This document shows, piece by piece, positions 1 to 64,000 of a stretch of DNA of 64,000 nt (the first letter of the stretch is position 1; every line of letters starts with the position of its first letter). The notes under the pieces are model-generated. The model did no database searches. It worked only from the letters and a program-made list of their open reading frames with translations, and was not told where the DNA came from. Source of the DNA: Halopiger xanaduensis SH-6 (lineage in GTDB: Archaea; Halobacteriota; Halobacteria; Halobacteriales; Natrialbaceae); the NCBI RefSeq assembly GCF_000217715.1, contig NC_015666.1, positions 508,270 through 572,269 of the forward strand. The letters are read 5' to 3'. A program made the position numbers and the translations under genes.

Positions 1-89
1 CGGCCGTCGACCGCCTCGAGGTCGTCCGGATCGACGACCGCGTACCCGTCGTCTCCGTCGTCCGCGTCCGCATCCGTGTTCGTCACCAT
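1..89 (-). CDS. Truncated gene, possible cupin N-terminus
   Basis: The first 29-30 codons of a minus-strand gene run off the window. The ATG at 87-89 opens an Asp-rich leader followed by YAVVDPDDLEAVDGR. Haloarchaeal single-domain cupins often begin with a VVDPDDL...GRP stretch, so a cupin is the best guess, but too little sequence is left to prove it. A TATA-like element on the minus strand lies about 25 bases upstream of the ATG, fitting a leaderless transcript. The reading frame is clearly open; the product is tentative. Confidence 0.5.
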   Translation of the reverse strand, partial: MVTNTDADADDGDDGYAVVDPDDLEAVDG

Positions 90-110
90 GCCACACGATT
101 CGAACCGATC

Positions 111-120
111 GGTAAAAAGC
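111..120 (-). promoter_or_regulatory. TATA box of the truncated gene
   Basis: On the minus strand this reads GCTTTTTACC, 22-31 bases upstream of the ATG at 89. That is the spacing expected for a leaderless haloarchaeal transcript. Confidence 0.5.
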
Positions 121-231
121 CGGGTGCTCGAGCGGCCGGGACGGGCGACGGTCGCGGCTCGCGCTCGGCCGCTCGCTCGAGCAGCGGTGGGCGACGTCAG
201 AACCGAACGCCGGCGTGGGAACCGAACCGGC

Positions 232-909
232 TCAGGTCGTGCGGAACGCCCGGTCACCGGCGTCGCCCAGGCCCGGCACGATGAACCCGTCGTCGTCGAG
301 GTAGTCGTCGATCGAGACCGTCAGCAGGTCCGCTTCGGGGAACTCCTCGTCGACCCGGAGCAGTCCCTCGGGTGCCGAAACGGCCGAGAGGACGATCAGG
401 TTCTCCGGCTCGACGGCGTTGCTCGTGACGTGATCGAGAACGGTACACATCGTCGAACCGGTCGCGAGCATCGGGTCCGCGATGATGACCGTGTCGTCCT
501 CGGTGATCTCGGGGAGTTTCACGTAGTCGACGGAGATCGGGAACGAGCCGTCCTCGTCCCGGCCCGCCTCCTCGTCGCGGCTCGCGCTGATGACGCCCTG
601 TCGGGCCCGCGGGAAGGCCTTCAGCAGGCCCTCGACGAACGGCGTCGCCGCGCGCAGAACGTTGATGATCACGACGTCGTCGAGCCCGCGAACGCGCTCG
701 CCCATGGTCTGCTCGAGGGGCGTCTCGATCTCGACGTACTCGGTCTCCATGCGGCCGTCGATGATCTCGTAGCCGCAGATGCGGCCGAGTTTGACCAGAC
801 CCTTCCGGAAGCTGACCTGCTCGGTTTCGACGTCCCGGATCCGCGAGAGGGTGTCCTTCGCCAGTGCGTGGGTGATCAGATAGGCGTCGTCCCGATCTTC
901 GATCGGCAT
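232..909 (-). CDS. upp: Uracil phosphoribosyltransferase
   Basis: This 225-residue enzyme converts uracil and PRPP to UMP in pyrimidine salvage. The PRPP-binding loop with [10 protein letters not shown] is at residues 145-154, and the uracil-binding C-terminal segment [16 protein letters not shown] is at 206-220. Both are diagnostic for Upp. An in-frame extension upstream to 1023 is possible, but it is basic and unlike the family. The ATG at 909 gives the usual N-terminus ([16 protein letters not shown]) and sits 22-31 bases after a TATA-like box. It is transcribed alone, away from the next gene. Identification is secure. Confidence 0.96.
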
Positions 910-930
910 ACCCGTACAGCCTCCCGCCGG

Positions 931-940
931 ATAGTTTACG
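931..940 (-). promoter_or_regulatory. upp TATA box
   Basis: Minus-strand CGTAAACTAT lies 22-31 bases before the upp ATG, so the mRNA should have almost no leader. Confidence 0.5.
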
Positions 941-1204
941 GTATCGATCAGCCGCCGGTATGCACACTTTTCGCGCGATTTCCCGGATTGTTCGGCGCGT
1001 CCGGTCCGTCTCGAGGCGATCACTCGGTCCGACTCGACGCCGGCGGGCGGCGAAAAAGCGAGTTACGATCCCCTAAGAATCGATTACGATCGTGCGATCC
1101 GATCGGTGGTCGATTCGACCGCTCGAGCGCCCCGATCCCGAGGATGACAGCGGGTGCGGAAAACGTGGAGTTGTCGTTCGAACCGGGCGAAACGGTGGCC
1201 CCGG

Positions 1205-1210
1205 TTTAAT
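1205..1210 (+). promoter_or_regulatory. TATA box of the Cys/Met-rich gene
   Basis: TTTAAT lies 32-37 bases before the ATG at 1242, within a GC-rich surround. It predicts a leader of roughly 5-10 bases. Confidence 0.5.
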
Positions 1211-1241
1211 CGACGAATCGGCGAAGCCGCCCTCGAGGACA

Positions 1242-1997
1242 ATGACTCACCAGCCACCGCAGCGACAGCCCCACGAGCACGAGCAGTCGGCGTACGAGGC
1301 GATGAACGAGCAACCCGGACGGATGCAACAGGGCGGCGGCGCGCAGATGACGGGCGTGCAGTCGGGCGCGCAGTCAGAGATGCGGCCGGGCACGCAGTCG
1401 GGACCCCAGATGGGAACCGGCGCGAGCGGGCAATCGTCCCAGACGGGGACAGGAACGCAGGAGATGAGCGGACAGATGGGAAGCCAAGGACCGCAACCGC
1501 AGTCGCAGCCGCAAACACAGATCCAGCAGCAGCCGCAGATGCAACCCCAGCAAACCGGCGGCGCGCGCTCGTTCGAAGACCACCTGACGAACGAACTGCG
1601 CATCGCCCTCGAGGACTTCACGGAGCTGTCCCACGTCGCCGGCTGGTGTGCGAAGGAGTGTGCGGGCATGGGGCCGCAAATGCAAACGTGTGCGCGCATC
1701 TGCCAGGATATCGCCGAAATAGCCGAACTCAACGAGAAGATGATCGCGCGCGACTCGATGTTCGGCCCCGAACTCGCGGAGACGTTCATCCGAGTTGCGA
1801 CCGAGGGGCTACCGGATATCCGCCAGTACAGCCGGCAACACCCCCACATTGCGGAGACCGTCGCGACGATCGAGCGGACGATGAACTCCTGTGAGACGGT
1901 GCTGGGGATGGTCGGCCAGCAGGGAGAGACGGGGGCGATGAATCAGCACGGACAGATGGACCAGATGGAACAGCACGGGCAGATGGGACAGATGTAA
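1242..1997 (+). CDS. Cys-motif four-helix protein with Met/Gln-rich tails (possible copper-storage-like)
   Basis: The protein is 251 residues. Residues 1-107 are low-complexity Gln/Met/Gly/Pro. Residues 110-225 look all-helical and carry CAKEC at 136-140, C150, C154 and C217, giving a CX3C-X9-CX3C pattern on successive helices. The tail (230-251) repeats HGQM and QM motifs. Cys-lined helical bundles of this type occur in the DUF326/Csp copper-storage family, and Met/His-rich tails are common in copper handling. The function is therefore inferred, not shown. The start at 1242 is chosen because upstream codons are basic and the TATA box falls just before it. There is no signal peptide, so it is probably cytoplasmic. 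Confidence 0.7.
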   Translation: MTHQPPQRQPHEHEQSAYEAMNEQPGRMQQGGGAQMTGVQSGAQSEMRPGTQSGPQMGTGASGQSSQTGTGTQEMSGQMGSQGPQPQSQPQTQIQQQPQMQPQQTGGARSFEDHLTNELRIALEDFTELSHVAGWCAKECAGMGPQMQTCARICQDIAEIAELNEKMIARDSMFGPELAETFIRVATEGLPDIRQYSRQHPHIAETVATIERTMNSCETVLGMVGQQGETGAMNQHGQMDQMEQHGQMGQM

Positions 1998-2086
1998 CCG
2001 AAACCGCTTCGAACGAGCCGCTACCGACGGTTCGGCCGGTCACCGCAGGGACCGCGCCGACCCCCGAAGATTTCGAGACGGCGGAG

Positions 2087-2097
2087 AAGTTTATACC
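2087..2097 (+). promoter_or_regulatory. TATA box
   Basis: AAGTTTATACC lies 29-39 bases before the ATG at 2126, a strong haloarchaeal TATA match. Confidence 0.55.
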
Positions 2098-2125
2098 GAC
2101 GCGCACCTAGTACCCGGTCAGCCGA

Positions 2126-2899
2126 ATGGAAGAGAGCATCTCGGGATTCAAAGTTCGCGGTGACTGGGGAGACGTCGTCGAGCACGGCGAACGGATCACC
2201 CGCGCGCTCCAGGACGCGGGCGTCCACGACCCCGACGAGGATATCGTCAGCGTCGACGACACCGAGCCCGACGGCTCCGACGACCGCGACGAGGAACAAC
2301 TCGCCGACGCCTTCGAGGAGTGGGAAGAGTGGCGGCCGAAGGCCCACGAAACCCTCGAGGTCGACGTGAGCGAGAAGACCGCCGACCAGGCCAGCGTCGA
2401 AGAGGGCAAGGGCGAGAAAGCCGGCAAGGGCCCCGACGAGGACATCAAGACGGCCGGCGAGAAGCTGTCGGAGTCCTACGAGCAACTCGAGGAGGACGAC
2501 GCCGAGGCCGCCGTCGATAACTGGAAGGAGTCGATCGATTACGTCGCGCGCGCGGCCGACTCGGCCAGTCGGAAGGCCCTGCGTCGGGTCGAGGACACGG
2601 TCTACCAGAACGTGATGACCCAGCTGGCGCCGTACTACTTCGACAACGAACTCATCAGCGCGAACATCCAGCAGTCGGCCCGCGGCGGGAACGGCGACGA
2701 GCAGTTCGTCTTCGAAGTCAACGTCAACGACGACGCCCTGAAGGCCGACGTCTCGGATCGCCTCGCCGAGTTCGACGACGAGATCGACCGCTGGCACGTC
2801 AACGTCGAGAAAGACACCGACGCAGCCGAGGCGATCGAAGGCGCGGAGCCGCCGCCGGAACCCGACGAGGACTCGAGTTCGAAGTCGACGACGAACTGA
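2126..2899 (+). CDS. Conserved haloarchaeal protein, DUF5828-like
   Basis: A 257-residue, very acidic soluble protein. It begins MEESISGFKVRGDWGDVVEHG and has a charged linker near residues 95-115. A helical region (about 120-170) is followed by a more ordered C-terminal half with QNVMTQLAPYYFDNELISAN (about 154-175). I recognise it as the haloarchaeal DUF5828 type, whose function is unknown. No catalytic motif, metal ligand set or membrane segment is visible. It stands alone between a plus-strand gene and the minus-strand ABC operon, with its own TATA box. Confidence 0.8.
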   Translation: MEESISGFKVRGDWGDVVEHGERITRALQDAGVHDPDEDIVSVDDTEPDGSDDRDEEQLADAFEEWEEWRPKAHETLEVDVSEKTADQASVEEGKGEKAGKGPDEDIKTAGEKLSESYEQLEEDDAEAAVDNWKESIDYVARAADSASRKALRRVEDTVYQNVMTQLAPYYFDNELISANIQQSARGGNGDEQFVFEVNVNDDALKADVSDRLAEFDDEIDRWHVNVEKDTDAAEAIEGAEPPPEPDEDSSSKSTTN

Positions 2900-3068
2900 G
2901 CCGCCGGCCGCCGCTGTTCTCGATCCTGCGTTCCCCGCGACGAACCGTGCGAAACGACGCTCGAGCCGTCGGTATCGCTCGAGGCAGAGAATCAGTCGCG
3001 CCGTCGAACGGAAACGGCGCGTCGACGGTGCAGAACGGACGACAGACGGAGCGACCGGAAAACAGGCG

Positions 3069-4160
3069 TTACGCTCCGGATCGATCCGGCGTCTCGTTGC
3101 CGGGATCCGCCTCGTCGTCGGCCGACGCTTCGGCTGCAGCCTCGTCGCCCGTCGCCTGCTGTCGGCCCTCAACTTGCCCGATACCGGGGATCGCGACCCG
3201 CCGTTCGACGCGGTCCATCACGTTCGTCGCCGAGAGGACGATCCCGAGGTAGACGATCGCGAGCAGCACGTATATCGGCGTGTACTCGAACGTCGAGGAC
3301 GCGATCCGGCTCGCGCGGTAGTAGAGTTCGGGCACCGTGATGAAGCCCGCCAGCGAGGAGTACTTGATCAGGTAGACGAGTTCGTTCGTCCACGCCGGAA
3401 TCGCGTACCGCAGCGTCTGCGGGAGCACGACGTAGCGGATCCCCTCGAGTTTCGAGAGGCCGATCGCCCGCGCGGCGGTCAGTTGGCCCTCGTCGACGCT
3501 CTCTAATGCGCCGCGGATGTACTCGGCCTGGTAGGCCGAGCCGTTGATCGTGAATCCGAGGATGGCGATCCAGAACGCGTACTCGGGGACGAACCCGCGA
3601 CCGATGACGTCGATCTCGTTGAGCCAGACGGCCAGCGGCAGGCCGTAGTAGAGGACGAACAGCTGGGCCAGCAGCGGCGTCCCGCGGATCAGTTCGGTGT
3701 AGGCCAGCGCGAGCCAGCGCAAGGGGCCGCCGTACACGCGGAGCACGGCGACCGGCACCGCGATGCAGAAGCCGAGCGCGATGGCCGCGACCGTGAGGAG
3801 GATCGTGTACCACGCGCCCGACGCCAGCGCGGGCGCGATATCGATCGCCAGCGCGGTGCCGTCGAACAGGCTGGCGAGCCAGTCCACTGGGATGGCGATC
3901 GGCCCGATTGGCAGGGCCACCTGCTTGCCCTCGAACACCGCCGCGGCGGACTCGAACACGGCCCCCGAGAAGAACGGCTCGCCGGCGCCGGGCCCGACGC
4001 CCCACCGGCCGAGCGTCCAGTCGTACAGCCAGCGAGTGAGGAGCCAGCCCCAGAAGAGCACGAACCCGAGGGTCGCGAGCGTCCACTCCGCGTCGGCGAT
4101 CGAGGATCGGAGTCGCTCGAGGGCGATTGCCGGCGTAGACTCGGATTTCGCGCCGCTCAT
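3069..4160 (-). CDS. Amino-acid ABC transporter permease (second subunit)
   Basis: A 363-residue membrane component of a polar amino-acid importer of the HisM/GlnP type. The EAA loop that docks the ATPase is present around residues 215-247 (GALESVDEGQLTAARAIGLS, then a conserved PQ). A first membrane segment at about 30-50 and a long insert precede the core (about 125-325). The C-terminus is an Ala/Asp/Glu-rich hydrophilic tail. It is the last gene of the minus-strand operon, 21 bases after the ATPase gene. With the permease at 5033-5932 it probably forms a heterodimer. Substrate specificity cannot be read from the sequence. Confidence 0.93.
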   Translation of the reverse strand: MSGAKSESTPAIALERLRSSIADAEWTLATLGFVLFWGWLLTRWLYDWTLGRWGVGPGAGEPFFSGAVFESAAAVFEGKQVALPIGPIAIPVDWLASLFDGTALAIDIAPALASGAWYTILLTVAAIALGFCIAVPVAVLRVYGGPLRWLALAYTELIRGTPLLAQLFVLYYGLPLAVWLNEIDVIGRGFVPEYAFWIAILGFTINGSAYQAEYIRGALESVDEGQLTAARAIGLSKLEGIRYVVLPQTLRYAIPAWTNELVYLIKYSSLAGFITVPELYYRASRIASSTFEYTPIYVLLAIVYLGIVLSATNVMDRVERRVAIPGIGQVEGRQQATGDEAAAEASADDEADPGNETPDRSGA

Positions 4161-4181
4161 CCGATCGTCGCCTCCGTTCGG

Positions 4182-5036
4182 TCACTCATGGCTGATGCTC
4201 TGGAAAAACTGTGCGGTTCGGTCGTGGTCCGGGTTCTCGAACAGTTTCTCGGGCGGGCCGCGCTCGACGATCTGCCCGTCCGCGAGGAAGGTGATGTTCG
4301 TCGCGCCGCCGCGCGCGAAGCGCATCTCGTGGGTGACCACGACCATCGTCATCCCCGCCTCGACGAGTTCGTCCATCACCTCGAGCACCTCGTTGCTCAG
4401 TTCCGGGTCGAGGGCGCTGGTCGGCTCGTCGAACAGCATGACCTCGGGGTCCATCGCCAGCGCGCGGGCGATCCCGACGCGCTGTTTCTGGCCGCCCGAG
4501 AGCTGCGCCGGGTAGGAGTCGGCCTGATCCGCGAGTCCGACGCGCTCGAGTTCGGCGTCGGCCCGCTGCCGGGCTTCGTCCTTGGGGATCCCCTTGACTT
4601 TGCGGAGGCCGAGCGTGACGTTCTCGCGCGCGGTGAGGTGGGCGAAGAGGTTGATGTCCTGGAACACCATCCCGATCTGCTGGCGGATCTCGTTCGGGTC
4701 GGTCTCGGGCGCGGTCACCTCCGTGTCGCCGAGGTAGACGTGGCCGCTGTCGACGGGGGTGAGCAGATTGAGACACCGCAGGAGCGTCGACTTGCCGGAA
4801 CCGCTGGGGCCGACCAGCACCTCGACGTCGCCGCGGTCGATCTCGAGATCGATGCCGAGCAGGACCTCCTCGTCGCCGTAGGATTTGTGGAGGTCCTCGA
4901 TTCGCAACAGCGGCTCGCCGGTCCCGGTGCCGGGCCTCGAGCCCGTGCCGGCACTGTCCGTGCCGTCGGCTGCGCCTGCGGTCGATGCGTCGGTCTCGGT
5001 GCGTCGGTCGTCCGTATGGGTTGGGTGGTCGCTCAC
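4182..5036 (-). CDS. Amino-acid ABC transporter ATPase (GlnQ/HisP type)
   Basis: A 284-residue ATP-binding subunit. Walker A GPSGSGKS is at 76-83, Q126 is in the Q-loop, the signature LSGGQKQR is at 179-186, Walker B VMLFDEP is at 199-205, and the switch His is 236. All catalytic residues are intact. The first 40 residues are a Gly/Thr/Asp-rich extension beyond the usual family start. The GTG start at 5034-5036 overlaps the TGA of the upstream permease by four bases, which argues for translational coupling and this start. It energises import with the two permeases of the operon. Confidence 0.95.
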   Translation of the reverse strand: MSDHPTHTDDRRTETDASTAGAADGTDSAGTGSRPGTGTGEPLLRIEDLHKSYGDEEVLLGIDLEIDRGDVEVLVGPSGSGKSTLLRCLNLLTPVDSGHVYLGDTEVTAPETDPNEIRQQIGMVFQDINLFAHLTARENVTLGLRKVKGIPKDEARQRADAELERVGLADQADSYPAQLSGGQKQRVGIARALAMDPEVMLFDEPTSALDPELSNEVLEVMDELVEAGMTMVVVTHEMRFARGGATNITFLADGQIVERGPPEKLFENPDHDRTAQFFQSISHE

Positions 5037-5932
5037 GACGATTCACCTGGAATTGCGAAGCGGTTGCTCACGAAGTCGAGCGTGCGGTTCGTTGTGAAGG
5101 TCAGGACGAAGTAGACCAGACTGATGAACAGGATCACCTCGAGGACGGCGGTCGTCTGCTGTGTGAACAGGTCCTGACTGCGCTTGAGTAGCTCCCCGAG
5201 TCCGATCGCGAAGGCGATCGACGTGTCCTTCAGCACGATGGTGAACTCGTTCTGGAAGCCGGGCACGCTGCGGCGCAGCGCCTGCGGGACGATCACGTGC
5301 CGGATCGCCTCGAGGCGGCTCATCCCGATCGAGCGGGCGGCTTCCATCTGACCCTCGTCGATGCTCTGTAAGGCGCCCCGGAAGATCTGGGACTGGTAGG
5401 CGGCGCTCCGGAAGCCGAGCGCGAGCGTGGCCGCGAAGAAGGCCTCGGGCACGTCCGTCGGCGCCGTGAACGGCGTCGGCCCGAGGACGAAATCGATCGC
5501 CCCGAGCGTCCGCTCGAGCGCGACGAGGACGATATCGATCGGCAGCACGAAGTACGTCAACAGCATGATGACGAGGATCGGCGTGCCGCGCAACAGGACG
5601 CCGAACTTCCGGACGAACGACCGTGAGTAGCCGTCGCCGTAGACTTCGATCGCGCCGGCCGGAAAGCCCGCGAGAAATCCCAGCAGGAGGCTGGTAAGCG
5701 TCAGGGCGATCGTGATCACCGTTCCCCACAGCATGTAGTCCGCGTTTCGGTAGACGAACGCCCAGTCCTCGCCGAGGCGACCGGCGACCTGCTCCTCGGT
5801 CGGGAGGAGCGAGTCGCCGACGAGTACCTGAACCAGCCCCTGTGGCTGTAGCTGGAGGTGTCCCTGGAGCTGAACCGCCTCGAGCGGGAGCGTCGACGCC
5901 TCGACGAGCGGTACGACGGAATCTATGGGCAT
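5033..5932 (-). CDS. Amino-acid ABC transporter permease (first subunit)
   Basis: A 299-residue HisM/GlnP-family permease. The N-terminus is a 70-residue soluble or periplasmic stretch, then come about five membrane helices. The EAA loop GALQSIDEGQMEAARSIGMS lies in the C-terminal half. It starts with ATG 11 bases after the stop of the binding-protein gene and overlaps the ATPase gene by four bases, so it sits in one transcript. The paralogous permease at 3069-4160 shares the same loop with only conservative changes, supporting a heterodimeric pore. Confidence 0.94.
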   Translation of the reverse strand: MPIDSVVPLVEASTLPLEAVQLQGHLQLQPQGLVQVLVGDSLLPTEEQVAGRLGEDWAFVYRNADYMLWGTVITIALTLTSLLLGFLAGFPAGAIEVYGDGYSRSFVRKFGVLLRGTPILVIMLLTYFVLPIDIVLVALERTLGAIDFVLGPTPFTAPTDVPEAFFAATLALGFRSAAYQSQIFRGALQSIDEGQMEAARSIGMSRLEAIRHVIVPQALRRSVPGFQNEFTIVLKDTSIAFAIGLGELLKRSQDLFTQQTTAVLEVILFISLVYFVLTFTTNRTLDFVSNRFAIPGESS

Positions 5933-5943
5933 GGCCGGTCAGG

Positions 5944-6864
5944 TTACTCTTCGGCGTTCTCGTCGCTATCGAACCACGTCTGGGTGATCTCGTCGTACTG
6001 GCCGGACTCCCGGACGGCGGCGATACCGTCGCTGAGCGCCGTCTGGAGGTCGCTGGCATCCTGCTGGACGCCGAAGCCGTACTCCTCGCCGGTTTCGAAG
6101 GTGAACGCGACCTCGACGTCGCGGCTGTCGGCGAACGTCGCACCGACGGGTTCGTCGATGACGATCGCGTCGAGCAGGCCGCGCTCGAGTTCCTGCACGG
6201 CGTAGACGTAGTTGTCGTAGGAGGTGTACTGATCGTCGGAGATCAGGCCCTCGTCGATCAGCTGCTCCTGGACGACCGTTTCGCCGGTCGTCCCGGACTG
6301 GGCGCCGACCTCGCGGTCTTCGAGGTCCTCGAGGGCCTCCGGCGCGAAGTCGCCGCCCGACTGGACGAGCACCGACTGGTTCGCGCTGTAGTAGGGCTCG
6401 GTGAAAGCGATCGACTGCTGGCGCTCCTCGGTGATCGTCATCGCCGCCGCGATCACGTCGATGTTGCCGTTCTCGAGGGCCGGAATCAGCGAGTCGAACT
6501 CGTACTCGTTCCACTCGGCCAGTTCGTACTCGGTCTCGTCGACGACCGCCTCGAGGAGGTCGATGTCGAAGCCGACGAGTTCGCCGTCGCGGGTCATCTC
6601 GAACGGCTCGAAGCCGGGCGCCGTGCCGGCGATGATCTGGTTGTCGTCGCCGCCGTCGGAGCCGTCGCTTTCGTTGGTTTCCTCGTCGGAGCCGTTCCCG
6701 TTTCCGCTCCCGTTGCCGCTGTCGCCGTTCCCGTTCCCGCTCTCGTCGCCGTTGCCGTTCCCGGCGTCCTCGAGACAGCCGGCGAGGCCGGTGACGGTGA
6801 CGCCTGCGGTTCCGGTCAGTTTCAAGTACGTGCGTCGGTCGAACTGCTCAGTCTCGTCCACCAT
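5944..6864 (-). CDS. Amino-acid ABC transporter substrate-binding lipoprotein
   Basis: A 306-residue family 3 extracellular solute-binding protein. It has twin arginines at 10-11 (RRTYLK), a hydrophobic stretch and the lipobox LAGC at 27-30, so it is a Tat-exported lipoprotein. A Gly/Asn/Ser/Asp-rich linker (about 33-75) holds the domain off the membrane. The binding domain includes the family signature GFDIDLLEAV, which is a fixed feature of GlnH/HisJ relatives. It is the first gene of the importer operon and should be the most highly expressed. Confidence 0.95.
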   Translation of the reverse strand: MVDETEQFDRRTYLKLTGTAGVTVTGLAGCLEDAGNGNGDESGNGNGDSGNGSGNGNGSDEETNESDGSDGGDDNQIIAGTAPGFEPFEMTRDGELVGFDIDLLEAVVDETEYELAEWNEYEFDSLIPALENGNIDVIAAAMTITEERQQSIAFTEPYYSANQSVLVQSGGDFAPEALEDLEDREVGAQSGTTGETVVQEQLIDEGLISDDQYTSYDNYVYAVQELERGLLDAIVIDEPVGATFADSRDVEVAFTFETGEEYGFGVQQDASDLQTALSDGIAAVRESGQYDEITQTWFDSDENAEE

Positions 6865-6946
6865 TGCTCTATGTAATACTACCGAGGAGGTGGTTTAGGT
6901 GTTAAGATTCGGTACCGCCGTTTCTGCCCGATCATCCCGAAAAAGA

Positions 6947-6980
6947 GGGTCGGTGACCCGAATCGTCACCTTTCAGTGAC
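6947..6980. repeat. Two short inverted repeats in the divergent spacer
   Basis: GGGTC (6947-6951) pairs with GACCC (6955-6959). GTCAC (6965-6969) pairs with GTGAC (6976-6980). They lie between the binding-protein gene and the divergent phosphate permease, so they could be operators for either. Arms are only five bases, so chance is not excluded. Confidence 0.35.
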
Positions 6981-7049
6981 ACGATGAGGCCGGCCCGCGT
7001 CGCTCGAGGTCGGCACACACTTGTAGGATCGACAAATAGAACCCCGTAG

Positions 7050-8243
7050 ATGGTCGAACCCGCGACGATCGCGACGTTTCTAGTAGCCGCAGTTGCCAGT
7101 CTGTTTATGGCGTGGGCGATCGGCGCCGGCTCGAGCGGGTCGACGCCGTTCGCGCCGGCGGTCGGTGCCAACGCGATTTCGGTGATGAAGGCCGGCTTTC
7201 TGGTCGGGCTGCTCGGTTTCGTCGGGGCAGTGCTACAGGGTGCAAACGTCTCCGAGGCGGTCGGCGCCGAGTTGATCCAAGGCGTGACGCTCTCTCCGCC
7301 GGCGGCAACGATCGCGCTGACGATCGCCGCCGCGCTGGTTGCGATCGGCGTCTTCACAGGATATCCGATTGCGACCGCCTTCACGGTGACCGGGGCGGTC
7401 ATCGGCGTCGGGCTCGCGATGGGCGGCGGGCCGGCGTGGGCAAAGTACACCGAGATCGCCGCGCTGTGGATCCTGACGCCGTTCGTCGGCGGCGGCCTCG
7501 CGTACGGGATCGCCCGCGTGCTCCGCGCCGAACTGATCGACGAGTCGTACCTCATCATGGGGCTTGCTGCCTTCGTCGGCGTCCTCGTCGCCAACATCGA
7601 GTTCGCGATCCTCAATCCCGGTCAGGCCGGTGGCGACTCGATCGCCGGCGCGGTCAGTACCATGCTCCCCGGATCGGCGCTCATCGGCAGCGTCGCAATG
7701 ACGATCGTGATTGCGGCGTTGTGGGCGGGCGTCCTCGCGCTCGACCTCCGCGGGGGCCTCGAGCGCGGCGAGCGCCACTTCCTGCTGGTGCTTGGCGGGT
7801 TGGTCGCGTTCTCCGCAGGCGGCAGTCAGGTCGGGCTGGCGGTCGGCCCGCTCATTCCGCTGTCGGGCGACGTTGGGTTGCCCCTCCCTGCCCTCCTCGT
7901 GGGCGGTGGCTTCGGCCTCCTGCTGGGCTCGTGGACCGGCGCGCCGCGGATGATCAAGGCGATCTCGCAGGACTACTCCTCGCTGGGACCGCGCCGATCG
8001 ATCGCCGCGCTGATCCCCTCTTTCATGATCGCCCAGTCGGCGGTCCTCTTTGGCATCCCGGTCTCGTTCAACGAGATCATCGTCAGCGCGATCATCGGCA
8101 GCGGCTACGCGGCGGCCGGCGCGGGCGGCGGCGTCAGCGCCCGGAAGATGGCCTACACCGTCCTCGCGTGGATCGGGTCGCTGGCCGGCTCGATCGCGAT
8201 CTCCTACGCCGGGTTCACCGCTGCCGATATGCTCCTGTTGTGA
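7050..8243 (+). CDS. PiT-family inorganic phosphate transporter
   Basis: A 397-residue membrane protein with about ten helices. The N-terminal PiT signature (PAVGANAISVMKAGFLVGLL, about 33-52) and its C-terminal counterpart (GGGVSARKMAYTVLAWIGSL, about 360-380) mark the duplicated PiT fold that moves phosphate with a cation. It is divergent from the amino-acid importer and followed at 8338 by an unrelated membrane protein. Two further PiT genes occur at 41.4 and 46.5 kb. Those two resemble each other more than this one, so this copy is probably functionally separate. Confidence 0.92.
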   Translation: MVEPATIATFLVAAVASLFMAWAIGAGSSGSTPFAPAVGANAISVMKAGFLVGLLGFVGAVLQGANVSEAVGAELIQGVTLSPPAATIALTIAAALVAIGVFTGYPIATAFTVTGAVIGVGLAMGGGPAWAKYTEIAALWILTPFVGGGLAYGIARVLRAELIDESYLIMGLAAFVGVLVANIEFAILNPGQAGGDSIAGAVSTMLPGSALIGSVAMTIVIAALWAGVLALDLRGGLERGERHFLLVLGGLVAFSAGGSQVGLAVGPLIPLSGDVGLPLPALLVGGGFGLLLGSWTGAPRMIKAISQDYSSLGPRRSIAALIPSFMIAQSAVLFGIPVSFNEIIVSAIIGSGYAAAGAGGGVSARKMAYTVLAWIGSLAGSIAISYAGFTAADMLLL

Positions 8244-8310
8244 GGGGGTCGGTTGCCGCCGTCCACCGGTCCGCTATCCACCGCGGCACGTGTGCGAGGA
8301 CCGAACGGTC

Positions 8311-8316
8311 TTTACC
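8311..8316 (+). promoter_or_regulatory. TATA box
   Basis: TTTACC lies 22-27 bases before the ATG at 8338 and supports that start over the upstream in-frame codons. Confidence 0.5.
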
Positions 8317-8337
8317 TGCGCGCTGGCGAATTCCGAT

Positions 8338-9078
8338 ATGGACGTGGACGCGGACGCGGACGCCCCGGCCGATCCGGACGACCTGCTCCAGTGGCGACGC
8401 GACGCGACGACGTCGCGTTCGATCCGACTCCTGTGGTCGCTCGGCGTCGGCACCTTCTTCGCCGTCATCACGATCATCGTCTTCTGGCGGCTCTACGACC
8501 TCACCGGACAGATCGGCGGCCAATCCGTCGTCGTCGCACTGTTCGCGGCGATTCTCGTGACGATCCTCGCGCTCGCCGCGAGCGACGACACCGCCGCACA
8601 CCTCGAGCGACTCCCGTTCTCGACCCCCTCCGGGACGGCCCTCCAGCGGGCGGCCGACGCCGCACTGGGTGCGATCGCGATGGGTGCGATCATCGTGACG
8701 CTGATGGGGATCGGCCGGTACGTCTCGCAGAACAACCTGCTCGGCGACCTCGGCGCGGGACCGTTTACAGGGCTGGCGGCGCTGACGATTCCGCTCGCGC
8801 TCGGCGCACTCGTGTGCTCGTCGTTCCTCGAGTCGGTCGGCGCGTTCGACCCCGACGAGGGCGTGCTCTACCTCTACGAACCCGAGCAGGCGATCGACCT
8901 CTCGGTGATTCGGAGCGTCTCCACGCGATCGGTCGGCGACGCCGTCGTCGTGTCTCTCGACTACGCCCAGCCCGGCGGGCAGTACGTTGCCGGCCCGCGA
9001 CGGGTCGTCGTGCCGCCGGCGATCGCCGCCGAGATCGAAGCGTACGTCGACCGGAAAACGAAGCCGCCCGAGGCGTGA
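8338..9078 (+). CDS. Haloarchaeal membrane protein of unknown function
   Basis: A 246-residue protein with an Asp/Ala-rich leader, about four hydrophobic helices (roughly 38-60, 65-85, 108-130, 140-160) and a C-terminal soluble domain of about 80 residues. That domain resembles a small beta-rich membrane-associated module. No catalytic or transport motif is recognised. An upstream in-frame extension exists but is Arg/Ser-rich shadow sequence. The ATG at 8338 begins about 25 bases after TTTACC, as expected for a leaderless gene. Confidence 0.8.
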   Translation: MDVDADADAPADPDDLLQWRRDATTSRSIRLLWSLGVGTFFAVITIIVFWRLYDLTGQIGGQSVVVALFAAILVTILALAASDDTAAHLERLPFSTPSGTALQRAADAALGAIAMGAIIVTLMGIGRYVSQNNLLGDLGAGPFTGLAALTIPLALGALVCSSFLESVGAFDPDEGVLYLYEPEQAIDLSVIRSVSTRSVGDAVVVSLDYAQPGGQYVAGPRRVVVPPAIAAEIEAYVDRKTKPPEA

Positions 9079-9130
9079 CGACCGTCCGCCGGATCGAGAG
9101 AGGACTGAGAACTGAACTGAACTGAGACCG

Positions 9131-10570
9131 CTACTCGACCGTACTATCCGTCACGTCGCCGGGCTCGACGTCGTTGTCCGTCGGCTCACCCGCCTCCACT
9201 ACGTCCGCATCCGGGACCTCCTCGACGTGTTCCTGCTCGAGTTTCGTCAGCCGGGCCATCATGATCCGCGTGTTTTCGACGTCCTCGACGGTGATCCGGA
9301 CGCCGTCGTAGGTGATCTCCTCGCCCTCCTCGACGAGCCGTCCCGCGCGGTTGAAGATGAAGCCGGCGATGGTCTCGAACTCCTCGCCCTCGGGCAGGTC
9401 GATCTCTAAGGCCTCGTTGACGTCCTCGATATTGACCTCGCCGCGAACGAGGACGGTGCGCTCGTCGATCTCCTCGATGGGCTGTTCCTCGCCGCCCTCT
9501 AAGATCTCGCCGATGATCTCCTCGACCATGTCCTCCATCGTCACCAGCCCCTCGGTGGTGCCGAACTCGTCGATGACGATGGCCATGTGCATCCGGTTTT
9601 CCCGCATCTCGGTCAGGAGTTCGTCGACGTTCTTCGACTCGGGGACGTGCAGCGTCGGCTGGATGAGATCCGCGAGCTCGAGGTCGCCATCGTTGGTTTC
9701 GCCGTAGTTGAGATCGCGCACGAGGTCGCGGATGTGGACGACGCCCATCACGTTGTCGAGGCTGCCCTCGTAGACGGGGATGCGGGCGTGACCGCTCTGG
9801 ATGCAGGTCTCGATGGCCTCGTCGATGCTGGCGTCCTTGGGGACGGCAGTCATGTCCAGCCGCGGGGTCATGACCTCCTTGACGATGGTGTTGTTGAAGC
9901 GGAAGATGCGCTGGAGCATCTCGTGTTCGTCCTCCTCTAAGACGCCCTCGCGCTCGCCGGACTCGATCATCTCCTGGATCTCGTCGCGGGTGACGTAGGG
10001 GGACTCGATCGCGCCGCTCGAGCCGATGAGCCGGTTGACCTGCCGAGTGAGGTAGTCGAAGACGATAATCAGCGGGTACAGCACGTACTCCGTGACTTTT
10101 AGCGGTCTCGAGACGCTGAGCGACCACGATTCGGTGTTTTCGACCGCGTAGGACTTGGGCACGCTCTCGCCGAACAGCAGGACGATCGCCGTCACGCCGA
10201 ACGTCGAGAGGAGAACCGGCGTCAGGCCGGACTCGAAATACAGGCCGAGGAGTGCGGTCGCGATCGACGACATAGCGATGTTGACGAGGTTGTTCCCGAC
10301 CAGAATCGTCACCAGCAGGCGGTGCGGGTCGGATTTCAGGGTTTCGACGAGCTCCGCCCGGTCGACGCCCTCCTCGACCATCCCCTCGATTCGGTGTTTC
10401 GGCAGGTTGAACATCGCGATCTCCGAGGAGGAGAAGAATCCCGAAAGCGCGATGAGGATGACGATCGTGATGAGTCCGAGAATCGTCACCATCGACCGGT
10501 CGATCTCGAGTCCGACCACTGGAGCCTCGAAAGCGGCTAGCACGGCCTCGAGCAGCACAGACAACGCCAT
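9131..10570 (-). CDS. CNNM/CorC-type transporter-associated protein (DUF21 + two CBS + CorC_HlyC)
   Basis: A 479-residue protein with the classical order: DUF21 membrane domain (about 27-205, with GFFSSSEIAMF at 45-54 and GESVPKSYA at 134-142), two CBS domains (about 232-295 and 300-360) and a CorC_HlyC domain (about 365-440). The acidic tail ends with VTDSTVE. CNNM/CorC proteins are linked to magnesium and cation export and are adenine-nucleotide regulated through the CBS pair. The older label hemolysin is misleading. The promoter is a CGGTTAACCG palindrome about 25-34 bases upstream. Confidence 0.93.
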   Translation of the reverse strand: MALSVLLEAVLAAFEAPVVGLEIDRSMVTILGLITIVILIALSGFFSSSEIAMFNLPKHRIEGMVEEGVDRAELVETLKSDPHRLLVTILVGNNLVNIAMSSIATALLGLYFESGLTPVLLSTFGVTAIVLLFGESVPKSYAVENTESWSLSVSRPLKVTEYVLYPLIIVFDYLTRQVNRLIGSSGAIESPYVTRDEIQEMIESGEREGVLEEDEHEMLQRIFRFNNTIVKEVMTPRLDMTAVPKDASIDEAIETCIQSGHARIPVYEGSLDNVMGVVHIRDLVRDLNYGETNDGDLELADLIQPTLHVPESKNVDELLTEMRENRMHMAIVIDEFGTTEGLVTMEDMVEEIIGEILEGGEEQPIEEIDERTVLVRGEVNIEDVNEALEIDLPEGEEFETIAGFIFNRAGRLVEEGEEITYDGVRITVEDVENTRIMMARLTKLEQEHVEEVPDADVVEAGEPTDNDVEPGDVTDSTVE

Positions 10571-10594
10571 TGATGGTATGCATTGGAACCCTAT

Positions 10595-10604
10595 CGGTTA
10601 ACCG
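10595..10604 (-). promoter_or_regulatory. Palindromic promoter element of the CNNM-like gene
   Basis: CGGTTAACCG is a perfect 10-base palindrome 25-34 bases upstream of the ATG at 10570. It occupies the TATA position and could double as an operator. Confidence 0.4.
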
Positions 10605-10673
10605 TTTACCATTTCCGAGTTCGCGTCCGCTCCGCGTCCGAATTCACCCGCGTCGATCACCGGCGACGACACG

Positions 10674-10679
10674 TTTACG
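10674..10679 (+). promoter_or_regulatory. TATA box of the glutaredoxin-redoxin pair
   Basis: TTTACG lies 25-30 bases before the ATG at 10704. It favours that codon over the earlier in-frame ATG at 10686. Confidence 0.5.
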
Positions 10680-10703
10680 CCGCTCGTGGCCGAACGGCCG
10701 ACC

Positions 10704-10997
10704 ATGTCGAGCACCAGTGCCAGTACCGACGCCAGCACCGGCGACGACCCGCCGATCACGTTCTATCGGCTGCAAGGGTGTCCGTACTGCGAGCGCGTCG
10801 CCCGCCTGCTGAACGAGTTCGACCTCGAGTATCAGTCGCGGTTCGTCGAGCCGATGCACTCGAAGCGGAACGTCGTCAAGCGCGTCGCCGGCGTCCGGAC
10901 GGTGCCGGTCGTCGTCGACGAGAACACCGGCATCACGATGGCGGAGAGCGCGAACATCGTCGAGTACCTCGAGTCGACCTACGGAGGTGAGGCCTGA
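10704..10997 (+). CDS. Glutaredoxin-like / GST N-terminal domain protein
   Basis: A 97-residue thioredoxin-fold protein. The active site CPYC is at 26-29, the cis-proline loop TVP is at 66-68, and the GSH-site-like segment AESANIVEYL is at 80-89. This makes it a glutaredoxin/GST-N type dithiol oxidoreductase. Haloarchaea use gamma-glutamylcysteine instead of glutathione, so its thiol partner is probably that or a protein. Start 10704 is chosen from the TATA spacing; 10686 would add six residues. Its TGA overlaps the ATG of the next gene (TGATG), so the pair is translationally coupled. Confidence 0.9.
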   Translation: MSSTSASTDASTGDDPPITFYRLQGCPYCERVARLLNEFDLEYQSRFVEPMHSKRNVVKRVAGVRTVPVVVDENTGITMAESANIVEYLESTYGGEA

Positions 10998-11512
10998 TGC
11001 CGGACTTCGAGGTCGTCAAGCTCGGCCCCGCGGACAATCCCGGGACGGGCGAGGAGGCGCCCGACTTCACCCGGCCGCTGGTCAACGACGAGTACTGGGA
11101 AAACCGCTCCCTCTCGAAGTTGGCCGCCGACGCGGAGCGGACCATCGTCGTCTTCACCCCGATGACCGGTTCGTTCCTCGCCAAGTACGTCTGGGACGAG
11201 ATCGACGAGCGCGGCTGGAACGACGCCGACGGAACGCGGGTCGTCGGCGTCACCGCCTCGACCCCCTACGGCGTGAAGCGGTTCCTCGAGGAGAACGGCT
11301 ACGACGCCGCGCTCTTCGCGGATCCCGGCGCCGACGTCGCCCGCTCCTACGGCGTCGAACACGACCTCGACGGCATGGAAGGCATCACCGAACCCCGGCC
11401 CGCCATCTTCGCCGTCGACGAGGAGCTGACCGTCGAGGACGCCTGGGTCGCCACCGACTGGCCCGAGTTCCCCGACTACGACGACCTCGAGGAACGGTTC
11501 GGCCTCGAGTAA
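10997..11512 (+). CDS. Redoxin (peroxiredoxin-fold) protein lacking all cysteines
   Basis: A 171-residue AhpC/TSA or Bcp-like protein. The fold is recognisable from EAPDFTRPL near residue 20, FTPMTGSF at 53-60 and VVGVTASTPYGVKRFLEENG further on. In active peroxiredoxins the second element would be PxxxTxxC. Here the Cys position is occupied by Ser/Phe (59-60), and no cysteine exists anywhere in the protein. It therefore cannot be a thiol peroxidase by the standard mechanism. The one-base TGATG overlap ties it to the glutaredoxin-like gene. A structural, regulatory or binding role is possible. Confidence 0.88.
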   Translation: MPDFEVVKLGPADNPGTGEEAPDFTRPLVNDEYWENRSLSKLAADAERTIVVFTPMTGSFLAKYVWDEIDERGWNDADGTRVVGVTASTPYGVKRFLEENGYDAALFADPGADVARSYGVEHDLDGMEGITEPRPAIFAVDEELTVEDAWVATDWPEFPDYDDLEERFGLE

Positions 11513-11614
11513 TCTGCGGGTAGCGTCGGTCGAGTTCCGTGCGACGACCATTCCCGCCTTTTCGCGACACTGCGTGACGGTACGCTTTTGCCCGCACCGA
11601 CGCGAGTAGCGCGT

Positions 11615-12271
11615 ATGAACGCCGACGGATCCGATTCCGAGTTCGAATTCGATTTCGACGGCGACCCCGACGTCGACGCCGAGGCGCTCGAGCGCGCGGC
11701 CGAAGCGATCCGCGAGGGCGGCCTCGTGGTCTACCCGACCGAGACCGTCTACGGCCTCGCCGCGGACGCGCTCGATGCCGACGCCGTCAAGCGCGTCTTC
11801 GAGGTGAAGGGACGGGACCGCTCGAAGCCCGTCTCGCTGGCAGTGCCGACGTTCGAGACGGCGATCGAGGCAGGGTATATCGAGGCGACCGAGCGCGAGC
11901 GCGCGTTCGCCGAGGAGTTCCTGCCGGGGCCCGTCACGGTCCTCTGCGAGCGCCGCGAGGTCGTCCCGGACGTGCTGACCGCGGGCGGCGAGCAGGTCGG
12001 CATTCGAGTTCCCGACTGCGAACCCGCCATGGCCTTGCTCGCGGCCGCCGAGCGACCGATCACGTCGACCAGCGCCAACGTCAGCGGCGAGCCCAGCGCC
12101 CGCACGGTCGAAGAGATCGGCCAACAGGTGCGAGACGAGGCCGTCGTCCTCGACGGCGGCGAGACGCAGGGCACCGAGAGCACCGTCGTCGACCTCTCGA
12201 CGGGGACGATCCACCGCCGCGGCGCGCTGGCCGACGAAATCGAAGCGTGGCTCGAGGAGACGGCGGCGTAA
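11615..12271 (+). CDS. L-threonylcarbamoyladenylate synthase (Sua5/YrdC family)
   Basis: A 218-residue enzyme that makes threonylcarbamoyl-AMP from threonine, bicarbonate and ATP, the first step of tRNA t6A37 formation. PTETVYGL (41-48), KGRDRSKP (65-72) and the STSANVSG nucleotide loop (about 151-158) are all present. It is the short YrdC form, without the C-terminal Sua5 domain. The acidic leader before residue 20 is typical of halophiles. The ATG at 11615 follows a TATA-like GCTTTTGCC by about 25 bases. Confidence 0.93.
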   Translation: MNADGSDSEFEFDFDGDPDVDAEALERAAEAIREGGLVVYPTETVYGLAADALDADAVKRVFEVKGRDRSKPVSLAVPTFETAIEAGYIEATERERAFAEEFLPGPVTVLCERREVVPDVLTAGGEQVGIRVPDCEPAMALLAAAERPITSTSANVSGEPSARTVEEIGQQVRDEAVVLDGGETQGTESTVVDLSTGTIHRRGALADEIEAWLEETAA

Positions 12272-12330
12272 GCGCAAACGCGCCAAAGTAACGCGTCGAA
12301 GGCTCGAGACCGGCGTTTCGAGGTCGGAAC

Positions 12331-12370
12331 GGTGAGTGAGAAGCGGAAGTGAGAGAGGGGAAGAGGAAGG
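12331..12370. repeat. Purine-biased tract
   Basis: Roughly 40 bases on the plus strand are almost all G and A, with short breaks. It lies downstream of the small membrane-protein gene, whose transcript would end in pyrimidines here. It may serve as a termination region or simply be compositional. Confidence 0.35.
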
Positions 12371-12419
12371 CGAGCGCAGCGGAGGCGGAAACCGCAGACA
12401 GCGAGCGACGGGAGTCGGG

Positions 12420-12773
12420 TTATTCGGAGTAGTACTGTTCGGCGGCGACGGTGTGCTCGGAGCGACGGCGGTCGACCCAGCGCGAGAGATCGTGGGCGAA
12501 CAGCGCGGCCGAGGTCCGGAACTGGTGGGAAGCCGGCGAGCGGAACAGGGCGATCAGCGACCACATCGTCCCCGCGGCGAACGCGCCGGCGGCGGAGAAG
12601 GTCATCTCGAGGGTGAAGAAGGTCGCCGCGTAGACGAACCCGATTCCCATCGAGGGGAGGCTCGTCCCGAGGGGGACGTTCGCGTTCGCGTTTCGGAGGG
12701 TCGGTGCGAGGAAGACGATCGAGAGGCCGCTTCCGAGCATGAAGACGAGATCTTGCCACATCATCATAATCAC
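12420..12773 (-). CDS. Small haloarchaeal membrane protein
   Basis: A 117-residue protein with three likely membrane helices (about 6-24, 40-60, 63-80) and a charged C-terminal region ending in a Tyr/Glu-rich tail. The N-terminus has four Met codons (MIMMMWQ), so 12761 is an equally plausible start. No family function is known to me. The upstream sequence has an AAGTTATTAACTC TATA-like patch at about 12787-12799 and a short inverted repeat ACTCG/CGAGT at 12776-12789. Confidence 0.75.
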   Translation of the reverse strand: MIMMMWQDLVFMLGSGLSIVFLAPTLRNANANVPLGTSLPSMGIGFVYAATFFTLEMTFSAAGAFAAGTMWSLIALFRSPASHQFRTSAALFAHDLSRWVDRRRSEHTVAAEQYYSE

Positions 12774-12963
12774 TTACTCGGTCACGAGTTAATAACTTGC
12801 GCGGTATTGAAATGGATCATTAGGCCTGATTGTCGCCGATTTCGGACGGTTCGGCGACCGGCCTACGGCGTCGGTGGTAGTGCCCGGCGAATAACCTGTA
12901 ATTACGCCGGGGTACAGCGCTCGAATTTCGGGTAGTTCCCGATTAGGAGTCGTTGTGCTGTCC

Positions 12964-14514
12964 TCAGTCGCGTCCCTGGCCGCGACCGCGCCCTCGACCG
13001 CCACGCTGGGCGGGGTCCGCCAGCGTCGCGACGCCGCTCTCCTCGAGGATGCGGCGGCCGGACTCGACGAGCCGGTGGCGCCGGCGCTCGGCGGCGGGGT
13101 TGATGAGGTCGCCGTCGTACTTGACGAGATCGCCGTCGACGAGCACCGTGTCGACGTTCTCGATGCCGGACTGGAAGACGATCGTTTCGACCGGATCGTG
13201 GGCCGGCGTCGTGTTGAGGTCGTCCGTCTCGAAGAGCACGACGTCCGCCCGCTTGCCAGGGGTCAGCGAGCCGACCTGATCCTCGAGGCCGAGCGCGCGG
13301 GCGCCCTCGATGGTCGCGAACTCGAGGGCCTGCCGGGCGGTCAGCGAGAGGTCGCTGACCTGCTCGCCGGCCTCGACGGTCGGCTGGTTGTCGAGGGCGC
13401 GCTGAGTCTGCAGGGCGAACCGGGTCTGCGTGAACATGTCGCCGCTGACGTTCGAGACGATGTCGACGCCGAGCGACGGGATCGCGCCGGCGTCGAGCGT
13501 CTGGCGCAGCGCCGGCATCCCCATCCCCATCTGCATCTCGACTTCCGGCGTGATCGAGACCGAGCCGCCGGAGTCGCCGATGAGTTCGAACTCCCGCTCG
13601 GTGAGCCGGTTGGCGTGAACGTAGTTCAGGTCGTCCCCGAGCAGCCCGAGTTCCTCGAGGGTCTCGACGCCGCCGGGCCCCAGCGAGCCGATGTGCATGG
13701 ACGCGGGAATCCCGAGTTCGCGCGCGAGTTCGATGTCCCGCGCGACGACCTCGTCGGTCGAGTAGTCGGGACCGCGGATCCCCATCGCCAGCGTCAGCAG
13801 GCCGTCGTTGGCGGGGAACCGTTCCCGGTGGAGCCGACGAATGTCGTCTGGGTGGGTCTCGGTGCTCTCCTCCCACCACGTCGCGCTGTCGTCGCCCGGC
13901 GGGCCGTGCGCGAAGACGGCGCGCACGCCGGCGTCCTCGAGGCCGTCGATCGCCCGGTCGGTGTGCTCGGGCGAGTTGGCGATGTGGAACCAGTCGAGGA
14001 TCGTCGTCGCGCCGGCGTTGAGCTGCTCGAGCGCGCCGAAGAGGTTGCCCAGATAGGCGTCCTCGGGCTCGTAGTGGCTGCTGATCTCCCCGAGCATCGT
14101 CTCGAGGTACTCCATGAACGACCAGTCGCCGGCGATGCCGCGGACGCCGGCCTGCCACGTGTGCAGGTGAGCGTTAACGAATCCGGGGGCGACGATGGCG
14201 TCGCCGGCGTCGATCGTCGCTGCACCGGGCGCGTCGATGTTGCTGTCGATGCGCTCGATCCGTCCGTCTTCGACGAGCAGATCGGCGCTCTCGAGGATTC
14301 CGAGGTCGGGGTCGACCGTCACGATCGTCCCGTTCGTAACCAGCAGGCGGTCACCCGCGCTGTTCCCGCGGGCGTTGCCCTTCCCGCTCTTTTCGCCTCC
14401 ATCAGCGCTGCCGACGGACGCAAACGACAGGCCCGCCAGCGCGCCGGCACCGAGGCCGAGGTAGTTGCGTCGCGAGACGCCGGAGTCGTCCGTCGATCGG
14501 TCGTCAGTTGGCAT
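12964..14514 (-). CDS. Tat-exported amidohydrolase (cytosine/SAH deaminase-like family)
   Basis: A 516-residue metal-dependent hydrolase. Twin arginines lie at 15-16 (SRRNYLG), followed by a hydrophobic stretch to about 37, so export by Tat is likely. The metal motif HLH is at 116-118. Later family features include SMHIG, the histidine-bearing strand, and the aspartate in LGVDIVSNVSGD. The overall plan matches the TRZ/ATZ/MtaD branch of amidohydrolases. The C-terminus ends in an unusual GRGRGRGQGRD tail. An exported member is atypical because deaminases are normally cytoplasmic. An upstream start at 14568 is possible, but the Tat motif fits 14514. Confidence 0.9.
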   Translation of the reverse strand: MPTDDRSTDDSGVSRRNYLGLGAGALAGLSFASVGSADGGEKSGKGNARGNSAGDRLLVTNGTIVTVDPDLGILESADLLVEDGRIERIDSNIDAPGAATIDAGDAIVAPGFVNAHLHTWQAGVRGIAGDWSFMEYLETMLGEISSHYEPEDAYLGNLFGALEQLNAGATTILDWFHIANSPEHTDRAIDGLEDAGVRAVFAHGPPGDDSATWWEESTETHPDDIRRLHRERFPANDGLLTLAMGIRGPDYSTDEVVARDIELARELGIPASMHIGSLGPGGVETLEELGLLGDDLNYVHANRLTEREFELIGDSGGSVSITPEVEMQMGMGMPALRQTLDAGAIPSLGVDIVSNVSGDMFTQTRFALQTQRALDNQPTVEAGEQVSDLSLTARQALEFATIEGARALGLEDQVGSLTPGKRADVVLFETDDLNTTPAHDPVETIVFQSGIENVDTVLVDGDLVKYDGDLINPAAERRRHRLVESGRRILEESGVATLADPAQRGGRGRGRGQGRD

Positions 14515-14739
14515 GACTGGACTCGAGTTACCGTACCGGCTGCATCGGAATGGAAATTGGTTCGGCACATTCCAACTCGTTCCGGATAGCTATCACGTTC
14601 GGTAACTCTCGGCGGTAGCGTCACTCATCGGTCGGTTTCTCGGCCTCGAGGAGTGCTGGGGAGTGGCAGGAATAGCAGTTGGAAACGAACGGTCAGTTGT
14701 GATAGTGGGACCGTGCTTGAGACCCGTAGCCGTCGGTCG

Positions 14740-15501
14740 TCAGTCGTCGCTCGGCGTCGTCATCGCCTGCACCACGGGATCGCCGGTGTCGGTCGAAACG
14801 AAGGTCTCGGCGAGCCACGCCTCGGCGCGCGTCAGTCGGTACTGCAGCGTCGAGGTCGGAACGTCCTCGGCCTCGGCGATCTCCTGGATCGACATTCGGC
14901 GCGGCGTCTCGTAGTAGCCGTACTCGACTGCCAACTCGAGCGCCTCGCGCTGTTTGTAGGGGAGTTCGGCGCCCCCGGCGTGCTCGTCGGGCCACTCCGT
15001 CTCACCGGTAACGCGCTCGAACTCGAGGGAGAGGCCGTCCCGGAGGTTCGCGCTGAGTTCCTCGTAGACGGGACGGATCGCGACGTCGTCTTCGGCGAGG
15101 ATACGCCACTTGTACTCGTGACCGTGCTGTTCGGCGCGACAGAGCGCGCCGTCGCCGAGGTGTTTCGCGGCGAGGTACGGAACGGAGCGACAGCCCGCGC
15201 CCTCCGACTGGCGCGAGTAGATGAGCCGCCGCGTCGGGCGTTCGGCGAGAGTCTCGTAGCGCCAGTCGATTTGACAGCCGCCCATCCCGCGCAGGCTGGA
15301 ACACCGCGAGAGGTCCTCGAGGCGGTCGTCGTAGACCGCCAGCGCCTCCGTCGGGCCGGTCACCTCGTCCAGCCGCCACATCGTGTCCGCGGTCGCGTGA
15401 CAGGAGATCGTCCGCGCGTACAGCCCGGGGTTGTCGACGAAGACGTCCATCAGGTGGTCCGCACCCCGCTCGTAGGTGATCGTGAAGGCGAACTCGCGCA
15501 T
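14740..15501 (-). CDS. HTH_10 (bacterio-opsin activator-type) transcription regulator
   Basis: A 253-residue haloarchaeal regulator. The C-terminal helix-turn-helix (about 190-245) carries LPYKQREALELAVEYGYYETPRRMSI split over two blocks and the TSTLQYRLTRAEAWL recognition part, typical of the Bat/HTH_10 family. The N-terminal part is a ligand or redox-sensing region with several cysteines (SCHA, CSSLRGMGGC, GAGC, ALC), which could sense metal or thiol state. The start at 15501 gives the family-like opening MREFAFTITYERG. No neighbouring operon is obvious, so its target is unknown. Confidence 0.88.
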   Translation of the reverse strand: MREFAFTITYERGADHLMDVFVDNPGLYARTISCHATADTMWRLDEVTGPTEALAVYDDRLEDLSRCSSLRGMGGCQIDWRYETLAERPTRRLIYSRQSEGAGCRSVPYLAAKHLGDGALCRAEQHGHEYKWRILAEDDVAIRPVYEELSANLRDGLSLEFERVTGETEWPDEHAGGAELPYKQREALELAVEYGYYETPRRMSIQEIAEAEDVPTSTLQYRLTRAEAWLAETFVSTDTGDPVVQAMTTPSDD

Positions 15502-15617
15502 AGGAGAGTCATCGGCGAGCGCCCCAATGAACGCACCGTTGGCATATCTCAACGCCAGTTAGAATTCGAGAGAGAAGAAAACGCGGAGAGCAGAAGCGGT
15601 CGGTTCGGACGACGGAC

Positions 15618-16265
15618 TCAGCCCTCGAGCACGCCGTCGGAAACGAGTTCCTCGCGGGCGTCGGCCATCGAGGTGACGACGACGTCGCAGTGGGGTTCGA
15701 CCGCCGGCTTCGGGTCGAAACCGATCGCCAGTCCCGCGACCTTCAGCATCGGCAGGTCGTTCGCGCCGTCGCCGACCGCGACGGTGTCGTCGAGGTCGAC
15801 GCCGACGTCGTCGGCCAGATCCTCGAGGGCGTCGTCCTTCGTGCCCTCGATCAGCGGCCCCTCGACCGCGCCGGTCAATTCGGTACCGTCGGCGTTCATC
15901 GGCAGGCGGTTCGAGACGATGTGGTCGACCGAGACGCCCTCGCGCTCTAAGGCGGCCGCGACGCCCCGTTCGAAGCCGCCGGTCAGGATGGCGGTGGTGA
16001 CGCCGGCTTCGTTCAGTTCGGCGATCAGGTCGGCCGCACCCTCGCGCAGGACGACCTCGTCGAAGGCGGCTTCAGCCTCCTCGGCGGCGAGGCCCTCGAG
16101 CAGGGCCGCGCGCTCGCGGAGGCTCTCGGCGTAGCCGATCTCGTCGTTCATCGCGCGTTCGGTGATCTCGGCCATGTCCTCGGCGACCCCGCAGCGCTGC
16201 CCGAGCAGGACCGTCATCTCGGAGTCCGAAAGCGTTCCGTCGAAGTCGAAAGCGACGACTGTCAT
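15618..16265 (-). CDS. serB: Phosphoserine phosphatase
   Basis: A 215-residue HAD-family enzyme completing serine synthesis by dephosphorylating phosphoserine. Motif I is DFDGTLS (residues 7-13), with the nucleophile Asp7 and the general acid Asp9. Motif II is TGGF, and motif III/IV is GDGANDLPML. The frame stays open upstream to 16598, but the ATG at 16265 gives the standard start MTVVAFDFDGT. serA lies two kilobases downstream on the opposite strand, so the pathway genes are near one another but separately transcribed. Confidence 0.94.
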   Translation of the reverse strand: MTVVAFDFDGTLSDSEMTVLLGQRCGVAEDMAEITERAMNDEIGYAESLRERAALLEGLAAEEAEAAFDEVVLREGAADLIAELNEAGVTTAILTGGFERGVAAALEREGVSVDHIVSNRLPMNADGTELTGAVEGPLIEGTKDDALEDLADDVGVDLDDTVAVGDGANDLPMLKVAGLAIGFDPKPAVEPHCDVVVTSMADAREELVSDGVLEG

Positions 16266-16390
16266 CGACCGCCGATTGTGCGGCCCCGAATAAACCAGTT
16301 CAGGTTTCCCGCTCGCGCCTCCTCGAGACGGCGAGGATCGCGTCGGGTACGAGGGGGACGGCTCGAACCGACGGGGGTCGACGCGAAGCC

Positions 16391-16400
16391 ACAAGTATAT
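16391..16400 (+). promoter_or_regulatory. TATA box of the histidine kinase
   Basis: ACAAGTATAT lies 26-35 bases before the GTG at 16426. It overlaps the ATG at 16399, arguing that the latter is not the real start. Confidence 0.5.
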
Positions 16401-16425
16401 GACTGCCGTAGGGAGTATTTCTCGC

Positions 16426-18030
16426 GTGACCGACGACGGGGCGCCGCCATCTGCAGAGCCGCCAGCAGCCGACAGACTTGCACCGCCGCGCTCGCCGTTC
16501 GACGAGGGCGACTTCTTCCGACAGCTCGTGGCGAACACCTCCGAGGGACTGCTCACCATCGACGAACACAGCCGGATCCTCTTCGCGAATCCGGCCATTG
16601 AGGAGATCCTCGGCTACGAGCCCGCCGAACTCGTCGGCGAGTCGAAGATGGTGCTCATCCCCGAACGGCTCCGGCCGGCCCACGCCGCCGGCCTCGAGAA
16701 GTACCTCCGGACGGGCGAGAAACACATCGACTGGGACGGGATCGAACTCCCGGCGCTGCACAAGGACGGCCACGAGGTGCCGGTACTGGTGAGCCTCCGC
16801 GAGCACAGCTACAAAGGACAGCGGATCTTCACCGGCCTCTTCCGGGACATCTCCGACCGGAAGGAGCGCCGACGTCGCTTCGAGGCGGTTTTTAACAACA
16901 CGTACCAGCTAACCGGCCTCCTCGAGCCCGACGGAACGCTCCTCGAGGTCAACCGGACGGCCCTGGAGTTCGCCGGCGTCGAGCGCGACGACGTCGTCGG
17001 GAAGCCGCTGTGGGAAGCCCCCTGTTTCGCCGCGAACGAGGAGGGACGGACGGTCTCGCGGACGGGCGTCGACCGGGCCAGCGACGGCGAGTTCTTCCGG
17101 GACGAACTCCGCGTTCAGGGAGCAAACCGAACCGCCGTCATCGACTTCTCGATCCGGCCGATCGACCGCGACGGGGGCAAGCCGCAACTGCTCGTCGTCG
17201 AAGGCCGAGACGTGACCGCCCTCAAGCGGCGCGAACGACACTTGCAGGTCCTCCACCGCCTGCTCCGGCACAACCTGCGCAACGACCTCAACGCGATCCA
17301 CGGCTTCGCGGAGTTGCTGCTGGAGGAACTCGAGTGCGAGTTCGAATCCGGGGGCGCAGGCGGGGCTGCGGACACAGCCTCACTACCCGCTGATCGTGCC
17401 GACGACCTGTGCGCGTACGCCGCTGAGATCGCGGCGACCGCAACCGAACTGATCGAGACGAACGAGACCGCGAAGGAACTGGCCGGCGCGACCCTCGGCG
17501 GCGAGCGACCGCGCGAGCCCGTCGTCCTCGAGACGGTCCTCGCCGAGGTCGTCGCCGACCTTCGCGATCAGTACCCCGAGAGCGCGATCGCGGTGACCGA
17601 CCGCACCGACTCGGGACCGACGGTCGCGGCCGCCGACTCGCGGCTTCGAACCGTCCTCGAGGAGGTGATCGACAACGCCGTCCGCCACACCGACGAGCGG
17701 CGGCCGAAAATCGAGGTCGACGTGGTCGCCACCGAGACCGACGTTGCGATCCGCGTCACCGACGACGGTCCCGGCATCCCGGAACCCGAGCGCACGGGAA
17801 TCTTCAACGACGAGCCGATCACGCAACTCGACCACGGAAACGGACTGGGGCTGTGGCTCGTCGGACTGGTGCTCGAGGAGTACGGCGGGGACCTCGAGTA
17901 CGAGTCGACCGCCGACGGAACCGGCGGCGGCAGTTGCGTGACGGTCCGCGTCCCGCGAGCGCCGGACGAGAGGGACGATCGAGTCGATGGCGACGCTGAC
18001 GCGGGCGACGAACGGCAGGAGCAGAACTGA
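16426..18030 (+). CDS. PAS-domain sensor histidine kinase
   Basis: About 534 residues. Two PAS domains (about 25-145 and 150-270) are followed by the haloarchaeal dimerisation motif RLLRHNLRNDLN with the phosphorylatable His. An HATPase_c domain has N-box NAVRHT, G1 DDGPGIPEPE and G2 GNGLGLWLV. There are no membrane segments, so it is a cytoplasmic sensor. A longer ORF starts with ATG at 16399, but a TATA box covers that codon. The in-frame GTG at 16426 fits a leaderless transcript. No response regulator lies beside it. The ligand of the PAS domains is unknown. Confidence 0.92.
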   Translation: MTDDGAPPSAEPPAADRLAPPRSPFDEGDFFRQLVANTSEGLLTIDEHSRILFANPAIEEILGYEPAELVGESKMVLIPERLRPAHAAGLEKYLRTGEKHIDWDGIELPALHKDGHEVPVLVSLREHSYKGQRIFTGLFRDISDRKERRRRFEAVFNNTYQLTGLLEPDGTLLEVNRTALEFAGVERDDVVGKPLWEAPCFAANEEGRTVSRTGVDRASDGEFFRDELRVQGANRTAVIDFSIRPIDRDGGKPQLLVVEGRDVTALKRRERHLQVLHRLLRHNLRNDLNAIHGFAELLLEELECEFESGGAGGAADTASLPADRADDLCAYAAEIAATATELIETNETAKELAGATLGGERPREPVVLETVLAEVVADLRDQYPESAIAVTDRTDSGPTVAAADSRLRTVLEEVIDNAVRHTDERRPKIEVDVVATETDVAIRVTDDGPGIPEPERTGIFNDEPITQLDHGNGLGLWLVGLVLEEYGGDLEYESTADGTGGGSCVTVRVPRAPDERDDRVDGDADAGDERQEQN

Positions 18031-18261
18031 ACTGTCCGACTGGAAACCGCACGTTGCGTTTATCTCGAAATACTGACTGGAACCCGATTCGACGGCGGCG
18101 CCGATAGCTGACCGCCCGCTCGTGAATCGACGGGGCGCTCAAAATCCAGCGGCTCGCGGGCAGGGACGCGAGGTAGTGCCCGTTCGGAATTGTAACTCGG
18201 ATCCGCATCAATACTGTCCGCGGCGAGGTAGTTTTTGCCAAGTGCGGACACAACGGAAGGG

Positions 18262-18267
18262 TTTACC
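18262..18267 (+). promoter_or_regulatory. serA TATA box
   Basis: TTTACC lies 24-29 bases upstream of the serA ATG and predicts a leaderless mRNA. Confidence 0.55.
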
Positions 18268-18290
18268 TGCTCGACCTGATTGTCTCGCGC

Positions 18291-19877
18291 ATGAAGGTTC
18301 TGGTCACGGACCCCATCGACGACGCGGGTCTGGACGCACTCCGAGACGCCGGCCACGAGGTCGAAACGGGCTACGAACTCGAGGGCGAGGACCTCCTCGA
18401 GGCGGTATCCGACGCGCACGGGCTGATCGTCCGCTCGGGTACCGAGGTCACCGAGGAGGTCTTCGAGGCCGCCGGCGAGTTAGTGATCGTCGGCCGCGCC
18501 GGCATCGGCGTCGACAACATCGACATCGACGCCGCGACCGACCACGGGGTCATCGTCGCCAACGCCCCCGAAGGCAACGTCCGCGCCGCCGCGGAGCACA
18601 CCGTCGCGATGGCCTTCGCGACCGCCCGATCGATCCCGCAGGCCCACATCCGCCTCAAGGACGGCGAGTGGGCCAAAAGCGACTACCTCGGCGCCGAACT
18701 CAACGGCAAGACCCTGGGCGTCGTCGGCCTCGGCCGCGTCGGCCAGGAGGTCGCCAAGAAGCTCGACTCGCTGGGCATGGACATCGTCGCCTACGACCCC
18801 TACATCAGCGAGGAGCGCGCCCAGCGCATCGGCGCCGAGCTCGTCGACCTCGAGGAGAGCCTGAAACAGGCCGACTTCCTGACCGTCCACACCCCGCTCA
18901 CGCCCGAAACTGAGGGCCTGATCAGCGAGGAGGAACTCGACATGCTCGGCGACGGCTACCTCATCAACTGCGCCCGCGGCGGCGTCGTCGACGAGGACGC
19001 CCTCGCGGCGAAGGTCGAGGACGGGACCCTCGCAGGCGCCGCGCTCGACGTCTTCGCCGAGGAACCGCTCCCCGACGACTCGCCGCTGCTCGAGCACGAC
19101 GAGATCATCGTCACGCCCCACCTCGGCGCCTCGACCGAGGCGGCCCAGGAGAACGTCGCGACCTCGACGGCCGAGCAGGTCAACGCCGCACTGATCGGCG
19201 AGCCCGTCGCGAACGCGCTGAACGCGCCCTCGATCGACGAGAGCGCCTTCCCGCGCGTCGAACCGTACATCGACATCGCCGAGACGGCCGGCAAGGTCGC
19301 CGCCCAGCTGCTCAACGGCCGTATCGAGAACGTCGAAGTCACCTACGAGGGCGACATCGCCGACGAGGACGTCGAGTTCGTCACCGCCTCCGCCCTGAAG
19401 GGCGTCTTCGAGCCCCTCGAGTGGCAGGTCAACGCCGTCAACGCGCCACAGATCGCGGAGGATCGCGGCGTCGACGTCACCGAGTCCAAGACCCGCCAGG
19501 CCGAGGACTTCCAGAGCCTGATCTCGGTGACGGCGGGCAACGACGACGATTCGGTGACCGTCGAAGGAACGCTCTTCGAGGGCGTCGATCCGCGCATCGT
19601 CCGCGTCGACGGCTACCGCGTCGACGCCATCCCGCACGGCAAGATGGTCGTCACGCGCAACACCGACGAACCCGGCGTCATCGGCCTCATCGGCTCGGTC
19701 ATGGGGAAACACGGCGTCAACATCGCCGGCATGTTCAACGCCCGCGAAGCCCACGGCGGCGAGGCGCTGACCGTCTACAACGTCGACAGCGAAGTCCCCG
19801 ACGAGGCGAAGGCCGAACTCAACGAGGACGACCGGATCATCGGCGTCGACTACATCACGCTGAACGGCCAGTCCTGA
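18291..19877 (+). CDS. serA: D-3-phosphoglycerate dehydrogenase
   Basis: A 528-residue oxidoreductase that starts serine synthesis from 3-phosphoglycerate with NAD. The nucleotide-binding GLGRVGQEVAKK follows residue 140, and the catalytic Arg/Glu/His set lies in NCARGGVVDE and VTPHLGASTE. The C-terminal ASB-like and ACT domains (VVTRNTDEPGVIGLIGSVMG, near 460-480) mark the long form with allosteric serine binding. The start is fixed by MKVLVTDPIDDAGLDAL and the TATA box 25 bases before. It is followed by a hairpin plus T-run. Confidence 0.96.
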   Translation: MKVLVTDPIDDAGLDALRDAGHEVETGYELEGEDLLEAVSDAHGLIVRSGTEVTEEVFEAAGELVIVGRAGIGVDNIDIDAATDHGVIVANAPEGNVRAAAEHTVAMAFATARSIPQAHIRLKDGEWAKSDYLGAELNGKTLGVVGLGRVGQEVAKKLDSLGMDIVAYDPYISEERAQRIGAELVDLEESLKQADFLTVHTPLTPETEGLISEEELDMLGDGYLINCARGGVVDEDALAAKVEDGTLAGAALDVFAEEPLPDDSPLLEHDEIIVTPHLGASTEAAQENVATSTAEQVNAALIGEPVANALNAPSIDESAFPRVEPYIDIAETAGKVAAQLLNGRIENVEVTYEGDIADEDVEFVTASALKGVFEPLEWQVNAVNAPQIAEDRGVDVTESKTRQAEDFQSLISVTAGNDDDSVTVEGTLFEGVDPRIVRVDGYRVDAIPHGKMVVTRNTDEPGVIGLIGSVMGKHGVNIAGMFNAREAHGGEALTVYNVDSEVPDEAKAELNEDDRIIGVDYITLNGQS

Positions 19878-19914
19878 TCGCTACCGGAGCGATCGTATCG
19901 CGGTGAAATTTTTT
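19876..19914 (+). terminator. serA terminator
   Basis: GATCGCT (19876-19882) pairs with AGCGATC (19888-19894) over a five-base loop, followed by six T at 19909-19914. It sits directly after the stop codon of serA. Archaeal termination relies on T-runs; the hairpin strengthens the case. Confidence 0.55.
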
Positions 19915-19975
19915 CGTGGCGCGTTTTCGGAGCGTCTCGAGTCGAGCCGACGTCTCGTCTCGGCCGCCCTCCGGT

Positions 19976-20914
19976 TCACTCGGCAGCGTCGCTCTCGTTG
20001 CCGTCCGTCGTCTCGTCCGCATACACCGACTCGAGGTCCGGCGGCGCGCCGACGACCCGCGCGATCCGCCCGTCGATTTCGGACGATTCGACGCCGTCGG
20101 AGACGTTCTCGAGTTCCGCCAGCACGTCTTCGGTCAGCGCGCTCTCGTCTTCGAAGAGGAACGCCCACGTCATCGTCTCCGCGTCCGGCGACTCGCCCGA
20201 GACGCCCCAGAGGTAGATTTCCTCGACGGTGACGTCCTCGTCCGCGGGGCTGTCGTACTGCCCGGAGATCGTGTTCTCGTGGGGGAGTTCCTCGAAGAGT
20301 CGCCGGAACTCGGGATCGATCTCCGTCAGGCGCTCGCCGTCGCCGTAACGGGCGTCGATCCGCTGTTCGTAGTCCGCGCCGACGACGAGGGCGTCGCCGC
20401 CGACGGCGATGGGCGGGCCGCCGCCGTCGTGCTCGACGACGCCGTACCCCCTGTAACCGCCGGTCACCGTGAACGCGTCGGCGGCGGCGGCGTTCTCGAC
20501 GACGGTCTCCGCGTCGAACGAGCCCATGAAGACCTGGCTGAACGACTGGAACAGGTGGGCGTCGACGGTCGCGGGCGACACCTCGAGGAACGACGGCATG
20601 TTGGACCCGAAGTCGTCGGGGATCGTGCGGGTGTAATCGAACCGGCAGTTGCCGTCGGTGACCAGCTCGCTGTCCACCAGCCAGGCGCGGAGCGCCGGCA
20701 CGTCCAGCGCCGGCGGCGTCTCGTCGCCGACCGCGTCCGCGGGATTGTCGATTCCGCCGGACGATTCGTTACCGGCGTCGACCTCGACGTCGGTCCCGTT
20801 CTCGGTCCCGTTTCCTTCGTCCGCCGTCTCATCGCTGTTCATACAGCCGGCGAGTCCGGCCGCCGCGAGTGCGACGACGCCGCGCCGTGTCAGTTCGGTC
20901 CGCGAGTCGCTCAT
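19976..20914 (-). CDS. Hypothetical Tat lipoprotein
   Basis: A 312-residue lipoprotein. The start MSDSRTELTRRGVVALAAAGLAGC carries twin arginines and the lipobox LAGC. A low-complexity Asn/Gly/Glu linker (about 25-50) is followed by a roughly 250-residue mature domain with several mixed strands, for which I recognise no family. The upstream in-frame extension is short. It stands alone, convergent with serA, so no function can be inferred from neighbours. Confidence 0.8.
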   Translation of the reverse strand: MSDSRTELTRRGVVALAAAGLAGCMNSDETADEGNGTENGTDVEVDAGNESSGGIDNPADAVGDETPPALDVPALRAWLVDSELVTDGNCRFDYTRTIPDDFGSNMPSFLEVSPATVDAHLFQSFSQVFMGSFDAETVVENAAAADAFTVTGGYRGYGVVEHDGGGPPIAVGGDALVVGADYEQRIDARYGDGERLTEIDPEFRRLFEELPHENTISGQYDSPADEDVTVEEIYLWGVSGESPDAETMTWAFLFEDESALTEDVLAELENVSDGVESSEIDGRIARVVGAPPDLESVYADETTDGNESDAAE

Positions 20915-21082
20915 ACGTGACGGGACCACGACGGCACTGATAACGGCTGGCGACTGTCTCGCTGCGTGAGAGGTAATCGAATCGAGACCGTACCGACCGA
21001 AATACTGTTCAAATTCGATTACTATCGGAGGAGCCGTGCAAACGCGGTTTCGCAGGAACCGCTACGGAATCGGATCGCTCCG

Positions 21083-22105
21083 TCACTCGAGTCGCGACTC
21101 GAGGTGAGCGGCCAGCCCCTCGCCGATCGCTTCCATGCCGGTATCGCCCGGGTGGAGCAGATCCGCGGCCAGGCCGGTGAGTTCCATCAGCTCGGCGCCC
21201 TCGACGAGCGAGAGGGTGTCGTGCGATGAGTCGGCGACGACCTCGCGCAGCGCGGCGCGGAAGTCGGCGGCCCGCTGCGCGTCGCCGCCCTCGATGACGT
21301 CCGCGAAATAGGGGAACAGCGTCACGCACGCGATCGGTTTCTCGGGGTGGGCCGCCGCGATCCGGTTCACGAAGTAGTCGGCTCGCTCGCGGAACTGCTC
21401 GACGGTGAATCCCCGGTTCGCCATGTTGACCGACAGCGCGAGCGTCGCGACGTCCCAGTCGTCGCGGCTCGCGAGGTAGTCCGCCATCGCGGGTTCGCAG
21501 TACGCGGAGCCGGAACAGCCGAAATTGAGGACGTCGGCGTCGATTCCGCGGGCGACGTGGCTGACGTAGTTCAGGTGCGGCGCCGAGGACGCGGCCCCCT
21601 CGGTGATCGAGGTGCCGTACGCGAGGTACCGCCGCTCGGGGAGTTCGTCGGCCGTCGGCGGCCGGCAGTCCCCGCTGACCCCGTGCAGTGCGACCGAGGG
21701 AGCACGCTCGAAGCGAAGGCGGCAGACGCGCGGGTCGAACCGCCCGGCGTCGGCGCCGGCATCGGCCTCGAGTCGCGCGAGTCGCTCGGGCACGCTGAAC
21801 GCGTGCGTCTCCGGTTCGGGACCGATCTCGAACGGTTCCCAGGGCCGGAACTCGCCCCAGAACGGCCACACGCGCGTGCGGTCGGCCGCCGAGAGCGTGA
21901 TCTCGATCTCGACGTCGTCGCCGTCGGGCACGAACCGGAGTTCGCTGTTCGTCGGTCCGCGAACCCGCTCGCGGGCGCTCACGTTCAACTTCGCCCCCAC
22001 CGAAGCGGGAACGCGACAGAGCTGATCGCCGTCCGCGGTCCACTCGGGAGCGGCGAGTTCGGCGACGTTGTGCAGCGAGACGGAGGGATAGTGGTCTCCG
22101 ATCAT
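21083..22105 (-). CDS. SGNH/GDSL-type hydrolase
   Basis: A 340-residue protein. An N-terminal beta-rich domain (to about 155) precedes an SGNH hydrolase core. Block I is YGTSITEG with the nucleophile Ser at about 166, block II is LNFGCSGSAYCEP, and block III is LSVNMAN with Asn. The catalytic pair is D and H in DLLHPGD (about 315-318). All four blocks are intact, so an esterase or acyl hydrolase function is credible. Without a signal peptide it is intracellular. Family members deacylate sugars or lipids; the substrate is unknown here. Confidence 0.88.
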   Translation of the reverse strand: MIGDHYPSVSLHNVAELAAPEWTADGDQLCRVPASVGAKLNVSARERVRGPTNSELRFVPDGDDVEIEITLSAADRTRVWPFWGEFRPWEPFEIGPEPETHAFSVPERLARLEADAGADAGRFDPRVCRLRFERAPSVALHGVSGDCRPPTADELPERRYLAYGTSITEGAASSAPHLNYVSHVARGIDADVLNFGCSGSAYCEPAMADYLASRDDWDVATLALSVNMANRGFTVEQFRERADYFVNRIAAAHPEKPIACVTLFPYFADVIEGGDAQRAADFRAALREVVADSSHDTLSLVEGAELMELTGLAADLLHPGDTGMEAIGEGLAAHLESRLE

Positions 22106-22252
22106 CAATTATGAGAGGGGTTGAAAGGGGACCACATGATTCTACTGGTTCCGGGAGCCCTCGCAGCCCCCTCGAGCGGCGGGGCCGTCGTCGGTTCCGG
22201 CGCGACCGGAACCAGCAAAAGACCTATCGCTCCGACGAACATCCACACGGAC

Positions 22253-22633
22253 ATGGACGACGCCGTTGCGGTCGATTTCGGCGAGGACGGACTCGTCCCC
22301 GCCGTCGCACAGGACGCCGACACCGGCGAGGTACTCATGCTCGCGTACGTCTCGCCGGAGGCCTTGGAGCGGACCCGCGAAACCGGCCGGGCGCACTACT
22401 ACTCCCGCAGTCGAGACGAGTTGTGGGAGAAGGGCGCGACGAGCGGCCACGTGCAGGACGTCGAGGAGATCCGGGTCGACTGCGACGCCGATACGATCCT
22501 CTATCTCGTCGACCAGGAGGGCGGCGCGTGCCACACCGGCCACCGATCGTGTTTCTACCGGACGATCGAGGGCGAGAACGTCGGGGAGCGGGTATTCGAC
22601 CCCGAGGCGGTCTACGACGACGACCACGAGTAA
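22253..22633 (+). CDS. hisI: Phosphoribosyl-AMP cyclohydrolase
   Basis: A 126-residue metalloenzyme of histidine synthesis that opens the adenine ring of phosphoribosyl-AMP. The zinc motif [20 protein letters not shown] (about 82-101) and the second Cys/His set CFYRTIEG lie where expected. The start [13 protein letters not shown] is standard; an upstream extension is in a GC-rich leader. hisA is about 28 kb away, so his genes are scattered in this genome. The stop TAA is three bases before the ATG of the coiled-coil gene, suggesting cotranscription. Confidence 0.95.
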
Positions 22634-22636
22634 CGG

Positions 22637-23827
22637 ATGATGAGCGACCGCGACGGGTCTCACCGCACCGGCGACGGCGTCGGTGCCGGTGAGCCGACGA
22701 CCGACGCGACGCCGCTCGAGGAACTCGAGGCGGCCCGCGAGCGCTTCGATCGCGTCCAGCAGCGCATCGAGGACCGCGGCGCGGACACCGTCGAGACCGC
22801 CGCCGACGCCTACCGCTCGGCGACGAAACTCCTCGAGGACTACGTCGATCGCGCGACGGGGACCGGTCGGGAGAACTTCAAGGCCTACGTCGAACTCGAG
22901 GGGCAGTTCGCCACGCTCGTCGAGAACCTGCCCGACGACCTCGAGCGCCGCGACGCCTTCGAGGACGCGCTGGACGCGATCGACAAGCGCCGGCTCAGCG
23001 AGTCCGACTTCGAGCGCGCCCGCGACGCACTCGAGCCGGCCGCAGCGTTCGCCGACCTGCTGGACGAACGCGAGGCGGCCCGGGAGGACCTCGCGGCGGC
23101 GCGCAAAGATGCCGCCAAGCGCCGCCGCGAAATCGACGACGAGATCGCGTCAAAGGAGCGGCTGCTCGAGTTGGGCGACGCCGACCTCGACGCGCCGGTC
23201 GAGCGACTCCGAGAGCCGATCGAGACCTACAACGAGGCGGTGCGCGAGGCGTTCGCGCAGTACCGTCAGGAAGCGTCGGTCCGCGAGGTGTTCGCCCTGC
23301 TCGAGCGCAGCCGGCTGTACCCCTTCGTCGGGTACGACCAGCCGCCCGAGGACCTTCGAGAGTACGTCGACACCAGCGCCGACGGCGAGTACGCGATCCC
23401 CGAACTGCTCGAGTACGCCGATTACTCGCGGTCGAAACTCGAGCACTACGTCGCGGACGCCGATCGACTAAAACGGCGGGTCGCGACCCAGCGGACCTTC
23501 CTCGACGGCATCGACGCCGAGCCGTTGACGGTCGACTGGCCGCCGGGGCCGGCGGGCGTCCTCCGCCGCCGCACCCGGGAGTACCGGCCGTTCGTCGAGC
23601 GCGTCGGCGGCGAGGACGCGGTCGCCGCCCTCCGGGACGTTCGGGCGTTGCTGAACGACCCCGATATCGACTACGAGCGGCTCCAGACGGCCGCGCAGGC
23701 GGTCGCGCAACTGACGCCCGAGCAACGCGAGCGACTGGCCGACGGCCGCGTCGCGGCCGAACTCGAGGCCCTGCGCGAGGAGAAACGGGCTCTCGAGGCG
23801 GCGCTCGAGGTCGACGATCCGGTGTAG
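22637..23827 (+). CDS. Haloarchaeal coiled-coil protein, DUF7118-like
   Basis: A 396-residue, highly charged, almost entirely alpha-helical protein. Long Glu/Arg/Ala heptad stretches occur between about 30-75, 120-205 and 355-390, with a less helical middle around YPFVGYDQPPEDL. I recognise this as a haloarchaeal conserved family (DUF7118-like) with no assigned role. It is three bases after hisI and likely shares its transcript, although the pairing says nothing clear about its function. A second ATG at 22640 is equally possible. Confidence 0.8.
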   Translation: MMSDRDGSHRTGDGVGAGEPTTDATPLEELEAARERFDRVQQRIEDRGADTVETAADAYRSATKLLEDYVDRATGTGRENFKAYVELEGQFATLVENLPDDLERRDAFEDALDAIDKRRLSESDFERARDALEPAAAFADLLDEREAAREDLAAARKDAAKRRREIDDEIASKERLLELGDADLDAPVERLREPIETYNEAVREAFAQYRQEASVREVFALLERSRLYPFVGYDQPPEDLREYVDTSADGEYAIPELLEYADYSRSKLEHYVADADRLKRRVATQRTFLDGIDAEPLTVDWPPGPAGVLRRRTREYRPFVERVGGEDAVAALRDVRALLNDPDIDYERLQTAAQAVAQLTPEQRERLADGRVAAELEALREEKRALEAALEVDDPV

Positions 23828-23917
23828 CCGCCCGCTTCGATTGACAGACGCACTGCACGCTTTTCCCGCCGCAGCCCCTGCCCCGAGCCCTTTCCCGCTC
23901 GCGCTCGAAGGACGACT

Positions 23918-24319
23918 ATGACCCGGCACTTGCTCGTCCCGATGGACGACTCCGAGACCGCTCGCGGGGCCCTCGAGCACGCGCTCTCGATCCACCCGGA
24001 CGACGAGATCACGGTGATTCACGTGATCGACGACCTCGAGGCAGGGTACGCCGGCGGACCGGCGGGCGGGGCCGACGAGGTCGAGCCCGATTTCTTCGCG
24101 GCCGTGCAGGCGATGGCCGACGAGTACGGACGGTCCGTCGATACGACCGTCGTGGAGGGGACCTCGGCGGACGCGATCCTCGAGTACGCCCGCGACGAGG
24201 ACGTGGACCAGATCGTCATGGGTAGCGAAGGGCGATCCGGCGTCTCCCGGATGCTGCTGGGCAGCGTCGCGGAGACCGTGACGCGGAAATCGCGGATTCC
24301 GGTGACGATCGTCCCGTAA
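23918..24319 (+). CDS. Universal stress protein (UspA family)
   Basis: A 133-residue single-domain UspA. It has the opening VPMDDSETARGALEHAL and the nucleotide-binding C-terminal signature GSEGRSGVSRMLLGSVAETV followed by PVTIV, matching the ATP-binding G2XG9G(S/T) pattern. It probably binds ATP as a stress modulator. It lies ahead of the HPP gene in the same direction, 95 bases apart. Confidence 0.93.
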   Translation: MTRHLLVPMDDSETARGALEHALSIHPDDEITVIHVIDDLEAGYAGGPAGGADEVEPDFFAAVQAMADEYGRSVDTTVVEGTSADAILEYARDEDVDQIVMGSEGRSGVSRMLLGSVAETVTRKSRIPVTIVP

Positions 24320-24414
24320 CGGTCGCCCAAAGTTCGGATACCGTTCGATCCGTTCGCGGCGGACAATGACGATGGAAACGCCGAGGTTTTCACGCCGAGC
24401 GACGAGGGACCGGT

Positions 24415-24924
24415 ATGGACGACCGGACGGGGACGACGCTCCACACCGGCCTGCTGATCTCCACGACGGCCGCGCTGGCGTGGCTCACCGGCCTGCCGAT
24501 GCTGTTCCCGAGCCTCGGCCCGTCCGCGTTCGTACTCGCGCTCTTTCAGGACAGCGAGGCCGCCTCGCCTCGACGGGTGATCGGCGGCCACGCGATCGGG
24601 GCCGCCGCCGGACTGCTCGCCTACCACCTGCTCGGCGGTGGCGTCTCGATGACGACGGCGACCGATCCCGGCTCGATCGCGGGGTTGCGCCTCGCCGCCA
24701 GCGGCGTCCTCGCGACCACCCTGACCGCCGGCGGCATGCTCGCGACCGACACCCGCCACCCGCCCGCGTGCGCGACGACGCTGATCGTCTCGCTCGGCCT
24801 GCTCTCGCGGCCGCTCGAGGGCGCGCTGATCGTCTGTACGGTCGTCGTGCTCGTAATCGCACATCGACTCCTGCTCGCGACCGAGCGGGTCGGCGCGCGG
24901 TACGGGAGCGAGTTGCGGTCCTGA
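24415..24924 (+). CDS. HPP-family integral membrane protein
   Basis: A 169-residue membrane protein with about five helices. The hallmark RHPPACAT (about 118-125) and the FPSLGPSAF motif near 28-36 identify the HPP family. Some members have been linked to nitrite transport, but this assignment is not firm for archaea. It follows the UspA gene, a recurring arrangement of Usp with membrane transport proteins in this window. Confidence 0.88.
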   Translation: MDDRTGTTLHTGLLISTTAALAWLTGLPMLFPSLGPSAFVLALFQDSEAASPRRVIGGHAIGAAAGLLAYHLLGGGVSMTTATDPGSIAGLRLAASGVLATTLTAGGMLATDTRHPPACATTLIVSLGLLSRPLEGALIVCTVVVLVIAHRLLLATERVGARYGSELRS

Positions 24925-25055
24925 CGAGCCCGCTATTTGCCGTCGCGCGAGGGACGCTCCGCTACGCCTCGAGAGCGCAAAGAACGCGTCGACGGCGGCG
25001 GGCGCTCCGGTCGGTCGGGTGAGAGTCGCAATCGAAATCCGAAGTAGAATCGGGA

Positions 25056-26420
25056 TCAGGCGTCGGCTTTCGCCTCGGCGAGCGTCTCGTACATCTCGTC
25101 GGCCAGGTCGGTCGCGCGGTCGTCGTCGCGGGCTTCGGCGTAGATGCGGACGAGCGGCTCCGTGCCGGAGGGGCGGGCCAGCACCCACGCGTCGCCGTAA
25201 TCCAGGCGGTAGCCGTCGCGGGTGTTGAGTTCCGCGTCGGCGGCGTGGGCGTGGTTCGCGGCCGCGTCCAGCATGGCGTCGCGCTCCGCGGTCGACTCGT
25301 ACTCGATGTTGCGCCGCACGTTGGCGTAGCCGCCGTAGGGTCCGACGATCTCGCTGACCGGACGCTCCGCGACGAGTTCGAGGAACCGCGCGGCGGTGAA
25401 CGCACCGTCGCGCGTGAGGCGGAATCCGGGGAAGAAGATCCCGCCGTTGCCCTCGCCCGCGATCGGCACTCGCTTGCCCTTGTCCTCGAGTTCGCGGATG
25501 CGGGTGATGATGTTCGTCGAGCCGATCGGCGTCAGCTCGAGGTCGGCGCCGACCTCGGTGACGACGTCGACGAGCCGTTGGGAGACGTTCACTGCGGAGA
25601 CCGTCGTGTCGCCGTCCTCGAGTTCCGCGGCCGCGAGCGCGGCGAGGGTGGCGTCGCCCTCGACGTACTCGCCGTGTTCGTCGAAGAAGATCGCGCGGTC
25701 GGCGTCGCCGTCGTGGGCGATGCCGACGTCGGCGTCGGTCGCTCGGACGAGGCGCCCGAGGTCCTCGAGGTTGTCCGGGACGGGTTCGGGATCGCGGCCG
25801 GGGAAGTGGCCGTCGGGCTGGCCGTTGACGGTGACGACGCGACAGCCCAGTTCGCGGAAGAACTCGGGGCTGGTGAGCGCGCCGGCGCCGTGGCCGGGAT
25901 CGAGCGCGACGGTGAGGTCGGCGTCGGCGATCCGGTCGCGGTCGGCCGCCGCGAGCAGTTCGTCGACGTAGTCCCGCGTGACGCCGTCGACCTCGCGGAC
26001 GCGGCCCGTCTCGTCCCACGGGGCGACCGCGAACGACTCCGTCAGCAGGGTCTCCTCGATCGTCTCGAGGTCCGAGACCGAGAGTTCGATACCGTCGGGG
26101 CCGACGAGTTTGACGCCGTTGTACTGGGGCGGGTTGTGCGAGGCGGTGATGACGACGATCGGAACGCCCTCGCGTTCGGCGTAGGACTGTGCACCCGGCG
26201 TGGGAACGACGCCGAGCCGGTCGACGTCGGTGCCCGTGCTGGCGAGGCCGCTGGCCGCCGCATCGGCTAACATTCGCCCGGTGTATCGCGTATCGCGGGC
26301 GATCCCCACCCGGTCGGCCCCCCACGCCGTTCCGGCTGCTTTCGCGACGCGCAGGACGAACGCGGGCGTCAGTTCCTCGTTCGCGACGCCGCGCGTCCCG
26401 CTGGATCCGAACACTTCCAT
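25056..26420 (-). CDS. glmM: Phosphohexomutase (phosphoglucosamine/phosphomanno-mutase type)
   Basis: A 454-residue alpha-D-phosphohexomutase. The catalytic phosphoserine loop is TASHNPPQYNG with Ser94. The metal loop is DGDADRAIF, the sugar-binding loop is GEGNGG, and the phosphate-binding PSGTEPLVRIYAEA is near the C-terminus. Archaeal members of this branch make glucosamine-1-phosphate or interconvert other hexose phosphates. The exact sugar needs testing, so the symbol is provisional. It is divergent from the beta-propeller protein gene. Confidence 0.9.
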   Translation of the reverse strand: MEVFGSSGTRGVANEELTPAFVLRVAKAAGTAWGADRVGIARDTRYTGRMLADAAASGLASTGTDVDRLGVVPTPGAQSYAEREGVPIVVITASHNPPQYNGVKLVGPDGIELSVSDLETIEETLLTESFAVAPWDETGRVREVDGVTRDYVDELLAAADRDRIADADLTVALDPGHGAGALTSPEFFRELGCRVVTVNGQPDGHFPGRDPEPVPDNLEDLGRLVRATDADVGIAHDGDADRAIFFDEHGEYVEGDATLAALAAAELEDGDTTVSAVNVSQRLVDVVTEVGADLELTPIGSTNIITRIRELEDKGKRVPIAGEGNGGIFFPGFRLTRDGAFTAARFLELVAERPVSEIVGPYGGYANVRRNIEYESTAERDAMLDAAANHAHAADAELNTRDGYRLDYGDAWVLARPSGTEPLVRIYAEARDDDRATDLADEMYETLAEAKADA

Positions 26421-26587
26421 CAGGCGCTAGTCTTACCGGCCCCCTCAAAGGAATTCCGGAGCGCCACAGCGTGCGCAGCGCGTCACCACGCACCGCGATC
26501 GGCCTCGAGTCGATCGGGACGCGGCGACGACAACGGGGCGGACGGCGCAGACGGAACGCTTTCGGGCGCCGCCGCCTACGTATCCGT

Positions 26588-27484
26588 ATGGATTCGATCG
26601 AGGAGAAGCGGGTCTACGGCGACCGCGAGGGCGCGCTCGAGGCGTACGTCACCGGGTCGATGGGCGTCGTTCGCGTGCGCGTCGCCGGCGACGCCGTCGG
26701 CGAATTCAGCCTCTGCGAGCGCGGCGATGCCCGGGACGTCGCGACGACGGCGGACGGCGACGCGGTCGCGATCGCGACAGAGACCGACGTGCGCGTCGCC
26801 TCGCTCCGGTGGCCCTCGGAGAGCGACAAACGCGAAGACGCCGGTCTCGTCTTCGAGGAAACCGGCTTCGGCGAGGCGGTTGCCGTCGGCTACGACGGGG
26901 CGGACCTCGTCGCCGCGGGTCCCGAGGGGAACGTCGCCCGCTGGCACCCCGAGCGCGACGGCGGCGACTGGGAGACGCTCGAGGACGAGACCGTCGCGAC
27001 GGTTCGGGCGATCGACGGCGACCTGATCGGCACCGACAGCGGCGTTTACCGGGTACACGACGGCGGGCTCGATCACGTCGGGCTGACCGACGTCCGCGAT
27101 GTCTCCGCGACGGGCGTCCCACTGGCGGCGACCGCCGAGGGGCTGTACAAACTCGGCAACGGCTGGATGGAACTCGCGGGCGGCCCGTTCACCGCGGTCG
27201 CCGCGGACCCGCGGACGGAACCGGGCCGACTGACGCGAGCGACCGCCGTGTCCGCGGCCGGCTCGGTGCACGCGCTCGTGGACGACGAGTGGACCGAACG
27301 CGAGGGACCCGACGAGTCGATCGTCGCCGTCGGCTACGGCGAGGCGGTCTACGCCGTCACGGACCGCGGCTCGTTTTTGGCGCTCGACGAGAGCAACGAC
27401 AACGGACCGTCGGCCTGGCGCACCCACCCCATCGGCGTGACCGACGTGACCGGACTCGCCGTCGGCGCGCCCGTCCTCGAGTGA
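26588..27484 (+). CDS. Beta-propeller protein, HVO_0234-like
   Basis: A 298-residue protein with repeating blade-like stretches: a hydrophobic strand, a Gly-Asp turn and another strand, repeated six or seven times (for example VATTADGDAVAIATETDV and VAVGYDGADLVAAGPEG). It resembles the haloarchaeal HVO_0234 family. No catalytic or Trp-Asp motif stands out; such propellers usually bind partners. The ATG at 26588 gives the family opening MDSIEEKRVYGDREGALEAY; the longer frame upstream is shadow. Confidence 0.82.
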   Translation: MDSIEEKRVYGDREGALEAYVTGSMGVVRVRVAGDAVGEFSLCERGDARDVATTADGDAVAIATETDVRVASLRWPSESDKREDAGLVFEETGFGEAVAVGYDGADLVAAGPEGNVARWHPERDGGDWETLEDETVATVRAIDGDLIGTDSGVYRVHDGGLDHVGLTDVRDVSATGVPLAATAEGLYKLGNGWMELAGGPFTAVAADPRTEPGRLTRATAVSAAGSVHALVDDEWTEREGPDESIVAVGYGEAVYAVTDRGSFLALDESNDNGPSAWRTHPIGVTDVTGLAVGAPVLE

Positions 27485-27546
27485 TCGGCACCCGTCAGCC
27501 GAGCGTCTGACGGGAAGTTAACTACCCGAACTGCAGTGACTCGTAC

Positions 27547-28149
27547 ATGCCAGCGCTACCGCGTCGACGACTGCTCGCCGGCGCCGGCACCGCACTCGCG
27601 GGAGTGTTAGCCGGCTGCTCGAGCGACGCCAGCGACGACTCCGACGGAACCGACTCCGAAGACGGGAACGAAACCGACGACGGAACCGGCGACGGTTCCA
27701 CCGCCGATTCCGACGCGGCGCCCGATTCGAACGACGGCGGCGACACCGACGACGGTGGCGACTCCGCAACCGACGGCACCGCCCTCGGCGAGATCAGCAT
27801 CGAGAACGTCCACGACCGCTCGCACACGGTCGACGTCATCGTCGAGTTCGACGGCGAGATCGAACACTGGACCACCCACGAACTCGAGGCGGGCGACGGC
27901 ACCACCCTCGAGCGCGACTGGCCGACCGAAGCCGGCTCGTTCCGGCTGATGGCCCGCCTCGACGGCGCCGAACTCACGCAGGTCGAGCCGGCGGAGTGGA
28001 ACGAGCCCGCCTGTCTCAACCTCGTCGCCATGATCGACCGCAACGGCGCGCTCAAACTGCTGAGCGACACCGACGGCGGTCCCTGCGGCGACGGCGAGAC
28101 GGCGTTCAGCGGAAACAGTACCGAATCCGGCGCCGGCGGCGCCGAGTAA
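27547..28149 (+). CDS. Hypothetical Tat lipoprotein
   Basis: A 200-residue lipoprotein. The N-terminus has three arginines (RRRLLAG), a hydrophobic run and the lipobox VLAGC. A long Asp/Ser/Gly/Thr linker runs to about residue 75. The mature domain (about 80-185) has beta-rich stretches such as ISIENVHDRSHTVDVIVEF, which look like a small Ig-like domain. No enzymatic motif is seen. It shares direction with the propeller gene and with prs, but the spacing to each leaves room for its own promoter. Confidence 0.8.
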   Translation: MPALPRRRLLAGAGTALAGVLAGCSSDASDDSDGTDSEDGNETDDGTGDGSTADSDAAPDSNDGGDTDDGGDSATDGTALGEISIENVHDRSHTVDVIVEFDGEIEHWTTHELEAGDGTTLERDWPTEAGSFRLMARLDGAELTQVEPAEWNEPACLNLVAMIDRNGALKLLSDTDGGPCGDGETAFSGNSTESGAGGAE

Positions 28150-28187
28150 CCGCTCGCCGCCGCCATCGGACCGGCGAACGAAAACCC

Positions 28188-28195
28188 GTTTATCC
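28188..28195 (+). promoter_or_regulatory. prs TATA box
   Basis: GTTTATCC lies 22-29 bases ahead of the prs ATG, consistent with a leaderless transcript. Confidence 0.5.
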
Positions 28196-28216
28196 GCGCG
28201 CGCTGTCCCCTCGAGT

Positions 28217-29080
28217 ATGATCGTCAGCGGATCCGCGTCGCAGGCACTGGCCGCGGCGCTGTCGTCCGAACTCGAGGAACCGCTCGCCGCCGTCGAGTAC
28301 GACCGCTTTCCCGACGGCGAACTGCTCGCGGCCGTTCCCGGCCTCGCCGATGCCGATTCGAGCCCCGACCGCGCGGTGATCGTCGCCTCGACGGTCTCGA
28401 GCGACGCTCACGTCGAACTCCTGCAGTTGCAGGACGCCGCTCGAGAGGCCGGCGCCGGGGAAGTCGTCACCGTCCTGCCGTACATGGGCTACGGCCGCCA
28501 GGACGAGGCCTTCGAGGCGGGCCATCCCGTTTCCGCACGTGCGGTCGCGCGAGCCATCTCGACCGGCGCGGACCGCGTGCTGACCGTCAACCCCCACGAG
28601 GCGGCCGTCTGCGACTTTTTCGAACCGACCGCGACCGCCGTCGACGCCGCCGGCCGGCTGGCCGAGCCCCTTCCCGAGGACCTCGAGGATCCCGTCTTCC
28701 TCTCGCCGGACGCCGGCGCGATCGACCTCGCGGAGACGGTCCGAGACGCCTACGGCGAGGGCGAAACCGACTACTTCGAGAAGACCCGTCACTCGGGCAC
28801 CGAGGTCGAGATCACGCCCAGCGACGTCGACGTGAGCGGGCGGGACGTCGTCGTCGCCGACGACATCATCGCGACCGGCTCGACGATGAGCGAGGCCGTC
28901 GGCGTCCTCGAGGACCGGGGCGTCGGCCGCGTCTTCGTTACCTGCGTCCACCCGTTGCTGGCCCGCGACGCGTACGCGAAGCTCTCGCGGGCCGGCGTCG
29001 AGGCGATCTACGGCACCGACACGATCGAGCGCGGCGCCAGCGCCGTCTCGGTCGCGCCCGTGCTGGCGTCGCACCTCTGA
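28217..29080 (+). CDS. prs: Ribose-phosphate pyrophosphokinase
   Basis: A 287-residue archaeal-type PRPP synthetase transferring pyrophosphate from ATP to ribose-5-phosphate. The short archaeal form lacks the longer allosteric C-terminus. The catalytic loop is LPYMGYGRQDEAFEAGHPVS (about 91-110) and the PRPP loop is VVVADDIIATGSTM (about 212-225). PRPP feeds upp, hisI/hisA and nucleotide synthesis, all visible in this window. Start and identification are secure. Confidence 0.95.
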   Translation: MIVSGSASQALAAALSSELEEPLAAVEYDRFPDGELLAAVPGLADADSSPDRAVIVASTVSSDAHVELLQLQDAAREAGAGEVVTVLPYMGYGRQDEAFEAGHPVSARAVARAISTGADRVLTVNPHEAAVCDFFEPTATAVDAAGRLAEPLPEDLEDPVFLSPDAGAIDLAETVRDAYGEGETDYFEKTRHSGTEVEITPSDVDVSGRDVVVADDIIATGSTMSEAVGVLEDRGVGRVFVTCVHPLLARDAYAKLSRAGVEAIYGTDTIERGASAVSVAPVLASHL

Positions 29081-29293
29081 GCCCGCGACCCGATCGACGG
29101 TATCCGGAGCGAATCGACACTGCTCGTGCGGTCGGTCGACTGCGAGAGATCAAATACGAGCGCGAGGCACGATCTAACAGCCGAGACTCGAGCGGGTAGC
29201 GGGCCGATAGAACGAAGCGGGGCGAACGGCAACCGAATACGAGTGCCGACCGTCCGCCGATCGCCCGGCACCGCGACCCGCCGACCCCGACAC

Positions 29294-29857
29294 ATGCACG
29301 GAATCGTCCACAAAACGCTCGAAACGTACGTCGTCGATCGAACCGACGAGGAGACGTGGGAGCGCGTCGTCGACCGCGCGGACCTCGAGCCGCGGCTGTA
29401 CCTGCAGGTCTCCCACTACGACGACCGCGAGATCGACGCCGTCCTCGAGACGTTGACCGAGTTAGCCCCACAGGACCGGCGGACTATCGAACGGGGGTTC
29501 GGCCGCACCCTCGCCCCCGAACTGCTGTCGACGTTCAACGCCCACATTCGGACCGATCGGGACGTCCTCGAGTTGCTCGCCAACCTCGAGCAAACCGTCC
29601 GGGAGATCGATACGGCGACCGAGAAGGCGTCCCTCCCCGACATCTCGAGTCGGCCCGACGGGAACGAGGTGACCGTCACCTACGACACGCACCGCGAGAC
29701 GACCTACTGCGGGCTGGCCCACGGGGTTCTCGAGGGGCTGCTCACGGCCTTCGATGCGGACGGGACCGTCACCGAGCAGGCGTGCGGTCGCGAGGATGAG
29801 GGCGAGGACGACGTCGACGCTTGCCGATTTCTGGTAACAGTCGAGGACGAGGAGTAG
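29294..29857 (+). CDS. Heme-NO-binding (HNOB/H-NOX-like) domain protein
   Basis: A 187-residue protein whose opening MHGIVHKTLETYVVDRTDEE matches HNOB domains, which sense NO or O2 through heme. The C-terminal region TTYCGLAHGVLEGLL resembles the conserved HNOB end. A candidate heme His lies in NAHIRTDRDV. The C-terminus carries two Cys (ACG and DACRFL) typical of related V4R-like metal domains. No kinase or cyclase is adjacent, so the signalling partner is unknown. The upstream extension to 29126 is rejected because it is basic shadow sequence. Confidence 0.8.
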   Translation: MHGIVHKTLETYVVDRTDEETWERVVDRADLEPRLYLQVSHYDDREIDAVLETLTELAPQDRRTIERGFGRTLAPELLSTFNAHIRTDRDVLELLANLEQTVREIDTATEKASLPDISSRPDGNEVTVTYDTHRETTYCGLAHGVLEGLLTAFDADGTVTEQACGREDEGEDDVDACRFLVTVEDEE

Positions 29858-29886
29858 AGGGGTAGTCCGGCGACCGCGGCGCAGCG

Positions 29887-32097
29887 TTACGGGTGCCGCG
29901 ACCGCAGCGAGCGAACGTGTGCGACTGCGAGAAGTGCGACCAGCGCCGCGATCGCCGCCGGCGTGCCGAACCCGGGGACTTCCTCGAGTTCGGCCGGCGG
30001 CCGCGACCGGTTTTCGACGGTGACGACCGCGGACTGCTGGCCGACCGCGACCTCGTACCGCGCCGGGGAGTCGAACCGCAGTTCGCGATCGACCGTCACC
30101 GTATCGCCGGCCGCGACTGCGACGGGGACTTCGGTGGCGCCCTCGGACGTCCGGAACTCGAGGAGGGTCGCGCCGGGCCCGTCGCCGGTCGCCTCGACCG
30201 TCGCCGTCGCCGTGATCGGGTCGCCGGGCGCGGCGGTTTCGGGGTCGAGCGTTAGGTCCGTCACCTGAACGCTCGAGTCGTCGACAACGACCGCCGTCAG
30301 TTTCTCCTCGCCGATTCGGAGGTCGTACGTGCCGAGTTTCGTCGGCGTCCAGGTGAGGTTCGCGGTCGTCGTCGAACCGGCCGCGAGGCGCTGTTCTCGG
30401 TAGTCGACGACGTCGCCGTCGACCTGTAGCGTCGCGTCGGCGGTCCCGTTCCGGTCGCCGGTGTTGGCAATCGTCGCGGGTATTCGAACTGATTCGCCGG
30501 CGGGGACGGCGATCACGCGTTCTCCGTTTTGCGCTTCCGTCGATCCGAACGACTCGTTCTCGCCGCTCCCGCGCCGCCACGCGCTCCACGGCTCGCCCGC
30601 GACGCGAATCCCGTCCGCGTCGATCCCGTACTCGAACTCGGCGACGGGCTGGTCGAAGGCCTCCCAGTGAGCGTCTCGGTCCCACATCTCGGGCGTCGCT
30701 TTCGTCCGGGTATATTTCTCCGCGGCTGCGCGAACCTCCGGGCCGCCCGCGTCCTCGAGCGCCGCGAGCAGCGCGTCCTCCGTCACCGGCTCCTCCCTGG
30801 CGTTCAGCCGTCGGAAAACGTCCTCGAGCGTGCGGTCGCCGTCGGTAGCGAGCCGAAGTTGGCGGTCGAGTTCGGCGTAGACGAGCCGGCCCTTCACGTA
30901 GGGCGTGCGGTCGTCGGTCCAGCTGTCGGACTCGGCGAGGACGTCGGTGTCGTAGGGCGAGCGTTCGCCCGCCGCGAGGTACTCGCGAACGTCCGCGAAG
31001 TCGACCAGCCCGCGCTCGAGGGCCACCGTTGCGGCGTGGTAGTCGGCCTGGCCCTCGACGAGCCAGTCCGTCTCGCTCGTCGTGCCGACCGAGGAGCGCG
31101 CGTACCCCTGGCGGACGTGGACGTACTCGTGGAGCCAGGCGCTGCCGGGGTCGGACAGTTCGGCGTCGGCGGCGACCCACGCGTCGGCGCGGCCGTACTG
31201 GACGCCCTCGGGTCCCCAGTCGGCCTCGGTCGGCGCGGCGACGAAGAACACCTCGTCGCTGGCCGCGCCGACGTCGAGACGGGTCCGGGCCGCCTCGAGT
31301 TCGTCGAAGATCGCCTCGGGGTCTTCCCGCAGGTCGGCGGCGTCGGGAACGACCAGCCTGATCGTCCCCGAGCCGTCGTCGACGGCGCGCTCGTACGCCG
31401 TCACCGGGCCGAAGACGGCGATGTCGCCGCCGGTCGTACCCGGGCCGTCGACCCGCACCGTCTCCTCGACGCCGACCGGCGCGGTGTACCGGTAGGAGAA
31501 GCCGCCGGGCACCTGCACGATGCCCCACTCGCCGGTTTCGACGAAGGAGTAGCCGTCCCGCGACGTGGCGGGCGTCGCCGGCGACGATGGCGACGCGTTC
31601 GACGCCGCGCTCGAGATCGAGTCCGACGAGTCGGTCGCCGCGGTGGCTGTCCGACCGACCGCCGTCCGGTTCGCCGGCAGCGTCACCCGAAGCGTCGGCT
31701 CGTCGGTTTTCCCGGTCCATCGGAACGTTCCCTTCTCGTCTCCCGCCTCGAACCCTTTGGCCGACTGGACGGTCGCATCGGCTGTGAGGAGGACGTTGAG
31801 TTCGGTGACTGCGTCGGGAATCCGGAAACTGAACTCGGCTTCGAACGCCCCCGGCTGGTCGGGGAGTTGACGCAGCGTCGTCGTCCGGTGTAGCGTCGCA
31901 CCCGAAGCCGACGAGGCGGCCGACGCAGTCGAAGCGGACGAACTTGCAGACCCGATCGAAGCGGTCTCGATACTGCCCGATTCGGCGACGGCACTGCTAC
32001 CGCTCGAGCCCCCGCCGGCGCCGAGTCCGACGACGGGTGCGGAGAGTGAGCCAACGAGGAGAACGACGAAGAAGACGACGGCAACCCGGGCGCGCAT
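29887..32097 (-). CDS. Surface gluzincin-type metallopeptidase with PGF-CTERM-like tail
   Basis: A 736-residue exported protein. A signal sequence spans residues 1-27, and a Ser/Ala/Gly low-complexity region runs to about 68. The metalloprotease motif HEYVH is at 323-327 with a second Glu at 349 in WLVEGQADY, the HExxH-X(n)-E arrangement of gluzincins. CARDB/Ig-like segments follow (about 560-700). The C-terminus PGFGTPAAIAALVALLAV plus basic residues is the PGF-CTERM form processed by archaeosortase A and lipid-anchored. The start at 32097 is chosen for the signal peptide; a longer frame exists. Confidence 0.87.
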   Translation of the reverse strand: MRARVAVVFFVVLLVGSLSAPVVGLGAGGGSSGSSAVAESGSIETASIGSASSSASTASAASSASGATLHRTTTLRQLPDQPGAFEAEFSFRIPDAVTELNVLLTADATVQSAKGFEAGDEKGTFRWTGKTDEPTLRVTLPANRTAVGRTATAATDSSDSISSAASNASPSSPATPATSRDGYSFVETGEWGIVQVPGGFSYRYTAPVGVEETVRVDGPGTTGGDIAVFGPVTAYERAVDDGSGTIRLVVPDAADLREDPEAIFDELEAARTRLDVGAASDEVFFVAAPTEADWGPEGVQYGRADAWVAADAELSDPGSAWLHEYVHVRQGYARSSVGTTSETDWLVEGQADYHAATVALERGLVDFADVREYLAAGERSPYDTDVLAESDSWTDDRTPYVKGRLVYAELDRQLRLATDGDRTLEDVFRRLNAREEPVTEDALLAALEDAGGPEVRAAAEKYTRTKATPEMWDRDAHWEAFDQPVAEFEYGIDADGIRVAGEPWSAWRRGSGENESFGSTEAQNGERVIAVPAGESVRIPATIANTGDRNGTADATLQVDGDVVDYREQRLAAGSTTTANLTWTPTKLGTYDLRIGEEKLTAVVVDDSSVQVTDLTLDPETAAPGDPITATATVEATGDGPGATLLEFRTSEGATEVPVAVAAGDTVTVDRELRFDSPARYEVAVGQQSAVVTVENRSRPPAELEEVPGFGTPAAIAALVALLAVAHVRSLRSRHP

Positions 32098-32193
32098 GAA
32101 CGTACGCTTGAAACTGACCGTCAAGTCCTTTGTGGTGTCGGCCGCCGAAACCGACGGCCGCGGCGCTCGCGGCACGGACTCGAGCGAGACGAA

Positions 32194-32222
32194 AGAAAAA
32201 TCAGCGAGCGTTCACACTGTGA
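32194..32222 (-). terminator. ileS terminator candidate
   Basis: Reading the minus strand, TCACACTGTGA (32212-32222) is near-palindromic and is followed by a T5 run complementary to A5 at 32194-32198, just after the ileS stop at 32231. Confidence 0.45.
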
Positions 32223-32230
32223 CGGTCAGA

Positions 32231-35200
32231 TCAATCCGACGCCTCGGCCGCCGCCAGCGGCTCGATCGCGATCTCCATCGCGACGCCTTCGACGTCCCAC
32301 TCCTTGCGGTGCCCGTCCTCGACGGTCCGGAGTTCGTCGGCGCGGACCTCCTCGCGGATCAGGTCCTCGCGCTCGTCGACGAGGTCGGCCACGCGGTCGT
32401 CCCCGATCTCGAGGTCCAGCGCGATGCGCTCCTCGACGTCGAGATCGAGGTCCTTGCGCATCTCTTGGACGCGGCGGATGACCTCGCGGGCGTAGCCCTC
32501 GCTCTCGATGTCCTCGGTCAGCGAGGCGTCGACGTAGGCGACGCCGCGGTCGTCGCCGTCGAGGCCGAAGGCGGTGCCGGCGATGTCGTCCGGCGTCTCG
32601 GTGACGAAGGAGACCATCGACTCCTCGAGCGACTCGTCGTCCTCGAGCACGTCATCGACGGCTGCTTCGAGCGCCTCGAGCGTGGGTTCGTCGATCCGAG
32701 CCTCGTTGAGCGCGTTCATGACCTGCCCGGCGCGGTCGCCGAAGGCGGGGCCGAGTTCGCTCATGTCGGCCTCGGCGCTGTACTGCAGTTCCTCCCAGCG
32801 GTTCTCCGCGGAGACGAGTTCGATCTCGCGGGCGTTGAGCCGGTCCTCGAGCAGGTCGGTGTGGCGGGAAACGGCCGCGGCGACGCGCTCGTCGTCGGCC
32901 GCGACGACGACGCGCGGAACCGGCCAGCGGAGCTTGCGGCCGGCCTGCTGGCGGGCGTTCGCGCCGGCTTCCTCGATCGCGCGGAGGAAGGCGACGTCCT
33001 CCTCGAGCTGCTCGTCCTGCCAGTACTCCTCGACCGCGGGCCAGTCCTCCATGTGGACGGTGTCGTACCCGTCGTCCCCGGTCAGCGTGCCGTAGATCTC
33101 CTCGGAGATGAACGGCGCGTAGGGAGCCAGCAGCGCGACGGTCTCGCGGAGGACGCGGTAGATCGTCGCGTAGGCGGCCGCCTTGGAGGCGCTGTCCTCC
33201 TCTTCCCACATGCGCTCGCGGACGGCCTGGACGTAGAACCGCGAGACGTCCTCGACGACGAACTCGATTAAGGCGTCGACGGTCTTGTCCTGCCGGCGGT
33301 CCTCGAAGTGCTCGGTCATCTCGGCCTTCGTGGACTGCAGGCGTGCGAGCACCCACTCGTCGATGAGCTCGAGGTCGTCGTCGACGTCCTCGAGCGTCGT
33401 CTCCTGCGGGTCGAAGTCATCGAGCCGCATGTACGGGAGCGGGAAGCGGAAGACGTTCCAGAGGGTGCGGAGGTGGTTCTCCATCGTCTGCATCCCGTCC
33501 CAGTCGAAGCGCATGTCCTCGCCCTGCGGGTTGTTCGAGAGCAGGAACGTGCGCATGACGTCGCGGCCGTGGCGGTCGATGGCCTCGTGGGGGTCGATGA
33601 GGATGTCCTTGGACTTGCTCATCGCGCGCCCGTCGGGCATGAGCGCGTGGCCGTGCATCAGCACCTCCTCGTAGGGGATGTCGCCGATCGCTGCGCTGCC
33701 CATCCCCAACTGGGACCAGAACCAACCCCGCGTCTGGTCGTGGGCCTCGAGGATGAAGTCGGCGGGCCAGAGTTCGTCGAAGCGGCTGTCGTCCTCAGGG
33801 TAGTTCAGGGTGCCCCAGGAGGCGACCGAGGAGTCGAGCCAGACGTCGAAGACGTCGGGAACGCGGGTGTAGGTGGTTCCGTCCTCGGTGATGGTTAGCT
33901 CGTCGACCGTGTCCTTGTGGAGGTCGACCTCCTCGGGGTCGACGTTCTGGTCGACCCGCTCGGCGAGTTCCTCGCGGTCGCCGACGACGATCATGTCCTC
34001 GTCGTCGTCGCGGTCCTCGGGCGTCCAGACGGGCAACGGGATGCCCCAGTAGCGCTGCCGGGATACGTTCCAGTCGGGGGCCTCCTCGACGAAGTCGCGG
34101 AAGCGGTTGTCGCGGGCCCAGTCGGGGTGCCACTGGCTGTCCTCGATGTTTTCCAACAACTCGTCCTTGATGTCGGTGATCGTGATGAACCACTGGTCGG
34201 TGACGATCTGGATGATACCCGTATCGCAGCGCCAGCAGTGGCCGTAGCTGTGGGTGATCGTCTGCTCGGCCAGCAGCGAGCCGTCGGCCTCGAGGTCGGC
34301 GACGATGTCCTCGTTGGCGTCGCGGACGAACTGTCCCTCGTAGTTGCCGGCTTCTTCGGTGTAGACGCCGTCCCCGCCGACGGGACAGAAGATCGGGAAG
34401 CCGAGTTCGCGGCCGCGCTCGAAGTCCTCCTCGCCGTGACCCGGCGCGGAGTGGACGAGGCCGGTGCCGTCGCCGTGGGTGTCGACGTAGTCGGCGGCGT
34501 AGACCTCGCAGGCCCCCTCGTGGTCGGGGTAGTCGGGGACGCGTTCGGCCATCGGATGCTCGTAGGACCAGCCGATCAGCTCCTCGCCGGTCAGTTCCTC
34601 GACGACCTCGTAGTCGTCGTAGCGGCCCGCCTTCAGGACCTCCTCGAACTTCGGCTCGGCGACGTAGAGGAGTTCTTCCTCGCCGTCCGTCTCGGCGCGG
34701 ACGCCGACGTAGTCGCCCTCCTCGTCGACGGCGACGAAGGTGTTCGCGGGGATGGTCCACGGCGTGGTCGTCCAGATGACGATCTTCCCCTCGCGGTCCT
34801 CGAGGTCGAATTTGACGTAGATCGAGGGGTCCTCGACGTCCTCGTACTCGACCTCGTTGTTCGCGATCGCGGTCTCGCAGCGGGGACACTGCGAGATCGA
34901 GCGGTGGCCCTTCTCGACTAAACCGCGCTCGGCGGCCTTCGAGAAGCCCCACCAGGCGGCCTCCATGTACTCCGGCCGGACCGTCTTGTAGGGGTCGTCC
35001 CAGTCCATCCAGACGCCGAAGTCCTGGAAGTCCGACTGCAGGCCCTCGAGTTGCTCCTCGGCGTAGTCCTTGCACTCCTGGATGAAGTTCTCCTCGCCGA
35101 ACTCCTCGATGTCCTTCTTGTTCTCGAAGCCGAGTCGCTCCTCGACGCGGGTCTCGATGGGGAGCCCGTGCATGTCGTAGCCCGGGCGGTCGGTGACGTC

Positions 35201-35437
35201 GTACCCCTGCATCCGGAAGAAGCGGAGGTAGACGTCCTTCAGCGTCTTGTTCCAGGTGGTCCCCATGTGGGCCGACCCGGAGGTGTACGGCGGCCCGTCG
35301 ACGAAGAAGAACGATTCCCCGTCCGATCGGTGCTCGACCGTCTGCTCGTAGGCGTCGACCTCGTCCCAGTACTCGAACACCCGCTGCTCGAGTTCGTGGG
35401 GGTCGTACTGGTCGTCGACCTCGCCGAACCTGCTCAT
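32231..35437 (-). CDS. ileS: Isoleucyl-tRNA synthetase
   Basis: A 1068-residue class Ia enzyme that charges tRNA-Ile. The HIGH-type signature appears as HMGT (about 60-63, in SGSAHMGTTWNK), and the KMSKS-type loop as AMSKSK. A CP1 editing domain lies between, with zinc-type CxxC pairs at QCPRCET and HCWRCDT. The C-terminal anticodon-binding and Ile-specific extension regions are complete. The ATG at 35437 gives MSRFGEVDDQYDPHELEQ and sits about 25 bases after a TATA box. Confidence 0.96.
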   Translation of the reverse strand: MSRFGEVDDQYDPHELEQRVFEYWDEVDAYEQTVEHRSDGESFFFVDGPPYTSGSAHMGTTWNKTLKDVYLRFFRMQGYDVTDRPGYDMHGLPIETRVEERLGFENKKDIEEFGEENFIQECKDYAEEQLEGLQSDFQDFGVWMDWDDPYKTVRPEYMEAAWWGFSKAAERGLVEKGHRSISQCPRCETAIANNEVEYEDVEDPSIYVKFDLEDREGKIVIWTTTPWTIPANTFVAVDEEGDYVGVRAETDGEEELLYVAEPKFEEVLKAGRYDDYEVVEELTGEELIGWSYEHPMAERVPDYPDHEGACEVYAADYVDTHGDGTGLVHSAPGHGEEDFERGRELGFPIFCPVGGDGVYTEEAGNYEGQFVRDANEDIVADLEADGSLLAEQTITHSYGHCWRCDTGIIQIVTDQWFITITDIKDELLENIEDSQWHPDWARDNRFRDFVEEAPDWNVSRQRYWGIPLPVWTPEDRDDDEDMIVVGDREELAERVDQNVDPEEVDLHKDTVDELTITEDGTTYTRVPDVFDVWLDSSVASWGTLNYPEDDSRFDELWPADFILEAHDQTRGWFWSQLGMGSAAIGDIPYEEVLMHGHALMPDGRAMSKSKDILIDPHEAIDRHGRDVMRTFLLSNNPQGEDMRFDWDGMQTMENHLRTLWNVFRFPLPYMRLDDFDPQETTLEDVDDDLELIDEWVLARLQSTKAEMTEHFEDRRQDKTVDALIEFVVEDVSRFYVQAVRERMWEEEDSASKAAAYATIYRVLRETVALLAPYAPFISEEIYGTLTGDDGYDTVHMEDWPAVEEYWQDEQLEEDVAFLRAIEEAGANARQQAGRKLRWPVPRVVVAADDERVAAAVSRHTDLLEDRLNAREIELVSAENRWEELQYSAEADMSELGPAFGDRAGQVMNALNEARIDEPTLEALEAAVDDVLEDDESLEESMVSFVTETPDDIAGTAFGLDGDDRGVAYVDASLTEDIESEGYAREVIRRVQEMRKDLDLDVEERIALDLEIGDDRVADLVDEREDLIREEVRADELRTVEDGHRKEWDVEGVAMEIAIEPLAAAEASD

Positions 35438-35457
35438 ACGTGACGTGATTCGCTCCG

Positions 35458-35467
35458 TCATTAAAGG
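35458..35467 (-). promoter_or_regulatory. ileS TATA box
   Basis: Minus-strand CCTTTAATGA lies 21-30 bases before the ileS ATG. Confidence 0.55.
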
Positions 35468-35642
35468 GGAATCGGTCCCGCAGGCGCGGACGCGGGAGCG
35501 AAGGGAGGGACGCGACGCCGCTCACCGGGCAGCGGCGCGGCCTCGAGTGAGGAGAAGCGTCGTACAGACGACGCGGGCGGAGAGAACGAACGTCGAAACG
35601 AAAACCGGACGAGAGCGGGTACCGACCCGACCAGCGATCGGA

Positions 35643-35885
35643 TCAGTTCAGTCGCGCCTGCACTTCCACGAGCAGTTTCTGATAGCCGAGCCCGTAGACG
35701 CCGGCGTAGATCATCACGGCGCCGATGGCGGCGAGCCAGAGGGCGACGGTCTGGTCGCCGGCGCCGAGGTGTTGCGTGCTCGCGTACTCGGCGGCGATGC
35801 CGCCGATCGTGAGCGCGCTGGCGGCGATCGCGTAGAAGACGACCGACAGCGATTCGATGACGAGTTCCGGGTCGAGCGACGTCAT
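35643..35885 (-). CDS. Small two-helix membrane protein
   Basis: An 80-residue protein with two membrane helices (about 11-32 and 45-66) and a conserved-looking MIYAGVYGLGYQKLLVEVQARLN end, with a single small Gly/Ala linker. I recognise it only as a typical short haloarchaeal membrane protein. The ATG at 35885 is preferred to upstream codons, which are Pro/Ser-rich shadow sequence. It is divergent from the uracil-DNA glycosylase gene, so it may share its promoter region. Confidence 0.75.
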   Translation of the reverse strand: MTSLDPELVIESLSVVFYAIAASALTIGGIAAEYASTQHLGAGDQTVALWLAAIGAVMIYAGVYGLGYQKLLVEVQARLN

Positions 35886-35997
35886 TACCGCTGAAATGCC
35901 GCTGGGAGACCGTAAACTTGTCCCATCGTGTCCGCGCGAAGACACACACACACTCCAACCCGGGCAACCTAAACCCGCTGAGCACCGAAACGCGGGC

Positions 35998-36759
35998 GTG
36001 TCCCCACCGAACGCTTCGTCTCCGTCCGACTCGAGTGCCGACGCGGCCGCGGATGCAAGTGCAAATGCGGACTCGAGCACCGCCGCCGATTCGGATGCGA
36101 GCTCGAGTTCACCCGCCGACCCGCCGTTCCCCCAATCCCGCAACGTCATCGAACCCGACTGCGCGCGCTGTCCCGCGCTCGCCGAAACCCGCGAGTGTAT
36201 CTCGTGGGGGACCGGCCCCCTCGACGCGAGCGTTATCGTCGTCGGGGAGGCGCCGGGGCCCGGCAACCCGGACGCCGACCGCTGGAAGGGCGGCAACTGG
36301 ACCGGCAAGGGCTACACCTCGCGCCACTCCGGCCGGCGCATCCGGCGCATGCTGGCCCAGGTCGGCTACGACGAGACGGCCTACTACACTAACGCCGTCA
36401 AGTGCTTCCCCGCCGACCCCGAGGACCCCTCGAGCAACCGCGAACCGACGCCCGAGGAGCGGGCGAACTGCCGGCCCCACCTGCTGACAGAACTCGAGAC
36501 TATCGATCCGACGGTCGTCCTCGCGACCGGCAAGCACGCGACGAAGACGGTGCTGGCGGCCGAAGGGAAGGAACTGGACGGATTCATCGACTGCGTGCTC
36601 GAGCCGGTCCGCTGCGAGGCGTTGGACGTCTGGCTCGTGCCGATCCTTCACCCCTCGTACCAGGACGTCTGGATCGGCCGGCTCGGCTACGAGCCCGACG
36701 AGTACCTCGCGGCGATTCGGGAGACGCTCGAGGACGTAATCGACGGCGCGGCGCAGTAG
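35998..36759 (+). CDS. Uracil-DNA glycosylase (family 4/5, Fe-S type)
   Basis: A base-excision repair enzyme with the family-4/5 signature. The Fe-S cysteines are CARCPAL and TRECISW, followed by VVGEAPGPGNPDADR (motif I), TNAVKCFP and the His motif LHPSYQDVW (about 213-221). The start is uncertain: GTG at 35998 lies about 25 bases after AACCTAAACC, while ATG at 35896 would add 34 residues. The Ser/Asp/Ala leader (about 40 residues) is low-complexity either way. It protects DNA against cytosine deamination. Confidence 0.92.
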   Translation: MSPPNASSPSDSSADAAADASANADSSTAADSDASSSSPADPPFPQSRNVIEPDCARCPALAETRECISWGTGPLDASVIVVGEAPGPGNPDADRWKGGNWTGKGYTSRHSGRRIRRMLAQVGYDETAYYTNAVKCFPADPEDPSSNREPTPEERANCRPHLLTELETIDPTVVLATGKHATKTVLAAEGKELDGFIDCVLEPVRCEALDVWLVPILHPSYQDVWIGRLGYEPDEYLAAIRETLEDVIDGAAQ

Positions 36760-36992
36760 TGTAGCGTCGCGGCGCCTAGCAGTCACTACACGGAAGCGGC
36801 GAGTTCACGCGGAAAGAAATCGAGGAGTCGAACCGTTGCGGTGGCGGCGGTTTCGGTGGTGAAGGTGGTGGGTGATCGTGTGGTCCGGGTGTGTCAATGC
36901 GTGAGGGTGGTCCCCCGCCAGCGCGACGATGCCCACGCGGGGCAGTTCGTCTCGAGGAACGGGGTGATAATGAAGACGGTGACGGTACACGC

Positions 36993-37018
36993 TAATTCCG
37001 GACAGTTTACCGGAATTA
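36993..37018. promoter_or_regulatory. Perfect inverted repeat, possible operator or hairpin
   Basis: TAATTCCGG (36993-37001) pairs with CCGGAATTA (37010-37018), nine bases each with an eight-base loop that contains GTTTA. The symmetry is exact. It may be a regulator site or an RNA hairpin. Confidence 0.6.
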
Positions 37019-37034
37019 TCGCGAATAGATGATC

Positions 37035-37050
37035 GTTTACCGCGGTAAAC
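37035..37050. promoter_or_regulatory. Perfect 16-base palindrome GTTTACCGCGGTAAAC
   Basis: Positions 37035-37050 read identically on both strands. Part of it (CGGTAAACTGT, 37043-37053) also inverts ACAGTTTACCG at 37002-37012, 30 bases away. The shared half-site GTTTACCG occurs at 37006-37013, at 37035-37042 and inverted at 37043-37050. This is the architecture of a dimeric regulator binding cooperatively. It lies about 90 bases upstream of the HIT start and directly upstream of the His-rich frame on the minus strand. Confidence 0.65.
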
Positions 37051-37111
37051 TGTCAGTCGGACCGACCGGTTCGGCGGTCACGCGTGGGCTTCAGCATCGG
37101 ACCGAGTAACC

Positions 37112-37119
37112 TTCTTACG
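37112..37119 (+). promoter_or_regulatory. TATA-like box of the HIT gene
   Basis: TTCTTACG lies 23-30 bases before the ATG at 37142. Confidence 0.4.
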
Positions 37120-37141
37120 CCGAGCCGACACATACTCGCGT

Positions 37142-37561
37142 ATGAGCACGATCTTCAGCCAGATCGTCGAGGGGGAGATCCCCGCTCGAGTCGTGTACGA
37201 AGACGAGACCACGCTGGCCTTTCTCGACGCCAATCCGCTGGCGCCGGGCCACACCCTCGTCATCCCCAAGGACGAGTACGAGCGGCTGAACGACGTCCCG
37301 GAGGACGTCGCGACGGACCTCTACGACACGATCCACCGGATGGTCCCGGCCGTCGAGGAGGCCGTCGACGCCGACGCGACGACGGTCGCCTTCAATAACG
37401 GCGAGGCCGCCGGCCAGGAAGTGCCCCACGTCCACTGCCACATCGTCCCCCGCTTCGAGGGCGACGGCGGCGGCCCCATCCACGCCGTCGCGGGCAGCCG
37501 GCCCGACCTGGACGACGACGAACTCGACGACATCGCCGAGGATATCGAGTCTCGAGCCTGA
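37142..37561 (+). CDS. HIT-family nucleotide hydrolase or transferase
   Basis: A 139-residue HINT/HIT-family protein. The catalytic HVHCHIVPR (about 99-107) matches HxHxHxx, and the family start FSQIVEGEIPARVVYEDE is present. Such proteins hydrolyse AMP-linked substrates (adenosine phosphoramidates). The acidic tail is short. It has its own promoter, and the upstream palindrome cluster could regulate it. Confidence 0.93.
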   Translation: MSTIFSQIVEGEIPARVVYEDETTLAFLDANPLAPGHTLVIPKDEYERLNDVPEDVATDLYDTIHRMVPAVEEAVDADATTVAFNNGEAAGQEVPHVHCHIVPRFEGDGGGPIHAVAGSRPDLDDDELDDIAEDIESRA

Positions 37562-37658
37562 ACCGCCCGTTCGATTCGGCCTCACTTGCGCCACGCCGAG
37601 CCACTGGACGGCCGCGCGACGCCGTGATTGTTTTGCCGGTCCGGCGTGAGCCTCGAGT

Positions 37659-37895
37659 ATGCCACTCGTCAGTATCGTCGCCCGCTTTCGGGAGCGGCCC
37701 CTCGCCACGGCGCTCGAGGTGGGCAGCGTCCTCCTCTGCTGTCTGCTGTTCGTCGTCACGTTCGTCCTCCTGCTGAACGAGCCGCCGGCCGGCGGGGAAC
37801 GGCCGTGGCTCGCGATCGTCGCAATCGGTACCGTGTTCGTCGTCTTCTGGACGGCGCTGGTGCCGCTCTACGAGCGGTTCGTCGGGTTCGACTGA
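37659..37895 (+). CDS. Small two-helix membrane protein
   Basis: A 78-residue protein with two hydrophobic helices (about 18-40 and 51-70) separated by a Pro/Gly turn. It begins MPLVSIVARFRERP and is not a family I can name. The start and stop are clear and codon use is like its neighbours, so a real gene is likely. It lies 97 bases after the HIT gene and is convergent with the prepilin peptidase gene. Confidence 0.7.
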   Translation: MPLVSIVARFRERPLATALEVGSVLLCCLLFVVTFVLLLNEPPAGGERPWLAIVAIGTVFVVFWTALVPLYERFVGFD

Positions 37896-37935
37896 GAGCG
37901 TCGAATCGCGACCGAGAAAAACGGAACCGGAAGCG

Positions 37936-38958
37936 TCAGAAGAACGCGCCCAGCAGCAGATCGCCGTAGGTCACCGCGATCACCAGCCCGACGAACACCG
38001 GCACCAGAAACGGCGTCCCCGGTGAAATCCAGACGGTCTCTTCTTCCGCGACGACGTCGAGCCCCGCCCGGAGCTTCGCGGGCGTCGTCCCGTAGGCCGA
38101 TCCTTCGATATCCTCGAGGAAGGCCTCGGCACCCCAGGGATCGTCGAACGTCCGCTTTCGAGCGGGCGAGGACTGCGGCGGGTCCTGCACGAGAGCGCCG
38201 GTGCCGCCGTCGCCCCGCACGTCGGCGTCGACGGCCCCGTCGGTCGGCGGGTTCGGTTCTTCGGGGAGCGTCGCCGGGTCGCGGTAGGCCTCCGGGTGGG
38301 CGCGCACGTCGGCCAGCGAAAGCCCGCGCCAGCGGAGGTACATCCGCAGGGCGTCGAGGTCGAGGCCGCTCAGGGAGACGCCCTCGGGCGTCTCGAGGAG
38401 CTGGCCGTGGCGCTCGGACAGCGACTCGGTGGCGACGGGCCAGCCCAGCACCATGACCGGCGCGATGCGGCCGGCGACGGCGTTGCGAACGGCCAGGACG
38501 ACCGGAATCGCGACGGCGACGACGACGGCGTTGGTCAGGATCGTAAACGAGAGCGCGCCGAGCGGCGACGTCGTCAGCGGGAGCGTCCACGAGCCGACGG
38601 CGTACTCCGGGAACGTCGGAAACAGCAGCGCGAGGACGAGCAGCGCCTTCGCATCGGCGCCGCCGAAGCCGCCGAACCACCAGAACAGGTACGCGATCGG
38701 GACGACGAAGCCGAGGCTGATCGCGGCCGGCACGAGGAACTCGGCCGTCCACGCGTGCGGCCCCGCGGCTCGCGCCAGTTGCGCCTCCCAGACGAGCAGG
38801 GCGGCGCCCAACAGCGCGAGCGGAATCCAGACGGTGCTCGAGACGCGCCTGGTCTTGATGTCGCGAACGGCGACCCAGGCGAAGACCGGGAGGGCGACGA
38901 GTCGCAGGAGATCCGGACCGGTCGCCACGGTCGCGGCTACGGCGGGTGTCACGTTCAC
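37936..38958 (-). CDS. Archaeal prepilin (type IV) peptidase, A24 family
   Basis: A 340-residue membrane protein with the two catalytic aspartates of A24 peptidases: D33 in VRDIKTRRVS and D102 in GGADAK (GXGD-type). Around eight membrane helices are predicted, interrupted by a large hydrophilic loop at about 215-275. This is the PibD/FlaK-type enzyme that cleaves archaellin and pilin signal peptides. The GTG start at 38958 is 21-30 bases after ACAATAAC. No pilin or archaellum genes are in the window. Confidence 0.9.
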   Translation of the reverse strand: MNVTPAVAATVATGPDLLRLVALPVFAWVAVRDIKTRRVSSTVWIPLALLGAALLVWEAQLARAAGPHAWTAEFLVPAAISLGFVVPIAYLFWWFGGFGGADAKALLVLALLFPTFPEYAVGSWTLPLTTSPLGALSFTILTNAVVVAVAIPVVLAVRNAVAGRIAPVMVLGWPVATESLSERHGQLLETPEGVSLSGLDLDALRMYLRWRGLSLADVRAHPEAYRDPATLPEEPNPPTDGAVDADVRGDGGTGALVQDPPQSSPARKRTFDDPWGAEAFLEDIEGSAYGTTPAKLRAGLDVVAEEETVWISPGTPFLVPVFVGLVIAVTYGDLLLGAFF

Positions 38959-38978
38959 TGTCTCTCGAGCGCGGGGGT

Positions 38979-38988
38979 GTTATTGTTT
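38979..38988 (-). promoter_or_regulatory. TATA box of the prepilin peptidase gene
   Basis: Minus-strand CGAAACAATAACAC region; the ACAATAAC core lies 21-30 bases before the GTG at 38958. Confidence 0.45.
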
Positions 38989-39047
38989 CGGCTCGAACGG
39001 GAGCCGGAGAGATCGCCGGCGGGCGATCGGCCGTCGCCGACCGCCGG

Positions 39048-39926
39048 TCACTCGACCCGCTCGCCGAGCGCCTCGATCTTCTCCTGCTGTTCCTCGTTCG
39101 CCGCCGCGACGCGGCTGATCTTCTTGGCGACCGTCTGGGCGTTCTCGGCGGTCGAATCGACCATCGTCGCGACCTCCTCGGTGGAGGACGCCTGTTCGTC
39201 GGTCGCGGTGGCCACCTCCTCGGCCCCCTGGGTCGCCTCGGTGACGGCGTCGTCGATCTCCTCGAGGATGTCGACCGTCTCGTTGACGTGTTCGATGCCG
39301 GTCTCGACTTCCTCGTTCGCATTGGAGATCTGCTCGACTGTTTCGTCGGTCTCGTCCTTGATGTCGGCGACGAGGCCCTCGATCTCCTCGGCGTTCTCGC
39401 GGGATTCCTCGGCGAGACTCTTGACCTCGTTGGCGACGACGGCGAACCGGTCGCCGGACTCGCCGGCGCGAGCCGCCTCGATGGAGGCGTTCAGCGCCAG
39501 CATGTTCGTCTGGTCGGCGATCTCGTTGATCACGTCGACGATCGTGTCGATCTCGTCGATCCGCTCCTGCAGCCGGGAGACGGCCTCGGCGACGTCCGCG
39601 TTCGCGTCGTCGACGTTATCCATCGCGTCGATGGCGTCCTCAGCGACGTCGCAGCCGTCGTCGGCGAGGTCCTCCGCGCTGCTGCTGACTTCCTTAACCT
39701 GGTTCGAACTGGCCGCGATCTCCTCGACGGTCGCCGAGAGGGTCGAGACCTCGTCCGCGATCTCGTGCATCGTCTCGGACTGCTCGTCGGCCAACTCGCT
39801 GATCTCCTCGGAACTGCCGGAGACCATCTTCGAGATATTCAGCAGCTCCGTTACGGAGTCGCCGACCTCGTCGGCCAGCGTCCGCTCGGCCGGGTCGGCG
39901 TTGCTGCCCCCGGTTTCGTCAGTCAT
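39048..39926 (-). CDS. Soluble chemotaxis transducer (methyl-accepting signalling domain)
   Basis: A 292-residue protein that consists almost only of the MCP signalling helices. The hairpin tip EIADQTNMLALNASIEAARAGESG (about 150-172, split in two blocks here) is the most conserved segment. There is no membrane helix, HAMP or visible ligand domain, so it is a cytoplasmic transducer and must act through another input or via its own N-terminal helix. The ATG at 39926 is preceded by TCGTTTTATG. It is divergent from a STAS-like gene. Confidence 0.9.
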   Translation of the reverse strand: MTDETGGSNADPAERTLADEVGDSVTELLNISKMVSGSSEEISELADEQSETMHEIADEVSTLSATVEEIAASSNQVKEVSSSAEDLADDGCDVAEDAIDAMDNVDDANADVAEAVSRLQERIDEIDTIVDVINEIADQTNMLALNASIEAARAGESGDRFAVVANEVKSLAEESRENAEEIEGLVADIKDETDETVEQISNANEEVETGIEHVNETVDILEEIDDAVTEATQGAEEVATATDEQASSTEEVATMVDSTAENAQTVAKKISRVAAANEEQQEKIEALGERVE

Positions 39927-39950
39927 ACGCGATTCCATCCGCGCAGCCGA

Positions 39951-39960
39951 CATAAAACGA
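39951..39960 (-). promoter_or_regulatory. TATA box of the transducer gene
   Basis: Minus-strand TCGTTTTATG lies 25-34 bases before the ATG at 39926. Confidence 0.5.
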
Positions 39961-40025
39961 ACGGCCGGTGGCAGAACCATCATAGACAGCGTCTGCCGCC
40001 GATCGAGGATATGTCGGCAAGAAAG

Positions 40026-40032
40026 TTTACCA
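40026..40032 (+). promoter_or_regulatory. TATA box of the STAS-like gene
   Basis: TTTACCA lies about 23-29 bases before the ATG at 40055, directly divergent from the transducer promoter. Confidence 0.5.
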
Positions 40033-40054
40033 CGGTTCCGCGGAATTTCCTGCC

Positions 40055-40456
40055 ATGGCACAAACAGTTGCGGCCGACACGGACCTCTACACGATCGAGT
40101 GGGACGGCGACATCGACACCGTCACCTTCACCTGGGACGAGTTCGCCAGCGGCGAGCGATTCAAGGACGGCGCGAACGCGCTCCTCGAGTACGTTCAGTC
40201 GAACGATGTCGCGAAAGTCATCCACGACACGAGCGGCATTCAGGCCCACGACGACGAGGATCTGGCGTGGCTCCAGTCGGAGTGGTATCCGAAGATGGTC
40301 GACGCCGGCCTGCGGTACTCCGCGATCGTCCATCAGGAGAGCGTGATTTCGCAGATGGACACGGAGGACTTCGTCGAGGACGTCAAGGACATGCCGTACA
40401 AGCTCATGCACACGGCGGACCTCGAGGAAGCGCGCGAGTGGATGGCCGGGAACTAA
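40055..40456 (+). CDS. STAS/SpoIIAA-like domain protein
   Basis: A 133-residue soluble protein of mixed alpha/beta pattern. It has IEWDGDIDTVTFTW at the start, then a conserved KVIHDTSGIQAHDDED and AREWM near the end. It resembles the haloarchaeal STAS/SEC14-like proteins, which bind ligands or act as anti-anti-sigma-like switches. No serine phosphosite typical of SpoIIAA is evident. It shares a divergent promoter region with the soluble chemotaxis transducer, so a joint role in sensing is possible but unproven. Confidence 0.78.
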   Translation: MAQTVAADTDLYTIEWDGDIDTVTFTWDEFASGERFKDGANALLEYVQSNDVAKVIHDTSGIQAHDDEDLAWLQSEWYPKMVDAGLRYSAIVHQESVISQMDTEDFVEDVKDMPYKLMHTADLEEAREWMAGN

Positions 40457-40461
40457 CCGCT

Positions 40462-40473
40462 ACCGGTACCGGT
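40462..40473 (+). repeat. Palindrome after the STAS-like gene
   Basis: ACCGGTACCGGT is a perfect 12-base palindrome a few bases after the stop codon at 40456. It may contribute to termination. Confidence 0.4.
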
Positions 40474-40682
40474 GCTAGTACCGTCGGCGGTGACCCGATC
40501 GTCGACGACGGGACGAATCGAGCCGTAATCGGGACGGGATTTTCGACGGCAACAAAGCGCCGACCCGTAGAGACGACCGCGACGCGAGCATCACGAACGC
40601 GGGAGAGCGAGAAGCGGCGCTACCGCTCGAGCGGACCGGGGCGGGCGCGCAAAAAATCGGAAGCTCGGGCGGGTGCGTCAGT

Positions 40683-41072
40683 TTAAATGACGCGGTTCTG
40701 CAGGTAGTCGAGGTGCTTGGCGTTGTAGACGATCTTGACCTCGTCGGTCTCGGGCGAACCGATGCAGGTCAGGCGGACGTTCTTCTCCTCGACCTCCTCG
40801 TCCGAGAGGATCTGCTGCATGTCCATGTCGATTTCGCCGTCGACGACGATGGCGGCGCAGTTCGCACACGCGCCGGCGCGGCACGAGAAGGGCCAGTCGT
40901 AGCCCTGCGCCTCGGCGGCCTCGAGGATGTACTCGCCTTCGGCGACGTCGAGCGTGCCGTAGTCCTCGTCGTCGAGGCCGGCGTCGGCGGCCTTCTCGAA
41001 GACTTCGTCGTCGTAAATGTCCCAGCCTTGGTCGTCCACTACTTCGTAGTTGAGGTATTCTACCGTGGGCAT
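40683..41072 (-). CDS. Halophilic [2Fe-2S] ferredoxin
   Basis: A 129-residue plant-type ferredoxin. The cluster ligands are CRAGACANC (C63, C68, C71 in the RAGACANC run) and the fourth Cys in LTCIGS (about 102-103). The extra N-terminal acidic segment (about residues 1-40, [14 protein letters not shown]) is the halophilic insertion seen in Halobacterium ferredoxin. It carries electrons for oxidoreductases such as 2-oxoacid dehydrogenases. The ATG at 41072 gives [15 protein letters not shown]. Confidence 0.95.
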
Positions 41073-41396
41073 CACTCGATGATTCACGGGCCGCACTGGT
41101 ATAGCTTGCTGTTCAGTCCTAAATTGTCTTTACACATGAATTGCCAATTCGACGGAAAGTAAGTCAAGGAATGCCAGAGTATCGGGATCGAGCCGGAAAG
41201 AAAAAAGAACTCAGAACATATTCGGGCCGAAACCACTCGTTTTCAATTGTCCGCGAAACCAGAGGTACAGCGCCTCTATCACCTCATATCGAACGTGTCG
41301 ACCTGGTTAGGAGTGTCCGAAACGGAACGGATCCGCACGAGCGGGCCGGCGGCGGAAGCGAGACCGATCAGCGGACGGTTCCGGGACCGGTCGAAC
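41073..41396. other. AT-richer spacer between ferredoxin and phosphate permease
   Basis: This 324-base spacer contains an AT-rich patch (about 41100-41260) unlike the surrounding GC-rich genes, and a five-base inverted repeat AGAGG (41261-41265) / CCTCT (41273-41277). The ferredoxin promoter is at its left edge. I see no ORF with haloarchaeal character, no tRNA fold and no transposon ends. Confidence 0.5.
41098..41105 (-). promoter_or_regulatory. Ferredoxin TATA box
   Basis: Minus-strand GCTATACC lies 26-33 bases before the ATG at 41072. Confidence 0.5.
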
Positions 41397-42578
41397 TCAG
41401 AAGCCGAAGAGCGGCACGAACCGGAACGTCAGGTACGCGCCGACCGTCGAGATGATCGGGACGACGTTCTGCATGAGGATCACCCGGGCGGTCGTCGAGG
41501 GATCGAACAGGTCGGAGGCCTTCGGGATGTCCTCGGGTTCCTCCTCGCCGATCCTCGGGGCCTGCTCGCCCTCCTCCTCCGCGGTGAGGGCGCCGACCGA
41601 GACGCGGGTTTCCTCGCCGCGGCGGGCGTCGGAAAGCGTCGTCGTCCGCGTCGCTCGGCCCCAGCCGAGGCCGATGATGCTCATCGTCGCGATGACGACG
41701 AAGCTCGCGGGGACCCCGATCGAGGAGAGCACGATGACGATCGTCGAACTGATGACCGCGACGACGATCGCCGCCGTCAGCGGCAGGTTCGTGATGTCGT
41801 TGCCCAGCGTATCCAGCGTCCGGCGAGCGATCGTGAAACAGCCGATGGCGACGGCCGCACCCCCGATCAGGATCAGCGTCCCCATCTCGAGGGCGCCGGT
41901 GCCGTAGATCGGCGCGATCGCGTTCGCGATGTTGCTCGTGCCCGACGAAAAGCCCATCAGACAGCCGATCGCAACGACTACGAACGCGCCTGTGATCTCT
42001 CGCCGGGTGGCGTTCTCCTGGAACTGAAGTCGCGGCACGGCGCCGGAACGATCGACCGTGATCATCTGTCGGCCGTCGCGGTTGGCCTCGATGGCGACCC
42101 ACTCGTTGATCCGGGGGTAGAAGTACCGGCCGACGACGCCGGCGACCCAGAAGCCGATGATGGGGGCGACGATCCACCAGACGACGATCTCGCCGAGGAC
42201 GCTCCAGTTGAGTTCGCCCGTCGCGAGGCCGAGCGCGGCGATCGCGCCGACGGCGGTCATCGACGTCGAGGCGGGGACGCCGGCGTAGTTGCCGACGAAC
42301 AGCGCGCCGCCGATGAAAAAGAGGACGGCGACGTTCGAGCGCATGGTGAAGATGTCGGTCGTGTGAACGAGTTCGTTGCCGAGCGTGTCGACGACGTTCG
42401 GTCCGATCGTCCACGCGCCGACGAAGAAGAAGATCGACATCAGGCCGGCCGCCATCAGCTTGGTGATGACGTTCGCGCCGACGGCCGGACCGAACGCCGG
42501 ACCGGTCGTCGAGCCGCCGATGTTGTAGCCGACGAAGATTGCGGTCAGGATTCCCACGATAAGTAGTACTTCCGTCAC
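41397..42578 (-). CDS. PiT-family phosphate permease, cluster copy 1
   Basis: A 393-residue PiT permease, about ten helices. Family motifs include VGYNIGGSTTGPAFGPAVGA near residues 16-35 and its internal partner near FSSGTSNIANAIAP. A hydrophilic loop with EEEGEQAPRIGEEEPED lies near the C-terminus. The GTG start is fixed by the TATA box 25-32 bases upstream. It is closely similar, along the whole length, to the PiT at 46483-47661, so the pair arose by local duplication. It heads a block with a UspA gene next to it. Confidence 0.92.
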   Translation of the reverse strand: MTEVLLIVGILTAIFVGYNIGGSTTGPAFGPAVGANVITKLMAAGLMSIFFFVGAWTIGPNVVDTLGNELVHTTDIFTMRSNVAVLFFIGGALFVGNYAGVPASTSMTAVGAIAALGLATGELNWSVLGEIVVWWIVAPIIGFWVAGVVGRYFYPRINEWVAIEANRDGRQMITVDRSGAVPRLQFQENATRREITGAFVVVAIGCLMGFSSGTSNIANAIAPIYGTGALEMGTLILIGGAAVAIGCFTIARRTLDTLGNDITNLPLTAAIVVAVISSTIVIVLSSIGVPASFVVIATMSIIGLGWGRATRTTTLSDARRGEETRVSVGALTAEEEGEQAPRIGEEEPEDIPKASDLFDPSTTARVILMQNVVPIISTVGAYLTFRFVPLFGF

Positions 42579-42602
42579 AACAGGAGATCACGCGATTGAA
42601 GC

Positions 42603-42610
42603 CTAAAAAA
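42603..42610 (-). promoter_or_regulatory. TATA box of PiT copy 1
   Basis: Minus-strand TTTTTTAG lies 25-32 bases before the GTG at 42578. Confidence 0.5.
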
Positions 42611-42744
42611 CGCGCCCATTCGCGGTTCCGGTTGTCGTCCGGCCGACCGGTCGGACCGGGTCCGAGCGCTCGAGCGCGGCTCGAGCGTCCCCGTGCAACT
42701 CGCCGACCGGCGCTCCGACGGGGGCGTGCTCGAGGCGGCGGGAC

Positions 42745-43170
42745 CTACCGAACGACGACCACCGGCACCGGCGAGCGACGAACCACCCGTTCCGCCACGT
42801 TTCCAACGAAAACTCGGTCCGCGACGGTTCCGCCGTGGGTCCCGATCACGACAGTCTCGTAGTCGTCGGCCCGGTTGATGATCGCGCGGACGGGATGGCC
42901 GAGTTCGATCTCGGTATCGAGCGTCACGTCGCTGTCGGCGTCCGCGGCGATTTCGCGTGCGCGGTCGAAAATCACGTCCGCGTGCTCCCTGGCTTTCGCC
43001 TCGAAGTCGTCGGCGAGCGCGAGTCCCGTCGCCTCCGCCCACATCGGCGACGGTCCGCCGACGACGTGCAGGACCGTGAGCTCGGCGTCCGGATAGACCT
43101 CGAGGGCGTACTCGAGCGCGCGTTCGCTCATCTCCGACCCGTCCATGGGGACGAGGACGTGCGAGACCAT
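42745..43170 (-). CDS. Universal stress protein (UspA family)
   Basis: A 141-residue UspA. It has the family start VLVPMDGSEMSERALEYALE and the ATP-binding loop IGTHGGTVADRVFVGNVAERVV with PVPVVVVR. It sits 166 bases from the phosphate permease, in the same orientation. ATP-binding Usp proteins often modulate transport or stress responses; here its placement next to PiT and APC genes suggests a regulatory link. Confidence 0.93.
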   Translation of the reverse strand: MVSHVLVPMDGSEMSERALEYALEVYPDAELTVLHVVGGPSPMWAEATGLALADDFEAKAREHADVIFDRAREIAADADSDVTLDTEIELGHPVRAIINRADDYETVVIGTHGGTVADRVFVGNVAERVVRRSPVPVVVVR

Positions 43171-43279
43171 ACGCGCACTCCCACGGCGACGAGGATAAGC
43201 GCGTGGGTGGCTCCGAGCACAGCAGACGGGGATGGCACCGCTGCCCCCAGTACCAAGAGTGCGCGTGTCATAGACTCGC

Positions 43280-44719
43280 ATGGATCACGGGCCGACCATG
43301 GACACCGATACGCCGCGAAGCGGCGGCACGAACGTCGACGACGAGGCGCCGCGGATCGAGCCGACGGTCGAAACCGACGCCGCGACGAAGACCGACGACG
43401 CCGAACTCGAGCGGACGCTGGGGCTCGCCGGCGGCCTCGCGATCGGGATCGGGACGATGATCGGCGCGGGTATCTTCGTCTTTCCCGGTCTGGCGGCGGG
43501 GCGGGCGGGGCCCGCGGCCGCGGGCTCGTTCGCGATCGGGGCGGTGATCGCGCTCCTCGTGGCGCTGCCGGCGTCGGAGCTCGCGACCGCGATGCCGAAA
43601 AGCGGCGGCGGCTACTACTTCATCTCGCGCGGGCTCGGGACCCTCGCCGGGACCGTGGTCGGCCTGTCGCTGTGGCTGGGGCTCGTGTTCGCGACGGCGT
43701 TCTACCTCGTCGGCTTCGGGTACTACGCCGTCGACACGCTCGCGGAGGTCGGCGTCGTCGTCGGCAACGGGTGGGTCGTTCCGCTGGCGCTGGTGTTCGG
43801 CGCCGGCTTTACGGTGCTGAACGTCACGGGCACGGAGAACGCGGCGAAACTCCAGAACGGGATCGTCGCCCTGCTGTTGTCCATACTGGCGTTCTTTCTG
43901 GGATTCGGCGGGCTCGACGCCCTCGGTTTCGTCGGCGAGTCGGCCACGCCCGAGCGGTTCGCGCCGTTCGGCGCGGTGCCCGTGCTGACGACGGCGGCGC
44001 TCGTGTTCACCTCGTACCTCGGCTTCGCACAGATCGCGACCGTCGCCGGCGAGATGCGCGATCCCGGCCGGAACCTGCCGCTGGCGATGGTCGGCTCCGT
44101 GGTCGTCGTCGGCGTCCTGTACGTCGCGACCATCTTCGTCGCGACGAGCGCGTTCGGCAGCGAGCGCCTCGCCGACCTCGGCGAGACGGCGATGGTCGAG
44201 GTCGGCCGCCACTACCTCGGGCCGCTCGGGGCGGTCGCGATCGTCTTCGGCGGCCTCCTCGCGACGGTCTCGAGCGCCAACGCGTCGATCCTCAGCACCT
44301 CGCGGGCGGTCTACGCCGTCTCGCGGGACGCCCTGCTCCCGCGGTGGGCGAGCCGGATCAACCTCCGGTACGGGACGCCCCACGTCGCGCTCGGGTTGGC
44401 CGGCGGGCCGATCCTGGCGTTGACCGCCACCGGTCGGGTGACGATCCTCGCGGAGGTCGCCTCGTTCCTCCACCTCGTCATGTACGGCCTCATCTGCGTC
44501 GCGCTCGTCGCTATTCGCCGCGACGAGCCGACGTGGTACGACCCCGACTTCCGGGTGCCCGGCTATCCGGTCGTGCCGGCGGCGGGCGCGGTCGCCAGTT
44601 TCGGCCTCATCGGGTTCATGCAGCCGACCTCGCAGCTGATCGGCGTCGCGGTGATGGTCGCGACCGCCGGCTGGTACGTCTATTACGCCCGAAACGTAAC
44701 CCTCCGGGGTGTTCTGTGA
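43280..44719 (+). CDS. APC-family amino-acid permease
   Basis: A 479-residue transporter with about 12 helices. The APC signature [20 protein letters not shown] (about 50-70) and the characteristic TM6-type segment are intact. An acidic leader of about 45 residues precedes it; a second ATG at 43298 is possible. Its TGA overlaps the ATG of the Usp-like gene (TGATG), so the two proteins are translationally coupled. This coupling suggests the Usp-like protein controls or senses the permease. Confidence 0.92.
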
Positions 44720-45474
44720 TGAGCCGCATCCTCGTTCCGCTGGCCGTCCTCGAGGGCGAGTCCGTCTCGCCGGGACTCGTCCGCCTGCTCGAGCCCGCCG
44801 ACGTGACCGTCCTCGGCTACCACGTCCTGCCCGAGCAGACGCCGCCGGACCAGGCGCGGGTCCAGTACGGCGACCGAGCGACCGCCACCCTCGAGACCCT
44901 GACGGCGACGTTCGAGGCGGGCGGGGGCGCGGCCGACTACCGGCTCGCGTTCACGCACGACCGGGATCGAACGATCGACCGCGTCGCCGCGGAAACCGGC
45001 TCGCAGGCGTACGTACTGACGGGCATCGCGGACTCGATCGACCGGCTCCTGGTCCCCCTGACCGGGGACGTCGCCGCCGACCGCGTCCTCGCGTTCGTCG
45101 CCGACCTGATCGACGACCGCGAAATCGGCGTGACCCTATTTCTCGCGACCGACGCGGAGGCCGACGGTCGACTGTTGCTCGAGGAGGCCGCCGAAACGCT
45201 CTCGAGTCGCGGCATCGATACCGAGTCGACGCTCGTCGTGAGCGAAGGGGCGCTCGGCGGCCGCACGTTCGACGCGCTCAGGGAGGACGCCGCCGCCCAC
45301 GATGCCGTCGTCGTCGGCGAACGCGCGCCCTCCCTCCAGTCACTGCTGTTCGGCGACGAAGCCGAGCGGCTCGCCGCGGAGTCGGTCGGTCCGGTACTGG
45401 TGGTTCGGCGTCCGGACGACTCGTCGGCGGAGGGGGAATCAGGATCAGGGTCAGAGTCAGAGCCGAAGCCGTAA
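44719..45474 (+). CDS. Usp-like protein coupled to APC permease (paralogue 1)
   Basis: A 251-residue protein made of two Usp-like halves. It starts SRILVPLAVLEGESVSPGLV, and both the N-terminal half (to about 130) and C-terminal half (about 130-240) have the Usp strand pattern. The motif LGYHVLPEQTPPDQARVQY (about 34-52) is shared with the neighbour at 45495-46271, so these are paralogues. The C-terminus is a Ser/Glu/Gly tail. The one-base overlap with the APC gene implies joint expression. Confidence 0.85.
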   Translation: MSRILVPLAVLEGESVSPGLVRLLEPADVTVLGYHVLPEQTPPDQARVQYGDRATATLETLTATFEAGGGAADYRLAFTHDRDRTIDRVAAETGSQAYVLTGIADSIDRLLVPLTGDVAADRVLAFVADLIDDREIGVTLFLATDAEADGRLLLEEAAETLSSRGIDTESTLVVSEGALGGRTFDALREDAAAHDAVVVGERAPSLQSLLFGDEAERLAAESVGPVLVVRRPDDSSAEGESGSGSESEPKP

Positions 45475-45494
45475 ACCACCTGAGCGGCGTCGAC

Positions 45495-46271
45495 TCACGC
45501 CGACGGCCCGTCTCGAGCCGCCTCGTCGTCCTCCTCGAGGTACTCCCCGCGGACGACCAGGACCGGATCGGCCGTTCGCTTCGCGAGCCGTTCGGCGCGG
45601 TCCCGGAAGACGTAGCGGCGAATCGAGGGGCGGCTCTCGCCGGCGACGAGCACGTCGTGGTCCTCGGCGGCCGCGAGGATCGCCTCGGTCGGCGAGTCGT
45701 CGACGACGACCGATCGTGAGACGCGGTCGGGATCGAGTCCCGCGTCCTCGAGCGCCGTCGCCATCGTCGCGAGCAGTTCCTCGCCCCGCTCGCGGTCGCG
45801 CTCGTCCCCGACGACGTGAAGGAGCGTAGCGTCTATGTCGGTGTCCTCGAGGACGGTGGCGACGAGTCGTGCCTTGTGTTCGACGTTGATGTCGCTTCGA
45901 ATCGCGACGAGCATCGACTCGAGGACGGGCGCGGGATTGAGGATCAGGACGGCGTCACAGCCCGCGTCGACCGCGACGCGTTCGAACGTCTTGAAGCGGT
46001 CGTGGGTGAACACGAGCCGCGAGGTGACGGGGCAGCCGGCGGCCTCGAACGCCGAGCAGCGCTCCTCGAGTTCGCGCGCGGCTCGCCGCTGGAACTGCTC
46101 GCGCGCCTGGTCCGGCGGCGTCTGTTCGGGGATTTCGTGGTAGCCGAGCAGGAGAACCGGGATCGACGCGAACGCATCGATCAACGTCGTGGGGACGCTC
46201 TCCCCGCCGAGCACCGCAACAGGAACGAGCACGCGGTGGTCGGTAGCGGCGGTATCGTGGGTGTCGGGCAT
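45495..46271 (-). CDS. Usp-like protein (paralogue 2)
   Basis: A 258-residue paralogue of the 44719-45474 protein, convergent with it and only 20 bases apart. It shares LLGYHEIPEQTPPDQAREQF, the tandem Usp architecture and a PVLVVRGEY end. Start ATG 46271 gives MPDTHDTAATDHRVLVPVAV. An upstream in-frame start (46292) would add seven residues. The pairing of two convergent Usp paralogues between an APC permease and a PiT permease is unusual. Confidence 0.85.
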   Translation of the reverse strand: MPDTHDTAATDHRVLVPVAVLGGESVPTTLIDAFASIPVLLLGYHEIPEQTPPDQAREQFQRRAARELEERCSAFEAAGCPVTSRLVFTHDRFKTFERVAVDAGCDAVLILNPAPVLESMLVAIRSDINVEHKARLVATVLEDTDIDATLLHVVGDERDRERGEELLATMATALEDAGLDPDRVSRSVVVDDSPTEAILAAAEDHDVLVAGESRPSIRRYVFRDRAERLAKRTADPVLVVRGEYLEEDDEAARDGPSA

Positions 46272-46456
46272 CGGCGACTGCCTCCTCGTCACGTACGGGC
46301 TGGCGCATCATATACCCCCGGCAGGACCGCGCGAGGAGGGCGAGAGCGCTCGACCCGCCGCTCGAGTCGGCGGTATCGGGGATCGGGAGCTGTACGACGA
46401 TCGAACCGGGTCGAAAAAAGCGCGACCGGACGGGTTTCGGACTCGAGCCCGGGTAG

Positions 46457-46478
46457 CGGTGGCGGTGGCGGTGGCGGT
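46457..46478. repeat. Short GGTGGC/GGCGGT tandem repeat
   Basis: About four copies of a six-base GGTGGC unit lie directly downstream of the PiT copy-2 stop at 46483 (minus strand). Simple slippage sequence with no coding role. Confidence 0.5.
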
Positions 46479-46482
46479 AGCG

Positions 46483-47661
46483 TTAGAGGCCGAAAATCGG
46501 AACGAATCGGAACGTGGCGTACGCCCCGATCGTCGCGATAGCCGGCACGACGTTCTGCATGAGCACGACGCGGGCCGTCGTCGCCGGATTGAACAGGTCC
46601 GCCGCGCTGGGGATCCGCTCGGATTCTTCCTCGCCGATCGGCGGCAGTTCGTCGCCTTCCTCGTCGGCGGAGAGCGCGCCGACCGAGACCGGCGCGTCCC
46701 CTTCCCCGCGCACGGCGTCGCTCACCGTCACCGGGCGGGTCGCCCGCCCCCATCCGAGGCCGATGATACACATCGTCGCGATGATGACGAAACTCGCGGG
46801 AATGCCGATCGCCGAGAGGAAGATGACGAGCGTCGAACTCACCGTCGCGGTGACGATCGCCGCCGTCAACGGCAGTTCCGTGAGTTCGCTGCCCATCGTC
46901 TCGAGGGTCCGACGCGCGATGGTGAGCGTGCCGATCCCGACCGCGAAACAGCCGATGACGATCGCGGGGTTCATCTCGAGTTCGCCGCTGCCGACCAGCG
47001 GCGCGACCGCGTTCGCGATGTTTGAGGTCCCGGAACTGTACGCCATCACGCAGCCGATGGCGATCACCATCGCCACGCCGCCCAACTCGCGCCGGTTCGT
47101 GGTCTCGCTCGGGACCGGAATCGGGACGGCCCGGGAGCGGTCGATCGTAAAGAGCGGCCCCTCGCTGCGCTCGATTACGATCCGCCGGTTCAGCGCGGCG
47201 TAGAAGTACCGACCGATGATCAGCGACACCCAGAAGCCGATGAAAGGCGAGACGATCCACCAGATCGCGATCTCGCCCATCACCGCCCAGTCGAGTTCGC
47301 CGGCGGCGAGTCCGAGCCCCGCAATCGAGCCGACGGCCGTCATCGACGTCGACGCCGGCACGCCGAAGAAGTTCCCGATAAACAGCGCGACCCCGATGAA
47401 AAAGAGGACGCCGACGCTGGCCTCGAGCGTGAAGATGGCGGTGTCGGTAACGAGTTCCCGGCCGAGCTTATCGACGACGCGACGGCCGATCGTCCACGCG
47501 CCGACGAAGAAGAAGACGGTCATCAACAGTCCGGCGGCGGTTTTCGAGATGGCGTCGGCGCCGACGGCCGGCCCGAACGCCGGCCCCGTCGTCGCCCCGC
47601 CGATGTTGTAACCCACGAAGACGGCCACGAGAATCCCGACGAGCAGCAGCGCGGACACCAT
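46483..47661 (-). CDS. PiT-family phosphate permease, cluster copy 2
   Basis: A 392-residue PiT permease. It shares VGYNIGGATTGPAFGPAVGA, SSGTSNIANAVAP and the same late hydrophilic loop with copy 1 (41397-42578), clearly a paralogue. The ATG at 47661 gives MVSALLLVGILVAVFVGY; upstream in-frame codons are Arg/Pro-rich shadow. The two copies bracket the Usp/APC genes, so the block looks like a duplicated phosphate/amino-acid uptake and stress module. Confidence 0.92.
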   Translation of the reverse strand: MVSALLLVGILVAVFVGYNIGGATTGPAFGPAVGADAISKTAAGLLMTVFFFVGAWTIGRRVVDKLGRELVTDTAIFTLEASVGVLFFIGVALFIGNFFGVPASTSMTAVGSIAGLGLAAGELDWAVMGEIAIWWIVSPFIGFWVSLIIGRYFYAALNRRIVIERSEGPLFTIDRSRAVPIPVPSETTNRRELGGVAMVIAIGCVMAYSSGTSNIANAVAPLVGSGELEMNPAIVIGCFAVGIGTLTIARRTLETMGSELTELPLTAAIVTATVSSTLVIFLSAIGIPASFVIIATMCIIGLGWGRATRPVTVSDAVRGEGDAPVSVGALSADEEGDELPPIGEEESERIPSAADLFNPATTARVVLMQNVVPAIATIGAYATFRFVPIFGL

Positions 47662-47851
47662 ACTGTTATCTGATCTGCGACTTTTACCTGGATTCGGATA
47701 TTCGTTGTGCTCTCTCGGCCGCCGAGCGGATCGGCGGACGCGGCCTCGGACTCGGGTTCGGACTCGAGCCCGCGCTCGCGCTCGAGGGTCTCGAGTCCGG
47801 GCCGAGCCCGGTCCCCGAGCACCGACCGGGACCGAGATCGGGACCGAAAGG
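47662..47851. repeat. Spacer with repeated CTCGAG/CGGACTCG-type words
   Basis: This 190-base spacer is dominated by short imperfect repeats around GGACTCG, CTCGAG and GGGACCG, many mutually complementary. It could form extended hairpins, but no single strong stem was found by eye. Confidence 0.4.
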
Positions 47852-48244
47852 TCAGCGATCGGATCTTTCGGCGCCGTCCCTGCCGGCCGCGTCGTCGGTC
47901 GCATCCTCGGCAACCGTCTCCTCGAGGAGGTCCTCGATCTCGTCTTCGCGTGGCCGCCGGTCGATGCGTTCGTCGACCGTTTCGATCTGGTCCTGAACCG
48001 CGTCGACCTGCTCGCCGATCGACTGTTCGACGGCTTCTTCGACCGTCGCTTCGACTTCCCTCGTCATCCACTCCGGATCGAAGCGCGCCATCTTCCAGAT
48101 GACGTGTAAGGCGTACGAGACGAGGACGCCCAACCCGAGCGCGACCCCGACCCGCGTTCCCTCGATGACGATCAGCACGACCGAGACGAAAATCAGGACG
48201 CCGTAGGCGAGATCGATGATCGCGTCGATACGACTCGGATTCAT
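47852..48244 (-). CDS. Membrane-anchored coiled-coil protein
   Basis: A 130-residue protein with two N-terminal helices (about 9-30 and 33-50) followed by a heptad-rich, acidic coiled coil (about 60-115). No family was recognised. Its start at 48244 is clear. It lies 122 bases from the SLC13 gene, in the same orientation, so it may be an accessory subunit or simply a neighbour. Confidence 0.75.
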   Translation of the reverse strand: MNPSRIDAIIDLAYGVLIFVSVVLIVIEGTRVGVALGLGVLVSYALHVIWKMARFDPEWMTREVEATVEEAVEQSIGEQVDAVQDQIETVDERIDRRPREDEIEDLLEETVAEDATDDAAGRDGAERSDR

Positions 48245-48365
48245 CGCTCGACCACCCCCACCGGCGCGGTCGCGGTGTCCGGGTGGTTACGAACGCGATC
48301 CTGACGGGCACTCAGCATCTACCAGTAGTTTAGCGCAGCGTGTGAAATTACTTTGGGGATCGACG

Positions 48366-50216
48366 TCAGACGCCCCAAAAGAACGCGATTCCGAGCACCG
48401 TCACGACCGAGAGTATCAACTGCAAGGGGGCGCCGATGCGAGCGTAGTCGGTGAAGCGGTAGCCGCCGGGCCCGTAGACGAACAGGTTCGTCTGGTAGCC
48501 GATCGGCCCCAGAAAGGCCGTACTGGCGGCGAAGGTCACGGCCAGCACGAACGCGAACGGGTTCGCGCCGATCCCCGCCGCCGCGGCCGCCGCGACCGGG
48601 ATCAGCAGGACGACGCTGGCGTTGTTGCTGATGACGTTCGTCAGCAGCGCCGTGAGCATGTAGAACAGCCAGAGGACGGCGATCGTCGGCAGCACCGACG
48701 CGGTCTCGACGACCGCGAACGCGAGCAGCGCCGCCCCGCCGGACTCCTCGAGCGCGATCCCCAGCGGGATCACGCCCGCCAGCAGGAAGATGATGTCCCA
48801 CTCGACGGCGTCGTACAGTTCGTTCGCGTCGAGGACGCCGGTGACGACCATCGCGACCACGCCCGCGAGCGCCGAAATCAGGATCGGGTAGATCTCGAGG
48901 GCGGCGACGGCGACGACGCCGATCATGATCGCGACGGCGACGGGCGCCTTGTCCGCCCGGTAGTCAGGCTGGGACGGTTCGCGGGCGACGATCACGTCGT
49001 CGCGACGCGAGAGTCGCTCGAGCGTCTCCGGCGCCGCCTGGACGAGCAGCGTGTCGCCGACCCCGAGGCGCGTCCCGACGATGCGCTCGGCGATGAGTTC
49101 GCCCCGGTGTCGCAGGCCGAGCACCGCGGCGTCGAACTCCTCGCGGAACGCTTCCGGATCGAGCCGCTCGCCGATCAGCCGGGAGTCGAGCGAGACGACG
49201 AGTTCGGTGATGATCCCCTCCTCGGCCGAGAGATCCCCGTCCAACCGGGGTTGGCCGACCGGCTCGATTCCCTCGGCGTCCTCGAGCGCCGTGATCGCGT
49301 CCCGATTCGTGCGGACGACGAGGACGTCGCCCTCGTGCAGCCGCGTCTCCTGGCGCGGCGCGATCGACCGGTCCGCGTCGCGGACGACCTGCACGACGTC
49401 GATTTCGGGGCCGAGCGCCGCGGTGGCGTCGCCGATCGATTCGCCGACGAGCGGGGAGCCCGGCACCACCGCGACGTCGGCGACGTAGTTTCCGACGTCG
49501 TACTCCTCGAGGTAGTCCGCCCGCGGGGGCACACGCTCGGGGAGGAGATAGTGACCGGCGAAGATCAGGTACAGGCCGCCGACGAGGGTGACGAGTGCGC
49601 CGAGTTGCGTGAACTCGAACATCGAGAACCGGTGGAGTTCGGGGTATTCGCTCCCGAGCCGGCCGCTGATGTCGCTGGCGAGGATGTTCGTCGAGGTGCC
49701 GATGAGCGTGAGCATGCCGCCGATCTGCGAGGCGTAGGAGAGCGGGATCAGCAGCTTCGAGGGTGAGGTGTTCCCGCGGTTGGCGACGTCGGTGACCACC
49801 GGGACCAGCAGGGCGACGACCGGCGTGTTGTTGAGGAAGCCGGAGACGGGGCTGGTCGCGGCGACGGTGGCGAACAGCTGTCTGTGGATGCTGTCGCCCG
49901 CGAACGCGGCCATCCGCCGGCCGAGTTCCTGAACGAGGCCCGTTCGGCTGATCCCCCCGCTCAGGATGAGCATCGCGAGGACGGTGATCGTCGCCTCGTT
50001 CGCGAATCCGGAGATGCCGGTTTCGGGGTCGATCCCGGTCCACGGCTCGAGGACGACCAGAATCACGATCAGTAAGATCGCGGTGACGTCGATCGGCAGG
50101 CGCTCGGTGAGAAAGAGCACGAGCGCCACGAGGACGACGCCGAACACGACGAGCGCGTCGGTCGTCAACGCGGGTTGAGCCGCCGGTTCCTGGACCAGCG
50201 GCGCGAGAACCGCCAT
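48366..50216 (-). CDS. SLC13/DASS-type anion transporter with two RCK_C (TrkA_C) domains
   Basis: A 616-residue transporter. Two SLC13 membrane halves (about 15-200 and 415-610) flank a soluble insert with two RCK_C domains (about 235-310 and 325-405). Loop signatures include NNTPVVALLVPVV and IGTSTNILASD in the first half, and SNNASVVLLIPVAAAAA in the second. This architecture occurs in putative sulfate/dicarboxylate permeases, where RCK_C domains bind ligands. Start ATG 50216 is chosen because the earlier frame is Arg-rich shadow. Confidence 0.9.
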   Translation of the reverse strand: MAVLAPLVQEPAAQPALTTDALVVFGVVLVALVLFLTERLPIDVTAILLIVILVVLEPWTGIDPETGISGFANEATITVLAMLILSGGISRTGLVQELGRRMAAFAGDSIHRQLFATVAATSPVSGFLNNTPVVALLVPVVTDVANRGNTSPSKLLIPLSYASQIGGMLTLIGTSTNILASDISGRLGSEYPELHRFSMFEFTQLGALVTLVGGLYLIFAGHYLLPERVPPRADYLEEYDVGNYVADVAVVPGSPLVGESIGDATAALGPEIDVVQVVRDADRSIAPRQETRLHEGDVLVVRTNRDAITALEDAEGIEPVGQPRLDGDLSAEEGIITELVVSLDSRLIGERLDPEAFREEFDAAVLGLRHRGELIAERIVGTRLGVGDTLLVQAAPETLERLSRRDDVIVAREPSQPDYRADKAPVAVAIMIGVVAVAALEIYPILISALAGVVAMVVTGVLDANELYDAVEWDIIFLLAGVIPLGIALEESGGAALLAFAVVETASVLPTIAVLWLFYMLTALLTNVISNNASVVLLIPVAAAAAAGIGANPFAFVLAVTFAASTAFLGPIGYQTNLFVYGPGGYRFTDYARIGAPLQLILSVVTVLGIAFFWGV

Positions 50217-50352
50217 CGTAATGCGATCCACACCGGGCGAACATGTAATAACTCCGCAAGGAAAGCGGACTGTAACGGACCGATGACGACCATCGGCGTC
50301 GACAGACGGTCGAAACCGCCGGCTCGACGGCGGCACGCGGGTCGGAACCGTC

Positions 50353-50360
50353 GCCTTTAC
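50353..50360 (+). promoter_or_regulatory. hisA TATA-like box
   Basis: GCCTTTAC at the left of CTTTACTC lies 26-33 bases before the hisA ATG. Confidence 0.45.
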
Positions 50361-50385
50361 TCGAGTCGGGCGCGCTCACACGCGT

Positions 50386-51135
50386 ATGAACGATCAGTTC
50401 GATACCGAGTTCGAGGTCATCCCCGCCGTCGACGTGCAGGACGGCGAAGTCGTCCAGCTCGTCCAGGGCGAGCGCGGGACCGAGAAGACCTACGGCGATC
50501 CGGTCGAGGCCGCCCGACGGTGGATCGACGCCGGCGCCGAGTCGCTGCACCTCGTGGACCTGGACGGCGCATTCGAGGGCCAGCGCGCGAACGCCGACGC
50601 CATCGAGGGGGTGCTCGAGGCCGTCGACGTGCCCACGCAACTGGGCGGCGGAATCCGAACCGCTGAGGACGCCGCGGGTCTGCTCGAGCGGGGCGTCGAC
50701 CGGGTCATCCTCGGCACCGCGGCGGTCGAGAACCCCGAGATCGTCCGCGAGATCAGCGAGGAGTACCCCGACAGCGTCGTCGTCAGCCTCGACGCGAAGG
50801 ACGGCGAGGTCGTCGTCGAGGGTTGGACCGAGGGCGCCGGCGTCTCGCCCGTCGAGGCCGCCGAACGCTACGAGGACCTCGGTGCTGCCGCGATCCTGTT
50901 TACCAACGTCGACGTCGAGGGCCAACTCGAGGGCGTCGCGACCGAGCCCGTGCGAGAGCTGGTCGAGGCGACCGATATTCCGGTGATCGCCAGCGGCGGC
51001 GTGGCGACGCTCGAGGACGTCCGCGCGCTCGCGGAGGGGGGTGCAGCCGCGGTGGTCGTCGGCAGCGCGCTCTACGAGGGGAACTTCACGCTCGAGGAAG
51101 CGCAGGCGGCGGTCGACGGCGAGCGGGAGCACTGA
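50386..51135 (+). CDS. hisA: Phosphoribosylformimino-5-aminoimidazole carboxamide ribotide isomerase
   Basis: A 249-residue beta/alpha-barrel enzyme of histidine synthesis. The first strand aspartate is in IPAVDVQDG (Asp17 region), the phosphate loops are LGGGIRT and IASGGV, and the acid-base Asp is at NVDVEGQLEG. It has the typical HisA length. It is separated from hisI by about 28 kb. It has its own promoter and is followed 62 bases later by an MFS gene. Confidence 0.95.
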   Translation: MNDQFDTEFEVIPAVDVQDGEVVQLVQGERGTEKTYGDPVEAARRWIDAGAESLHLVDLDGAFEGQRANADAIEGVLEAVDVPTQLGGGIRTAEDAAGLLERGVDRVILGTAAVENPEIVREISEEYPDSVVVSLDAKDGEVVVEGWTEGAGVSPVEAAERYEDLGAAAILFTNVDVEGQLEGVATEPVRELVEATDIPVIASGGVATLEDVRALAEGGAAAVVVGSALYEGNFTLEEAQAAVDGEREH

Positions 51136-51197
51136 GTCGCCTCGTGCTATCGTCCGGGACAGACGCCTTGATAGGTCCGTAGTCCGTAGGGTCGCGC

Positions 51198-52430
51198 GTG
51201 CACTCGAGCGATCGGGACCGGCTGGTACTCGCCGCGGTCGTCTTCGCCGTGTTGTTCTCCCAGCTGTTGCTCTACCCGGGGGTCGCGACGCTCGTCGAGA
51301 CGCTGGGCGCCGACGCGTCCACCTCGGCGTTCGCGGCGACGCCGCTCGACGCGAGCATGTGGTTCCTCGTCGCCGAGTTCGCCGCCTACGTCGCCTTCGT
51401 CGGCGTCTGGGGGATGGCCAGCGACGTCACCGGCCGGCGAACGCCGTTTATCGTCGCCGGCTCGCTCGCCGGGGCCGTCGGCTACGCGGCGCTGGCCGCC
51501 GTGCCCGCGATCGGTTCGATCCCCTTCGAGGGCGTGCTCCTCCTGCGGCTCTTCCAGGGCGCGATGACCATCGGCGCGTTCTCGCTGACGATGACCATGC
51601 TGATGGACTTAGACGGCGGCCACGGCCGAAACATGGGCGCGGCGGGGATCGCCATCGGGCTCGGCGCCGCGATAGGCGCGCCGGTCGGCGGCCAGCTAAC
51701 GGAGGTCGATCCGATCGCGCCGCTGGTCGTCGCCGCCGGCCTGCTCGTCGTCGTCGGGGCGGTCGTCTCGCTGATCGAGGACCGCACACCGAGTCAGAAG
51801 CGGACCGCCCGCGCGCTGCTCGAGGGCGTGCGCCGGCGGCCGACGCTGTCGATCCCCTACGCGTTCGGGTTCGTCGACCGCATGACCGCCGGCTTCTTCG
51901 CGCTCGTCGGGACGCTGTACTTCCAGGACGTCTTCGGCGTCGACGCCGGAACGACCGGCCTCCTGCTGGCGTGTTTCTTCGCCCCCTTCGCGCTCCTGCA
52001 GTATCCGATGGGGGCGCTGTCGGACCGGATCGGTCGGACGATCCCGATCGTCGTCGGTTCGATCTGCTACGGCGTCGGCATCCTCGCGCTCAGCGCCGCG
52101 CCGACGGTGGCGACCGCGGCGGTCGGCATGGTCGGCATCGGCGTCCTCGGCGCCCTCGTCTCCCCGACGACGATGGCGCTGGTTACCGATCTCGCCGACG
52201 AGGGCGAACGCGGCCTCGCGATGGCCGGCTTCAACCTCGCCGGCAGCCTCGGCTTCCTCGGAGGCTACCTCATCGGCGGCACCGTCGCCAGCAACTACGG
52301 CTACGGCCTCTCCTTTCTCGTCGTCGGCGGCCTCGAGATCGCGATCGCCGTCGTCACCGTGCCGATCTTCCTCAAACTCTCGCTCGAGCCGGGGACGCGG
52401 TTCGGCCGCGACCACGAGACGACGGAGTGA
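51198..52430 (+). CDS. MFS transporter
   Basis: A 410-residue major facilitator with 12 helices and a central loop at about 195-215 (EDRTPSQKRTARALLEGVR). The TM2-3 loop motif GMASDVTGRRTPFIV (about 73-87) and the matching second half GALSDRIGRTIPIVV (about 272-286) are intact. The GTG start (51198) is the first possible codon in the frame. Substrate is unknown; such proteins often export drugs or metabolites. Transcribed after hisA, with 62 bases between. Confidence 0.9.
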   Translation: MHSSDRDRLVLAAVVFAVLFSQLLLYPGVATLVETLGADASTSAFAATPLDASMWFLVAEFAAYVAFVGVWGMASDVTGRRTPFIVAGSLAGAVGYAALAAVPAIGSIPFEGVLLLRLFQGAMTIGAFSLTMTMLMDLDGGHGRNMGAAGIAIGLGAAIGAPVGGQLTEVDPIAPLVVAAGLLVVVGAVVSLIEDRTPSQKRTARALLEGVRRRPTLSIPYAFGFVDRMTAGFFALVGTLYFQDVFGVDAGTTGLLLACFFAPFALLQYPMGALSDRIGRTIPIVVGSICYGVGILALSAAPTVATAAVGMVGIGVLGALVSPTTMALVTDLADEGERGLAMAGFNLAGSLGFLGGYLIGGTVASNYGYGLSFLVVGGLEIAIAVVTVPIFLKLSLEPGTRFGRDHETTE

Positions 52431-52567
52431 CCGATCAGCCTGGTCCCCGGTCGAATAAGCCGAGGAATCGACGGCGCCGATCGAGTCGATAAAAAGGTAT
52501 CTGGCGGGGTTCGATTTCGACAGTTGTGGTATGTGAGTGCATAACTTTGTAGGGTAGGAGGGTGTCC

Positions 52568-52576
52568 ATTTTTATG
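52568..52576 (+). promoter_or_regulatory. Halocyanin TATA box
   Basis: ATTTTTATG lies 24-32 bases before the ATG at 52600, a strong TATA match in an AT-richer patch. Confidence 0.55.
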
Positions 52577-52599
52577 TTGCCAGCCCTAACTCCGGAGTG

Positions 52600-53103
52600 A
52601 TGACACGAGAGAACGCGGTTTCCCGCCGAAAAGCGCTCAAGGTAACCGGCGCAGCAGCAACCACGGCGCTCGTCGCCGGCTGTGGCGGAGGCGGCAACGG
52701 TAACGGAAACGGCAACGGTAACGGTGACAGCAACGATAGCGGCAACGGTGGCGGCTCCAGCGGCACCGAAATCGAGCCGGGTACGACCATCGAACTCGAC
52801 GCTCAGACGACCGAATGGACCGGCATCGCACCGGACAGCATCGCCGACGCGTCCAACCCGACGCTCATCCTCACCGAGGGCGAGACCTACACGATCGGCT
52901 GGCCGCAGGGCGACGGCGGTACTCACAACATCGAACTCCGCAACGACAGCGGCGACGTCGTCGAGGGCTACGAGACCGAGACGACCAACGAGGAAGAGCC
53001 CGGCGACAGCCAGATGATCGAGTTCGAAGCCACCAGCGAGATCGTCGAGTACGTCTGCCAGCCCCACGAGGCGCAGATGGTCGGCGAGATCCAGGTCGAA
53101 TAA
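52600..53103 (+). CDS. Halocyanin-type blue copper lipoprotein
   Basis: A 167-residue exported copper protein. Twin arginines (SRRKALK) and lipobox VAGC give a Tat lipoprotein, then a Gly/Asn-rich linker. The plastocyanin-like domain has ligands His in GGTHNIEL and Cys/His/Met in VCQPHEAQMVG, the type 1 copper set. It acts as a membrane-associated electron carrier. A GTG at 52597 precedes the ATG, but 52600 fits the TATA spacing. It is followed by a T-run. Confidence 0.94.
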   Translation: MTRENAVSRRKALKVTGAAATTALVAGCGGGGNGNGNGNGNGDSNDSGNGGGSSGTEIEPGTTIELDAQTTEWTGIAPDSIADASNPTLILTEGETYTIGWPQGDGGTHNIELRNDSGDVVEGYETETTNEEEPGDSQMIEFEATSEIVEYVCQPHEAQMVGEIQVE

Positions 53104-53127
53104 CGACACACCGCTTCGATTCCGATT

Positions 53128-53152
53128 CCGTTTCCGTTTCTCGCGGCTTTTT
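53128..53152 (+). terminator. Halocyanin terminator (T-rich)
   Basis: Three T-rich runs, ending in T5 at about 53147-53151, follow the halocyanin stop by 25-50 bases. Confidence 0.4.
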
Positions 53153-53369
53153 CGTTCGCCGACAGCCGAGTAGCGACCGCACTCTCGTCGCCGCCCGTTC
53201 CCCCCGCTCCCGTGCTGACACGTTCGGTTATCGAGACGGTTCCGTCACACGGTCGAGAGGCGCCGAATACGCAACGGCTCGAGCCCGGCGGCGACGGCGC
53301 GGCGGACAACTCGATTTCGACACGGCATCAAAAGTACCATACCGTCGGGTGACGCAGTAAGCCGTACTC

Positions 53370-53374
53370 AGGTG
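53370..53374 (+). promoter_or_regulatory. Shine-Dalgarno-like site deciding the aminotransferase start
   Basis: AGGTG lies six bases before the GTG at 53381 and overlaps the alternative GTG at 53372, so 53381 is the better start. Confidence 0.5.
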
Positions 53375-53380
53375 GTTTCC

Positions 53381-54493
53381 GTGACCGAAAAACGCGAGTA
53401 TACCGACGACTATCCCGACAAGACGCTGTACATCCCCGGTCCGACCGAAGTGCGCGAGGACGTCATCGAAGAGATGAGCCAGCCGATGTTCGGCCATCGG
53501 ATGGACCGCATGACCGACCTCTACACGACCGTCGTCGAGGACACGAAGGAGTTCCTCGGCACCGACAACGAGGTCATCATCCTCACCGGCTCCGGGACCG
53601 AATTCATGGAGAGTTCGATCCTCAACCTCGTCGACGAGGACGTCCTCGTGACGACCTGCGGGAGTTTCAGCGAGCGCCAGGCCAACGTCGCCGAACGGCT
53701 GGGCAAGAACGTCGACACCCTCGAGTACGAGTGGGGACAGGCGGTCAAACCCGAGGGCGTCCGGGAGAAACTCGAGGAGAGCGACACCGACTACGACGCC
53801 GTCACCTGCGTGATGAACGAGTCCTCGACGGGCGTCCGCAACCCGATCGAGGAGATCGGCGACGTCGTCGCGGAGTACCCGGACACCTACTTCATCGTCG
53901 ACGCCGTCTCCGCGCTGGGCGGCGACTACGTCGACATCGACGAGCACAACATCGACGTCATCTTCACGTCGGTCCAGAAGGCCTTCGCCATGCCGCCCGG
54001 ACTCGCGGTCTGCGTCGTCAGCGACGAGGCCTACGAGCGCGAACTCCAGAAGGACAGCGCGTCGTGGTACGGCGGCTTCCAGCGCTCGCTGGATTACTAC
54101 GACCGGAAGGGCCAGACCCACTCGACGCCCGCTATCCCGGTCATGCTCGCCTACCGCAAGCAGATGAAACACATGCTCGAGGAGGGCCACGGCGCCCGCG
54201 ACGAGCGCCACCGCGAGATGGCCGAGTACACCCGCGAGTGGGCCCGCGAGCACTTCGCCATGTTCCCCGAGGAGGGCTACGAGTCCCAGACGGTGTCCTG
54301 CATCGAGAACACCCAGGGGATCAACGTCGCCGAGACCATCGACGCCGTCAGCGAGGAGTACGACTTCGTCTTCTCGAACGGCTACGGCTCCCAGCTGGGT
54401 GAGAAGACCTTCCGCATCGGCCACATGGGCAAACACGACCTCGAGTCGATCGAGCGGCTGACCGACGCGATCGAGGACGTCGCCGGGCTGTAA
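53381..54493 (+). CDS. Class V aminotransferase (alanine-glyoxylate/serine-glyoxylate type)
   Basis: A 370-residue PLP enzyme. The fold-type I core includes GSGTEFMESSILNL, the PLP-phosphate loop, the Asp near VDAVSALGGDYVDID, and the Schiff-base Lys in TSVQKAFAMPPG (about 201-202). The opening YIPGPTEVREDVIEEM is typical of the AGT/SgaA branch. It transfers amino groups between serine or alanine and glyoxylate. The start is decided by the AGGTG site; the 53372 GTG adds three residues. Confidence 0.92.
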   Translation: MTEKREYTDDYPDKTLYIPGPTEVREDVIEEMSQPMFGHRMDRMTDLYTTVVEDTKEFLGTDNEVIILTGSGTEFMESSILNLVDEDVLVTTCGSFSERQANVAERLGKNVDTLEYEWGQAVKPEGVREKLEESDTDYDAVTCVMNESSTGVRNPIEEIGDVVAEYPDTYFIVDAVSALGGDYVDIDEHNIDVIFTSVQKAFAMPPGLAVCVVSDEAYERELQKDSASWYGGFQRSLDYYDRKGQTHSTPAIPVMLAYRKQMKHMLEEGHGARDERHREMAEYTREWAREHFAMFPEEGYESQTVSCIENTQGINVAETIDAVSEEYDFVFSNGYGSQLGEKTFRIGHMGKHDLESIERLTDAIEDVAGL

Positions 54494-54538
54494 CCGGCGG
54501 TCACGGACGACTCGGATTCCGCTTTCGGTCGCCAACGA

Positions 54539-55891
54539 TCAACGGAACAGCCCGTTGAGCCACTCGACGAAATCCCGTATCGCGTTCGCGAGCCACTCGA
54601 GCGCCGCCTCGAGTCGATTCCCGGTGCGTTCGCCGTCCCGATCCGCGCCGCGGTCGGGCTCGTCGTCGACCGCGCCGTCCTCTGCTAGTGCCGCACGAGC
54701 GTCGACGAGCCCGTACCCTTCTTCGCAGTTCTCGAAGACTGGCTCCGCCGACTCGGTGAGAGCCTGCCGAACCGCTTCGTTCGGGCCGGGTCCGTCCTCG
54801 TCCACGGTCTCCCAGACCAGCGCCGCGACGCCGGTGACGAACGGGCAGGCCATGCTCGTCCCGCTCGCCTCGGCGTACTCGTTGTCGACGACGCTCGAGA
54901 CGATGTTCGTACCCGGCGCGAGCAGGTCGACCGCGGAGCCGACGCTGCTGTAGGACGCCAGCGAGTCGTCCTCGTCCGTCGCGGCGACCGCGAGGACGTC
55001 CTCGTGGGTCGCCGGGTAGGTCATCGTCTCCGCGTCGCAGGTGCCGTCGCCCGGATTCCCCTCGTTTCCGGCCGCGGAGAGTAGGAGATGGCCCTCCTCG
55101 TGGGCGCTCGCGATCGCCTCCGCGAGCGTCTCGCTCTCGGTCTCGCCGCCGAGGCTCATCGAGATGAGCTCGACGTCGTTCGACATGCACCAGTCGATCC
55201 CGGCGATCAGTTCGCTGTACCGGCCGCGGCCCTCGTCGTCGAGCACCTTTACTGCGTAGCAGTTCGCGTTCGGCGCGGTCCCCACGACGCCGAGATCGTT
55301 GTCCAGCGCGCCGGCGATGCCGGCGACGTGGGTCCCGTGCCCGTGCCGATCCTCGTAGTCGCCGGGCGGCCCGGACGCCGTGAAGTTCCGGCCGCCCGCA
55401 ACCTCGAGGCTACAGTGGTCGGTCTGGATGCCCGTATCGAGGATGCCGATGTCGACGCCCGTTCCGTCCGGCTCGACGTCGTCGGCGCCGATTCGCTCGT
55501 GCCCCCACGACGCTCGCTGGTCCGGGTGGGTCGAACAGTCCGCCCTGTCCGGGGGCAGTAGTACGTCCAGTAGCGAGGGATCCCAGTCGTCGGGAATTCC
55601 CGTCTCGTCGTCCTCCTCGACCGCCGCGACGCCGGTCGCCGAAAGGAGGTCGTCCAATCGGCTCTCGGGAACCTCCGCGACCACGAAGTCGAAGTTGTCG
55701 TACTCGAGAACCGTCGTCCCGCCGACGGATTCGACGACCTCGAGGAGGTTGCCGAGCAGGCCGTTCCGCGGGTGGACGAACACTCTGCGGGTGTCCGTCC
55801 TCGAGCCTGCTGCCGACGCCGTCGTTCCGAGTACCCCAGTCGCGACGCCGGCTCCGACGCTCTGCAGAAGCTGCCGACGGCTGAGAGTCAT
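54539..55891 (-). CDS. Halolysin-like subtilase (S8 serine peptidase)
   Basis: A 450-residue exported protease. The Tat motif SRRQLLQ is at residues 4-10. A propeptide (about 30-95) precedes the S8 domain, with D152 in ILDTG, H185 in HGHGTHVAG, N275 in AAGNEG and S346 in GTSMACP. The C-terminus (about 395-450) is an acidic linker followed by an amphipathic helix ALEWLANAIRDFVEWLNGLF, which is smaller than the C-terminal domain of classic halolysins. All four catalytic residues are intact. Confidence 0.94.
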   Translation of the reverse strand: MTLSRRQLLQSVGAGVATGVLGTTASAAGSRTDTRRVFVHPRNGLLGNLLEVVESVGGTTVLEYDNFDFVVAEVPESRLDDLLSATGVAAVEEDDETGIPDDWDPSLLDVLLPPDRADCSTHPDQRASWGHERIGADDVEPDGTGVDIGILDTGIQTDHCSLEVAGGRNFTASGPPGDYEDRHGHGTHVAGIAGALDNDLGVVGTAPNANCYAVKVLDDEGRGRYSELIAGIDWCMSNDVELISMSLGGETESETLAEAIASAHEEGHLLLSAAGNEGNPGDGTCDAETMTYPATHEDVLAVAATDEDDSLASYSSVGSAVDLLAPGTNIVSSVVDNEYAEASGTSMACPFVTGVAALVWETVDEDGPGPNEAVRQALTESAEPVFENCEEGYGLVDARAALAEDGAVDDEPDRGADRDGERTGNRLEAALEWLANAIRDFVEWLNGLFR

Positions 55892-55991
55892 GCGTGCTGG
55901 AAAGTCAAGCCTCGAGATAAGCTTTCTGTGCTGCCCTCATTCGTGGTAGATAGATTTCAGATGAGACTGCAGGTGAAATTGCTGGCCGTGA

Positions 55992-56020
55992 GGACGCTCC
56001 GAGCACTTCGAGGAGCGTCC
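55992..56020. repeat. Inverted repeat with 9-base arms
   Basis: GGACGCTCC (55992-56000) and GGAGCGTCC (56012-56020) are exact inverted copies separated by 11 bases. The arms are long enough to form a hairpin in either strand's RNA. Confidence 0.55.
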
Positions 56021-56144
56021 GAACCGGGGAAGGGCAGGCTACTGATACACGGAGCGGAAAATAGCTGGGCAGCAGCTGCTGAAGCGAGCTACCAGCGTAC
56101 TGTCGGCGAGCGAGCGGTTTGAAAAACCCGAGCGACGCCGTTCA

Positions 56145-56163
56145 CCGAGCGCGTAGCGCTCGG
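56145..56163. repeat. Perfect 8-base hairpin with GTA loop
   Basis: CCGAGCGC (56145-56152), GTA, GCGCTCGG (56156-56163). This compact hairpin type recurs in haloarchaeal spacers and may act in termination or be a repeat unit. Confidence 0.55.
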
Positions 56164-56219
56164 GCTGACGACTGATGTGTGCGAGTGAAACGAGTGAACG
56201 GAAGGAGGATGTTTTCAAT

Positions 56220-56291
56220 CGAAATTTTGCCGAGGGACATCGCGCTGTGTGGCAACGCCACCAGCGCGATAGACCGCAGCGTAAAATTTCG
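56220..56291 (-). ncRNA. Nested stem-loop directly after the aIF-1A stop, possible 3' UTR or small RNA element
   Basis: Outer arms CGAAATTTT (56220-56228) and AAAATTTCG (56283-56291) pair over nine bases. An internal loop of 10 and 12 bases separates them from a second stem, ATCGCGCTG (56239-56247) with CAGCGCGAT (56262-56270). Above that, GTGGC (56249-56253) pairs with GCCAC (56257-56261) over an AAC loop, with T56248 bulged. The element begins two bases after the aIF-1A stop codon (56294-56296) on the minus strand. A bona fide structured RNA is suggested but not proven. Confidence 0.5.
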
Positions 56292-56293
56292 GT

Positions 56294-56584
56294 CTACTGG
56301 ATATGGCCTTCCTCGCGCAACTGGTCGGCTTCGCTCTTCTCGTAGCGCCAGGTGATATCGGCCTTCTCGTCCTGCCAGTCCCAGGGTTCGACGAGGACGA
56401 CGTCGTCCTCGCGGATCCAGATGCGTTTCTGCATCTTCCCCGGAATGCGCGCCGTTCGTTCCTGGCCGTCGGCACAGCGTACTTTCACCCGATTCGCCCC
56501 GAGCATGTCGGTGACGGTCGCGAAGACCTCGTCGTCCTCTGGCATCCGGAGGTTCTTGCGACCGCCGTCGCCGTCGTCACTCAT
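56294..56584 (-). CDS. Translation initiation factor aIF-1A
   Basis: A 96-residue S1-like OB-fold protein that binds the small ribosomal subunit at the A site during initiation. The family core ([20 protein letters not shown], about 29-48, then [20 protein letters not shown]) is intact, and the C-terminus includes [15 protein letters not shown]. The acidic N-terminal leader is short. A TATA-like region lies at 56609-56620. Its stop is directly followed by the nested stem-loop. Confidence 0.95.
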
Positions 56585-56728
56585 ACGGGAGAATTCGCGT
56601 TGGAGGCGTTTAATCCTTTATCGATTTCCGCGCGGGGATCGCCCTACGTCGGAGAGACGAGCGAACGGGGGCCGCGGCGTCCGCTGCGAACGCGCGGACG
56701 ACCGCTCGAGCGGCCGGCAAACCACGTC

Positions 56729-56738
56729 GTTTATTTCC
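56729..56738 (+). promoter_or_regulatory. TATA box of the short membrane gene
   Basis: GTTTATTTCC lies 22-31 bases before the ATG at 56760. Confidence 0.55.
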
Positions 56739-56759
56739 GTCGCCTGACCACTCCTGCGT

Positions 56760-56939
56760 ATGATCGACAAGATCGGTCCCCTCGGGATCGTCGGCGTCGT
56801 GGTGTTACTCGGCGGTATCGGACTCATTGCCTACGCGAACCCGATCATCGCCGCGGGGATGGCGCTCGTGCTCGTCGGACTCGGACTGGTCGTGAAGTCG
56901 CTGGTGTCGGGCATGCTCCAGAGTTTCGGCATGTTTTGA
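56760..56939 (+). CDS. 59-residue two-helix membrane protein, DUF7470-like
   Basis: A very short protein with two membrane helices (about 8-25 and 29-48) and the end LVSGMLQSFGMF. The pattern matches a haloarchaeal short membrane family (DUF7470-like, recognised from memory). Length (59 aa) is below many annotation cut-offs. A strong TATA box and clear start and stop codons support a real gene. Function unknown. Confidence 0.75.
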   Translation: MIDKIGPLGIVGVVVLLGGIGLIAYANPIIAAGMALVLVGLGLVVKSLVSGMLQSFGMF

Positions 56940-56994
56940 TCGGTCGAGGACGGGGTGCTCGAGCGGACCGTGTGGCTGCGAACCCGCGTGGCCG

Positions 56995-57027
56995 TGAGAC
57001 TGCGAGACCGCGAGACCGCGAGACCGT
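56995..57027 (+). repeat. Four-fold tandem repeat of an 8-base unit
   Basis: The unit GAGACCGC (with single variants GAGACTGC and GAGACCGT) repeats four times in the spacer between the two small membrane genes. Probably simple slippage. Confidence 0.5.
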
Positions 57028-57075
57028 GCCATCGCACCCCCGACCGTTTTCCCCCCGCAGTGTCTCCGTCCGCGT

Positions 57076-57330
57076 ATGGGCTACTCGCTGCACTACTACG
57101 ATCTCGTGTTGGGGTGTATCGGCGGCAGTCTCGCCGCCGGGGCGCTCATCGGCTACTTCACGCCGATCGCCCTCGAGGTCTCGATCGCCGCGCTCGGTGT
57201 CGTGGCGCTCGCGTTCATCGGACACGCGCTGTTCGTCAACGGCCCGGTCGACGATACGGAGGATCTGACCGAGGAAGTCGACGTCGATGAGGTCCCGCAG
57301 GTGCTCTCGCCGACGGAGTCGGCGGACTGA
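57076..57330 (+). CDS. Small two-helix membrane protein
   Basis: An 84-residue protein with two membrane helices (about 9-30 and 35-55), then an acidic tail TEDLTEEVDVDEVPQVLS. The family is not known to me; start MGYSLHYYDLVLGCIGGSL is typical of a small haloarchaeal membrane protein family. It is convergent with the DUF460 gene. Confidence 0.75.
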   Translation: MGYSLHYYDLVLGCIGGSLAAGALIGYFTPIALEVSIAALGVVALAFIGHALFVNGPVDDTEDLTEEVDVDEVPQVLSPTESAD

Positions 57331-57388
57331 ACGGCGGCTCGCGGTCAGGCATCGCAGAACGAACCGAGAAAATCGCGGCGTCTCGACC

Positions 57389-59362
57389 TTAGACTTCGTT
57401 GTTGCCGGCCCGGTGCTCGCTGATGAGTTGGTCGACCATCTCGGCCTTCCGGTCGAGGCGGCGGTCGCGAGCGCGCTCGTGCCAATCGTCGATCACCGCC
57501 TCGACGTCGTCCTCGCGGGCGACGGCGAGTTCGTCGACCTCCTGCATGGCCACGTCGTCGGCGGGGCCGACGGGAATCTCCTCGTCGAAGAGGATCTCGT
57601 CGGCGATCTCCGAGAGTCCGCCGTCCTTGAGGATGACCCGCGGTTCGAAGTCCGCGAGTAGTTCGGCCGTCGAGCGACCCGCGCCGCTGGCGTCCCGGAG
57701 GTAGACGACGTCGCCGGGGGCGATCCCGTACTGCTCGTCGGCCTCCCGAATGGCCCCCTTGGTGAACTTCTCGACGACCTTCACGGGGACGAGCCCCTCC
57801 TTCTTCGCCGAGACGTCGCTGAAGTTCGAGTGGTCGAGCTTCCAGAGGGCCTTCATCCGCTCGACTTTCTTCTCGAGTTCCTCGACCTCCTCGCGGGCCT
57901 CGTCGCGCTCGTACTCGAGGCGCTCGGCCTTGCGGCGGTAGCGGGTGACCTCGCGGTCCTTCCGGACCTCCTTGCGCTCCTTGCGGCGGGCGGCCTCGAG
58001 TTCGGACTCGAGGTCGTCGATGCGGTCGTCCTTCTGCTCGAGGCGGTCCTCGAGGGTGTCGACGTGGGACTGGAGGCGTTCGACCTGGCGCTTGAGGTCC
58101 TTGATGCGCTTCTCTTCCTCGGTGAGTTCGCGGGGCTGGTGCTCGGTCTCGTCGGTCTCGGACTCGTCGTCGTCCTCCAAGTCCGCGAGGACGGCCTCGA
58201 CGCTCTCCTCGCCGGCGACGACGCGGGCGGTCACCTCGCCGCGGTCGACGCCCGGCGGGAGCTTCCGAGCGATGCGCTCGAACTGGTCCTCGCGGGCGTC
58301 GAAAGCGTACAGCGCGGCCGCCATGGCGTCCCGCTGGTGGTCGTTCTCGTAGGGGTGCTCGCGCGTGCGGTGTTGCTTCTCGTCGACGGGGAGGTCGGTC
58401 TCGGGGGCCCAGCCAGCGGCGTCGAAGCTCCGGCGGAACTTTTCGACCGTCTCGGGCATCGGCGTCACGTCGGCCGCGACGACGATCGGCCGGCCCCGCT
58501 CGACGATCCACTCGATCACCTCGGCGGTGTCGCTGGTGCGGGAGCTCCAGACGTCCAACACCTCGCCCTCGAGGCCGACGATGGCGACGGCGGTCGTCGT
58601 CCCGGGATCGATTCCGACGATGACGTGGTCCCGGCGCTTGGCGAGCGGCCGGAACTCGATCCCGTCCCGTCGCTCCCGTTCGATCTCGACGCGGACGTCG
58701 CCCGAGCGGTTGCGGGAGACCGGAATCTCGCTGGGCTTGGCTTCGACGGTGAAGATTGCGTTCGCGTAGCCGCCGTAGGCCTCGCGGGTATCCGTCTCGT
58801 ACGCGAGGTTGGCCTCCTCGAGTTCGGACTCGACCTCGCGAGCGCGGCGCTTGACCGAGCCGTGGATGCGGCGGGTGTATCGGTCCTCGCTCCAGCCGCC
58901 GCTGCCGGTCGAGCGGCCGCGGGCGACCTTGACTTCCGTCGTATCGGTGAACGCGGAGACCTCGTAGCCGACGTTGTGGGCCGCCAGGCGGGCCGCGGCC
59001 TCGGCCTCTTTCATCGGCTGCTTGCCGTAGGGGATTCCGTGGCGCTTCGCAACCCGGGAGAGGGGCTCGGGCTGCTCGGCGCCGGTCACCTGGACGAGCT
59101 TCGTGCCGGAGGGCAGCGAGCCGAGAAAGTGGATGAGCTGGTCCTTGTCGGCGGCCAGCTCGTACATGTTGTCCGTCGCGACGATCGCCGGCTCCTCGTC
59201 GTCGATCAGTCGCCGGAGTTTGCGGTGGGAGACGACGTCGCGGCGGACCTCCTCGCCGTCGTACCTCACCAGTGCGTAGGAGGGCGCGTCGCCCCGCACG
59301 TCGCCGCTTTGCACGTCGACTCCGAAGACGACTGCATCGAGCGCACTCGTTCGGGTGCTCAC
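57389..59362 (-). CDS. DUF460 protein with RNase H-like fold and coiled coil
   Basis: A 657-residue archaeal DUF460 protein. An N-terminal domain (to about 235) is followed by an RNase H-like core IVGIDPGTTTAVAIVGLEG (about 247-265) with an acidic catalytic-type Asp, then a long coiled coil (about 425-530) and a C-terminal domain. Related families (RuvC/YqgF fold) act as nucleases, so nucleic-acid cleavage or repair is likely but untested. It starts at GTG 59362, after a strong TTTATATTC box at 59384-59392. Confidence 0.9.
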   Translation of the reverse strand: MSTRTSALDAVVFGVDVQSGDVRGDAPSYALVRYDGEEVRRDVVSHRKLRRLIDDEEPAIVATDNMYELAADKDQLIHFLGSLPSGTKLVQVTGAEQPEPLSRVAKRHGIPYGKQPMKEAEAAARLAAHNVGYEVSAFTDTTEVKVARGRSTGSGGWSEDRYTRRIHGSVKRRAREVESELEEANLAYETDTREAYGGYANAIFTVEAKPSEIPVSRNRSGDVRVEIERERRDGIEFRPLAKRRDHVIVGIDPGTTTAVAIVGLEGEVLDVWSSRTSDTAEVIEWIVERGRPIVVAADVTPMPETVEKFRRSFDAAGWAPETDLPVDEKQHRTREHPYENDHQRDAMAAALYAFDAREDQFERIARKLPPGVDRGEVTARVVAGEESVEAVLADLEDDDESETDETEHQPRELTEEEKRIKDLKRQVERLQSHVDTLEDRLEQKDDRIDDLESELEAARRKERKEVRKDREVTRYRRKAERLEYERDEAREEVEELEKKVERMKALWKLDHSNFSDVSAKKEGLVPVKVVEKFTKGAIREADEQYGIAPGDVVYLRDASGAGRSTAELLADFEPRVILKDGGLSEIADEILFDEEIPVGPADDVAMQEVDELAVAREDDVEAVIDDWHERARDRRLDRKAEMVDQLISEHRAGNNEV

Positions 59363-59383
59363 GGATACCGTTAGGCAATCCCC

Positions 59384-59392
59384 GAATATAAA
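59384..59392 (-). promoter_or_regulatory. TATA box of the DUF460 gene
   Basis: Minus-strand TTTATATTC lies 22-30 bases before the GTG at 59362. Confidence 0.6.
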
Positions 59393-59467
59393 CCCATGGC
59401 GGGCGGTAACGGTGGTTCGCTCTCGAGAAGCAACGTTGAGACGCTGTACGACAGTCTATCTACAGTG

Positions 59468-59668
59468 TTACGATCCAACTAGATCGATCGCGAGCAGGAG
59501 CAAAAACGGCGCCAGCATCACGAGCAAGACCGGCGCGAAATCGGGGACGACGGTAAGGACGCCGAGACCGCCGATCGAAAGAACGAGTCCGACCGTCAGC
59601 GATCGCACCCGCGACTCGAGGCGCTCGATTCGCGCTTCCAGTTCGTCCGCGGAGGGCTGATTCACCAT
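59468..59668 (-). CDS. Small membrane protein with coiled-coil N-terminus
   Basis: A 66-residue protein. Residues 5-22 form a short coiled coil (ADELEARIERLESRVRSL) and the rest is two closely spaced membrane helices (about 24-63). No known family or function. The start ATG 59668 is divergent from the aldo/keto reductase gene. Confidence 0.7.
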   Translation of the reverse strand: MVNQPSADELEARIERLESRVRSLTVGLVLSIGGLGVLTVVPDFAPVLLVMLAPFLLLLAIDLVGS

Positions 59669-59746
59669 ACGTCGGTAGTTAGGTTCCTGTCAGAAATACG
59701 CTGCTGACGTCGAAGCTATTTGATGCTTCGGGAGGGAAACCCACGC

Positions 59747-60721
59747 ATGGAGTACACCACCCTCGGCTCGACCGGGATGGAAGTCAGCAAGATCTGTCTC
59801 GGCTGCATGAGCTTCGGCACCGACCGCAACTGGATGTTAGATCCCGAGGAGAGCCGCGAGCTCATCGAGCGCGCGATCGACCTCGGCATCAACTTCTTCG
59901 ACACGGCGAACGTCTACTCCGCGGGCGAGTCCGAGGAGATTCTGGGCGACGTGCTCGCCGACTACGACCGCGACCGGATGGTCGTCGCCTCCAAGGTCCG
60001 CTTCAGCGGCGCGACGGATCACCGGAACGCGACCGGACTCTCGAGAAAGACCATCGAGCAGGAACTCGAGCACTCCCTGGATCGACTGGGGATGGACACC
60101 CTCGATCTCTACCAGATCCACCGCTGGGATTACGACACGCCGATCGAGACGACACTGCGGGCGTTAGACGACGCGGTTCGACGCGACAAGGTCCGCCACG
60201 TCGGCGCCTCGTCGATGTGGGCCCACCAGTTCCTCGAGGCCCGGCGGGTGAGCGAGCGCGAGGGGCTGGCGCCCTTCGAGACGATGCAGAACCTCTACCA
60301 CCTGGCCTACCGCGAGGAGGAGCGCGAGATGTACCCCGTCTGCGAGCAGTACGACGTCGGGACGATCCCGTGGAGTCCGCTCGCGGCGGGCTACCTCGCG
60401 CGCCCTCACGAGGAGTTCCAGACGACAACTCGCGGCGAGCACGAGGCCAAGGAGGCCGGCGTCCCGTACCACGAGTTCCCGGGCAGCGAGGAGATCAACG
60501 AGCGGGTGCAGGAATTGGCCGACGAGAAGGGCGTCACGATGGCCCAGATCGCGCTGGCCTGGCACTTCCAGAACGACAACGTGACCGCGCCGATCGTCGG
60601 GACCTCGAGCGTCGAGCACCTCGAAGAAGCGGTGGAGGCGCTCGAGATCGACCTGTCGGATTCGGACGTCGACTACCTCGAGGAGCCGTACGAGCCGGTG
60701 CCGGTGTACGGCCACGAGTAG
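59747..60721 (+). CDS. Aldo/keto reductase
   Basis: A 324-residue NADPH-dependent reductase. The catalytic Asp/Tyr pair lies in FFDTANVYSAGESEE (Asp about 52, Tyr about 57), the catalytic Lys in VASKVRF (about 84), and His in YQIHRWDY (about 124). The C-terminal NADP loop is GTSSVEHLEEAVEAL. It resembles the AKR/YajO-like branch acting on aldehydes or ketones. Start 59747 is favoured by GGAGG at 59731-59735; an ATG at 59720 is also in frame. Confidence 0.93.
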   Translation: MEYTTLGSTGMEVSKICLGCMSFGTDRNWMLDPEESRELIERAIDLGINFFDTANVYSAGESEEILGDVLADYDRDRMVVASKVRFSGATDHRNATGLSRKTIEQELEHSLDRLGMDTLDLYQIHRWDYDTPIETTLRALDDAVRRDKVRHVGASSMWAHQFLEARRVSEREGLAPFETMQNLYHLAYREEEREMYPVCEQYDVGTIPWSPLAAGYLARPHEEFQTTTRGEHEAKEAGVPYHEFPGSEEINERVQELADEKGVTMAQIALAWHFQNDNVTAPIVGTSSVEHLEEAVEALEIDLSDSDVDYLEEPYEPVPVYGHE

Positions 60722-60737
60722 CGCCGCTGCCCCGAGC

Positions 60738-61673
60738 TCACTCCTCGTCCGAATCCGGATACGGAATCTCGAGTTTCTGTCCGTCCTCGGGGACCAATAC
60801 ATCACCGTCGAACACCTCGCCGGCTTCCCGCTCGTGGTCCTCGACGTGGCCCGCGTACCGCGAGGAAATGTGCATCAGCGCCAGTCGCTTCGCGCCGGCC
60901 CGGTTGGCGATCTCGGCGGCCTGCGTGGCCGTCGCGTGGGCCGTCTTCGCCGCGCGGTCGGCCCGATCCTCGGCGAAGGTCGCGTCGTGGATCAGCAGGT
61001 CCGGCTCGTCGGCGACCTCGAGCGTCGCCGCCGTCGGCCGGGTGTCGCCAGTGTAGACGATCGTCCGGCCCGGCCGCGGGTCGCCGACGACCTGCTCCGG
61101 TTCGACGACGGTACCGTCCTCGAGTTCGACGGGGGTTCCCTCGTGGAGTTGGGAAAACTTCGGCCCGACCGGAACGCCGAGTTCCTCGGCGCGTTCGCGG
61201 TCGAACCGGCCCTTGCGGTCGTCCTCGACGAGGGCGTAGCCGACCGACCGGGTATCGTGGTCGGTACCGAAGACCCGAATCTCGTACTCGTCGGCCCGGT
61301 AGGCGACGTCGCCGTCGCCGACCTCGTTGATCCGCACCGGAAACGCCGGGTCGTTGTCGAGGGCGTTCACGAGCGACTTGAGCTTGCGCCGCGTTCCCAG
61401 GGGCGTGTGGATCGCCAGCGGCTCCTCGCGGTCGTTGAAGTCCATCGTCTGGAGCAGCCCCGGAATCCCGAGGACGTGGTCGCCGTGGAGGTGCGTGACG
61501 AACAGGTGCGAGACGGAAAAGCCGGTGCCGAAGCGCATCATCTGGCGCTGGGTCCCTTCGCCGGCGTCGAACAGCAACCCCTCGCCCTCGCGGGAGACGA
61601 AGATTCCGCTCGGATTCCGCTCGGTCGTCGGAATCGCACCGGCCGTCCCCAGAAACGTCACGCGCAGTGGCAT
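60738..61673 (-). CDS. rnz: Ribonuclease Z (tRNA 3' endonuclease)
   Basis: A 311-residue metallo-beta-lactamase fold protein that removes the 3' trailer of tRNA precursors. The zinc motif HLHGDH is at 61-66, the HST-like LFDAGEGTQRQMMR segment is at 34-47, and FGTDHD plus HISSRY are downstream ligand motifs. The ATG at 61673 gives MPLRVTFLGTAGAIPTTERN, which is the standard start; upstream frame is shadow. Confidence 0.95.
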   Translation of the reverse strand: MPLRVTFLGTAGAIPTTERNPSGIFVSREGEGLLFDAGEGTQRQMMRFGTGFSVSHLFVTHLHGDHVLGIPGLLQTMDFNDREEPLAIHTPLGTRRKLKSLVNALDNDPAFPVRINEVGDGDVAYRADEYEIRVFGTDHDTRSVGYALVEDDRKGRFDRERAEELGVPVGPKFSQLHEGTPVELEDGTVVEPEQVVGDPRPGRTIVYTGDTRPTAATLEVADEPDLLIHDATFAEDRADRAAKTAHATATQAAEIANRAGAKRLALMHISSRYAGHVEDHEREAGEVFDGDVLVPEDGQKLEIPYPDSDEE

Positions 61674-61985
61674 CGGGTCGAGATGGGGCCGGGACAAGTA
61701 TACCGCCTTCGGATCTCGACGCTCGAATTTCGAATCGGGGCCTCGGCGTAGACGCCGACCGAGAACGACGTCTTCTCGACGACCAGGCCCGCGTGCCCCC
61801 GCAACGCGTACCCGTTCGATCGCCCCGCGGTCGGCGAGCGACTCGAAGGAGTCCCCGGAACGACGCGGGGCGGGCGTGTCAAATGCACAATCAGCAGCAG
61901 AACTCAATGTTTACATCGGTGCGCCTCGAATCGTCGGTGACTGCGAGCCGTCGTCCGATCGGAGACGGTCCGCGACTACGTCACA
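61674..61985. other. Divergent spacer rnz / surface protein
   Basis: A 312-base spacer that contains the rnz promoter at its left. A weak AT-richer patch lies at about 61870-61912. I see no ORF with haloarchaeal character, no tRNA and no repeats of note. Confidence 0.5.
61696..61704 (-). promoter_or_regulatory. rnz TATA box
   Basis: Minus-strand GGTATACTT lies 23-31 bases before the rnz ATG. Confidence 0.55.
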
Positions 61986-63206
61986 ATGAGCTCGAGATCG
62001 ACCTTCGGCACGATCAAGCGCATCGGGGCGATTTTACTCGCGATCGCGGTCGTGCTCGCCGCGGGGATACTCGTCGGACAGGCGCCGACCCTCTTCGGCG
62101 TCGAGGAGAACCCGGAGGCGTCGATCACGTTCGCGGACCAACAGGGCGACGGGACCAGCGTGACGATCGACTCGGTCTCGCTGTCGGACGGTGGCTTCGT
62201 CGTCATCACCGACGGCGGTTCGGAGCCGATCGCCGTCTCCGACTACCTGAGCTCGGGGAGCCACGAGAACGTCACCGTCGAACGCGACGAGGCTGCAAAC
62301 CGGGAACTGACCGGCCAACTCACGGCGACCGTCCATCAGGACACCGACGGCGACGAAACCTACACGTACGCGGAAAGCGAGGGCGAGGAGGACCGCCCCT
62401 ACCTCGAGGACGGGTTCCCGGTCAGCGACACCGCGACGGTGACGACCGCCGAAGAACAGGGGCTGACCAACTCGTTCGCCGTCGAGTCTATCGACGTTCC
62501 GTCGTCGGCGACGACCAACGGAACGATCGACGTCAACGCGACGATCAGCAACCCGACCGAGTTCACGACCCAGCAAAACGTCGAGGTCCGCCTCGACGGC
62601 GCGGTCGTCGAACGCCAGCTGCTGGAACTCGAGGCAGAGGAATCCCGCGACGTGACCTTCCAGGTCGACGCCAGCGAGGCCGCACCCGGCGAGCGGACCA
62701 TCGGCGTCTACACCGACGCCGACGGCGCCCTCGAGACGATCGAGTTCGAGTTCCACACCGATCCCGCCATCACCGTCGCGAACACGAGCGAGAACGAGAG
62801 TACGGTAACGTTCAACGTCGCGACCCCCGCGGACGGGTTCGTCGCCGTCGAGGACCGGGCCGACGGCAACGCCAGCGACGGCGACAACGCCAGCGTCGTC
62901 GGCACGAGCGCCGCGCTCACGCCGGGCGAACACGAGAACGTCAGCGTCGCCCTCGGGGGGGTCGGCAGCGACGACGAACTCACGGCCGTCCTCTACGAGG
63001 GCGACCCCGCCGACAACGAGTCGGCACCGCCGATCGAGCACGACGGCGAGCCCGTCGAAACGACGTTCACGCTCGCGGACGGAGAGATCGAACCCGCGGG
63101 AGACGGCGGAAACGGCGCCGCGAACGAGAGCGGCAACGAAACCACAGCTGACGGGAACGAGTCCGCGAACGACGGCACCGTGAGCGTCGAGCCGGCCGAC
63201 GGGTAA
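61986..63206 (+). CDS. Surface protein with two DUF7282-type domains
   Basis: A 406-residue exported protein. One N-terminal hydrophobic segment (about 13-30) serves as signal or anchor. Two DUF7282-type domains lie at about 42-155 and 265-365: ITFADQQGDGTSVTIDSVSL and ALTPGEHENVSVALGG mark them. A CARDB-like domain (about 160-260) sits between. The tail is Asn/Gly/Glu-rich. Haloarchaeal DUF7282 proteins are surface-associated, with no assigned function. Transcription of this gene is divergent from rnz. Confidence 0.85.
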   Translation: MSSRSTFGTIKRIGAILLAIAVVLAAGILVGQAPTLFGVEENPEASITFADQQGDGTSVTIDSVSLSDGGFVVITDGGSEPIAVSDYLSSGSHENVTVERDEAANRELTGQLTATVHQDTDGDETYTYAESEGEEDRPYLEDGFPVSDTATVTTAEEQGLTNSFAVESIDVPSSATTNGTIDVNATISNPTEFTTQQNVEVRLDGAVVERQLLELEAEESRDVTFQVDASEAAPGERTIGVYTDADGALETIEFEFHTDPAITVANTSENESTVTFNVATPADGFVAVEDRADGNASDGDNASVVGTSAALTPGEHENVSVALGGVGSDDELTAVLYEGDPADNESAPPIEHDGEPVETTFTLADGEIEPAGDGGNGAANESGNETTADGNESANDGTVSVEPADG

Positions 63207-63275
63207 CCGCGCCGCGTACTGCACACCGCACACCGCGGACCGCGGGCCGCCTCGAGCCGATCGAACAATCGACCG

Positions 63276-63285
63276 ATTCTTACCC
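63276..63285 (+). promoter_or_regulatory. TATA-like box of the RFC small-subunit gene
   Basis: ATTCTTACCC lies 23-32 bases before the ATG at 63308. Confidence 0.4.
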
Positions 63286-63307
63286 GCGCCGCTCCTACCG
63301 GCGGTCG

Positions 63308-64000
63308 ATGGACGCGCCGCTGTGGACCGATACGCACGCTCCCGAACTGGCGGAGTTGCCCCAGGACGACGTTCGCGAGTACTTAGAGCGGGCCGTCGAC
63401 GAACCGATCAACCTCCTGCTCCAGGGGCCGCCCGGCAGCGGGAAGACGGCGGCGGCGCGCGCGCTGGCTCGCGAAGCACACGTCGATCCGGACAACGACC
63501 TGATCGAGATCAACGTCGCCGACTTCTTCGGCCGGACGAAGACCGAGATCAAGAACGACCCCCGGTTCGCGCAGTTCCTCGTCGGCCGCTCCTCGATGTC
63601 CAAGCGAGACATGATCAACCGCGTGCTCAAGGAGTCCGCCAGCTACTCGTCGGTCTCGGGCGAGTACAAGACGATCCTGCTGGACAACGCCGAGGACGTC
63701 CGCGAGGACTTCCAGCAGGCCCTGCGCCGGATCATGGAGCAACACCACCGGACGACCCAGTTTATCGTCGCCACGCGCCAGCCGACGAAGCTGATCCCGC
63801 CGATCCGCTCGCGGTGTTTCCCCGTCTCCGTCCGCTCGCCGACGACCGACGAGACCGTCGCCGTCTTAGAGCGTATCCTCGAGGCCGAGGACGTCGACTA
63901 CGACGCCGACGGCCTCGAGTTCGTCGCCAACTACGCGGACGGCAACCTCCGACAGGCGATTCTGGGCGCCCAGACGACCGTCGAGGACGAGGGCGAACTG
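63308..64000 (+). CDS. Replication factor C small-subunit homologue (RfcC-like), truncated by window end
   Basis: The first 231 residues of an AAA+ clamp-loader protein, cut off by the window end. Walker A GPPGSGKT (about 39-46) is intact, the RFC arginine motif SRC is in IRSRCFPV, and the lid region GNLRQAILGAQT follows. Walker B is ILLDNAEDV, with Asn in the position of the usual catalytic Glu (DEAD). Archaeal genomes often carry divergent RFC paralogues; this one may bind ATP without hydrolysing it efficiently. Start by ATG and upstream TATA-like box. Confidence 0.88.
   Translation, partial: MDAPLWTDTHAPELAELPQDDVREYLERAVDEPINLLLQGPPGSGKTAAARALAREAHVDPDNDLIEINVADFFGRTKTEIKNDPRFAQFLVGRSSMSKRDMINRVLKESASYSSVSGEYKTILLDNAEDVREDFQQALRRIMEQHHRTTQFIVATRQPTKLIPPIRSRCFPVSVRSPTTDETVAVLERILEAEDVDYDADGLEFVANYADGNLRQAILGAQTTVEDEGEL

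Follow-up and report, generated by a model that had tools for sequence, protein, structure and literature searches.

In Haloferax volcanii, 145 intergenic small RNAs (sRNAs) were reported at first and about 540 later, and the promoter motifs given for haloarchaea are TTWT and CGAAA (BRE) (PMC4983044). The TATA-like box of the predicted units described here is instead TTCAATA. In other respects the locus resembles these sRNA genes, in that it comprises a short predicted intergenic transcript with its own TATA-like promoter and a U-rich end. Unlike a single orphan RNA, however, the unit predicted from this sequence shares an upstream motif and a 5' hairpin with paralogues.

Haloarchaeal transcription factors, including TrmB, DtxR/IdeR-like and similar regulators, use dyad operators. 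The site found in the window (the whole 64,000-nucleotide stretch of Halopiger xanaduensis SH-6 DNA that was analyzed) is likewise dyad-symmetric, is situated at a predicted promoter and contains repeated half-sites. To our knowledge, its dyad matches none of the operator patterns of TrmB or DtxR/IdeR-like factors.

Results

The first-pass annotation of this DNA described three inverted repeats upstream of a HIT-domain gene, and all three proved exact at the positions given. The first pairs TAATTCCGG (36993 to 37001) with CCGGAATTA (37010 to 37018) as 9-bp arms around an 8-nt loop. The second is a perfect 16-bp palindrome, GTTTACCGCGGTAAAC (37035 to 37050). The third is a long-range repeat in which ACAGTTTACCG (37002 to 37012) pairs with CGGTAAACTGT (37043 to 37053) over 11 bp, and which can be extended to 12 bp (37001 to 37012 with 37043 to 37054). 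The half-site that was said to occur three times, GTTTACCG, was confirmed at 37005 to 37012 and 37035 to 37042 on the plus strand and at 37043 to 37050 on the minus strand.

The density of symmetry had been called unlike that of normal spacers, which was borne out for the three features jointly but not for the 16-bp palindrome by itself. A single perfect 16-bp palindrome is ordinary in this GC-rich window, which contains 8 of them, whereas order-1 Markov shuffles averaged 4.2. The three features together arose in 0.015% of 20,000 simulations of the 382-bp spacer at matched composition, a figure that is indicative only, as the features were picked post hoc. The genome-wide search that had been proposed for the palindrome recovered the 16-mer once, with no exact second site in the 4.36-Mb genome; allowing up to 2 mismatches yielded two more sites, both with 2 mismatches. 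The spacer is retained in the sister species, but the palindrome position reads GTTTACCGGGATAAAC and only 6 of the 8 pairs form; elsewhere among the relatives compared, the palindrome was absent. A mobile element or repeat family was considered and rejected, as the genome contains no second copy of the region.

The first inverted repeat corresponds to an apparently ancestral upstream motif, AATTCCGGTAAACTGTCCGGAATT (36994 to 37017, minus strand), with the dyad AATTCCGG/CCGGAATT. This 24-bp motif is 90 to 95% identical in the sister genome and is also kept in further genera and at unrelated loci, although its dyad symmetry is strongest in the genome studied here and weaker in others. Conservation across genera refutes chance symmetry as the origin of 36994 to 37017. 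The concern, raised with the original claim, that the palindromes occur only here and are not conserved in relatives thus applies to the 16-bp palindrome but not to this motif.

Reading along the minus strand, the motif is followed by a conserved box, GTACCGTCACC (36978 to 36988; consensus GNACNRTCRCY; alignments A2, A3 and A8), and, ~18 nt from the motif, by a putative TATA-like box, TTCATTA (36968 to 36974), which is TTCAATA in most relatives and keeps a fixed spacing to the motif in the alignments. A GCCC-loop-GGGC hairpin follows after a further ~26 nt. Alignment of the clear matches on this strand gave the same succession of ATAATTCCGGTAAACNATCNGNAAYT, the GNACNRTCRCY box and TTCAATA/TTCATTA. 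The intergenic region therefore contains a conserved promoter of its own, as judged from the motif and TATA-like module with their fixed spacing.

Several searches located this module elsewhere. By BLAST, the 65-bp stretch from 36960 to 37024 was matched at an unrelated Natronococcus locus, and shorter pieces were matched at other places. A search with the motif pattern returned 27 matches against 5 with a reversed-pattern control, an enrichment in which not all matches are real. With a sequence model of the module (R1), a single strong copy was detected in the genome studied here, together with strong matches in several other genera. The module occurs both at HIT loci and at loci without HIT, with the same spacing to the TATA-like box on its own strand. 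Compared with the sister genome, identity is ~0.9 over 36882 to 37041 versus 0.5 to 0.8 across most of the other spacer outside the HIT core promoter, and another 20-bp block near the U-run (36802 to 36821) also reaches 0.9. Since the 4-fold sites of HIT are 86% identical in the sister, a spacer identity of 90% indicates only modest constraint.

The remaining symmetry is made of further copies of the motif core. A second copy, CGGTAAACGATC (37031 to 37042, minus strand), lies 30 bp upstream of the first and supplies the left half of the palindrome. It is identical in the sister genome, where R1 gives 14.1 bits over an overlapping stretch, and is absent from the HIT upstream regions read in G020 and G132. 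A third, inverted copy, CGGTAAACTGTC (37043 to 37054, plus strand), supplies the right half of the palindrome and one arm of the long-range repeat, and reads GGATAAACTGTC in the sister genome. The 16-bp palindrome is thus composed of the second and the inverted third copies of the core CGGTAAAC, and the 11/12-bp long-range repeat is the first copy paired with the third. Because the palindrome is imperfect in the sister species and has no second exact copy in the genome, we read it as a lineage-specific addition and a local embellishment, and the extra core copies would fit auxiliary operators that this lineage has gained. At the equivalent place, other repeats, such as AAACTGG.GTAAAGTC, were observed in the g5 and g28 lineages.

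Beyond the promoter module, the parts are arranged as in a short transcription unit. A small RNA of ~139 nt is predicted from 36951 to 36813 on the minus strand, with its ends placed by the TATA-like box and the U-run. It would begin with a 5' hairpin, GACGA-AC-UGCCC-CGCGU-GGGCA-UCGUC (36925 to 36951, minus strand), whose conserved GCCC/GGGC core is represented in models R2 and R3. The stretch CTCACGCATTGACACACC (36888 to 36905, minus strand), common to G001, G020 and G132, marks the start of a CA/ACC-rich tail, and a U-rich putative terminator, CGATTTCTTTCC (36811 to 36822, minus strand), has counterparts in the T-runs that follow the tail in most relatives. Across the HIT loci, the middle part between the hairpin and a UCACG...GACACACC/ACC-rich tail varies, and most genomes have a T-run after the tail. 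Within the tail, the sister genome spacer (L005/L039) shows a ~19-nt GGTGT tandem expansion relative to 36870 to 36885 of the window.

The window RNA folded no more stably than its shuffles (z -0.38). No covariation was found in the hairpin, in which the GCCC/GGGC stem is invariant and the outer pairs performed no better than shuffles, and RNAalifold gave no structure on the mixed subfamilies, whose tails do not align. Neither the window stretch nor nine related loci matched Rfam at the gathering score, and a literature search found no description of the RNA unit.

The predicted RNA is flanked by a convergent gene of the uracil-DNA glycosylase superfamily (35857 to 36759, plus strand; Pfam PF03167, E 6e-21) and by the divergent HIT-domain gene (37142 to 37561, plus strand; Pfam PF01230, E 2.4e-30). 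The latter has a conserved core promoter and leader of its own (GAGTAACCTTCTTACG...; 37104 to 37141, plus strand), which occupies the last 40 bp before the HIT start codon across the family, is 95 to 100% identical in the sister and lies ~50 bp from the palindromes. HIT upstream regions of 109 family genomes were read on both strands, and one more (G021) was reached through the R3 search. The unit was present at 21 of these 110 loci, a count that combines model matches with two cases read by eye (G032 and G138), and in every case it lay on the strand divergent from HIT. The 21 genomes belong to 7 genera: g1 (2), g5 (6), g19 (1), g20 (2), g21 (2), g28 (6) and g29 (2). The module mostly started 105 to 122 bp from the HIT start codon, with distances of ~65 to 172 bp in G032, G138, G133 and G029. 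HIT promoters do not generally carry the motif, as the unit is absent from most of the 110 loci.

Copies away from HIT were sought with models of the promoter plus hairpin, first R2 and then R3. The genome studied here contains one R3 copy (E 8e-17). Non-HIT copies numbered several per genome in Natronococcus (g3; G125, G130 and others), a genus of the same archaeal family. Two other genera also had such copies, with three in G002 and one in G008. Six copies of this set were used to train R3, so their R3 scores are not independent; paralogues outside the training set scored 59 to 79 bits in Natronococcus and G002 (e.g., three more in G125, five in G130, G129, and one in G002). Except for the set from Natronococcus, G002 and G008, weak R2 matches of ~20 to 27 bits across the order were rejected as noise, since those read lay mostly in coding-like DNA and owed their scores to GCCC/GGGC. 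In many paralogues the loop of this hairpin is of the GNRA type (GCAA, GAAA), and in one Natronococcus group an extended structure was more stable than shuffles (z -3.07). This subgroup (L305-L308, L316 and L317) has a long predicted stem, GGUGCAA...UUGCACC, that encloses UCAGCUGAAGG...CCUUCGCUGA. In one Natronococcus genome (L309; G130:C1:1978859 and 1979250), two predicted RNA units stand in tandem ~400 bp apart.

In Natronococcus, the module also precedes genes for small CxxC zinc-ribbon proteins; motif, spacing and TATA-like box are the same there, and in several species the leader contains GACACACC. These genes encode proteins of 55 to 62 aa, whereas the window unit is without such a gene. 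The dyad-symmetric motif thus recurs in this genus at both paralogous RNA units and zinc-ribbon promoters; outside Natronococcus, the module was absent before the CxxC zinc-ribbon genes in the members checked. The CxxC family itself (MTxxNREKRAAVCxxC...; L131-L160) consists of proteins of ~50 to 60 aa, of which a single genome in this archaeal family can have as many as 14 copies. Some copies contain in-frame stops, and no Pfam match exceeded the cut-off.

Discussion

The conserved module was observed in constant order, spacing and orientation in several genomic contexts, and the unit that follows it carries frame-breaking indels. It is well supported that the cluster is one of regulatory sites. 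We think it rather probable, from sequence comparison, that it forms the upstream control region of an unannotated minus-strand small non-coding RNA gene divergent from HIT. The first-pass annotation had proposed a dimeric regulator bound at adjacent sites; the conserved motif supports the regulatory cluster, but the perfect palindrome is not conserved. It had also named two possible targets, the HIT gene and a small minus-strand frame rich in His. Of these, the minus strand is the better candidate, because both the place and the direction of the conserved element are constant with respect to the minus-strand promoter, although the His-rich frame as such is shifted in the sister. Since the two promoters are divergent, HIT may also be controlled through the shared region.

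From this arrangement we infer a transcript and its ends, a binding protein and a pairing mechanism. A dimeric DNA-binding protein would bind the dyad at 36994 to 37017, ~18 bp upstream of the TATA-like box, and this upstream position makes an activator probable. The extra CGGTAAAC copies, one direct and one inverted, 30 to 40 bp further upstream could serve the same protein as auxiliary sites. The RNA would present the GCCC/GGGC hairpin first, followed by the CA/ACC-rich tail and an end at the U-run, and its ACC-rich tail may base-pair with G/U-rich stretches of mRNAs.

The minus-strand unit could instead be the gene of a small His-rich protein, with the motif as its promoter element. A 61-aa His-rich frame is open at 36805 to 36990 on the minus strand, several relatives have His/Thr-rich frames that result from the CAC/ACC-rich sequence, and the same promoter drives the 55- to 62-aa CxxC proteins of Natronococcus. 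However, a 1-nt deletion and a ~19-nt insertion break the frame in the sister genome, 1-nt indels distinguish the unit of G028 from those of G073-G075, T-runs fall inside the reading frames, and no Pfam domain was found. We consider a protein gene very unlikely, and the His-rich frame is very probably not translated into a protein; given the frame-breaking indels in close relatives and the lack of a Pfam domain, a small RNA is the most likely product. It is also quite improbable that the unit is merely a relic by decay, in which the promoter and leader outlasted a lost small zinc-ribbon gene and no longer have a function. The use of the same promoter before Natronococcus zinc-ribbon genes, some with in-frame stops, and the patchy presence among HIT loci are consistent with decay, but conservation in the sister species exceeds that of most flanking spacer DNA, module and hairpin are retained at HIT in 7 genera, and Natronococcus itself has non-coding, hairpin-bearing paralogues.

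Two further explanations concern the palindromes themselves. They may constitute a HIT operator, at which a dimeric regulator would act 90 to 150 bp upstream of the start codon, perhaps together with the divergent transcript. Retention of the divergent arrangement in 7 genera and the short distance, only ~50 bp, from the sites to the HIT core promoter downstream of them agree with this, but the module also occurs at non-HIT loci with constant spacing to the TATA-like box of its own strand, and before most HIT orthologues the HIT core promoter stands without the motif, which leaves such an operator unlikely. Functionless chance symmetry in a GC-rich spacer is very improbable: 16-bp palindromes are common in the window (8 versus 4.2 expected) and the 16-mer is unique and not conserved, yet other genera also keep the first dyad, and the three features together are unlikely in simulations.

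If the preferred reading, a small RNA gene with its upstream control region, is taken further, the unit may represent a new small-RNA family of this haloarchaeal family that is multi-copy in Natronococcus. Its dedicated module (the dyad plus a TTCAATA core, with no obvious CGAAA BRE) would also drive the CxxC genes, forming an sRNA/mini-protein regulon under one regulator or a specific TBP/TFB pair; we offer this wider proposal tentatively, as a possibility somewhat short of even. What was noted as an isolated palindrome can now be tested as a transcription unit that several haloarchaeal genera retain and that is without an Rfam family or a description found in the literature. With the upstream element and its spacing defined and several paralogues located, the regulator and the RNA can be sought directly.

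Beside the 3' end of the HIT gene, an inverted-repeat element of ~80 bp, CATACGG..TGCTGT...(T)CACCGG...ACAGCAA.CCGTAT, was observed in two other genera (G006 and G027; L019 and L026). This element resembles a dispersed palindromic repeat.
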